A stretch of 33,442 nt of DNA, from positions 1 to 33,442 of IMG/VR virus record IMGVR_UViG_3300047552_001370; one strand, 5' to 3'. The notes under the pieces were generated by a model, which saw nothing but the letters and a program-made list of their open reading frames with translations, was not told the origin of the DNA and did not search any database. Both the position numbers and the translations under genes were made by a program. The first letter of the stretch is position 1. Every line of letters starts with the position of its first letter. Shown piece by piece: positions 1 to 33,442 of this stretch. The DNA is from a virus.

Positions 1-1
1 A

Positions 2-373
2 ATCAAACAATATAAAAAAATCTTCAAACTAGGTAAGTTAAGAGTAGTGCATACATTGTTTGACTCTAACTCTAGAGGAGGAGGTAGACATCATGCTGCG
101 AAACATATTGATACAATGGGCGCGTCAGTTATATATGGTCATTTTCATGATATCCAAATCTCGTCCAAAGTTACTCCCGAAGCTATATCCCATATGGCTT
201 GGTGTAACGGCTGCCTGTGTGAGCTTAACCCAGCATACTTAAGAAATGGCCCACAGAACTGGTCGCATGGTTTTGCTAATGTTTACTTAAGGAAGAGTGG
301 TAACTTTCAAGTAGACCTGTTAAGGATCATAGAAGGGAAGGTGGTGGTTCATGGAAAAGAACTTGGATGCTAA
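2..373 (+). CDS. Metallophosphoesterase, C-terminal part (5' end outside window)
   Basis: The frame is already open at base 2, so the gene starts upstream of the window; the first internal start codon is a GTG at 47. The visible part has a His-rich GGGRHHAAKH stretch followed by YGHFHDIQ. This resembles the last metal-binding block (GHxH) of calcineurin-like phosphoesterases, where His residues bind a dinuclear metal centre. The two Asp-containing N-terminal blocks would lie outside the window. Phage enzymes of this type are thought to hydrolyse phosphodiesters or phosphomonoesters; the substrate cannot be told from here. It overlaps the next gene by 23 bases, so both are probably in one rightward operon. 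The family call is fairly confident; the specific function is unknown. Confidence 0.7.
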   Translation: MKQYKKIFKLGKLRVVHTLFDSNSRGGGRHHAAKHIDTMGASVIYGHFHDIQISSKVTPEAISHMAWCNGCLCELNPAYLRNGPQNWSHGFANVYLRKSGNFQVDLLRIIEGKVVVHGKELGC

Positions 374-605
374 CCATAAGGAATGGCGCAGATTAATCTA
401 TTCTTGGAATTTTCTTTTTATGTCTGAGATTCTACAAGATTTCCTCTTAGCTGAAAAAACTGAGGATAATATAACCATTTGTTTACTTGCGTTATCGAAA
501 ACTGAGGAACAGGCTAAAAAAATAAGACAAGAGCTTCTAGATAAAGCGAGGGCTCTTTATCCACACGGAGATTCTAAAAAAGATAAACCTTTTTGGGCGT
601 ACTGA
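351..605 (+). CDS. Hypothetical protein, 84 aa
   Basis: I do not recognise this protein. It is small and charged, with an aromatic-rich N-terminal half (WRRLIYSWNFLFM) and a Lys/Glu-rich helical second half, and has no signal peptide or clear membrane segment. The ATG lies inside the end of the phosphoesterase gene and is preceded by a purine-rich GGAAGGTGG. The next gene begins 8 bases after its stop codon. Position and spacing support a real gene in the rightward operon; its role is unknown. Confidence 0.6.
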   Translation: MEKNLDANHKEWRRLIYSWNFLFMSEILQDFLLAEKTEDNITICLLALSKTEEQAKKIRQELLDKARALYPHGDSKKDKPFWAY

Positions 606-613
606 GAAGAATA

Positions 614-1039
614 ATGGAAAAGAAATTTTATAATGAACTTAGAAGAATGCTTCCTTTTATAGATTTTAACTACCTCCCTTATAAAGTAACTCAGGTGATC
701 CTCTCAAAGAAAGGGATAGAGAGTGTAGATGAGATGTTGACTGAGTTATACCTCTTAGAAAGGAAAGCTTACTTTTTAAGACAATCTATATGGAATGCAG
801 CCTATAGATCTGGAGAAGGGCATTTCCTCCAGGGTGAGCCTCGATTGTGGACAAAGAATACTTTTCAAGAACAGGAGACTGATGTATGCAGAAGATGCAG
901 GAGCAAGAGTTGGAGTCTACATGTAAAGCTAAAACTAAGAAAACTTCGAAGAGTATTTCTCAAAAGGAAGCTATCAAATTATTTAAAGGATATGTTAAAG
1001 AGTTTCTCTACCTGGTTCCAGACTTTAATATCGAGGTAG
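614..1039 (+). CDS. Hypothetical protein, 141 aa, C-terminus overprints the next gene
   Basis: Unrecognised. I start it at ATG 614, 8 bases after the previous stop, behind a weak GAGAAG; a TTG at 593 would lengthen it by seven residues. Residues 1-95 look like an ordinary helical protein. The last 50 or so residues are unusually basic (many Lys and Arg) and lie out of frame over the first 154 bases of the next gene. That tail may simply be what the downstream frame allows, or a single-base error near 880 may have lengthened this reading frame artificially. Confidence is fair for the N-terminal part and low for the exact C-terminus. Confidence 0.5.
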   Translation: MEKKFYNELRRMLPFIDFNYLPYKVTQVILSKKGIESVDEMLTELYLLERKAYFLRQSIWNAAYRSGEGHFLQGEPRLWTKNTFQEQETDVCRRCRSKSWSLHVKLKLRKLRRVFLKRKLSNYLKDMLKSFSTWFQTLISR

Positions 1040-1320
1040 AAGCTGCAGACCTTGGAGAAGGCACTTGTGCTGCGTCCCATATCAATAACAACTACGCAAT
1101 GATTTCTCTTAATATAAATCCTCATTTTACAAAACATACTAAAGAGGACTTAAAGGACTCTGCCCTACATGAGGTTATCCATGTAGTGATTTCACCTTTG
1201 ATGTTTGAGTTGTATAAATTCTATAGTTGTGATTATGTGGAGAGTCTCATAGAGCCTGTTGTAGTGAGATTAGAAAAGATTCTTAGAGGTAATAACTTAA
1301 TGCACGAGGTGGGAAAATGA
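886..1320 (+). CDS. Putative zinc metallopeptidase (HEVIH), 144 aa
   Basis: Residues 95-99 read HEVIH, a classic HExxH zinc-protease motif, within a predicted helix (LHEVIHVVISPL). A later conserved-looking Glu lies at 123 in SLIEPVVVRLE. Small phage proteins with HExxH followed by E-x2-V-x-RL are familiar; I know no proven substrate. There is no signal peptide, so it probably acts in the cytoplasm. The first 25 residues are Lys/Gln-rich and look disordered. The ATG has a good GGAG eight bases upstream, although it lies deep inside the previous gene, and a stop in this frame at 880-882 prevents a longer start. Its stop overlaps the next ATG (ATGA at 1317-1320), which implies translational coupling. 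Confidence 0.65.
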   Translation: MQKMQEQELESTCKAKTKKTSKSISQKEAIKLFKGYVKEFLYLVPDFNIEVEAADLGEGTCAASHINNNYAMISLNINPHFTKHTKEDLKDSALHEVIHVVISPLMFELYKFYSCDYVESLIEPVVVRLEKILRGNNLMHEVGK

Positions 1321-1934
1321 AAAAGTTTATAGGTGTATTTCTTTTACTGGGATGTTTCTTTTCCTATAAGGTAAAGGCGTTTTCTCAGAGGTTATCAAAG
1401 CCTGAGCACTTATCTTATATCAATCTTCCTGCAGGTACGGAAAGTATTAGGGTAGACCCAGAAGGATCTCTTTATGGAGGCAGGCCTTTTAGCTCTACTA
1501 CTAATTATAAATTAGTAATAGATAGGTCTAATCTCCCAAAGAGTGTATTCAATGATGCTATCTATACTGCTGTAGTCATGGCAGCAGATTCTTGGAATCT
1601 ATTTATGGGAGATTTTACCTTTATCAGTCAAAACCAAACTAACTATAACGGAGTAGTTACTGTAAAATTTGTAGATCTCACTGCTAATCTACCACTAGGT
1701 TTTATTACTAAAACTCCAGAAGAATTTAATTGTACTATCACAATCACTAAAGTTTCTGCAGCAAAAAATTGGAAGCTGCATGCCCACGAAATGGGGCATT
1801 GTTTTGGGTTAGGTCATGCACTCCCTGTTTCAAGTCTTGACGGGTTCTATTCTTTAATGATACCTTCTAGTGGAGGTTCTCTTACTAGGTTTAATATAGA
1901 AATGAGAGAACTCATAAGGAAAAACATGCAATGA
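1317..1934 (+). CDS. Exported matrixin-like zinc metalloprotease, 205 aa
   Basis: Residues 157-167 are HEMGHCFGLGH, the full HExxHxxGxxH zinc-binding signature of metzincins. SLMIPS at 179-184 fits the downstream Met-turn, so this is a matrixin-type fold. The N-terminus (MKK, then FIGVFLLLG) is a signal peptide; VKA ending at residue 21 suits signal peptidase I. An alternative lipobox, LLGC, ends at Cys13 but would give an unusually short leader. The protein should therefore act in the periplasm, on the surface or outside the cell. It is coupled by ATGA overlaps at both ends (1317-1320 and 1931-1934). Such a protease is not a standard phage structural or lysis gene; host-envelope remodelling or a fitness role is inference. 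Confidence 0.75.
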   Translation: MKKFIGVFLLLGCFFSYKVKAFSQRLSKPEHLSYINLPAGTESIRVDPEGSLYGGRPFSSTTNYKLVIDRSNLPKSVFNDAIYTAVVMAADSWNLFMGDFTFISQNQTNYNGVVTVKFVDLTANLPLGFITKTPEEFNCTITITKVSAAKNWKLHAHEMGHCFGLGHALPVSSLDGFYSLMIPSSGGSLTRFNIEMRELIRKNMQ

Positions 1935-2422
1935 AGATGAAATTTACACACCGTAAAGCGTCCATGCAGGATCTACCTGCGCTAGCTCCTTTAGCAGCAG
2001 CTTTATTGAAAGATCAGAAACTTCCGTTTAAAACTACTGGGGAAAAGGCAACACCTTGGTTTGTGAATAGATATCTAAGAAGCCCAGAAGGAGTCTGCTT
2101 TATAGCAGAAGCTGAGGATAAGATAGTAGGGTGGATAGGGGCTTCAATAGCCCCTTACGCCTTTAGTGACGAAGACCTTTGTCAGGTTGCAGCTTGGGAT
2201 GTGCACCCTGACTATAGAGGAGTAGGTGTAGGAAGAGTTTTATTATCGAAGGTAATGGCTTGGGCTAGATTAAGGGGAGTTAACCTTGTCTCAGTAGGTG
2301 TTAATGCCGATGCTTCTTCTCATCCAGAAGCAGCGTATACAGCTTTAGAAAACGTAGGGTTTAAGGAATTTGAAAGAACTTATTATATTAAGGTGAGAGA
2401 TGAAAACTCAAAAGAGATTTGA
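1931..2422 (+). CDS. GNAT-family N-acetyltransferase, 163 aa
   Basis: The protein fits the GNAT fold. Beta strand 4 is WDVHPDYRG, followed by RGVGVGRVLL, which matches the acetyl-CoA pyrophosphate-binding R/Q-x2-G-x-G/A loop, and near the C-terminus AAYTALENVGFKEF fits the usual end of the fold. Length is normal for a stand-alone GNAT enzyme. The acetyl acceptor is not predictable from sequence; in phages these enzymes may modify host or phage proteins or small molecules. The start overlaps the protease stop (ATGA), and the end overlaps the next gene by 23 bases. Family confidence is high, function unknown. Confidence 0.85.
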   Translation: MKMKFTHRKASMQDLPALAPLAAALLKDQKLPFKTTGEKATPWFVNRYLRSPEGVCFIAEAEDKIVGWIGASIAPYAFSDEDLCQVAAWDVHPDYRGVGVGRVLLSKVMAWARLRGVNLVSVGVNADASSHPEAAYTALENVGFKEFERTYYIKVRDENSKEI

Positions 2423-2660
2423 AGAGTTTGACTTTGCTAAGCTGGCTAGATTTGTAAAGAAATGTCAGACTATTCCTGATTATAAGTTATTTATAGAGTA
2501 TATCCTTTTATTGAGACAGGAGTATCTGGATGATTTGAGAGAGTCTACTGTAAAAGGTAATACTACAAAGGCAGCAATAGCTTGTGGTCAAGAGAAAACT
2601 CTGATAGATCTAGAAGATAATATTAAATATATTCTTGGATTCTCATACAAGGTAGACTAA
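2400..2660 (+). CDS. Hypothetical helical protein, 86 aa
   Basis: Unrecognised. It is predicted mostly helical and charged, with a Leu-rich middle (FIEYILLLRQEYLDDL) and a C-terminal KTLIDLEDNIKYIL helix. There is no signal peptide or metal motif. The ATG sits within the acetyltransferase end behind AGGTGAGAG, which serves as the ribosome-binding site. It belongs to the same tightly overlapping rightward operon. Gene call good, function unknown. Confidence 0.6.
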   Translation: MKTQKRFEEFDFAKLARFVKKCQTIPDYKLFIEYILLLRQEYLDDLRESTVKGNTTKAAIACGQEKTLIDLEDNIKYILGFSYKVD

Positions 2661-2673
2661 TAAAGGAGTACTT

Positions 2674-2772
2674 ATGAAAACAGTAGAAGATCTTGATAAT
2701 TCGGTTAGAACTTTAGAAGTGTGGATTAACTATATGACAGAGTTTAATTGGGATTATTATCTACCTTATTGA
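2674..2772 (+). CDS. Small hypothetical protein, 32 aa
   Basis: This short gene starts 13 bases after the previous stop, behind a strong AAAGGAG. It encodes an acidic, aromatic-rich peptide (MKTVEDLDNS at the start, ending WDYYLPY). Its last 7 bases overlap the end of the leftward gene at 2766, so the two transcription units converge with no spacer and no obvious terminator hairpin. The ribosome-binding site is the main support; I do not recognise the product. Confidence 0.5.
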   Translation: MKTVEDLDNSVRTLEVWINYMTEFNWDYYLPY

Positions 2773-3002
2773 AAGTTACCAGTTTCCACACACTTCTTGA
2801 AGGCGTCATTTATGTCTTGCCAGTTGTCTATTAGTTTACGTAATTCTTCTCCGCAGACACATCCTCCTTTTACATTTACTGGGCGTACTGCAGGAGTATA
2901 AGGCTTTGGCATGGCTGTGAGTTTAGAGGAACAAGAGAACATTGCACATAAGATTATTATACCTAGGATAGTCCATAAGATGACTTCTATTACTTTAAGC
3001 AT
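2766..3002 (-). CDS. Putative outer-membrane spanin-like lipoprotein (Rz1-like), 78 aa
   Basis: A hydrophobic N-terminal segment (residues 5-23, ILWTILGIIILCAMF) leads to FSCSSK, so Cys24 could be a lipidated Cys, though MFSC is not an ideal lipobox. A Pro-containing linker (MPKPYTPAVRP) follows, then a Cys pair (CVC) and a charged helix. Small size, lipoprotein-like start and Pro-rich linker fit o-spanins, which join the inner-membrane partner to disrupt the outer membrane at lysis. It overlaps the upstream spanin candidate by 13 bases and lies at the end of the lysis cassette. It is the last gene of the leftward unit. Confidence 0.5.
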   Translation of the reverse strand: MLKVIEVILWTILGIIILCAMFSCSSKLTAMPKPYTPAVRPVNVKGGCVCGEELRKLIDNWQDINDAFKKCVETGNFQ

Positions 3003-3292
3003 TTATCTGACTCCCAGGAATTATTAGATAACAAACAAGACTCTCTAGTATCATCAGTTGGAGCTATTTCCCTTGAGATGTGCAATAATTCTTTCCTCGA
3101 TTGTATCTCCCTCTCCATCTTCTCCTTCTTCTGCATCATACTCAAAGTACTCTCTAAACTCTGCAGAGCTGTCTTCGTCGTAGAATCCTTCCTTCCCTTG
3201 AGGTAGAATCCAATTAACAAGCTGATCCCAACTAAGTTTATTGATATCAATTTCCAGTGAGTGAAAAAAAATTGTGTTACTTCTTTCATCAT
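2990..3292 (-). CDS. Putative inner-membrane spanin (Rz-like), 100 aa
   Basis: One membrane segment near the N-terminus (about residues 15-31, ISINLVGISLLIGFYLK) is followed by a charged, coiled-coil-like helix (residues 40-75) and a C-terminal tail with two Cys. This is the topology of i-spanins such as lambda Rz: an N-terminal anchor in the inner membrane and a periplasmic coiled coil. It sits downstream of the endolysin and overlaps a lipoprotein-like gene, the usual Rz/Rz1 arrangement. AAGGAT precedes two adjacent ATGs (3292 and 3289), and the second is better spaced. The call rests on topology and context, not on recognised homology. Confidence 0.55.
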   Translation of the reverse strand: MMKEVTQFFFTHWKLISINLVGISLLIGFYLKGRKDSTTKTALQSLESTLSMMQKKEKMEREIQSRKELLHISREIAPTDDTRESCLLSNNSWESDKCLK

Positions 3293-3307
3293 ATCCTTGA
3301 ACTATTA

Positions 3308-3607
3308 TTAATCTTGGTCCTGAGTCTGTATAGGATGGATAGGTTGGAGTTGTAATAACTGCCTCCTTAACTCTATATTCTCAATCTCTAACTTAGAGAT
3401 CTCTTCGTTAAGAGCTCTTACTTGTGACTCTAATGCGTCTATTCTTTGACGCATTATATCCGCCCATTTAAATATAGATTCCAATACTATGTGATCTGCC
3501 TCTGCTTTATTCTTCTTCTTACTGATTATAGCAGACGCAATACTTCCTAGTACACTACTCCCAACTATTGCAGGTATAGTTACTCCTAAAAGCTCTATCA
3601 TACTCAT
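3308..3607 (-). CDS. Membrane-anchored coiled-coil protein in lysis cassette (holin or spanin-like candidate), 99 aa
   Basis: The N-terminus holds one hydrophobic Gly/Ser/Ala-rich segment (residues 4-27, LLGVTIPAIVGSSVLGSIAS). A basic KKKNK stop-transfer follows, then a long heptad-rich helix (about residues 45-88) and a Gln/Pro tail. I start it at ATG 3607 because that ATG overlaps the endolysin stop as ATGA; a TTG at 3613 is possible. No other membrane protein lies next to the endolysin upstream, so it is a holin candidate, but a single span plus long coiled coil also resembles an i-spanin. Function is inferred only from position and topology. Confidence 0.5.
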   Translation of the reverse strand: MSMIELLGVTIPAIVGSSVLGSIASAIISKKKNKAEADHIVLESIFKWADIMRQRIDALESQVRALNEEISKLEIENIELRRQLLQLQPIHPIQTQDQD

Positions 3608-4002
3608 GGCCAATTATCCTTTATAAATTCCATGACTGTTGGAGTAGGACAACTTTTACCCTGCTTCCTGGCAGAAGGGTACTCACAATGCCCTGATACT
3701 TTCTTTATTTGGTGAGACCTCTTTAAATCTTCAACTAAAAATTTTAAGGAATCGAATTGCTCTTTAGTAAATTCTTTCAATCCTATTAAACAGATTCCTA
3801 TCGAAGTCATATTTACTTCTGGGCAATGGGCTCCAGACATATAGATAGGCCTTCCTTCTTCAACCTTACCATCCTTAGTAATTACATAGTGATACCCTAT
3901 GTCTCTCCACCCAAGTCTATCTTTATGGTATTGTCGTATAGACTTGGCATTACCAGTCTCTGTAGCAGAACAATGTATAGTGATGTTATCTATAGGCCTC
4001 AT
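3604..4002 (-). CDS. Endolysin: N-acetylmuramoyl-L-alanine amidase (T7 lysozyme type), 132 aa
   Basis: The protein closely follows T7 lysozyme (amidase_2 fold). Zinc ligands fit His10 (ITIHCSAT), His105 (VSGHCEYPSA) and Cys118 (GKSCPTP). Tyr37 in GWRDIGYHYVI and Lys116 match catalytic positions of T7 lysozyme. It cleaves the amide bond between muramic acid and L-Ala in peptidoglycan at lysis. It has no signal peptide, so release should need a holin. Length is slightly under T7 lysozyme because the N-terminal extension is missing. In T7 that extension contributes to RNA polymerase inhibition, and no phage RNA polymerase is seen in this window. Start overlaps the upstream stop as ATGA. Confidence 0.93.
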   Translation of the reverse strand: MRPIDNITIHCSATETGNAKSIRQYHKDRLGWRDIGYHYVITKDGKVEEGRPIYMSGAHCPEVNMTSIGICLIGLKEFTKEQFDSLKFLVEDLKRSHQIKKVSGHCEYPSARKQGKSCPTPTVMEFIKDNWP

Positions 4003-7000
4003 TTATTCCTCAGCTTAGCTTTACGTTTCTTGTTTTCATCCCCATGAAAAAGCTTAGATGTAGGTAACCCCAGCATTCCTCTAACATCTCCTTTTTGACC
4101 TGCCTCAATCTTCTTCATTAAACTCACAGCAGGCAACCAATTAAGACCAGCCTTACCAGCTTCTACATATTTACCTTGAGCAAAGTTATCAACTACACTG
4201 CCTACTAGAGGGTTTATAGTAGGGCTTAATAAGTTCACCCCTGACGTGGCAGGATGCTGAGTTGCTAAATCTGTATTAGTAGAATAATCTAATAGCCCTA
4301 AAAGGACTGCAGGTATTGCGGCTCTCTTACCTATATTAGATATCAAAGATTTACCTGTGTTCTTCCCTTGGTCTACTGCAAGGTATCTGCTCCAAGCTTC
4401 AGATCCCCAAGAAGTGAATGGAATTACTCCACCCAATTTACCTTTGAATACTCCCGGTCTATTCACATAGTCCTGAAAGAAGTTAATCCTATTGGCTTTG
4501 ATGATCCCATACTCTACACCAGCAGCATGAGCATTACCTGTTTTCAAGACATCTAGGACTATCTGTCTTTCTCCAGAATTCATAGGAACCTGAGCTAGAT
4601 AGTTGTACTTGTTAGGCTCTGCCATGAACTCTTTATAAGACATTAGAAATGACTTCTGCCTGTTACTCTTTTCTATGGCTTCAAATACTTTAGTCCCTGG
4701 CTGAGCTGGAGCAGTAATGATCTTTTCTGCTATCTCTAGCCCCCTAGGAACTTTACCAACTCCTGGCATATCCAGGACTCTCTGCTCTCCTTGGGTAATA
4801 AATAGTTTACTCTTTACAGTCTCTATGAGAGCTTTGTCTTCTTTACTCTTAATAGGTTTAGCCCATTCTTTGACCACATTTTTATAATCTTTCAGTTCAC
4901 CAGAAGCCATAACTGGAACGTTTAGTTCGTTCATTATCAGAGGCTTTAATCTCATGCCTAGAACATTTTTATACATGAAGTTGTATGCACTATTGCGTAT
5001 GGCGTCGAATAAGGGCATGTTCTCGTTAGAGGCCATAGCCGACAATCTATCAATTATCTTTTGGTTCTGCCCTTGAAACTCTTTATAGGGGATACGACGA
5101 GCGAGCCTAGGGTCCTGGAATCCCATAGATTCTCCCATTTCATCCAGCCACATATTAGCTACATCATCTTTCTGTAGCAGTTTGAGCTGAGAATAGATCT
5201 TCGTCATTTCTGGTACTAATTTTCCTACAGTTCTTTCTCCAGCTACCATGTTGGAATATCTTTTTAAAAGAAGGTACGGATTAGTCTCATGAATACTAGG
5301 ATCAAACACACCATGTGTTCTCTCATTCTCGAAGGTAAGAGTCTGATCTCCGAGTATGGTTTTACCCTTACCAGTACTATGTTTAGGAATCTTCTCCCAT
5401 AAAGGAACATACCCTGGAAGGTATTCAGCATTGCTTTGAGACTGCAGATAATCAAATGCAGCTCTCCATTTACCCATGACCTCTTGTTGCTCTATAGTAG
5501 GTCTCTTACCTTCCTTTGGGAAGGCAGGAGTGTTTACCTTAACTTGACCATTAGTTTCTACTTTCAAGGGTGACTCGTCCCACACTATACCTTGAGTCCT
5601 AGTCCTGGTATAAGGCAGCCAAGAGATAATATCCTGCTCAGATAGCCCGTTCTTTTTTGAGTCTTTTATAAGCCCTTTAAAGTTCACTACTGAGTCTAAT
5701 CTAATCTCTTCATTAATCTTTTCTCTACGAGCGGTAAGCACTTTAGGGTAGACTACTCCAGACTCTACCCCAGCTAACCTAGTAGGTTTCTCCCAAAAGT
5801 CTGTACCCGTCTTTATATCTCTTTCCGAGAAGTTCTTACTTAAAGTCTTACCTGATTCTGATACATATCCTTTAGCATTTACCTCCGTAAATACTTCTGG
5901 GAAATTCTTCATGAAGGCGGCTCTATAGGAAGTCTCAGCCTTCTTTATCAAAGATAATTTCTGAGATGCTGAAAGAGAGGGATCACTAACTCTAGATACC
6001 TCAGTGGTTAAGCTAGCAACTCTTCTTTGAAAATCTACAGTAGTCTCCCCTTCAAGAGGAGTAGCCTCTCTAGCATTACTTAATTTACTTAGAACTTGTT
6101 CCTTCACAGAAGTAGGTGGAGACATCTTTTCTGGAATACCTTTTAAACCACCAAAATCTCCCACTCTGTTAGGTCCTACTCCAAGTTCTCCACCAGTGCC
6201 AGAAGGTCCGTCAGTATCAAATTTAAGCTTAGATAAGGTAACTTCCTCTAGCTTCTTACCACCTGGCTTACCATTGGGTTTAAAGCCCCATACAGCTCCT
6301 AATGCCGTCTGAGCTATGGTCTCTTCCATATCTGAGCCTGTAGCCGTGCTAACAGCCCCTCCTACAGTGCCAGATACAATAGCTTTAGCTATTGGGTTTA
6401 GCTCTAACTTCCCAATGACATCAAAAGCTTTACCCATTCCAGCGCTTATAGCTCCGGTAGTAATAGCTTCTTGAGCATTCCCTGTAGTACCATAACTTTC
6501 TAGACCTGATTGCACACCCATAGTAGTAGCAGCACCAAGCCCAGTAAACCTTTGTAAGGTCATCAACTGAGCCATGTAGAGGGCTCCCTGGGCACCACCT
6601 TTAGCTACCTTATTTCTAACTGCTTCTAATGAGGAACTAGCTTCAGGTTCTAACTTACCAGCTACATTTTTAGCACTTTCTCTAAAACCAGATAGCTCCT
6701 TCTTAGCTGCCTCTGCTTGCTCAGATCTAGCATTTAGATAATCCATTGCTAGATTAGGAGAAACGCCTAGATATTCAACTAGATCTTTAGTAAGTTCTAT
6801 TTGCTTAGTGGCTAGGTTATTAACACCTTGGAGCGTACCAGCCGCCATATCAGCACTTTTCACAGTAGCTTGTAGTACAGCCTTACCGAGGTTTTTAGCT
6901 CCTCTTACTGGGTTTATAAAGTCCATTACCTGTTGTTTAGTAGAGGGGGTCTCCTCAGTCATCCCAGCATTAGTCATGATCTGAGAGACATAATTAGTTG

Positions 7001-7586
7001 TTTCTTTAAACCTTTTCCATTTTCCACTATCCACATTACCTGGCCCTGCATTATATGCAGCTAGCGCCAGATCCCAGGATCCATATTTCCCATAAAGATC
7101 CTTCATATAGCGCATACCTGCATCAGCAGATTGCTTCCAATCGTACGGATCAGTTATTCCATATTCTTTTGCAGTAGCATCAATAAACTGGAACATCCCT
7201 TTAGCTTGACCATATTTTGTCATAGGGCCAGTAGCTCTAGGGTTGAACCTAGATTCTTGCCAAGCCTGAGCCATAGCTAGATCTGGAGGTACACCATTCT
7301 CATTAGCCTTCTCAATAATGTAAGAGGCGTACATGTTATTGACTTTATCTGTAGCTTGTATCTGCTTCTTCTTTGGGGAGACTGGTAGATCGGCAGGAGC
7401 CTCTCCCATAGGTTTATTTGAAGCTACCTTATTAATGACCCCTTCTTCCTCACTGAAGCCACTATTACTGATCATCCTCTCTGCAAAGGCTTTAGGGTCA
7501 AATTTAGATACTTCACTAGTATTAGAAGTGACTGGTTGAGACTCAGCAATCTTTTTTGCTGCAAAAGCTTTGGGATCAAACGCCAT
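3999..7586 (-). CDS. Large virion/ejection protein with N-terminal lytic transglycosylase domain, 1195 aa
   Basis: Residues about 85-205 form a soluble lytic transglycosylase (SLT, goose-lysozyme-like) domain. The catalytic Glu fits position 111 (QESRFNP); the supporting motifs are GMFQF at 130-134 and AAYNAGPGNV at 176-185. It should cut MurNAc-GlcNAc bonds to open the cell wall during DNA entry. A short FDPKAFA motif occurs twice in the first 40 residues. The remainder is long, mostly helical and not recognised, with Ala/Gly-rich segments around 345-420 and a basic C-terminus. Size, an SLT domain and a place after the nozzle and before lysis genes match podovirus internal virion proteins (compare T7 gp16). 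ATGA-coupled to the endolysin gene. Confidence 0.85.
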   Translation of the reverse strand: MAFDPKAFAAKKIAESQPVTSNTSEVSKFDPKAFAERMISNSGFSEEEGVINKVASNKPMGEAPADLPVSPKKKQIQATDKVNNMYASYIIEKANENGVPPDLAMAQAWQESRFNPRATGPMTKYGQAKGMFQFIDATAKEYGITDPYDWKQSADAGMRYMKDLYGKYGSWDLALAAYNAGPGNVDSGKWKRFKETTNYVSQIMTNAGMTEETPSTKQQVMDFINPVRGAKNLGKAVLQATVKSADMAAGTLQGVNNLATKQIELTKDLVEYLGVSPNLAMDYLNARSEQAEAAKKELSGFRESAKNVAGKLEPEASSSLEAVRNKVAKGGAQGALYMAQLMTLQRFTGLGAATTMGVQSGLESYGTTGNAQEAITTGAISAGMGKAFDVIGKLELNPIAKAIVSGTVGGAVSTATGSDMEETIAQTALGAVWGFKPNGKPGGKKLEEVTLSKLKFDTDGPSGTGGELGVGPNRVGDFGGLKGIPEKMSPPTSVKEQVLSKLSNAREATPLEGETTVDFQRRVASLTTEVSRVSDPSLSASQKLSLIKKAETSYRAAFMKNFPEVFTEVNAKGYVSESGKTLSKNFSERDIKTGTDFWEKPTRLAGVESGVVYPKVLTARREKINEEIRLDSVVNFKGLIKDSKKNGLSEQDIISWLPYTRTRTQGIVWDESPLKVETNGQVKVNTPAFPKEGKRPTIEQQEVMGKWRAAFDYLQSQSNAEYLPGYVPLWEKIPKHSTGKGKTILGDQTLTFENERTHGVFDPSIHETNPYLLLKRYSNMVAGERTVGKLVPEMTKIYSQLKLLQKDDVANMWLDEMGESMGFQDPRLARRIPYKEFQGQNQKIIDRLSAMASNENMPLFDAIRNSAYNFMYKNVLGMRLKPLIMNELNVPVMASGELKDYKNVVKEWAKPIKSKEDKALIETVKSKLFITQGEQRVLDMPGVGKVPRGLEIAEKIITAPAQPGTKVFEAIEKSNRQKSFLMSYKEFMAEPNKYNYLAQVPMNSGERQIVLDVLKTGNAHAAGVEYGIIKANRINFFQDYVNRPGVFKGKLGGVIPFTSWGSEAWSRYLAVDQGKNTGKSLISNIGKRAAIPAVLLGLLDYSTNTDLATQHPATSGVNLLSPTINPLVGSVVDNFAQGKYVEAGKAGLNWLPAVSLMKKIEAGQKGDVRGMLGLPTSKLFHGDENKKRKAKLRNK

Positions 7587-7587
7587 C

Positions 7588-8721
7588 TTAATACCCCATT
7601 AGTTTGAGGAATTGTTGTGCAGTAGGGTCATTAGGGTTCTTTCTAGCCCAGTCTAACGTAGCTGCCTCTTCTTGGGATAATTGTTTAGTAGGAGCAGTAG
7701 GCTGAGATTCTGGTTGCTGTGTGATCCCACCTTTACTTTGAAAAAACTGTTGGATTGCCCCTTGATTTCCAGAAGCTAATTCAGAACGTAGTCTAGCAGC
7801 CTCTTTAGAAGATATCTCAGGAGGAACAGTAATCTTCATATTAGGCCCATATGCTGACTTAAGACTGTCAGGATCAGTTCCTACAAAGTTAGAGACTAGA
7901 TTGTCTGCGATATATGTAGCTTGACTATCAGTGTAGCCAAATCGTGCTGCTTCTGCTCGTATCTTCTCCTTAGCTTTCTCTGGATCTTTTATTGAACCTG
8001 AGCTAAACATTCCAGGGTTACTACCAAACTCTTTAAGGATACCTCCAAATTGGTTTACATCCACTTCTTTAGGTGTTTCTCTTGGTTTGATATAATTTTC
8101 TGTTATCTGTCGTAAATAGTTACCGTCTGTGCCGCCTTTAGCTTTGTTCTTTACCTTTTCAATTTCTTCAAGAACATTTAAAGAGGAGGTAAAATACCTC
8201 TTAGCTGTCTCTCGTACCTCAGGATCAGGGTCATTGAGTTTAAGAGCAGCCCTCCCTATCTGTTTCATAGTGTCAGGGTCTATTACTGTTTTATATTGCT
8301 CAGCTAATATCTGCCCAAGAGCTGGCAACGCTGCTTTTCCAGCTGCCATGAGTTGTTTAGCCATCCCAGGTTGTTGCTCTGCAAGAGCAGAGGCAAGTGA
8401 CTGTTGAGCTTCATATTGTTGCTGTTCTACAGCAAACTTATTAGCTTGTAGGTCTTGACGTTGAGCTTCTATTCCTACTTCCTTCTCTCTTAACCCATAC
8501 TTCTTTTCTTCCATCCCCTGCTGGAATTGTTGCTGCCCTGCTTCTAACCCTAGACGAGCTTCTATAGCTTTGGTCTTACGTTCTTCTATCCCTTGAGCCC
8601 AAGCTTCTTTCTCAGCATCAGCTTCTGCTTTCTTCTTAGATTTCTTCTCACCTGCTACGTCAGCGAACCCTTGACGTAACATCTCGAGACCTTGCATCAA
8701 TCTATCAAATCCGTTAGCCAT
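7588..8721 (-). CDS. Putative internal virion protein with long coiled coil, 377 aa
   Basis: The first 130 residues are highly charged and Gln-rich (EKKSKKKAEADAEKEAW and later QQQFQQGMEEKKY), predicted as a long helix or coiled coil. The middle is helical and the C-terminal 50 residues are Gln/Pro/Thr-rich before a conserved-looking NPNDPTAQQF. It lies between two giant virion proteins with 1-2 base spacings, so it is probably co-translated with them. By position it could be a T7 gp14/gp15-type ejection component. No enzymatic motif seen; the structural role is inferred from context. Confidence 0.6.
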   Translation of the reverse strand: MANGFDRLMQGLEMLRQGFADVAGEKKSKKKAEADAEKEAWAQGIEERKTKAIEARLGLEAGQQQFQQGMEEKKYGLREKEVGIEAQRQDLQANKFAVEQQQYEAQQSLASALAEQQPGMAKQLMAAGKAALPALGQILAEQYKTVIDPDTMKQIGRAALKLNDPDPEVRETAKRYFTSSLNVLEEIEKVKNKAKGGTDGNYLRQITENYIKPRETPKEVDVNQFGGILKEFGSNPGMFSSGSIKDPEKAKEKIRAEAARFGYTDSQATYIADNLVSNFVGTDPDSLKSAYGPNMKITVPPEISSKEAARLRSELASGNQGAIQQFFQSKGGITQQPESQPTAPTKQLSQEEAATLDWARKNPNDPTAQQFLKLMGY

Positions 8722-8723
8722 AA

Positions 8724-11486
8724 TTATCTCATCGTAGATTTAAGTTTAACACCATTGCCAATATAATACCCTTCAGAAGTCAATATATCATAAGTATAAG
8801 GGTATTCTTTATGGGATGTCATATAAGGCACCATATCAATTAATTCTGCTTCATAAGGATGCCCTTTACTCATCAACACCTCTCCTGTAGAGAAAGTGTG
8901 ATGATAGAAGATATGGGTAGTAGGTCTAGGCACTCTCTGGATCGCAATAACTATACCTCCTTTAACCTTATCTCCTAACTTAACTTTAGGTACTTTCTTA
9001 ACAGTACCGTCTACCATTTCGATTTCTGTATCAGGATGTAGACAGAAAGCTGCATACCCACCTAATGCAGCTCCAGCTCCACCTGCCACTGCACCAAGAA
9101 TATCTAGAGCTCCCCAAGGAGTGGTTTGAGTTGTGGTCTGTTGCTGTGCTCTAATACCACCAAGATTAGCAGCTCCTTGCCCATAGGCTCCAGCCGTAGA
9201 GTTCAAGTTAGATATCTGTTGTTGTTGCAAACTATTCAACAACTGAGCATACTGGCCTCCAGCCTGGAATCCAATAAGAGGCTGAGCAACCCCCATTCTA
9301 AGGTTTCTTTCATAGTCTCCTTGAGCTGCTTGAGTACTAGTAAGAGCAGCTGCTTTTTGTTGCCTAAGTGCCGCTATCTGTTGTGCCATTGAAGCAGCAC
9401 CTTGAGCCTGTAGTACATTCTGCCCCTCTACTGCTGCTGTTTGAACCTGACCAGTAGCCCCTAGAGCTGCGGAATTAAGAGCAGCAGTTCCCCCAAGATA
9501 TTGTTGTTGTAACTTGGAGAAATCCCCTGTGCGTTGTGCTTCTAACAAAGCAGCATTTGCTAGACCTTGCTGTTGAAGGTTTCCTAGATCCCCTTGATAT
9601 TGTCTTAACAGAGAAGAAAGTCCTCCTAATCCGGCTGTATCAGCACTAGCAAGCCCTGCCATACGCTGTGCTTCCATAAGGCCTTGCTGCCCAGTTAAAG
9701 TAGCAGCTAATCCACTCTGCCCAGCTATTGCCTGTTGATTAGCAAGCCCAACTGCACCGAGAGCAGCAGCTTCTAATTGGCCTTGTTGTCCTAACTGCTG
9801 AGCATTTAATTGACCTAATCCCCCTTGGAATGCCGCTTGTAGTTGCCCTTGTACTCCAAGTCCTGTTGCTAGAGCCATTCCAATAGCACCAGCAGATCCA
9901 GCTTCTAACTCTCCTTGAGCTCCTATTCTTGCAGCTCCAGCCTGAGACAAGCCTCCTAAGAAAGCAGCTTGTAGCTCTTTCTGAGCACCTGTAGCTGCAG
10001 TTCCTAATTGACTATACGCAGCATTAGAGGATTCTCCATAAGCTCTTTGGAAGGCAGTATCAGTAGAAGATCTCCCTAATCTTTCTGCAGAAGAATCAAG
10101 ATCTCTTTTCTGAATACGTAAATTCTCAGACACTAATCCTTTAGCTTGGGCTATCTGGGTGTTAAGAGCTTCCTGGCTTACTCCATATTGTGCTCCTAAT
10201 CCCGCTACAGTATTAAGATAGGTAGAGTCTATCTGAGCTTGACTTGCTCCTTTATCACTTTGGATCTTTGCTAAGGTTACTCCAACCTGAGCTACTGATT
10301 GAGCAACATTACTCTCGTAAGCAGCAGTAAGGTCAGCCCTACCAGCTAAATAACCTGCATAGATCTGCGCAGATCCTTTACCATATTGGTCTTGGATCTG
10401 AGCCATAGTCATACCAAGTTGGTTCTGGATATCTGATTGTCCACGAACGTATACATCCATTAAAGCTGCAGACCCAATCCCGTATTGATTCTGTACTTCT
10501 GTTTTAATAGTATTAACTTGGTTTATTAACTCTTGTTTTCCAATTCCATATTGAGCTTGAAGCTCTGATTCTCCAAGGTTCATCATATTCTGGAGTTGTT
10601 GTAAACTTACCCCATACTTAGACTCGATATCTGCCTGCCCCATATTGAATTGATTCAATAATTGAGTATTACCTTGGAGTAACTGACTAGAGATCTCTTG
10701 CATTCCTTTAGCTGTAGTAGCGACTATTTGAGCATTCCCAGCATCTATCTGAGATAATACAGCAGCTCTTACAGCCTCTTCAGAACTAGCATATTCAATC
10801 GTAATCATATCCATTACGTCTTGAAAACTGTCCCCCATGATACCTTGAATGCCAGCTTCCTGTTCTGCAGTAAAAGATAGATCTCCATTAAGAAGCTTTC
10901 TTGTAGCTTCAAACAAAGCTTCATCCGTGAGATCTTCTCTAACTTGAGCTCTAGCTTCTCTCCTTAACTGTTCAGGAGACTTCATCCATTGAGTGCCATC
11001 TACAGGCTCTCTAGGCTGATTTACAAGAGGAGCAAGATCCTTCTGTATATTTTGCAATTCTCCTTCTAATTGTAGCCTTTCAGGACTACCAGGCTCTAAT
11101 GTAGCAATACGCTCCCTGAGGGCAGCGGCTTTAGCTTCTAAGGATTGAATAAGTTGTTCATCTGGGCGGATACCATATCCTGAAGAGGAAGAGGAAGAAG
11201 TACCTCCTGTAGAACCTCCTAAAACACTGCCACTACTGGTACCACCTACAACAGAGGTTCCTCCAGTGGATGTACCTGTTGGAGTTGTACTCGCAGTAGA
11301 TGTGGAGCCCCCGCCAAGAGAGCTTCCTATAGAATTTGATAAAGTTCCTGAAGAAGTAGTCCCCCCAGTAGGAGTTGTAGAGGTGTTAGTTACCACTTTT
11401 GGTGCAGTACTAGTAGTTGTACTAGTAGCAGGAGTTCTATTAAAAATATTAGTACTAGTAGTAGATCTTAATTCTTTAAGTGCCAT
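8724..11486 (-). CDS. Giant Ala/Gln-rich virion protein with C-terminal Hint domain, 920 aa
   Basis: Residues 1-110 are a Ser/Thr/Gly low-complexity region. Residues 110-250 are helical and charged. Residues 250-470 carry degenerate repeats of about 20 residues around a QYGIG core, and residues 500-770 carry Gly/Ala/Gln repeats of the G-x-QG-x-L-x-A type. A hydrophobic Gly/Ala segment (about 788-814, ILGAVAGGAGAALGGYAAF) follows. From Cys815 to the end is a Hint-type domain, listed separately. The long helical repeats and position suit an internal or tail-associated ejection protein. Phage proteins of this shape often end in a chaperone or peptidase domain; here a Hint module takes that place. 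The start overlaps the upstream stop by one base (TAATG). Confidence 0.7.
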   Translation of the reverse strand: MALKELRSTTSTNIFNRTPATSTTTSTAPKVVTNTSTTPTGGTTSSGTLSNSIGSSLGGGSTSTASTTPTGTSTGGTSVVGGTSSGSVLGGSTGGTSSSSSSGYGIRPDEQLIQSLEAKAAALRERIATLEPGSPERLQLEGELQNIQKDLAPLVNQPREPVDGTQWMKSPEQLRREARAQVREDLTDEALFEATRKLLNGDLSFTAEQEAGIQGIMGDSFQDVMDMITIEYASSEEAVRAAVLSQIDAGNAQIVATTAKGMQEISSQLLQGNTQLLNQFNMGQADIESKYGVSLQQLQNMMNLGESELQAQYGIGKQELINQVNTIKTEVQNQYGIGSAALMDVYVRGQSDIQNQLGMTMAQIQDQYGKGSAQIYAGYLAGRADLTAAYESNVAQSVAQVGVTLAKIQSDKGASQAQIDSTYLNTVAGLGAQYGVSQEALNTQIAQAKGLVSENLRIQKRDLDSSAERLGRSSTDTAFQRAYGESSNAAYSQLGTAATGAQKELQAAFLGGLSQAGAARIGAQGELEAGSAGAIGMALATGLGVQGQLQAAFQGGLGQLNAQQLGQQGQLEAAALGAVGLANQQAIAGQSGLAATLTGQQGLMEAQRMAGLASADTAGLGGLSSLLRQYQGDLGNLQQQGLANAALLEAQRTGDFSKLQQQYLGGTAALNSAALGATGQVQTAAVEGQNVLQAQGAASMAQQIAALRQQKAAALTSTQAAQGDYERNLRMGVAQPLIGFQAGGQYAQLLNSLQQQQISNLNSTAGAYGQGAANLGGIRAQQQTTTQTTPWGALDILGAVAGGAGAALGGYAAFCLHPDTEIEMVDGTVKKVPKVKLGDKVKGGIVIAIQRVPRPTTHIFYHHTFSTGEVLMSKGHPYEAELIDMVPYMTSHKEYPYTYDILTSEGYYIGNGVKLKSTMR
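8727..9044 (-). other. C-terminal Hint (intein/hedgehog-type) domain of the 920-aa protein
   Basis: This segment encodes residues 815-920. It begins with CLHPDTEIEMVDG and KVKLGDKV, matching intein block A: a leading Cys, a D/N-T-x-I strand, and an LxxGDxV strand. MSKGHPYE matches block B, with S-x2-H in place of T-x2-H at Ser873 and His876. YTYDILTSEGYYIGNGV matches block F. The terminal His-Asn and following Cys/Ser/Thr needed for splicing are absent, and the protein ends KLKSTMR. It could still promote an N-S acyl shift at Cys815 and cleave the chain there, or be a vestige. No homing endonuclease insert is present, so this is a mini-Hint of about 106 residues. Confidence 0.75.
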
Positions 11487-11764
11487 TAACTCTTCCTCCC
11501 AAGTCTACTAGAAATACTGCCAATATCTATCCTGGGTCTGTTTCCAGCATTGCCTATTTGCCCATTCATTCCACCACCGCTGCCTGACCCTGGGCCTCCG
11601 CTGTAATTACCCCACATTCCATAATTAGTTTTATTATTGACTTTATAGAAACCTTGTGCCATCATAGATGCATCTAAGGCAGCCTTAAAGGATTCTTGTA
11701 AAGCAATTTCCTGCTCAGTAGGAGGAGGAATTTCAACTTTAGTTGTAGTATCTTTACCACCCAT
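11486..11764 (-). CDS. Hypothetical virion-associated protein, 92 aa
   Basis: Unrecognised. The N-terminal half is helical (PPPTEQEIALQESFKAAL). The second half is Gly/Ser/Asn-rich (GNYSGGPGSGSGGGMNG) and ends in a basic GSISSRLGRKS. It is sandwiched between a fibre-like gene and the 920-residue virion protein, with a one-base TAATG overlap to the latter. A small structural or assembly role is likely from context only. Confidence 0.5.
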   Translation of the reverse strand: MGGKDTTTKVEIPPPTEQEIALQESFKAALDASMMAQGFYKVNNKTNYGMWGNYSGGPGSGSGGGMNGQIGNAGNRPRIDIGSISSRLGRKS

Positions 11765-11772
11765 TTTTCACC

Positions 11773-12522
11773 TCAAGAAAGAGAACCATAAATAGCAACC
11801 ATGAATTCTGTAGGATCTGTGAGAGCCCCAGTAGATTTTAATCTACAAGTTATACGAACTGTAGTCGTACTCTTAGTGGAAGAGTCATAACTTCCTATAA
11901 TGGGGTCAGCTCCATTATCCGCACAAGTAACAGTTACTCCAAAAGCTGTATCCAACATTGCTCTACTAAATGTTATTAAAAAATCTCCTGCACCTGTATC
12001 CCCTACAGAGGTCACATTATACCGAGTAGATAATGTAGGAGTACCTCCTGAAACTGTGACTAAACAATGAGCTACAGGGCCTCTAGTGTATTGATAAACA
12101 TCAAATCTACTATCTGGAGTAGTGCTACTATCAGCACTAGTAAAATTAGTACCAATAGTGACATTTGACGCTGAAACATTATTTAGACTAGCAGGCCCTA
12201 TAGTACCCCCAGTTATTGTTGGTGAAGTCAGTGTCTTGTTAGTTAACGTTTGAGCAGTGGTTCTTCCTACAAAAGTATCAGTACCAATCGTAGTAGGGAA
12301 CGCCCATAGATTTCCACTAGTATCAGTTATCCCAGATGAAGCTACTAAATTGGAGAAAGTCCAAGTACCTGAAACTGATTCAGTACTAGTTTTATCAGGG
12401 GCTCGCGCTACTACTTGAGACGCCCAAGACTCAATAGAAGTCTTCACAGCATCTAATTGAGCTTCTGATAGTTTAGTACCATCATTATATAATTTTGTTA
12501 TTGACAAGCCTGGGATAGCCAT
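11773..12522 (-). CDS. Tail fibre-like structural protein, 249 aa
   Basis: A beta-rich protein without enzymatic motifs. The first 110 residues share a clear module with the fibre at 15182-16072. Shared elements are a helical DGTKLSEAQLDA/IESWASQ region, DKTSTESVSGTWTFSN, then DTFVGRTTAQTLTNKTLTSP. The last motif is typical of phage tail-fibre shaft segments. The C-terminal 120 residues are Thr/Ser-rich beta and probably form the outer part. The shared N-terminus suggests that both fibres use the same attachment site on the virion. It overlaps the nozzle gene by one base (TAATG). Confidence 0.65.
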   Translation of the reverse strand: MAIPGLSITKLYNDGTKLSEAQLDAVKTSIESWASQVVARAPDKTSTESVSGTWTFSNLVASSGITDTSGNLWAFPTTIGTDTFVGRTTAQTLTNKTLTSPTITGGTIGPASLNNVSASNVTIGTNFTSADSSTTPDSRFDVYQYTRGPVAHCLVTVSGGTPTLSTRYNVTSVGDTGAGDFLITFSRAMLDTAFGVTVTCADNGADPIIGSYDSSTKSTTTVRITCRLKSTGALTDPTEFMVAIYGSLS

Positions 12523-14096
12523 TATAATGTCACCTGTTCCATAGTATCTTCAGTGGACTCACATTCTATATTATATCCAAAAATCTCCATAGATTTGCCC
12601 TCAGTTGGTAAAGTGGGAGTGCAATTGAATCCTATTCTTATAGAGCTACCATAACCATTAAGAGGTAAACTAACTTTTGATAGATCTGATGCACCTCCAA
12701 GAGTGTCTACACCAAGAAGAAATTCTCCTAACTCTCCTCCTGTGATAACCGAATTTATTTCGTAAGTTTTTAAATTTTGATCATCCACCTGAGCAGTAAC
12801 ATTTATTGTGTCACTAGTTGGTTTAAAAAATACAGTGAGATTTTTAAACCCCCAAGTATTTCCAGGAAGTTGCCCTGGAAAGATCCTAGGGGTAGTGAAT
12901 GATGAACTAAACGCAACTAAGAAATCAGTAAAAGTCTCGTCTTCCAATGGGCTTAACAAGCCTACATTCGCATTTTCTGTACCAATAATTAACCTGGTCC
13001 TCTTATATGCATCTATGAAAGTAGATAAAAAAGTAGCTCCAAAATCTTCCCAATAAAAGAAATCCTTGGTAATAGTATTATACCCTAAAAGGTCCCATAT
13101 ATCTCCTCCCCTCCTAGGGAAAGTCATTAAATAGGAGTTATATTCAGGGATAAAAACTCCAGATATCTCTTTACCTCTAGAAAAATCTATTCTATTCTGC
13201 CAAATATCATGTACAGGGAATGACAAGAATGAAGTCTCTACATCTCCGTAATTCAAAGTAGTAGAAAGACTATGCAAGCCTCTATAAGAAGGAAAAATGA
13301 TGTCATTCTGCACAGCTGCTGCAGCGTTATGTCCAAGGCAGCCTATTGTATTTATTACTGGAACTACTGCGATAGGGGACGTACTGGTAGTAAGTCTGTA
13401 TATTGATCCCCATTTGGCGACATATAAGTCTCCAAATATATCTGGGAAAAGTGCAGTGATCCCATAAGGATCAGAGGCACCTAAATCTATATTAATTTGG
13501 TCAGAAGTACCAGTAAGCCAATCTTCAGGGTCTTCTGTATCTGATTTATACACTGAATGTGGTGTGGATGAGTCACCAGCTATATAAAAGCTAGATTTAT
13601 GTTTCCTCACTATCCAGCCATTAGGAGGAAATCCTTCTAGTTCAAACGTACTCCCACTCTGTATATACCCTAATGGAGCTTGACCCTCTACTCCTATGAT
13701 AGTAAACCCTACTAAAGTATCAGCGGACACTCCAATATAATTACTAGAGGAATTAATGGATCCTATTTGGGTGAATACTCCATTGGCATTATCTGCATAA
13801 ATTCTACCGTCTGCTATAGTTACTACTTGTTGATTCTGGGTACTACCACTAGTCCTCCAGAAATCTTTTATAAGCTTTACATTACTTCCAGATCCCATAC
13901 CAGATACATGGTAGGGCTCTATTCCTGGCCTAGTTCTTCGGCTAGCACTGGTGGTATGGATAAGGTTATTACTTATAGATAATGCATCAGCAGGTTGAAA
14001 TACTAACGGTAAAGAGCTATTAAGCCCTTTATCTGCAGGGAAGATAGAGACTACTGTTGTCTTCCTCTTAGCGGATTGATATAAATTAACAGCCAT
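12522..14096 (-). CDS. Tail nozzle / head-completion protein (P22 gp10-like beta-propeller), 524 aa
   Basis: Length and pattern fit the podovirus nozzle or stabilization protein family: an N-terminal LNSSLPLVFQPADALSISNN and RTRPGIEPY segment, repeated beta blades with short turns (QNQQVVTIADGRIYA, DLYVAKWGSIYRLT, NDIIFPSYRGLHSLS), and a C-terminal beta domain. In P22, gp10 binds the adaptor ring and closes the head. It directly follows the adaptor gene in transcription order with a 3-base gap, as in many podoviruses. Recognition is from pattern and gene order, so the exact subfamily is uncertain. Confidence 0.72.
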   Translation of the reverse strand: MAVNLYQSAKRKTTVVSIFPADKGLNSSLPLVFQPADALSISNNLIHTTSASRRTRPGIEPYHVSGMGSGSNVKLIKDFWRTSGSTQNQQVVTIADGRIYADNANGVFTQIGSINSSSNYIGVSADTLVGFTIIGVEGQAPLGYIQSGSTFELEGFPPNGWIVRKHKSSFYIAGDSSTPHSVYKSDTEDPEDWLTGTSDQINIDLGASDPYGITALFPDIFGDLYVAKWGSIYRLTTSTSPIAVVPVINTIGCLGHNAAAAVQNDIIFPSYRGLHSLSTTLNYGDVETSFLSFPVHDIWQNRIDFSRGKEISGVFIPEYNSYLMTFPRRGGDIWDLLGYNTITKDFFYWEDFGATFLSTFIDAYKRTRLIIGTENANVGLLSPLEDETFTDFLVAFSSSFTTPRIFPGQLPGNTWGFKNLTVFFKPTSDTINVTAQVDDQNLKTYEINSVITGGELGEFLLGVDTLGGASDLSKVSLPLNGYGSSIRIGFNCTPTLPTEGKSMEIFGYNIECESTEDTMEQVTL

Positions 14097-14099
14097 TTA

Positions 14100-15110
14100 T
14101 CAATCCTCCGTTGTGATGAATCTAATAGGTAGTGAAGGGCTTCTTCTCTTATAAGGGTTAATAGCAACTAGCTTAGGTCTAGAAACTGTTTTATCAAAAT
14201 CAGCTTTCATTTTCCTAAGCGTCTCATCATACATTGCCTTCCAGATGGCTTGCGCTGTTTCATTTCTCTGAGTAGCAAACCAATCCATTAAAGCCCCGTA
14301 AACTAAAATAAGCCTTTTATCTCTAGGAATAAGAGGTTCGTCAGTATCTTCTACTAAGTTCTGAACTTGTTTCCCATATTTGACTTCTACTATTTTCTGA
14401 GATAGGATCATTGGGTAGAAAGCTAAAGATAGATTATTAGGACTTCCCATGAAGTCATATCCCATAATAAAGTTTGCCCCCATAGTAGGGCCTGAGTAAG
14501 CTATTTGGTCCCCTATATAGTAATGAGTTGGGTATTGCCCCTCTCCTGGTCCAAACTTTGCAGTAAGGTTCCCGTACTCTTCTGTAGTTAAAACCCCCAA
14601 TGGGTTATTAGTTATAGTGCCCCAAAGCCTTATATCATATAGATCTGCGAAGTCTGGCCATAACCCATATTTACTTCTAAAGATCTTATAAGTAGCTGCA
14701 GCGTTTGTTGTGCCTATATAAGAAGCTGCCAGATATAAGACTCTATTAGTAGTATCTACAGAAATGATCTCATAATATTGGGTATCCCCGTCTACTTGAA
14801 AGTATCTACCTACAAAGTTATCTGTTACTTCTATTATTGATGCTGAAGCTGATAAAGTTACTGCTCTAGAGGCATTAGTAACAGAGGCAGTCCCAGCAGT
14901 ATACTTAGGGGTTAACTCTAAAAGCCTAGATTCTTCCCTCCAGTTCCATGTACGAGCATAGGCTATTTCTTGATAATGAGTGTTGACAAACCCTTTAAGT
15001 GCTGTTAAATGATCTTCATTTACAGTATCAATACTAGTTTCAATTTTACCCCTTCTAATGATCTCATTTAAGATATCTTCGAAGGTTCTTAATGCGATTT
15101 CTGTAGCCAT
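14100..15110 (-). CDS. Head-to-tail adaptor / connector protein, 336 aa
   Basis: The N-terminus has the familiar adaptor pattern: a helix (TFEDILNEIIRRGKIE), then HLTALKGFVNTHYQEIA and YARTWNWREESRLLEL. A beta insert (about 75-150) and C-terminal helices (MDWFATQRNETAQAIWKAMY) follow. Proteins of this kind form a ring under the portal, like P22 gp4 or T7 gp11. It lies next to the nozzle gene. Upstream is one of the few intergenic gaps in the unit (15111-15181), which holds a palindromic element that may control this and later genes. Confidence 0.75.
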   Translation of the reverse strand: MATEIALRTFEDILNEIIRRGKIETSIDTVNEDHLTALKGFVNTHYQEIAYARTWNWREESRLLELTPKYTAGTASVTNASRAVTLSASASIIEVTDNFVGRYFQVDGDTQYYEIISVDTTNRVLYLAASYIGTTNAAATYKIFRSKYGLWPDFADLYDIRLWGTITNNPLGVLTTEEYGNLTAKFGPGEGQYPTHYYIGDQIAYSGPTMGANFIMGYDFMGSPNNLSLAFYPMILSQKIVEVKYGKQVQNLVEDTDEPLIPRDKRLILVYGALMDWFATQRNETAQAIWKAMYDETLRKMKADFDKTVSRPKLVAINPYKRRSPSLPIRFITTED

Positions 15111-15132
15111 ATGTTAAAAATTCTCAATTTTT

Positions 15133-15184
15133 TATACATGTTATTGTAATATGTATAGAAACTGCCTATTTTGTATACATGTTA
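15133..15184 (-). promoter_or_regulatory. Palindromic TATACATGTTA repeats upstream of the adaptor gene
   Basis: Positions 15133-15157 form an imperfect 25-bp palindrome: TATACATGTTA, a 3-base centre, and TAATATGTATA, with 10 of 11 positions pairing. A third direct copy, TATACATGTTA, lies at 15174-15184 and reaches into the stop codon of the upstream fibre gene. The gap is AT-rich and sits immediately before the adaptor start. This looks like a protein-binding operator or a phage-specific promoter. No convincing spaced sigma70 pair is seen on the minus strand, though TACAAT occurs within it. Function is inferred. Confidence 0.4.
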
Positions 15185-16072
15185 GTCAGCTATTCTATAG
15201 GCCCTCATCACTAAAGGCGAAGTAGAAGCGCTCAACACCTGGTTAGTGCCTATAGCAGTCATAGTAATATTCTCATATTGAAGCTTAATCGTCTTACTAC
15301 CAGTTGAGGTAAAGTTAAATACAGAAGACATAGTAACTGGAATACGGATAGCTCCCGTATTACCAACATCTCCATCATGGATAAGGCCTGTTTCTATAGC
15401 TTCTTTATTCGTAGTTCCGTCTGTCAATCTCCATCTTACAGTCCCTGTACTAGCTGCTCCTGCGGCGTTAGCTGCAAGTAGATGAGTAAAATGAAACTCT
15501 ATTTTATATCTACCAGTACAATTAACAGTGAAAGTAATACTTGCATTAGTGGCATCTACGTCTCCAAAAGCCCCTGCTACCGTAGTACCTATACTTATAG
15601 CTCCTGTGCTATAAGTAGTTTCATTATAAGTATCTGTCCTTAGATAACTTTTAGCTGAAGTTCCGTCGTGAATTTGGAGTACGTTAGAGACTAAGGCGAT
15701 ACTGCGGTTGGCAGTAGGAGCATTAGTAGGAAGAAGTATAGAATCTGCTCCAGAAAAAGTCTTACCTGATAAGGTCTGAGTAGCGGTAGTTCCTACAAAA
15801 TCTTGAGTACCTGCATCTGGTAGAGTCCAGACATCCCCATCACTTCGAGTAATGGTGTTATTTCCAGACTTTAACCCTCCACTCCCAGTAATCTGGTTGC
15901 TAAATGTCCAGGACCCAGATATAGTCTCAGTGCCGGTCTTATCTGCACATTTTGTTTCAACTTCTGCATTAAGCCAAGTATCTAGTGCATCTACAAAAGC
16001 ATCCATCCTAGCAGCAGTCCAAGGAAGCCCGTCTGCATAAGTTTTAGTAGGAGTATACGCTGTTATCGACAT
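15182..16072 (-). CDS. Tail fibre-like structural protein, 296 aa
   Basis: The N-terminal 110 residues parallel the fibre at 11773-12522: YADGLPWTAARMDAFVDAL, DKTGTETISGSWTFSN, and DFVGTTATQTLSGKTFSG. The C-terminal 150 residues are a beta-rich domain (SITFTVNCTGRYKIEFHFTH through MRAYRIAD) that looks like a jelly-roll head or receptor-binding tip. It lies between the sugar cassette and the adaptor gene, three bases after the methyltransferase start. Virion attachment and receptor-binding roles are inferred from family resemblance and position. Confidence 0.65.
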   Translation of the reverse strand: MSITAYTPTKTYADGLPWTAARMDAFVDALDTWLNAEVETKCADKTGTETISGSWTFSNQITGSGGLKSGNNTITRSDGDVWTLPDAGTQDFVGTTATQTLSGKTFSGADSILLPTNAPTANRSIALVSNVLQIHDGTSAKSYLRTDTYNETTYSTGAISIGTTVAGAFGDVDATNASITFTVNCTGRYKIEFHFTHLLAANAAGAASTGTVRWRLTDGTTNKEAIETGLIHDGDVGNTGAIRIPVTMSSVFNFTSTGSKTIKLQYENITMTAIGTNQVLSASTSPLVMRAYRIAD

Positions 16073-16075
16073 AAC

Positions 16076-16627
16076 TTACCTCTTAAATAAAGTCACAAAA
16101 ATATCGGATACCACATTCCAATAATGCTTTATTGCAAACTGCTTTGCCTCATCAGATCTATTAGACCACACTGGGTCCAAGGAGTATCCATACTGAAAAT
16201 CAAAATCAGTAGTGATAGCATAATGATCTAATTTATTAGCCTCTCTCCATGCTTTGTTGTAATACATGAAGGTAGCTTCACTGATAGCCTGTACATGTGT
16301 AGGATCCTGCCAGCATCTGATAGAAGTATAATAGGGAGCTGCAATACTACATTTAGCTCCCTTCTTCATCACACGATGAAGCTCATTCATAAAAGGAATT
16401 AAATCCTTGACATGTTCTATATAATGACTTATCTTAACTTCATCAACACTTTCATCCTTGAAAGGCCAAGGATATGTCTCTAAATCATGGACTACATCAG
16501 TCTTTTCTGTCTTTATATTATCTACTCCAACCCAACCATCTTCCTTGTTATTACCACAACCAAGATCTAATTTTATTGGGCTCTGCTCAACATTTGCTAA
16601 ATCCTTTATCTTACTCTTTTTAGTCAT
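16076..16627 (-). CDS. Class I SAM-dependent methyltransferase, 183 aa
   Basis: Motif I is KLDLGCGNN (residues 19-27), the SAM-binding loop, followed by WVGVDN, where the Asp would hold the ribose. SHYIEHVKD and NELHRVMKKGAKCSIAAPYY match motifs around the HxxEH and post-motif region of small-molecule and sugar methyltransferases. Proteins of this shape often sit beside sugar-nucleotide genes. It overlaps the dehydratase gene by 8 bases. Likely substrates are a sugar or glycan made by the cassette, but protein or nucleic-acid methylation cannot be excluded. Confidence 0.8.
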   Translation of the reverse strand: MTKKSKIKDLANVEQSPIKLDLGCGNNKEDGWVGVDNIKTEKTDVVHDLETYPWPFKDESVDEVKISHYIEHVKDLIPFMNELHRVMKKGAKCSIAAPYYTSIRCWQDPTHVQAISEATFMYYNKAWREANKLDHYAITTDFDFQYGYSLDPVWSNRSDEAKQFAIKHYWNVVSDIFVTLFKR

Positions 16628-17606
16628 TTAACCACCTCGGATTTTCCATAAACCAGTTGACTGTTCTTGTTAGAGACTCAATGAAATTGACTGGTAATTC
16701 AAATCCCATTTCCTTTAATTTAGTCCCATCCAAGGCATACCTAAGGTCATGTCCTGGTCTACTAGAATGAAAATCTACCATTTCATAATGAAGAGGCTCC
16801 CCAATTATCTTTGCAATTAAGGAGGCCATCTCCAGATTATCTACTTCTCTTTCTCCAACAACATTATACTTATCTCTAATTCCACCGTTTTCCATCAAGA
16901 AGCTCACCGCAGATGCAACATTTCTTGCGTGTATCCAAAAACGTGAACCAGCTTTTGTCTTGCTGGGATTGCTGTGAATCAAGATCTTCTCGCCATTCAA
17001 AATACTCTTTATACATTTTGGAATAAATTTCTCCTGGTGCTGCCTTTCTCCGAAAACATTCATAGTGTGTGTAATAACTACCGGGACTTTGTACGTGTTT
17101 GCCCAAGCGAGGCACAGCTCTTCTCCTGCTGCTTTAGATGCTGAATAAGGGTTAGTCGAATCATACCTATCCCACTCTTTATAAGCCACCCCTTCTGGGG
17201 CTGGACCAAACACCTCATCGGTAGAAAAATAGATCATCTTCTTTAATGATTTCAATGAACGAGCGAACTGCAGTAAGTTCATTGTACCAATAATATTACT
17301 CCTAATAAAAGGCTCCGGGTTAACTATAGAGTTATCTACATGGGTCTCAGCTCCCATATGTACTATATAATCAACCTCCCCAATCTCACTCTTTAATCCC
17401 ATCTCTATAGGCAAAGTAAAATCTGCAGCCAATAGGTGAACTCGGTCTTCCTTAAAGGCTTTTATATCTCTCAATCTATCAAACCCATTTGAAGCATAAT
17501 TCAATCTATCTAAAATTACTAACTGATCCTCGGTATTCTTTAAAAGATGTTCTACAAGATGATGCCCTATAAACCCACATCCCCCAGTAATTAATACTTT
17601 ATTCAT
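16620..17606 (-). CDS. NAD-dependent sugar-nucleotide 4,6-dehydratase (RmlB-like), 328 aa
   Basis: An extended short-chain dehydrogenase fold. GxxGxxG is at TGGCGFIG (7-14), the catalytic block is STDEVFG (128-134) with Asp130-Glu131, and YSASK (154-158) holds Tyr and Lys. RPGHDLRYALD near the C-terminus is the diagnostic RmlB substrate-binding segment. Length matches RmlB. The expected reaction is dTDP-glucose to dTDP-4-keto-6-deoxyglucose; the neighbouring cytidylyltransferase leaves a CDP-sugar possible. It is coupled to the cytidylyltransferase stop by ATGA. Catalytic residues look intact, so it is probably active. Confidence 0.88.
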   Translation of the reverse strand: MNKVLITGGCGFIGHHLVEHLLKNTEDQLVILDRLNYASNGFDRLRDIKAFKEDRVHLLAADFTLPIEMGLKSEIGEVDYIVHMGAETHVDNSIVNPEPFIRSNIIGTMNLLQFARSLKSLKKMIYFSTDEVFGPAPEGVAYKEWDRYDSTNPYSASKAAGEELCLAWANTYKVPVVITHTMNVFGERQHQEKFIPKCIKSILNGEKILIHSNPSKTKAGSRFWIHARNVASAVSFLMENGGIRDKYNVVGEREVDNLEMASLIAKIIGEPLHYEMVDFHSSRPGHDLRYALDGTKLKEMGFELPVNFIESLTRTVNWFMENPRWLND

Positions 17607-17992
17607 AGATTTTTTACTAACCCTATTAATTTTGTAGTGGAAAGTCCGTGTTGTCTAGAAACATAATGAATAGGTATGTTTAATTCCTCCCCAGTGAAAG
17701 GTTTTCCAATATAATCATCCCCTAAAAATCTTATATGAAGCTGATTAAGGCTCTTGAGTGAGATTAATTTATCTAATAATTGTTTCTCTCCCTTATATAG
17801 GAATGTCTGATCTATGTACTTTATAGCTTCTAAGATCTTCCTAGTGTCTAAAGGAGAGTGAACTCTTCCATGTTTACTTATTAGATTTATACCAACTATA
17901 AGATGATCGCAGTAGCCTCTAGCTTCTTTAAAGAGGTCTATGTACCCTGGATGAATAAGATCAAAAGCTCCACACGTAAACCCGTATATCAT
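17603..17992 (-). CDS. TagD-like cytidylyltransferase with altered HxGH motif, 129 aa
   Basis: Same length and layout as glycerol-3-phosphate cytidylyltransferase (TagD). It has GAFDLIHPGY at residues 8-17, then a FLGDDYIGKPF block corresponding to the TagD GDD segment, and SRQHGLSTTKL matching the RTEGISTT nucleotide-binding motif. The expected role is to activate a phosphorylated alcohol or sugar with CTP. The odd point is position 17: the second His of the HxGH catalytic motif is Tyr (codon TAC instead of CAC or CAT), while His14 is kept. Activity may be reduced or the chemistry may differ. It lies between the glycosyltransferase and the dehydratase. Confidence 0.8.
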   Translation of the reverse strand: MIYGFTCGAFDLIHPGYIDLFKEARGYCDHLIVGINLISKHGRVHSPLDTRKILEAIKYIDQTFLYKGEKQLLDKLISLKSLNQLHIRFLGDDYIGKPFTGEELNIPIHYVSRQHGLSTTKLIGLVKNL

Positions 17993-17996
17993 TAGA

Positions 17997-18722
17997 TCAC
18001 CAACAAATATCTGTATTTACATCGTAATGTCCTACTAGGATCCTAGTATCACAAGCTACTCTATACCCTAATTTACGGATATTTTCATAGAAATATAGAT
18101 CCTGGGTATAAGCTTTACATCCAACTCCTGGGGTATATTCTTGGCAGGTCTTAAACCAGGGTTTAGGGATTCTAGTGTCTTTGAAGATATCTAACTTAAA
18201 TAGGTTAAATCCCATACCTAAACCATTACACCAGTGGAGTTGACCTTGCTTAGGAAGCTGAGGAATAAAGTTAAGAGGAATACTATGTGGGTCCCCATAG
18301 ATCATAGGCTGCCCCCCTTCACCTTTTGTCCAGTAAAGGCCTCCTACTACGTCATACTCCTTAATACCCTCATATAACTTCAATATACCATCAGGGGGAG
18401 GCATATTATCATCTTCCATAGTAAGGATATATTTCCACTTTGATAGTTCTTGATTGTCAAGGATCATTTGAATAGCCTGATTATAGGCATCCCCTACTTC
18501 GTATCCCACCATAAAGATCCTGGTGAACTTCTGGTTCATTGGAGGCATCAAACTCATCCAATTTTGGACTACTTTAGTAGGCATCGTACCCCTGGAAGGT
18601 ACGACCATGATAGTAGAAAGATCTTTATAAGTTTGACCTTTCATCAATCTATCATTAGTTTTTTGTAGGTCTAGATTATGGTAACCAATATTTGAATTCT
18701 CTACTACGATTTGTTTTTTCAT
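17997..18722 (-). CDS. Glycosyltransferase, GT-A fold (family 2-like), 241 aa
   Basis: The N-terminus has a GT-A nucleotide-binding strand (STIMVVPSRG), then DAYNQAIQMIL and KYILTMEDDNMPPP, where EDD is the DxD-type metal and nucleotide-sugar motif. GLGMGFNLFKLDIF and YTQDLYFYENIRKLGYRV fit the acceptor-side motif with the catalytic Asp, followed by a His (LVGHYD) that may bind metal. I start at ATG 18722; a TTG at 18740 would add six residues, and neither has a clear ribosome-binding site. It leads the sugar cassette, right after the 760-residue fibre gene. Donor and acceptor are unknown. Confidence 0.78.
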   Translation of the reverse strand: MKKQIVVENSNIGYHNLDLQKTNDRLMKGQTYKDLSTIMVVPSRGTMPTKVVQNWMSLMPPMNQKFTRIFMVGYEVGDAYNQAIQMILDNQELSKWKYILTMEDDNMPPPDGILKLYEGIKEYDVVGGLYWTKGEGGQPMIYGDPHSIPLNFIPQLPKQGQLHWCNGLGMGFNLFKLDIFKDTRIPKPWFKTCQEYTPGVGCKAYTQDLYFYENIRKLGYRVACDTRILVGHYDVNTDICW

Positions 18723-18741
18723 CAAAATATTATATACCAAA

Positions 18742-21024
18742 TTAAACAGTAGTGTTTACTAAATAGAAGAAAGGAGTATGCACTTGAGCAGCTCCACCTC
18801 CAGTAATAGCAGAGATTGCCACAGAAGCTTTAAAAGGAGTAGCTGTGGACACCTGATCATAACCTAATCCTAATGAGTGCCCCTTAGTGGCGTTACTCAC
18901 AGCTCCTTGTACCCCAACTAACTGGTTAGCAAGTACTCCAAACCAAGAATAAGTTCCAGCATTAGTAGACCTCACCCAATTCCCCATCCAATAATAACCA
19001 GGGGTAAAGCTCCAAGTTTGTGCTGCAGTCCAGTGTCTTAAACTTCTCACTCCTCCCCAGTCATTAGATGCTCCACTGCCACTAGTCCAAGAAGAGGTGG
19101 AGGAATAGCTGGAACCTGTAACTAGAGAAAGGGTGCTTCCAGTTAAAGTATATATTCCCATCGCATAAGAAATGCCGGCTGTACTATTCGAAACCTGCCC
19201 TATAGATAAATCAAACCCAACAGTAGAGCATGTCATATGAAATGGCATGTAGAAAGGCTGGAAGGCTACCATTCCATTAGAAGCCTGCATCGCAGCTCTA
19301 CTACCAGTGAGATTATAGAATTGGTTTCCAGTAATAGCAGGGGCTCCTGATACAGTAAGAGTAGCAGAATTCCCATTAACAGATTGAGATAAGGTTATTC
19401 CATTAGTCCCTACGAATTGGATCTGAGATCCAACGAATCCTGTAGTACCACTAGTGTTGCCTTGAGTAGATATCCCTGCTGAGAAAGCCCCACCCCCTGC
19501 TCCATCCCCAGCAGATATAGTTACTGTCCCAGAAGCCCCATTTAAACTTTGAGATAGAGTAATATTATTTCCACCGACGAAAAGATACCTAACTTGATCT
19601 CCTGAAACTACACCAGTAGTACCACTAGTGTTACCAAGATTAGAGATCCCAAGTGTCTGTGACCCTGCAGTCTGGTTAAATGCAGAAATAGTTACCGTGC
19701 CAGACGCCCCGTTGATACTCTGACTCAAAGTAACATTATTACCTCCTGCGAATAGATACCGTACTTGAGCCCCTGAAGCAATTCCCGTAGTACCACTAGT
19801 ATTACCTAGATTAGAGATGCCTATAGACTGTGATTCGGCTGATTGTGCCGCAATAGTAGGCCCTGAGATAGATATAGTTACACCATCGTCCTCCACTGTA
19901 GATGCGGATAATGTAATATTATTAACCCCAGCAAAGACTAAATTTCCATAGTTTAATCCACTAGACCCTGAGGTATTCCCTTGAGTGGATATCCCTGCTT
20001 TAACCAGACCTGGGTGGAGATGGTCTGCGTAGGCAAACAAAGAACTTTGAGTTCCTGCTGAACGAAAGGGGCTGACATCTTGGATATTATTCTCAGAATT
20101 GTTCCCTGAGACCCCAGATATAGTAATAGTTGCAGACTGCCCATTAGTAGACTGAGATAGAGTAATATTATTTCCACCTACAAACACTACCCTAGATCCT
20201 ACTACCCCAGTATCTCCTGAAGTATTCCCTAGATTAGAGACTCCTCCAGTGAACCCACCTCCGGCTCCACCTGCTCCACCTGATATAGTAATAGTACCAG
20301 AAGCCCCATTCAACGATTGAGATAAGGTGATGTTATCACCACCAGCAAATACAAATCTAACTTGACCTCCTGAAGCAATGCCTGTAGTACCACTAGTATT
20401 ACCTAAATTGGACATTCCAATAGATTGGGACTCTACAGATTGTGCTACAGTATTGGGTCCAGAAATAGTTATAGCATTCCCATTCTGAGATAAAGTAATG
20501 TTATTCCCACCAGCTAGCGTCATAGTGCCGCTAGATACTTGTGCCATTACTCCAGCAGTGTTACCAGACAAAGTAACATTATGTAGATTCTGGGTCTGAG
20601 CGGTTTGGTTAGCAGCAGAAATAGTGACTGTAGCTTTTCCTACAGCTGACACTTGAGATAAAGTTATATTATTGCCACCAGCTAAATAGATACTTCCTTG
20701 CACTATATTACTAGTGTTAGCAGTGTTCCCACTAATCTGAAAAAGATTAAGCCCTGCATGAGCATGATCCTCTGGTGCAAACCTAGTGATCGTACCAGTA
20801 GACCCAGCCGATTGAATCTCTTTAACAGCAGTGGCTATAGGTGCTACAGTCTGGGTTTCATTAAAAGAAGCAGTAATCTGGTTAGACCCAGACATCCCAA
20901 AGGTAATATTATTACTATTGGCAAATACAACAGTACCAGTACTTACTGATTGGGTACCAGCTGATAAAGCAGCTCCGCCCCCTCCAGGGCCACCACTGTC
21001 TGGTGGAATGTATATATTACCCAT
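18742..21024 (-). CDS. Long repeat-built tail fibre / virion surface protein, 760 aa
   Basis: The first 560 residues consist of about nine repeats of 45-75 residues built around GNTSGTTG, then a short beta strand and a GGNNITLSQS-NG-S-TITISG core; the C-terminal 190 residues are a distinct beta-rich domain (Trp/Tyr/Gly-rich, residues about 569-760). Two DHxHxG motifs (DHAHAG and DHLHPG) separate repeat blocks. Such motifs occur in phage fibres, where His pairs may bind metal in trimer tips. No signal peptide or enzyme motif. A trimeric fibre with a receptor-binding C-terminal head is the likely form. It overlaps the upstream small virion gene by 8 bases. Confidence 0.7.
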   Translation of the reverse strand: MGNIYIPPDSGGPGGGGAALSAGTQSVSTGTVVFANSNNITFGMSGSNQITASFNETQTVAPIATAVKEIQSAGSTGTITRFAPEDHAHAGLNLFQISGNTANTSNIVQGSIYLAGGNNITLSQVSAVGKATVTISAANQTAQTQNLHNVTLSGNTAGVMAQVSSGTMTLAGGNNITLSQNGNAITISGPNTVAQSVESQSIGMSNLGNTSGTTGIASGGQVRFVFAGGDNITLSQSLNGASGTITISGGAGGAGGGFTGGVSNLGNTSGDTGVVGSRVVFVGGNNITLSQSTNGQSATITISGVSGNNSENNIQDVSPFRSAGTQSSLFAYADHLHPGLVKAGISTQGNTSGSSGLNYGNLVFAGVNNITLSASTVEDDGVTISISGPTIAAQSAESQSIGISNLGNTSGTTGIASGAQVRYLFAGGNNVTLSQSINGASGTVTISAFNQTAGSQTLGISNLGNTSGTTGVVSGDQVRYLFVGGNNITLSQSLNGASGTVTISAGDGAGGGAFSAGISTQGNTSGTTGFVGSQIQFVGTNGITLSQSVNGNSATLTVSGAPAITGNQFYNLTGSRAAMQASNGMVAFQPFYMPFHMTCSTVGFDLSIGQVSNSTAGISYAMGIYTLTGSTLSLVTGSSYSSTSSWTSGSGASNDWGGVRSLRHWTAAQTWSFTPGYYWMGNWVRSTNAGTYSWFGVLANQLVGVQGAVSNATKGHSLGLGYDQVSTATPFKASVAISAITGGGAAQVHTPFFYLVNTTV
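19339..20973 (-). repeat. About nine tandem coding repeats inside the 760-aa fibre gene
   Basis: The repeats share GNTSG at their start and a GG-N-NITLSQS core. Several are close enough that DNA stretches such as GTAGTACCACTAGTGTTACC recur with few changes; the copies near 19430, 19610, 19790 and 20390 are the clearest. Others, such as those near 20530 and 20690, have diverged. This suggests growth by duplication plus recombination between copies. Copy number may vary between relatives and could be mis-assembled from short reads. Confidence 0.75.
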
Positions 21025-21337
21025 TAGCTGTATTCTTCCTATACTCTACAACTATGACATCATTATTAGTACCTAATACGAAGACTTGATTGAGATCAAA
21101 ATGTCTAGATTCCATCCCTATATCTTCAGATAACAAAGTCCTATATGAACCAGGCTCCCTAGGGATATTATCTGTAGCACTGACATTCTCATCTCCAAGA
21201 TAGTAATTACCTGCATTAGTACTTAGAGAGTATATCTCAAATTCAGTGACATAAAGAGTAGTACTAGAAAGCCTCTGAGTAGTGCCATCGAGGGTCTTTC
21301 TAAAGCCTCCCATTGTCAATGTCTTCACTCTACTCAT
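21017..21337 (-). CDS. Hypothetical small structural protein, 106 aa
   Basis: Unrecognised. A beta-rich, soluble protein without signal peptide, containing RVKTLTMGGFRKTLDG at the start and FDLNQVFVLGTNNDVIVVEYRK at the end. It lies between two virion-type genes with an 8-base overlap to the fibre and a one-base TAATG overlap upstream. It may connect the fibre to the particle or be a small decoration protein; this is inference from position. Confidence 0.5.
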   Translation of the reverse strand: MSRVKTLTMGGFRKTLDGTTQRLSSTTLYVTEFEIYSLSTNAGNYYLGDENVSATDNIPREPGSYRTLLSEDIGMESRHFDLNQVFVLGTNNDVIVVEYRKNTANG

Positions 21338-21714
21338 TAGTTAAGATCCTTGGCTAAAAAGAAAGATCCTGTTAATGCAGTACCAGCTCCAGTATTATTA
21401 ACTTCACCTGTAGTAGCAGCAACTGAAAGTGCTGGTATAGCTCGAATAGGATATTCAGTGAAAAATCTGACTGATTCATTTGATTCAAGCTTAATAGTCA
21501 CATCAGGAATAGTAGTTCCTAACGTTACGTCTGCAGCAGCTTTAAAAAACAACTGTACCCAAGTAACAGCGGCAGCATTATTATGGAGGTGATACCCATA
21601 CAATTCAGCTTGTGATGTCTTCACATTCACTACAGTACCAGCAATACCAGTAGTGGCGGTGAGCCCATTGAAAGTTACTATATCATATCCATCTTTTGAT
21701 TTTAAAAGGCCCAT
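21337..21714 (-). CDS. Hypothetical beta-rich virion protein, 125 aa
   Basis: Predicted as a single beta-sandwich (VQLFFKAAADVTLG, IPDVTIKLESNESVRFF) with Gly/Thr/Ala-rich loops and a C-terminal TGSFFLAKDLN. No family recognised. It is the first gene after the hairpin terminator at 21741-21770, preceded by a GGAGGTGAG ribosome-binding site. The pattern resembles small neck or decoration proteins, but I cannot assign it further. Confidence 0.5.
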   Translation of the reverse strand: MGLLKSKDGYDIVTFNGLTATTGIAGTVVNVKTSQAELYGYHLHNNAAAVTWVQLFFKAAADVTLGTTIPDVTIKLESNESVRFFTEYPIRAIPALSVAATTGEVNNTGAGTALTGSFFLAKDLN

Positions 21715-21740
21715 TGAATCTCACCTCCGATAAACTAAAA

Positions 21741-21770
21741 TAGCGGGCAGGCTATTGCCCAATCCCGCTA
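21741..21770 (-). terminator. Strong intrinsic terminator after the capsid module
   Basis: Minus-strand transcription would meet a 7-bp perfect outer stem, TAGCGGG at 21764-21770 pairing with CCCGCTA at 21741-21747 (as read on the minus strand), with an inner GGC/GCC stem around a 4-base loop. ATTTTAGTTTA follows directly as the U-rich tail. It lies in the 86-base gap between the small membrane gene and the 125-residue virion gene. It would reduce transcription from the highly expressed capsid genes into the tail genes, since no clear promoter lies just after it. Confidence 0.75.
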
Positions 21771-21800
21771 GTGCTTTATATTGAAATTAAAAATCGCTCT

Positions 21801-21989
21801 TTATTCAGGCTTCTTCTCTAGCTTCTCAATAGCTGATCTAAAGAACACCACTCCAGCTCCAGCTAAGGCCTGAGTAAACTCAGCCCAATGGGAAGAGAAA
21901 TTAAACTCTCCACCATCAAGAGCATCAACTGCAATCCTTACAACTGCAGCTAGAACAAGTAAATAACCTATGATCTTAGTGCGTGACAT
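21801..21989 (-). CDS. Small membrane protein, holin-like candidate, 62 aa
   Basis: One clear membrane segment at residues 6-24 (IIGYLLVLAAVVRIAVDAL) and a second weaker hydrophobic stretch at 38-53 (FTQALAGAGVVFFRSA), with a charged C-terminal tail (EKLEKKPE). Two short spans with a basic/acidic tail fit small holins, but the gene lies in the capsid module, far from the endolysin. AGGTGAG precedes the ATG. It is the last gene before the hairpin terminator. Holin is a suggestion from topology only. Confidence 0.5.
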   Translation of the reverse strand: MSRTKIIGYLLVLAAVVRIAVDALDGGEFNFSSHWAEFTQALAGAGVVFFRSAIEKLEKKPE

Positions 21990-22003
21990 TTATTCTCACC
22001 TCA

Positions 22004-22948
22004 TTATGCATCAGTAGATGCAGTCCAGTTAATCAACATGGCCTTCTCACCAGCTAGATTGACAACATATACGTTATCCATAACTACGAAAGTAGCCCCA
22101 GTAATTGCTTCAGTAATATTAGCAGCATTGTCATTCAATCGTAGATAGATATTAGGACCAATTTGACCAGTAGAAGCAGTAATAGTATCCACAAGGAAGA
22201 TATCAGCAGCATTCCTGGTACGGAATGAATGAACATTCTTAATTAACAAATCAGTCGTAGCTGTAGTACGAATATCAATTCCACCAACTGAGAAGTTACC
22301 GTCCATAACCAAACCATCAATAGTAATGTCAGAACCCCCAACTATCGCAATACCTGCTCCAGTACCAGCTGCCGTAGCCCCATTGTAAAACAGATCTTTA
22401 ATAAGAAGTCTGCTAGCGTTTGCATCAGTCAAGATACAAGTGGTGCATTCACCAGTAACATCCCTATACTCACACCCAATTAACTTAAAATCAGCGGCAT
22501 TTATGTCTATTGGAGCTACCAACGCGTCAATACCACCTGTAAACAAGAAATTAATCATAGTGATATTAGCGGCATCAACATCCATATCTGCAGAAGTAGC
22601 AGTTGTGAAGTTGATAGTAGGTCGATTAGACCCTGAACCAAACCCAATCAAGACAATCCCAGCAACATCAAGCGCAAGTCCTGCTGCAGCTGTTACAGTC
22701 TCAGTATGCCCTGGAAGCACTGCAATAATATCTCCTCTATTTGCAGTACATTGACCTACTGCGAAATCAATAGTAGAAAAAGGCTCTTGAGGAGAAAGTC
22801 CGCTATTACCATTAGATCCACCAATAGCTCCAGGAGCTAGAGCAGTTCCTCCATTCACATAGAAGATACGTGCTCCTGGGCTAGGATTAATTCCATTCTG
22901 GATCAACGATGCATAAACCACAGAGTCACTTGGATTATAAAATCCCAT
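22004..22948 (-). CDS. Right-handed beta-helix virion protein, 314 aa
   Basis: Residues 60-280 show regular short beta strands with Asp/Asn turns (RGDIIAVLPGHTETV, GIVLIGFGSGSNRPTINF, ITMINFLFTG, FKLIGCEYRDVTG, RLLIKDLFYNG, DITIDGLVMDGNF), the pattern of a right-handed parallel beta-helix. The N-terminus (SPGARIFYVNGG and SPQEPFSTIDFAV) resembles the entry of pectate-lyase-like phage proteins. No lyase active site is evident. Immediately downstream of the capsid gene, it could be a head fibre, decoration protein or glycan-binding protein. The fold call is fairly confident, the role inferred. Confidence 0.65.
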   Translation of the reverse strand: MGFYNPSDSVVYASLIQNGINPSPGARIFYVNGGTALAPGAIGGSNGNSGLSPQEPFSTIDFAVGQCTANRGDIIAVLPGHTETVTAAAGLALDVAGIVLIGFGSGSNRPTINFTTATSADMDVDAANITMINFLFTGGIDALVAPIDINAADFKLIGCEYRDVTGECTTCILTDANASRLLIKDLFYNGATAAGTGAGIAIVGGSDITIDGLVMDGNFSVGGIDIRTTATTDLLIKNVHSFRTRNAADIFLVDTITASTGQIGPNIYLRLNDNAANITEAITGATFVVMDNVYVVNLAGEKAMLINWTASTDA

Positions 22949-22970
22949 AGGTACATCCTTACGCTATAAC

Positions 22971-22999
22971 TTGACAAACTTATCAATCTTCTGTATTAA
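22971..22999 (+). promoter_or_regulatory. Possible rightward sigma70-type promoter, antisense to the capsid gene
   Basis: In the 47-base gap between the capsid and beta-helix genes the plus strand reads TTGACA (22971-22976), 17 bases, then TATTAA (22994-22999). The -35 is a perfect match and the -10 matches 4 of 6. If used, it would make RNA antisense to the capsid gene. A chance match in AT-rich DNA is quite possible. Confidence 0.25.
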
Positions 23000-23907
23000 G
23001 CTCCAGGCGATCCGAAGATACCTCTCCAATCATTCCATCCACGAGAACAACGGAAGGAAGATTGAACGACCATCGATTGAGTCTTATAATCGTCATAGGA
23101 CTCAGTCTCAAGGGGCTTACGATCAAACCAGTTAAGATCATGTTGATCACAGATCACAAACCACGCGTCAGGATCGGTAAGATACGTCCATTTCATAGGA
23201 GAAAGCATACCGTCCATCTGGAAAGCGTTAACAGCATTATTCGCAGTATCCGCACGAAGGTTAGATTTCGTGATTTCGATAGCATCCCAAATCAACTCTG
23301 CGGGAACCAACAGAGTTCTAGCGGTCAACATAAGAAGATCTCCACGTTCGTCAACCGTTTCAGCAATGTCAACCAAAGCCTGACGGAGAGAAGTGATGGA
23401 AAGATCTGCAGAAGTACTAAGTTCGTTGTTCTCAGTACCAGCAACCAAGGTATGAGAGGTAGAACAAAGTTCCAACCCGTCACCACCAGTAAAGTTAGTA
23501 GCAGAGAAAGCCTCGTTGAAAAGATCTGAAGCAAGAATTTGACGAGTCTTAACAGCACTCTTCGCCATAGAGCGAGAGAACTTATTAACAATCCCAAACT
23601 CATCATCATCAATCATCTCTCTTGACACACTGTAAGAAAGTGTGTATTTAAGATGAGTGTAGGTCTTATCAAAACGCTGATAGGCAATATCAGAGTTAAA
23701 TGGCTGACCTTCAGAAGTTTGAACAAATCGACCAAATCCAGTGATCGTGGTTGATTGCTCAATACCTCGTGAGGACCCCTTAACATTATAAAGTTGAGGG
23801 ATCATGTCAGGGTAGAGTCTAAACTCGTCTTGCATTACCTCATAAATAGAGGGTAATGCATCTGCCATGTATAAGTCACCGTACTGTGTACGTACTTGAA
23901 GCGCCAT
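22996..23907 (-). CDS. Major capsid protein (HK97-type, Mu gpT-like pattern), 303 aa
   Basis: The pattern fits an HK97-fold capsid protein: an N-terminal helix (YMADALPSIYEVMQDEF), a middle LSYSVSREMIDDDEFG, the SLRQALVDIAETVDERGD helix followed by LLVPAELIWDAIEI, and C-terminal DPDAWFVICDQHDLNWFDRKPLETE and FRCSRGWNDWRGIFG. The last blocks resemble Mu gpT-type major head proteins. Position after scaffold and decoration genes agrees. A strong GGAGG lies 10 bases before the ATG, as expected for the most abundant virion protein. Confidence is based on pattern and gene order. Confidence 0.78.
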   Translation of the reverse strand: MALQVRTQYGDLYMADALPSIYEVMQDEFRLYPDMIPQLYNVKGSSRGIEQSTTITGFGRFVQTSEGQPFNSDIAYQRFDKTYTHLKYTLSYSVSREMIDDDEFGIVNKFSRSMAKSAVKTRQILASDLFNEAFSATNFTGGDGLELCSTSHTLVAGTENNELSTSADLSITSLRQALVDIAETVDERGDLLMLTARTLLVPAELIWDAIEITKSNLRADTANNAVNAFQMDGMLSPMKWTYLTDPDAWFVICDQHDLNWFDRKPLETESYDDYKTQSMVVQSSFRCSRGWNDWRGIFGSPGA

Positions 23908-23922
23908 TTAATTAAACCTCCG

Positions 23923-24453
23923 TTAGATTCCAGTAGCTCCGTCACCGCCAGCTCTGTGAACTGATTTATTGAGTACAACTTCTAAACAGTTAAATTGACC
24001 AAAAGCATTACCAACTCGTTTGTGCAACCCAATAATCTTAAAAGGAAGGGTTGCAGTAACAGCTGCAGAGCTTTCATCAAGCTCTTGCTGAGAAATCCCA
24101 CCACTAGGAGCGGTGTTGATAATCTCAATATTTGCATAAACACAAGTTTGGGCCGTAGCAGTTCCAGTGGTATCATCCACTTGCCCCTCGAACACGATGT
24201 TCGGGCTATCCCAAACAAGGATAGTTCCACCAGCGTTAGCTGCTTTAGGCTCTGCAGAAACACCAAGGACAGTACCAGCCGCTGCCGCTGCTGCAGCACG
24301 ACCAGTAACAACTCCGTTAGTGTCAACAACAACTAAATCTCCGATACCAATAGACCCATTGGTGCTGGACAATGTATGTTCGTTAGCAATAATACATCCA
24401 CCATCTACAGTTCTAATCGGTCTGAACCCGTGAGGGGCATCAACGTTAGGCAT
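23923..24453 (-). CDS. Capsid decoration / cement protein, 176 aa
   Basis: The N-terminus (MPNVDAPHGFRPIRTVDGG) and the sequence IGIGDLVVVDTNGVV, then TVLGVSAEPKAANAGG, are typical of phage structural cement proteins that sit beside the capsid gene. It is Gly/Ala/Thr-rich, beta-type, without a signal peptide. GGAGG precedes the ATG. It probably binds the outside of the expanded head and stabilises it. A run of Ala codons (residues 53-60, AAAAAAAG) is present. Confidence 0.7.
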   Translation of the reverse strand: MPNVDAPHGFRPIRTVDGGCIIANEHTLSSTNGSIGIGDLVVVDTNGVVTGRAAAAAAAGTVLGVSAEPKAANAGGTILVWDSPNIVFEGQVDDTTGTATAQTCVYANIEIINTAPSGGISQQELDESSAAVTATLPFKIIGLHKRVGNAFGQFNCLEVVLNKSVHRAGGDGATGI

Positions 24454-24470
24454 TTAACTATCCTCCAAAA

Positions 24471-24887
24471 TTACACATTATCGTCTTCTAAACTTCCAGT
24501 GAAATACTTCCTATCTGATCCTCTTACTTCTCCCATTTCAGCAGGTTTACGAGCTGCTTCTCGTTGTAACTTAGCTTTTTCTTGGTAATACAAGTTTCTT
24601 TCGTCTGCTAAATCCCTAGGCATTCTTGCTAGAACTAGATCTCCTTGACGTCTTGTACTGTCCAAAGGAGTGATAGCAAAAGGAGATAGTTTCTCTACTT
24701 CAATCTCCCCTTCTCTAGCAACTTCCCAATCTCTTACATCTTTTCCACCAAAGATTGGTGCGTCTGGTCGAACCCTAATCCATCTATATTTGAAATTATC
24801 GTCTTGCCCTTCTACGTGCAACTTATCTTTAGGTTTAAATTTACTCTGCTTAGAAGGAGCTGGCCTTTTAGTAATAAGTTTACTCAT
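24471..24887 (-). CDS. Hypothetical head-module protein, 138 aa
   Basis: Unrecognised by name. Basic, disordered N-terminus (LITKRPAPSKQSKFKPK), then a compact middle with YRWIRVRPDAP and DWEVAREGEIEVEK, then RQGDLVLARMPRDLADERNLYYQEKA, a charged helix. Proteins with a similar LMRMP-x-x-L-x-x-ER-x-x-Y pattern lie between scaffold and capsid genes in other phages as I recall. There is no clear ribosome-binding site. A role in head assembly is inferred from place. Confidence 0.55.
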   Translation of the reverse strand: MSKLITKRPAPSKQSKFKPKDKLHVEGQDDNFKYRWIRVRPDAPIFGGKDVRDWEVAREGEIEVEKLSPFAITPLDSTRRQGDLVLARMPRDLADERNLYYQEKAKLQREAARKPAEMGEVRGSDRKYFTGSLEDDNV

Positions 24888-24915
24888 TTTGAATATCTTG
24901 TAAGCTACAAGGGGG

Positions 24916-25701
24916 CTACTTATTTAGGGTTCCTAGGTGTCTAATCCTCCCCATAGCTCCCATATATCTTTCCTGAGGGATACCTAGCTTCTGAGCCCAA
25001 ATCTGTTGGCTTTTCGATAACTTAGGTTTACCAGATTGCCCTTGGAAAGTAGTTCCACCAGGAGAATAAGAGTCTCCAACACTCTGATTCACAGAGTTAA
25101 CACGACGAACTTCATCAATATAAGCCTCTGGAAGGATCTCACCTTTCTCAACTAAACGTGCAAAAGCTATCTGAGCAGCATCATAAACTGCCTCAGGTCT
25201 CTGAGCCCAGTTAGGGTCTCGTTGTTGTTTCTCAGCCATCACTCTTTTGTACTCGAGGTTAAGAGGAGAGCCTACTTCTAGCAGTGTAGGGTACTTTTCT
25301 ACAGTCATCTTGTCATAACGTTCGATCTCTGCCTTAACTTGGAACTCAGATCTGATCTCACTCTTCGCTCGATTGACTTCTTCCGCCACTCTACGTGAAG
25401 CAATTTCATCAGCTTGCTGTTGGATGACTTGCTTAGGTTTATTCTTGAACTCATCCCACCAAGTTTCTTCATTATCTTCAGGAGCTTGCGCTCTATCCAG
25501 AACCTGATGTTGTTGTGCCTGCTGCATAATGAACTCATTCATCTTGTTCATATGAGCGGACATCATCTCCATTTGTTGGGAAATAACATCAAACTTATTA
25601 TCTACTTCAGATTTAAGTCCACTAAAATCTGGCATCTGAGGAGCTTGTGGAGAAGCTTCCTGTTTAGTTGGGTCTTTTGTTAATTCTATCTCGAATGACA
25701 T
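24916..25701 (-). CDS. Putative scaffolding protein, 261 aa
   Basis: Acidic N-terminal region, then a Gln/Met-rich coiled coil (about residues 30-75: ISQQMEMMSAHMNKMNEFI), a charged helical middle, and a small C-terminal domain (SKSQQIWAQKLGIPQERYMG) after a flexible Gly/Ser segment. This order and the place between portal and capsid genes fit a scaffold that is removed before DNA packaging. GGAGT precedes the ATG, inside the end of the previous 39-codon gene. No protease domain was seen in it or nearby. Confidence 0.7.
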   Translation of the reverse strand: MSFEIELTKDPTKQEASPQAPQMPDFSGLKSEVDNKFDVISQQMEMMSAHMNKMNEFIMQQAQQHQVLDRAQAPEDNEETWWDEFKNKPKQVIQQQADEIASRRVAEEVNRAKSEIRSEFQVKAEIERYDKMTVEKYPTLLEVGSPLNLEYKRVMAEKQQRDPNWAQRPEAVYDAAQIAFARLVEKGEILPEAYIDEVRRVNSVNQSVGDSYSPGGTTFQGQSGKPKLSKSQQIWAQKLGIPQERYMGAMGRIRHLGTLNK

Positions 25702-25710
25702 GAAATACTC

Positions 25711-25830
25711 CTATTGATTTTCTAAGATCTTAATGATCTTATAAGTTTTTGTAGTAGGGCTCTTAGATGTGTATTCCTTAACTTTCTCAGGAAATACCTT
25801 TTCCCTATCTGTATACTCATATTCTTTCAT
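25711..25830 (-). CDS. Small hypothetical protein, 39 aa
   Basis: A short, charged, helical peptide (starts MKEYEYTDREKV, ends KIIKILENQ) filling the gap between portal and scaffold genes. It starts 3 bases after the portal stop behind an AGGGTAAG and stops 9 bases before the scaffold ATG, so the spacing is exactly that of a gene. Product not recognised. Confidence 0.5.
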   Translation of the reverse strand: MKEYEYTDREKVFPEKVKEYTSKSPTTKTYKIIKILENQ

Positions 25831-25833
25831 AAC

Positions 25834-28098
25834 TTACCCTTGAGGAGCTTGTTGTTGTGGAGGTTGAGGTGCACCTGCTCCAGCTCCCTGAGCTCCCATC
25901 ATTCCACGGTTATTGACTACCCCTGTGGGGATCTGGGATCCTGTATTATTCTGAAATGCTTGGGTCTGAGCCTTTATCATTTGCATAAATTGTTGATGTT
26001 TTTGCACTGCTTGTTCAGCAGCTATTAGAGCATTCATAGTGAATGTACCTAATTTGATTCCTTCTTGCACCTGAGGGGAAGAAATGAAGGCTAGAATGGC
26101 TTGAATCTTCTCTTCATGGACATCATTGAGTGGGATTTCAGGAACTATACCTTGTCTTATCTGATACAATTCATCTTCCAAAGACAAAGGTTTAGGGGCA
26201 TTCTGAGGTTTGGTAATAAACCTATTAATCTCTAGTTCATCACTCGCCTCTATGAGAGCCTTACTCATCTCATATAGATTGTCAGGGGTAATGATCCCCA
26301 TCTGAACGTTCATAGGATTCATCAACTGTTGGAATAGAGCTACCCTATTAGTTCTTTGTTGAGCTTTATTCCCAGCCTGGCTATTTGCTTTGATATGAAA
26401 GTTGACTCTTCCCGCAATATCTCGTCTAGGTTCTTTAATGATATCAATAACCATATCCCCATTAGGGCCTGCCATAGTAGAATTATCGTCACCAATAACA
26501 GCATATTGAAAGTCCCTCGGTAGTTTTTCTACCAACATTTGGTGAAGATCCCCTAATATTTGACCATACATGCGCTGCACCCTACGAAGGGAAATGTCTA
26601 ACTGGGCATTTCCTTCCTGTAATAATGCAGCCATTTGCCCTTGACTTCTTACTGCTTCTGAGTTAGAAGGAGTCATGCCAAGGTTTAAGTCAGATATAGA
26701 GCTCACCCTACTGATTATTTGAAATAGAAGAGATTCCTCTTGAAATCCCCATCCAGTCCTATTCCCCATCTGAGGAAAGAATACGTCTGATTGAGGGTCA
26801 TCAATTGGAATACCTTCTCCTGGTTTTAACTTAATAGTCTCGTTAGGTAGAGAAGAATTAGCCCTAACAAAGAAGAAAGGAAAGTTAGCTAGAGTTCCAG
26901 TATCTACTCTCTGATTATGAACAGCATCTACTTCCGTATTGAGAGGATCGAGCAACTCACATAAGCCAATATGATAATTACGACCGGGGCGCTTAATATA
27001 ACCTGCAGTGTAAACAGGCCGTCTACCTGTTTGTGTAATACGATCAAGATAAGTCCAACGAAGCACAGTTTTAGAAGTAGGGTGAAAATAAACAACGAGT
27101 TCCTCATCCATTCCATCCTTGTCTCCATCAAAGGAGCAATAACACTTTACTATCTCATACTCAGAAGGCATACCCCTAAAGTCTTCTGCCATCGTCTGCT
27201 TGGAACTTATCTCTACCCCTTGGTTATATCCTTTAGTATCCTTAATCCCAGTGCCTCCACCTAAAGGCACTTGAACTCCATAAGTATCCGCTTGGTCTAC
27301 CACTTTGTCTACTGCTTCAGCATCAAAGAACTTAATGGCTTTGTATAACTCTAGCTGGTGCCTGGTCATCCTGGTGCGAACTCCTACTAGAGGCACCTTC
27401 TGGAGATCTCCAATGCCTGGGAAATAACAATCTTCAGGCTCTATATTCTCTACGACTGGGCCTTCAAATCTGTTAACAAACTTAAACTTCTCAACAAACT
27501 TAACAGAAGGTTCCATCTTTACAGTGCCATCAGGCCCAACATCCGCCTTAGACTTCTTCTTAGGCACTAGTTCTTCTTCAACTACTAAGGCCTTCCTAAT
27601 ATCTCTATCCCACTTAAGGTGCAACACACCCCAACCTTCTGAAGCAAAGTTCCAAAGGAACTCATCCATACAATCCTGGATACCCTCATAATGATTGATA
27701 AACCTAGAAGTAGCCCAGCGCATTAACTGCTTGATCTTCCAAACCCTGGCTTGATCCATTCTCTCCTGTGGCTCCACATAGAAAGAATCTGGCATAGCAA
27801 AGATAGCTTGAAAAAGCCTGGCATGGGTGGCTCTAACCTTTTCCATAGTCACAGGAATATGAAGCTTAGAAGCTCCTTCAAATGGAGCATCCATATTTTC
27901 ATGTCGTACAAAATTATCTAGTGATTGAAGATACATCCTCCTACGATCTATCCAAAGATTCCTATCAGATTCTATGTTCTGCAATTGCTTACTGCAAAAC
28001 TCCGCCAACCTATCTACATCCATAGACGTAGTAGGAATTCTTTCGATTAACTCTACTTTTTCAATAGAGTCTTTAGAAACTTTTTCAATCTTTGCCAT
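25834..28098 (-). CDS. Portal protein, 754 aa
   Basis: A large portal of the podovirus type. The N-terminal region has RRRMYLQSLDNFVRHENMD and SKLHIPVTMEKVRATHARL. The middle has repeated VEN/EDCYFPGIGD and TRMTRHQLELYKA blocks, followed by PFFFVRANS, GEGIPIDDP, and a helical stem with SSISDLNLGMTPSNSEAVRSQGQMAALLQ. It ends in a Gln/Pro-rich tail (PQPPQQQAPQG). The dodecameric ring at one vertex passes DNA and binds the terminase. I start at ATG 28098 with GGAG seven bases upstream; GTG 28110 would add four residues without a ribosome-binding site. It lies directly after the terminase and an 88-residue gene. Confidence 0.88.
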   Translation of the reverse strand: MAKIEKVSKDSIEKVELIERIPTTSMDVDRLAEFCSKQLQNIESDRNLWIDRRRMYLQSLDNFVRHENMDAPFEGASKLHIPVTMEKVRATHARLFQAIFAMPDSFYVEPQERMDQARVWKIKQLMRWATSRFINHYEGIQDCMDEFLWNFASEGWGVLHLKWDRDIRKALVVEEELVPKKKSKADVGPDGTVKMEPSVKFVEKFKFVNRFEGPVVENIEPEDCYFPGIGDLQKVPLVGVRTRMTRHQLELYKAIKFFDAEAVDKVVDQADTYGVQVPLGGGTGIKDTKGYNQGVEISSKQTMAEDFRGMPSEYEIVKCYCSFDGDKDGMDEELVVYFHPTSKTVLRWTYLDRITQTGRRPVYTAGYIKRPGRNYHIGLCELLDPLNTEVDAVHNQRVDTGTLANFPFFFVRANSSLPNETIKLKPGEGIPIDDPQSDVFFPQMGNRTGWGFQEESLLFQIISRVSSISDLNLGMTPSNSEAVRSQGQMAALLQEGNAQLDISLRRVQRMYGQILGDLHQMLVEKLPRDFQYAVIGDDNSTMAGPNGDMVIDIIKEPRRDIAGRVNFHIKANSQAGNKAQQRTNRVALFQQLMNPMNVQMGIITPDNLYEMSKALIEASDELEINRFITKPQNAPKPLSLEDELYQIRQGIVPEIPLNDVHEEKIQAILAFISSPQVQEGIKLGTFTMNALIAAEQAVQKHQQFMQMIKAQTQAFQNNTGSQIPTGVVNNRGMMGAQGAGAGAPQPPQQQAPQG

Positions 28099-28351
28099 TA
28101 TAAGCTCCACGCAACGCGAAGTTCTTTATCAATTCTAAGCTGCCTAATAACTCCGCTAGTTTCTCTATCTCTGTAGTACGATGATACCAATTACCATCTT
28201 TACCTTTTACCAGGATTATACCTTCCCAAATGGCCCCCTGTTTAGCCATGTCTAACATCTCCTGCAGGTAGTTAACCAACTCTGTATTGCAAGAAATGAT
28301 TTTCTTAAGATCTATTCTTTTCAAATCAACTAAGCTCTCATCTACCGCCAT
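28085..28351 (-). CDS. Hypothetical protein, 88 aa
   Basis: Unrecognised. Helical ends (LKRIDLKKIISCNTELVNYL and EIEKLAELLGSLELIKNF) surround a short beta hairpin (GIILVKGKDGNWYHRT). It overlaps the terminase end by 14 bases and the portal start by 14 bases, which argues for a genuine co-translated gene. Small genes at this place are common in phages, but I know no function. Confidence 0.55.
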   Translation of the reverse strand: MAVDESLVDLKRIDLKKIISCNTELVNYLQEMLDMAKQGAIWEGIILVKGKDGNWYHRTTEIEKLAELLGSLELIKNFALRGAYNGKD

Positions 28352-29714
28352 AGGTTTCCAACCCTCCTATGTAACTAACTGGTTTTGGATGATAGTGATG
28401 TCTTGGATAAACCCCAGTAATGTATCTTACATTATCCATGTAGTCATCGTCTTCTTTTCTGGGACGGCCATTATCATCCCATACATAAGACATGAACTCT
28501 TTTATATGCCCCTTACAGTTATCTCTTACGACTAACTCTGCATACTTCTGTTTTTCTAAATCTTCTCTAACTCTCATTAGCTGCTGTACTCTCTGGATAC
28601 CTGGCATAACGTCGTCATACTTCTTAGCATACCTACATCTCAATCCTGCTTCTGCAAGAATGACCCTTTGGTCTACCCTCTCCAACCCCTTAATAGAAGT
28701 ATCAATCAGTCTATCAACTACTCTATACTTCTTATTCCCCTCTATCTTCTTAATCTCTTTAGCGAGATCAATGATAGGAGCAGCAAGCTTCAATTCATCT
28801 ATGATAATCTTCTGCTCTTTGTTAGTCACTCCTATCCAAGTGACTGCATGAGCTTTCATAGGATGTGGGTCTATCGACATCCACACTGGCCATTCCCTCG
28901 GCCAGTCAAAATACTTTATCTTGTGAATCTTCTGTTCGAATGGATAGATTATTCCACTAAGATGTAAAAAGTTACCATAAAGTCTTGACTTTAATTCTTC
29001 TTCAGTATAGTTCTTTTTAAAGTCCTCTATCTCGTCTTTATCAATATGAGGGTTATTACTGGTATATAAAAAGAATACTTCTGTACTTCTTAACTCTCCC
29101 TGCACAGCTGGCATGAAGATTCTTTGATAAAACCAAGGCTCAGACAAAGGGGTCATAGTAAATAGAATAGTTCCCTGCCTATCAACCAACCCACGCCTAA
29201 CGCCTTTATAGACATTCTCTGGAGGAGGCTCATCAAACCAAGCCATGTCAGCATCAAATCCTTCAAAGGTCATCCCTTCCTGTGAGTAAGCTAAGAAGTC
29301 AATAACAGATCCATTGTAGCCCTCGATATGAACTACTACTCCATCAGAGTTCTTCTTCTGACTCTTGATAGCAGACTGGGGGATAAGCTTGAATAACTTA
29401 GGTTGAATAATGTTATGGATATGGTTAGGATATGTCTGGGCGATGACCTTGATAATCATCGGGATCCTATTCTCCCGATAAGGGTGAGTGCCCATAAACA
29501 TATGAGCTACGTCGACTGCACCTATCTCAGTCTTACCAGATCTATTACCTCCAAGAATAATCCTGGTACGGGCTTTGCTTCTAAACGCATTAGCCTGGTC
29601 AGGCTCCCAAGGTTTAAAATCCTCTAACCTTTTTTGCTCTTTAACCTTCTTACGAAGAATAAAAGCCTTAGCTAACTCCTTCTTAGAAGTTAGAGGTATG
29701 TTAGAAATGTCCAT
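28338..29714 (-). CDS. terL: Terminase large subunit (packaging ATPase/nuclease), 458 aa
   Basis: Walker A is GGNRSGKT at residues 55-62, Walker B is DMAWFDE at 156-161 with catalytic Glu, and the coupling motif follows at LFTMTP (184-189). The C-terminal nuclease domain begins around residue 275 with WMSIDPHP, where Asp fits a metal ligand, and continues to RRYAKKYDD and KEDDDYMDNVRYITG. It drives DNA into the head and cuts concatemers. Length and motifs are complete. It lies 1 base from the preceding small gene. Confidence 0.93.
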   Translation of the reverse strand: MDISNIPLTSKKELAKAFILRKKVKEQKRLEDFKPWEPDQANAFRSKARTRIILGGNRSGKTEIGAVDVAHMFMGTHPYRENRIPMIIKVIAQTYPNHIHNIIQPKLFKLIPQSAIKSQKKNSDGVVVHIEGYNGSVIDFLAYSQEGMTFEGFDADMAWFDEPPPENVYKGVRRGLVDRQGTILFTMTPLSEPWFYQRIFMPAVQGELRSTEVFFLYTSNNPHIDKDEIEDFKKNYTEEELKSRLYGNFLHLSGIIYPFEQKIHKIKYFDWPREWPVWMSIDPHPMKAHAVTWIGVTNKEQKIIIDELKLAAPIIDLAKEIKKIEGNKKYRVVDRLIDTSIKGLERVDQRVILAEAGLRCRYAKKYDDVMPGIQRVQQLMRVREDLEKQKYAELVVRDNCKGHIKEFMSYVWDDNGRPRKEDDDYMDNVRYITGVYPRHHYHPKPVSYIGGLETYGGR

Positions 29715-29715
29715 A

Positions 29716-30015
29716 TTATTTCTTGTACATCATGTTGAGGAGGAATTCGAAGATCTCTCTATTCAACTTCTTAGCAGAGGAAGTAACATTCTTAGATCCC
29801 TGCCTCTGTTTTCGTAACCCCTGGATACGATCCCAATCATCTTGATCTACAGTATCATTCGATACCTTACGCCCATTAGCCGAAGGCAACTCCCTCCAAC
29901 TAATTAAAGCATGGTTGATCTTACTGCGGACGATAGGCTCAGCCCTCTTCGTCTCTTTATCAAACTCATACCCCTTACGCAGCTTCTTACCATTCTCATC
30001 TCTAAGCTTACTCAT
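29716..30015 (-). CDS. Hypothetical basic protein next to terminase, 99 aa
   Basis: Unrecognised. Strongly basic N-terminus (KLRDENGKKLRKGYEFDKETKR), then IVRSKINHALISWRELP, a central DQDDWDRIQGLRKQRQG and a C-terminal LNREIFEFLLNMMYKK helix. The ATG overlaps the upstream stop as ATGA at 30012-30015, so it is translated after the terminase small-subunit candidate. It might be a DNA-binding partner of the packaging motor; that is inference only. Confidence 0.55.
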   Translation of the reverse strand: MSKLRDENGKKLRKGYEFDKETKRAEPIVRSKINHALISWRELPSANGRKVSNDTVDQDDWDRIQGLRKQRQGSKNVTSSAKKLNREIFEFLLNMMYKK

Positions 30016-30473
30016 ATACCCTCTTTCTTTAAAGAGTCTACGTCAACCGTCCAAGTCTCTTCACCAGGTGACTTGACCATTTCTAAGATTTGACCACGCT
30101 CCTCGTTCGACATTCCCTTTAAAGCATTCATTAAAAAGGCGTCTATTTGCTTCTCACTCATCTTATCAAGATTACCCTCAACAGATACCGTCTTCTCTAC
30201 AGGCTTATACCCAGCCATAAAGGATAAAGTCTTAGCAGCCTCTAACCTAGTCTTCTCTCCCTTACCGTGTAACATCTCATTCCATAGAGAAAGCACTGCA
30301 GCAGGTGCAAACCTCTCTAACATCTTATTCACATCTCCAGCTTTAGCATCCCCCTTAAGGATAGGAAGAATGGTATCGGCCAACTCTAATATAGAATTCT
30401 TAAGATCTATATTAGCAACCATCTCCCTTTCAACACTGTCAAGCTTTCTTGGGTATAATTTATTATCTCTCAT
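30012..30473 (-). CDS. Putative terminase small subunit, 153 aa
   Basis: Helical protein with LERFAPAAVLSLWNEMLHG and LEAAKTLSFMAGYKPVEKTVSVEG, which resemble the region of small terminases and related DNA-binding packaging proteins that ends in a GYKP/GLKP segment. The C-terminal part is acidic and helical (EKQIDAFLMNALKGMSNEERG). It is the third gene of the leftward unit and lies just before the large subunit, the usual place. The family call is tentative because I cannot see a definite helix-turn-helix. ATGA-coupled to both neighbours. Confidence 0.55.
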   Translation of the reverse strand: MRDNKLYPRKLDSVEREMVANIDLKNSILELADTILPILKGDAKAGDVNKMLERFAPAAVLSLWNEMLHGKGEKTRLEAAKTLSFMAGYKPVEKTVSVEGNLDKMSEKQIDAFLMNALKGMSNEERGQILEMVKSPGEETWTVDVDSLKKEGI

Positions 30474-30628
30474 TTCACTTTCTTCTTAATCTTGAAGTTC
30501 TTAACGAGAGGATTCTTTATCTTAGGCAAACCAGTAACAGGAAAACTAACTAAACTAGCCCTAGGCTTCTTAGGCTTAGGGATCTTTATCTTCATCTTGT
30601 CCATCTTGAGCATCCCTTTATTCATCAT
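30470..30628 (-). CDS. Small Lys-rich protein, 52 aa
   Basis: A very basic peptide with 16 Lys among 52 residues plus regularly placed Pro (KIKIPKPKKPRASLV, LPKIKNPLVKNFKIKKK). Its stop overlaps the next ATG as ATGA at 30470-30473, strong evidence for translation. AAGGAGG lies 15 bases upstream of the first ATG, farther than usual, and an in-frame TAA two codons upstream rules out an earlier start. It could bind nucleic acid, for example in packaging or transcription. Product unknown. Confidence 0.6.
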   Translation of the reverse strand: MMNKGMLKMDKMKIKIPKPKKPRASLVSFPVTGLPKIKNPLVKNFKIKKKVK

Positions 30629-30648
30629 GATTTATACTTTAAACCTCC

Positions 30649-30834
30649 TTAAAAACTTAGATAGTTAGATTTCTCAATCATAACAGCTGCATTCAAACTT
30701 GTTTCTTCTATATAATATTTTTGAATCTTTATAGCCTCTTCAGGGGAATCAACTACTCCATAAAGAATAGGGTGAATTTGATTGGGGAATTGTAGCTTAA
30801 TTAAGTAACAATCTTTTCCAGACTTAATTTCCAT
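30649..30834 (-). CDS. Hypothetical protein, 61 aa, first gene of the leftward unit
   Basis: The reading frame extends upstream to 30951, but I choose ATG 30834 because GGAG lies eight bases before it. The extra 39 residues would be Gly/Pro-rich and encoded by an unusual G-rich tract (see the separate entry). The chosen product has EIKSGKDCYLIKLQ, YGVVDSPEEAIKIQKYYIE and a C-terminal NAAVMIEKSN; it looks like a compact alpha/beta domain. Unrecognised. Confidence 0.55.
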   Translation of the reverse strand: MEIKSGKDCYLIKLQFPNQIHPILYGVVDSPEEAIKIQKYYIEETSLNAAVMIEKSNYLSF

Positions 30835-30899
30835 TTTGAGGACTCCACTCACCAGTAAAAGTTTTGTAAAAATCTCGGTGGAGGTAGGATCTCCGTTCG

Positions 30900-30942
30900 C
30901 CCCAACCATCCCGCCCAACGGGGGTCCCTGCCCCTTATGCCC
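30900..30942 (-). promoter_or_regulatory. G-tract cluster, possible G-quadruplex in the leftward leader
   Basis: The plus strand has six runs of three or four C (30900-30903, 30910-30912, 30914-30916, 30926-30928, 30931-30934 and 30940-30942) with gaps of 1 to 9 bases, so the minus strand and its RNA carry six G-runs. It is out of keeping with the AT-rich surroundings and lies about 65 bases upstream of ATG 30834. Quadruplex formation or a structured leader is possible; function is inferred. Confidence 0.4.
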
Positions 30943-31011
30943 TGCCTTCATTCGGTCTTTAGTAGGACATGCCTTAGCCTCTCAATGTAGATAGGAGAGA
31001 GGAAGGTGAAA

Positions 31012-31034
31012 GGTATAACTCTTCTGGTTATACC
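31012..31034. promoter_or_regulatory. Perfect 8-bp inverted repeat, operator-like
   Basis: GGTATAAC at 31012-31019 and GTTATACC at 31027-31034 are exact inverse complements around a 7-base spacer (TCTTCTG). GGTAT recurs at 31042. A symmetric site of this size between two divergent units fits a dimeric repressor or activator binding site. It lacks a T-run, so it is not a good terminator. Confidence 0.45.
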
Positions 31035-31074
31035 ACTTAAAGGTATTTGTAAGGGGGGAGGTGAAGAGTGGAGT

Positions 31075-31107
31075 CTTCAGCATCACTTCAGCATCACTTC
31101 AGCGACT
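31075..31107. repeat. Three 11-bp tandem repeats, CTTCAGCATCA type
   Basis: CTTCAGCATCA occurs at 31075-31085 and 31086-31096 exactly, then CTTCAGCGACT at 31097-31107 (8 of 11 identical). The 11-base period places copies on one face of the helix. Iterons of this spacing occur at replication origins, packaging sites and multi-site operators; the location just ahead of the packaging genes allows any of these. Confidence 0.6.
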
Positions 31108-31366
31108 CACTCATCTCTCTTGCTCCATGTGTCTACCCCTCCTTTCCTACCCCATTGCTACCAAAAGTGACCTCCTAATCACCTCTATACGCCTACTTTT
31201 TGCTTATACCCTTACTCTACTATCCCCTGAAAATACCATGAGTTACCACATATCCCCCAAATCTCTTTGCACATCTGATCACATATCCCACAATTCTCTC
31301 TTCGCTTGCCCTTCTGTACTATCCTCACATCATCTAACCTTAATTATCTTACTATCTAACTGACTA

Positions 31367-31394
31367 TTGACTTCTACATAGAATATAGTACTAT
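31367..31394 (+). promoter_or_regulatory. Putative sigma70 promoter of the rightward early unit
   Basis: TTGACT (31367-31372) is followed by 16 bases and TACTAT (31389-31394). The -35 matches TTGACA at 5 of 6 and the -10 matches TATAAT at 4 of 6. The first gene of the unit starts 26 bases after the -10 with GGGAGG as ribosome-binding site, leaving a short leader. Orientation and place fit an early promoter read by the host polymerase. Confidence 0.55.
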
Positions 31395-31420
31395 TAATCC
31401 ATAACTAAGGGAGGTGGATC

Positions 31421-31528
31421 ATGAAAGACTTTATCAGTGGCATCGCGTTAATCATAGGATTCGGGGTCATCACTAGTCTAATGGTGCTATCACTAACAGT
31501 CTCTTTAACATCAGGCAGGTCTCTATGA
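31421..31528 (+). CDS. Tiny single-span membrane protein, 35 aa
   Basis: MKDFISG followed by a hydrophobic stretch (about residues 5-30, IALIIGFGVITSLMVLS) and a short tail ending SGRSL. GGGAGG lies seven bases before the ATG, and the stop overlaps the next start as ATGA (31525-31528). It is the first gene after the putative early promoter. Early phage membrane peptides often act on the host envelope or block superinfection, but nothing specific can be read here. Confidence 0.6.
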   Translation: MKDFISGIALIIGFGVITSLMVLSLTVSLTSGRSL

Positions 31529-31722
31529 ATTGCCAACATACTAATGCAGTCTATTGGGCTGGTATTTGTCTAACCTTCTGTAAGAATTGTTCGGAGTGGT
31601 TAGATACTAAAAAGGAAAACATGCCAACCATCTATACCAACAAATGCCCTCAATGTGGATCATCAGAACCTCAAAAGTTCTACACCACAGACACTCATTA
31701 TTCTTGCAAAGATTGCTCTTGA
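31525..31722 (+). CDS. Small zinc-ribbon protein, 65 aa
   Basis: Several Cys-pair knuckles: CKNC at 19-22, CPQCG at 41-45 and CKDC at 61-64, plus NCQHT near the start. CPQCG to CKDC, with 16 residues between, fits a zinc ribbon. The N-terminal CQH and CKNC set may make a second site. Such small ribbons bind nucleic acid or protein partners. ATGA-coupled to the upstream membrane peptide, so the two are translated together. Family-level call only. Confidence 0.6.
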   Translation: MNCQHTNAVYWAGICLTFCKNCSEWLDTKKENMPTIYTNKCPQCGSSEPQKFYTTDTHYSCKDCS

Positions 31723-31780
31723 CTACTACATATATTGAGTTATGCTTTTAGTAGATAAAAACTTTAAAAGGAGAAAGATT

Positions 31781-31948
31781 ATGGAAAGGAAAATACACAT
31801 AGAAAGAAAAGAAGAGATAGATGGCACTTATATTCAATCTATTCTTCAAAAGAAAGACCTTCTAGAAGAGTTAATCCCTACTCTCGAGACAAGGGAAGAA
31901 GTTGAATATGCCTTGGCTTTAGAGATTGTTTATAGATGGACACATTAA
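31781..31948 (+). CDS. Hypothetical small charged protein, 55 aa
   Basis: Unrecognised. Start set at ATG 31781, which has AAAGGAG seven bases upstream; an in-frame ATG at 31742 has no ribosome-binding site. The product is highly charged and helical (MERKIHIERKEEIDGTY, DLLEELIPTLETREEVEYAL). It lies between a zinc ribbon gene and a larger acidic gene in the rightward early unit. Confidence 0.5.
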   Translation: MERKIHIERKEEIDGTYIQSILQKKDLLEELIPTLETREEVEYALALEIVYRWTH

Positions 31949-31964
31949 AAAAAAGGAGATATTT

Positions 31965-32369
31965 ATGAAAGACTCACTTATCCTAGCAGTAGTAGAACAA
32001 TTAGGACACACCAAAGAAGACTTAGATAATAAGAATGAAGAGCTTTTCTCTACATTAGGAGACATTGTAAATCATGGAATAGATGGGGGATTCACTGGGT
32101 TCACTTATTACACAGATACTCACGAATTCTTTAAACGAAACAGAAAAGACATAGTAAATCTAGTAAGAGACATAGCTAGTGATCTAAGTTATACCTCTAT
32201 AAAGCTCGTTAGCTCTTTCAGCTGTATAAAAGACTCTTTTGAAGAAGAGGAGTTAGAAGAACAAGTTGCACTATGTCTTTATGATGACTTAGAAGACTAT
32301 GACCGACTCATATCAAATGCTCTCGCTTGGTTCGCAGCAGAGGAAGTTGCTAGGTATTTAACGGAGTAG
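31965..32369 (+). CDS. Conserved phage protein of unknown function (DUF7222-like), 134 aa
   Basis: Start set at ATG 31965 behind AAGGAG; a TTG at 31926 is in frame but lacks a ribosome-binding site. The segments NHGIDGGFTGFTYYTDTHEFF, then FKRNRKDIVNLV, and finally SNALAWFAAEEVARYL match, as I remember it, a phage family of unknown function labelled DUF7222. The protein is acidic with no signal peptide or membrane span. Early-region position suggests a role in host takeover or replication, but the function is not known. Confidence 0.6.
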   Translation: MKDSLILAVVEQLGHTKEDLDNKNEELFSTLGDIVNHGIDGGFTGFTYYTDTHEFFKRNRKDIVNLVRDIASDLSYTSIKLVSSFSCIKDSFEEEELEEQVALCLYDDLEDYDRLISNALAWFAAEEVARYLTE

Positions 32370-32372
32370 ATC

Positions 32373-32528
32373 ATGACCTTACTACTAATCCTAATCTTCA
32401 CAATAGACCTTATCATTCTCGTGAGGAGACGAAACAATGAACTTAGAACGAATAGAGTCTTTAGGATCAAACCTTATAGAATCAATAGCACAAATAAAAG
32501 ATCTAATCGACTCGACACAAATAGATAA
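32373..32528 (+). CDS. Small single-span membrane protein overprinting the next gene, 51 aa
   Basis: GGAG lies seven bases before ATG 32373, four bases after the previous stop. Residues 2-17 (TLLLILIFTIDLIILV) are a membrane segment, followed by RRR and a basic tail. The last 92 bases lie out of frame over the next gene. The hydrophobic start and ribosome-binding site argue for a real gene; the basic tail may be constrained by the frame it shares. Confidence 0.5.
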   Translation: MTLLLILIFTIDLIILVRRRNNELRTNRVFRIKPYRINSTNKRSNRLDTNR

Positions 32529-32625
32529 GGCAGACTCCACAGAGAAATCTCTAATTGAAGACTATCTCAAAGTACTTCAATCATTCTCTTCACTAATGCT
32601 TTTTAAACATTTTCAAAAGGATTAA
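32437..32625 (+). CDS. Hypothetical helical protein, 62 aa
   Basis: Unrecognised. AGGAG lies 8 bases before the ATG. Heptad-like helix at the start (MNLERIESLGSNLIESIAQI) and a Ser/Leu-rich end (YLKVLQSFSSLMLFKHFQKD). It starts inside the previous tiny membrane gene. No metal or signal motif. Confidence 0.5.
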   Translation: MNLERIESLGSNLIESIAQIKDLIDSTQIDKADSTEKSLIEDYLKVLQSFSSLMLFKHFQKD

Positions 32626-32627
32626 CT

Positions 32628-33017
32628 ATGATTTACTGTGAATTCCATCCAGAACGCCCTGTAATAGATGGTTTATGTCTCAGCTGTGAGTTTGAACTAT
32701 GTCAAGAACTAGAAGAGTTCGAAAGAACAGGAGAACCATTAGTCTATATAGAACACCCACAACAAACTCATCCACTTCACAAACTAGAAGAAGCCCCACT
32801 TGAAGTGGTTAGAGCAATACGCTTACTAGAAAAAGTACCTCTTACTAAAGCACAAGCAGAGAAGCTAGACTCTTTCAAATTGATAAGAGATTGGGCGATA
32901 TCCGTTGACCTAAACTCGCCTTATAAAGACAACGATGGTGGAGCTATACCAGGGGATTTTATGGCTAAGATCATCCTAGGAAGGAGTCTATATGAGCTCA
33001 TCTACAATAGCCTGTGA
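32628..33017 (+). CDS. Putative zinc-finger protein, 129 aa
   Basis: The N-terminus has CEFH (Cys4, His7) and CLSC (Cys17, Cys20), a CxxH...CxxC site that fits a small zinc finger. The rest is helical and acidic, ending in GDFMAKIILGRSLYELIY. AAGG lies seven bases before the ATG and the end overlaps the next gene by 26 bases. Function unknown; DNA or protein binding is plausible. Confidence 0.5.
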   Translation: MIYCEFHPERPVIDGLCLSCEFELCQELEEFERTGEPLVYIEHPQQTHPLHKLEEAPLEVVRAIRLLEKVPLTKAQAEKLDSFKLIRDWAISVDLNSPYKDNDGGAIPGDFMAKIILGRSLYELIYNSL

Positions 33018-33195
33018 TTATTGTGGGAACATCCCTTTAAAGCTAAGAGAGGTGGACGATGGCAGAAGTATCTCAAAAATCTGTTTCAACTGTTGGGTTG
33101 AACTTAGCCCAACAGAAGAGCCCAACGAAAAAAGCTCCAAAATTCAAAGTTTTAACGAAGCTTCGTCAAGACTATATTTGCCACGACCTAGATGA
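32992..33195 (+). CDS. Small zinc-ribbon protein, 67 aa, overprinted
   Basis: CDYCG (residues 8-12) and CFNCW (31-35) form a two-knuckle zinc ribbon of the CxxCG...DG...CxxCW type. AAGGAG precedes the ATG. The last 137 bases, including the second Cys pair, lie out of frame over the next gene; because that pair is needed for zinc binding, the overlap is likely a genuine overprint. Function unknown. Confidence 0.6.
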   Translation: MSSSTIACDYCGNIPLKLREVDDGRSISKICFNCWVELSPTEEPNEKSSKIQSFNEASSRLYLPRPR

Positions 33196-33424
33196 ATTAA
33201 ACGACACTACAAAGAAGCTAGGCCCTTCCTTCATGGAGGCAAGAAAGATAGCTGTCTCTGATCTACCGTGCACTCAGCACATCAACTTCTTAACTACAAA
33301 ACCTCTTGAGAAATACTTAAGGGGCAAAGCCAAGGAGTTAGAAATAAGTCTCTCTCAATACATAAAGCTGCTTATTCTTGCAGATAAGCAATATGACATT
33401 CTCAAAAGGGGTAACTCATTATGA
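33059..33424 (+). CDS. Putative ribbon-helix-helix DNA-binding protein, 121 aa
   Basis: The C-terminal segment INFLTTKPLEKYLRGKAKEL plus EISLSQYIKLLI looks like a ribbon-helix-helix domain: a beta strand, then two helices with a turn and a Ser at the helix-2 cap. The N-terminal 45 residues are Lys/Gln-rich and disordered, matching the part that overprints the zinc-ribbon gene. AGAGAGGTGG precedes the ATG. RHH proteins usually repress or activate transcription as dimers, so this is a candidate regulator of the operator-like sites to the left. The stop overlaps the next ATG as ATGA. Confidence 0.55.
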   Translation: MAEVSQKSVSTVGLNLAQQKSPTKKAPKFKVLTKLRQDYICHDLDELNDTTKKLGPSFMEARKIAVSDLPCTQHINFLTTKPLEKYLRGKAKELEISLSQYIKLLILADKQYDILKRGNSL

Positions 33425-33442
33425 AATCCTCTATAGAAACAA
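33421..33442 (+). CDS. Start of a further gene, cut by window end
   Basis: ATG at 33421 overlaps the RHH gene stop as ATGA, preceded by AAAAGGGG. Only the first seven codons (MKSSIET) are visible, so nothing can be said of the product. It shows that the rightward operon continues past the window. Confidence 0.4.

Follow-up and report, generated by a model that had tools for sequence, protein, structure and literature searches.

A Hint domain at the hydrophobic boundary of a phage ejection-position protein may act by N-terminal self-cleavage

Introduction

Ejection proteins of phages are packed in the capsid, exit through the narrow tail and then enter membranes. Those of the gp14 and gp16 kinds have conserved membrane-spanning elements (PMC8954989), and we found no mention of Hint domains or of proteolysis in that review. 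In inteins, which have the Hint fold, the chemistry at the N-terminal bond involves Cys1, Thr B:7, His B:10 and Asp F:4, and that at the C-terminal bond involves His G:6 and Asn G:7 (PMC4031507). In B-type bacterial intein-like (BIL) domains, the C-terminal motif is missing and cleavage takes place at the N-terminus (PMC7765530). Thus, N-terminal cleavage by Hints of this form is already known, as are phage Hint proteins, which are present in databases. In a literature search that was thin on subscription journals, we found no published description of a splice-less Hint domain on an ejection-position protein. Here, we describe such a domain and compare it with these systems.

Results

Genome Setting and Gene Order

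The stretch of DNA analyzed here ("the window") comprises 33,442 bases and covers an entire IMG/VR virus record. Its genes include an SU10-type portal (Pfam, E 6e-22), a large terminase and an amidase; thus, the source virus is a tailed phage and, judging by these genes, probably a short-tailed one. Four features on the minus strand are central to the analysis, listed in the order of transcription:

12522..14096 (-): tail-hub protein, P22 gp10-like, the synteny anchor (hhalign 99.8% with the L002 gene; phrog_5107, E 1e-12)
8724..11486 (-): 920-aa virion protein with a C-terminal Hint domain, in ejection-protein position (open reading frame and gene order)
7588..8721 (-): next gene, 377 aa, second ejection-position protein (C-terminal motif in common with the gene after the L163 Hint gene, E 6e-5)
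3999..7586 (-): third gene, 1195 aa, SLT transglycosylase in gp16-like position (Pfam SLT, E 4e-23; phrog_342, "internal virion protein with endolysin domain," E 4e-28)

This order matches the ejection gene order reviewed in PMC8954989, and the Hint gene lies where a gp14/gp7-type ejection protein is expected, adjacent to the tail hub and to the other ejection genes. The hub gene is homologous to the "phage stabilization protein" gene of phage MW202601 (L002), whose hub is linked to those of the relatives described below (87.8% probability), and these in turn to the hubs of a group of marine phages (97.3%). The direct profile link between the window hub and the hubs of the relatives reaches only E 0.12, and the homology runs through L002. 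In several phages of the marine group, the Hint gene comes immediately after the hub.

The N-terminal part of the 920-aa protein has no PHROG and no significant Pfam match, and hhalign did not link it to the N-terminal parts of other Hint-bearing proteins. Homology based on an apparent R-G-x-x-S motif was considered and dropped, as hhalign gave it no support. Either these N-terminal parts have diverged past recognition or a helix-Hint module has moved between proteins. An open reading frame of 92 aa (MGGKDTTTKVEIPPPTEQEI..., positions 11486-11764, minus strand) overlaps the start codon of the Hint gene at its end and could represent an N-terminal piece that became separated from the Hint protein.

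Elsewhere in the window, positions 1317-1934 (plus strand) encode a small protein whose start resembles a signal sequence and which carries a zinc motif of the metzincin type (HEMGHCFGLGH); its best Pfam match, Reprolysin_5 at E 5.5e-5, is under the cut-off; in the related phage L002, a gene annotated as "neutrophil collagenase" closes the structural cluster. Consecutive methyltransferase, NAD-dependent epimerase/dehydratase and cytidylyltransferase-like genes lie within the virion gene cluster (16076-17992, minus strand), a row that resembles a sugar-nucleotide or surface-glycan set.

A Hint Domain Closes the 920-aa Protein

The initial annotation had proposed, from the letters alone, that the protein ends in a 106-residue Hint domain carrying blocks A, B and F. 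Motifs, profiles and a predicted fold agree with this. The stop codon occupies 8724-8726 and the leading Cys is residue 815 of 920; thus, the module runs from Cys815 to Arg920, exactly as first placed. The features within and next to it are:

8727..9044 (-): Hint domain, residues 815-920 (AF2 pLDDT 94.1, PDB fold matches, relatives at 48-51% identity)
9042..9044 (-): Cys815, the Hint Cys1 and predicted nucleophile, with the predicted scissile bond Phe814-Cys815 (invariant in the 15-sequence and four-member alignments)
8859..8870 (-): block B motif Ser873-Lys-Gly-His876, with Thr/Ser B:7 and His B:10 (His invariant in the 15-sequence alignment)
8787..8789 (-): Asp900, the block F Asp at the F:4 position (invariant in the four-member group; role of F:4 per PMC4031507)
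8727..8747 (-): C-terminal end K914-L-K-S-T-M-R920, with Lys-Ser in place of His-Asn (four-member alignment)
9045..9119 (-): hydrophobic Gly/Ala segment, residues 790-814, abutting Cys815 (contains the most hydrophobic 17-residue window of the protein)

Block A reads CLHPDTEIEM...LGDKV, block B SKGH and block F YDILTSEGYY. The curated Pfam models Hom_end_hint, Vint and Hint_2 all align from the Cys at E 0.04 to 0.24; even the best (Hom_end_hint, E 0.04) stays at 14 bits against a cut-off of 32.1, which is a curation limit and not a property of the fold, and the relatives that were scanned likewise score under the cut-offs of the Pfam Hint models. One NCBIfam intein model matches the tail at 3e-4. 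With permissive tblastn against named phages, all matches begin at the Cys (26/26) and mostly fall in genes annotated as helicase or RecA/UvsX, which are frequent intein hosts.

Profiles built from phage Hints, in line with the profile check suggested at the outset, recognize the domain. A profile of the three closest relatives scores the tail at 124.7 bits (best shuffled version, 8.5) and retains 88 bits once block A is removed from the tail. For a profile of 11 other phage Hints, the score is 44.8 bits (best shuffle, 11.1) and drops to -0.3 bits, no better than shuffles, without block A. The broader profile therefore sees block A alone, and the link to phage Hints at large rests on block A together with the fold.

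The fold was modeled, as had also been suggested, with AF2 from a 15-sequence alignment of the window Hint and 14 relatives, and a Hint-like fold was obtained with high confidence (pLDDT 94.1, pTM 0.85); on the sequence without the alignment, pLDDT was 35. Because the alignment includes Hints that were retrieved via block A, the model is not fully independent of the motif evidence. The best 48 PDB matches listed are all Hint domains, led by Tetrahymena BUBL1 BIL2 (TM 0.78, prob 1.00) and including class 1 and class 3 inteins, a C. thermocellum BIL domain (0.71), a Vint domain (0.71) and Hedgehog (1at0, TM 0.71). When the fold was compared with a library of viral protein models, many of the hits bore the name Hint or belonged to typical intein hosts, among them phage proteins named just "Hint." Taken by its motifs and predicted structure, the region spanning residues 815-920 is a Hint domain.

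Relatives in Uncultured Phages

Searches with tblastn in phages and protein-based scans of viral contigs recovered no close relatives (one such scan gave only L187, which had already been found), so DNA patterns were used. Viral contigs were scanned with block A and, separately, with the C-terminal motif alone; the latter scan, which is independent of block A, recovered L225, L226 and again L187, and block A lies about 80 residues upstream of the C-terminal motif in both L225 and L226. Three uncultured phages, L187, L225 and L226/L237 (L237 is the L226 phage), thus carry Hints 48-51% identical to that of the window, two of them found from the C-terminal motif alone. The four-member alignment has 38 invariant positions. 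All four Hints stand at the end of a gene that lies downstream of a P22-gp10-like tail hub and before further ejection-position genes.

Two bacterial contigs, L227 and L228, were rejected as members, being chance matches to the C-terminal pattern with no Hint. No member was found in 398 genomes from the phylum of one bacterial record, a result of little weight as the scan lacked a positive control. Two genes from its Hint gene, L225 encodes a fibre-like protein (4803-5711, minus strand) with an SDERLKKNI end that resembles an S74 self-cleaving chaperone.

Residues of the N-Terminal Bond Are Kept and the Splice End Is Lost

The residues that serve the N-terminal bond in inteins are retained as Cys815, Ser873, His876 and Asp900, and both the T/S-x-x-H pattern of block B and the N-terminal Cys/Ser of inteins are present. 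Ser B:7 and Asp F:4 are kept in four of four close members. Cys1, proposed initially as the leading residue, is invariant in both alignments; most members were retrieved with a pattern that included it, but L225 and L226 were recovered independently of it. Outside the search pattern, the only invariant positions of the 15-sequence alignment are one Val and His B:10, which is thus the only invariant polar residue there, the remainder having mostly diverged to 16-26% identity. After redundancy reduction at 60% identity, the full-length members likewise carry the block-B His.

At the other end, the missing splice residues that had been pointed out are indeed absent: the window protein ends in NGVKLKSTMR followed by the stop codon, with none of the His-Asn, following nucleophile and C-extein that characterize inteins. 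Lys-Ser stands at the place of His-Asn in the window and Gly-Ser in the three relatives, the chains end within a few residues, and a C-terminal S-T is invariant in the four. The conserved C-terminal His-Asn of A-type BIL domains is found in none of the four members, and blocks A, B and F without His-Asn are the pattern of the B-type. Ahead of block B, the four-member group has an invariant H-x-F-x-x-H-x-F (Hint residues 44-51, protein residues 858-865) with group-specific His44 and His49 (domain numbering); this motif is missing from the other phage Hints aligned.

The phage L032, a more distant case, encodes, at the same gene place (2372-3955, minus strand), a Gly/Ala helix followed by a Trp-Cys junction and TSTQ, with Gln for the block-B His. 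From its sequence it is a natural candidate for an inactive Hint; hence, catalysis is not to be assumed for every member. Two further arrangements were noted among Hints lacking His-Asn. In L172, L156, L221, L167 and L038, the terminal domain is preceded in the same protein by a second Hint ending in His-Asn, and a simple pattern count puts this arrangement at 9 among 105 distinct tails of splice-less Hints. Another C-terminal class (L007, L014, L017 and L119) ends in ..YAN..LVY or similar and has a C-P-x-C motif immediately ahead of Cys1.

The Domain Begins at a Hydrophobic Boundary

A hydrophobic Gly/Ala stretch had been noted just before Cys815, and the most hydrophobic 17-residue window of the whole 920-aa protein does fall within P790-F814, ending five residues ahead of Cys815. 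In L187, L237 and L032, only 0-1 residues separate the corresponding window from the Cys. L225 and L163 have nearly the same junction with 1-2 windows scoring higher elsewhere in the protein, and in L137 the top window lies further upstream of the Cys. Overall, the number of higher-scoring windows elsewhere is 0-2 in six of seven other ejection-type proteins and 6 in L151. Many other phage Hints without His-Asn are preceded by Gly-rich linkers, not by hydrophobic segments, and Gly-rich linkers also precede most Hints of the larger marine group; therefore, the release of a hydrophobic tail cannot account for such Hints in general.

Discussion

Proposed Mechanism and Alternatives

The initial interpretation is supported in part: it holds for the fold, the lost splice end, the kept Cys and His, and the hydrophobic segment before the Cys, and is refined here in that the gene occupies an ejection-protein position and that further uncultured phages show the arrangement as well. 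Given the fold, the missing splice end, the retained Cys and block-B His and the adjoining hydrophobic segment, a cut at Phe814-Cys815 is the best mechanistic inference. Building on computational observations of fold, residues kept and lost, gene position, recurrence and hydrophobic boundary, we favor, with a probability of roughly 55%, a B-type-BIL-like Hint restricted to N-terminal cleavage that releases an 814-residue protein with a hydrophobic C-terminus; the cleavage, its timing and the membrane role are what we infer. Cys815, aided by Ser873 and His876 of block B and by Asp900, would attack the Phe814-Cys815 bond in an N-to-S acyl shift, and the thioester would then be resolved by water or a small thiol. 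Two products would result: the ejection-position protein, shortened to 814 residues with its most hydrophobic segment at the new C-terminus, and the Hint as a fragment of 106 residues. Uncut, the hydrophilic Hint could act as a one-use cap that keeps the membrane-destined segment soluble, and a cut during assembly or ejection would expose that segment.

The main alternative, which we regard as possible though clearly less probable, is a structural Hint that is never cut and acts at the C-terminus only as a stable cap, as a chaperone or as a contact in assembly. The loss of the block-B His in L032 would fit such a role, as would the Hint ends that other phage proteins bear behind flexible linkers and the invariant C-terminal S-T, which has no obvious catalytic role. 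However, a pure cap needs neither Cys1 nor His B:10, and yet both are kept amid 16-26% identity.

The same thioester might instead be passed from Phe814 to a lipid, a sugar, an amine, or a virion or host protein, so that the ejection protein would be covalently anchored in a Hedgehog-like manner. The match of the fold to Hedgehog, the group's invariant H-x-F-x-x-H-x-F as a possible extra catalytic site and an acyl donor that would be the very end of the hydrophobic segment are consistent with such a transfer, but the protein ends at the Hint with no acceptor or recognition domain after it, and we consider this unlikely. More speculative still, and improbable in our judgment, is that the Hint could be an acyl transferase working at the time of infection, using H-x-F-x-x-H-x-F to join the hydrophobic C-terminus to a host or virion acceptor and thereby anchoring a membrane channel covalently. 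A decaying intein or captured-element relic without present function, which the missing C-terminal splice residues and C-extein could suggest, is rejected as very improbable because the domain is intact at the same gene position in four phages with 48-51% identical Hints, its N-side residues are conserved and its C-terminal sequence is specific and conserved rather than random.

If the favored reading of N-terminal cleavage only is true, a one-shot self-cleaving cap would directly answer the question of how membrane segments are kept from doing harm before ejection in short-tailed phages. The Hint superfamily would gain a function in virions, and the 103-106-residue domains would be naturally small modules for N-terminal cleavage. 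The placement of the Hint at the hydrophobic boundary suggests that self-cleavage may serve this phage to release a membrane-seeking tail.

Comparison With Known Systems

Like T7 gp14 and P22 gp7, the window protein comes after the hub and ahead of a second protein and a transglycosylase-bearing third protein, and has a hydrophobic segment; those proteins are only about 200-230 aa long (PMC8954989), whereas the window protein has 920 aa and a Hint, and no sequence match between them was found. With inteins (MchDnaB-1, gp41-1 and the PI-SceI splicing domain) it has in common the Hint fold and a block A profile match (1gpp, E 7e-6); unlike them, it lacks His-Asn, a C-extein and an endonuclease, and could not splice by the known route. 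The Hedgehog autoprocessing domain (1at0) also has a Hint fold (TM 0.71) in C-terminal position and cuts on its N-side via Cys1, but the sterol-recognition region that follows it is absent from the window protein, and identity is 12%. For the Asp or His that serves sterol activation in Hog domains, His44 and His49 of the four-member group would at most be candidate counterparts. BUBL1 BIL2 of Tetrahymena thermophila (PDB 6y75, 6tmm) is the best fold match (TM 0.78) at only 13% identity; its solved variant is C1A-N143A, so BIL2 has the C-terminal Asn that the window Hint lacks. The bacterial proteins that carry B-type BIL domains are variable, and an atypical C-terminal cleavage is described for these domains as well, whereas the window Hint sits in a phage virion protein and has nothing after it. 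Like these domains, it combines the Hint fold with every intein motif but the C-terminal one, and N-terminal cleavage would be expected of it (PMC7765530).
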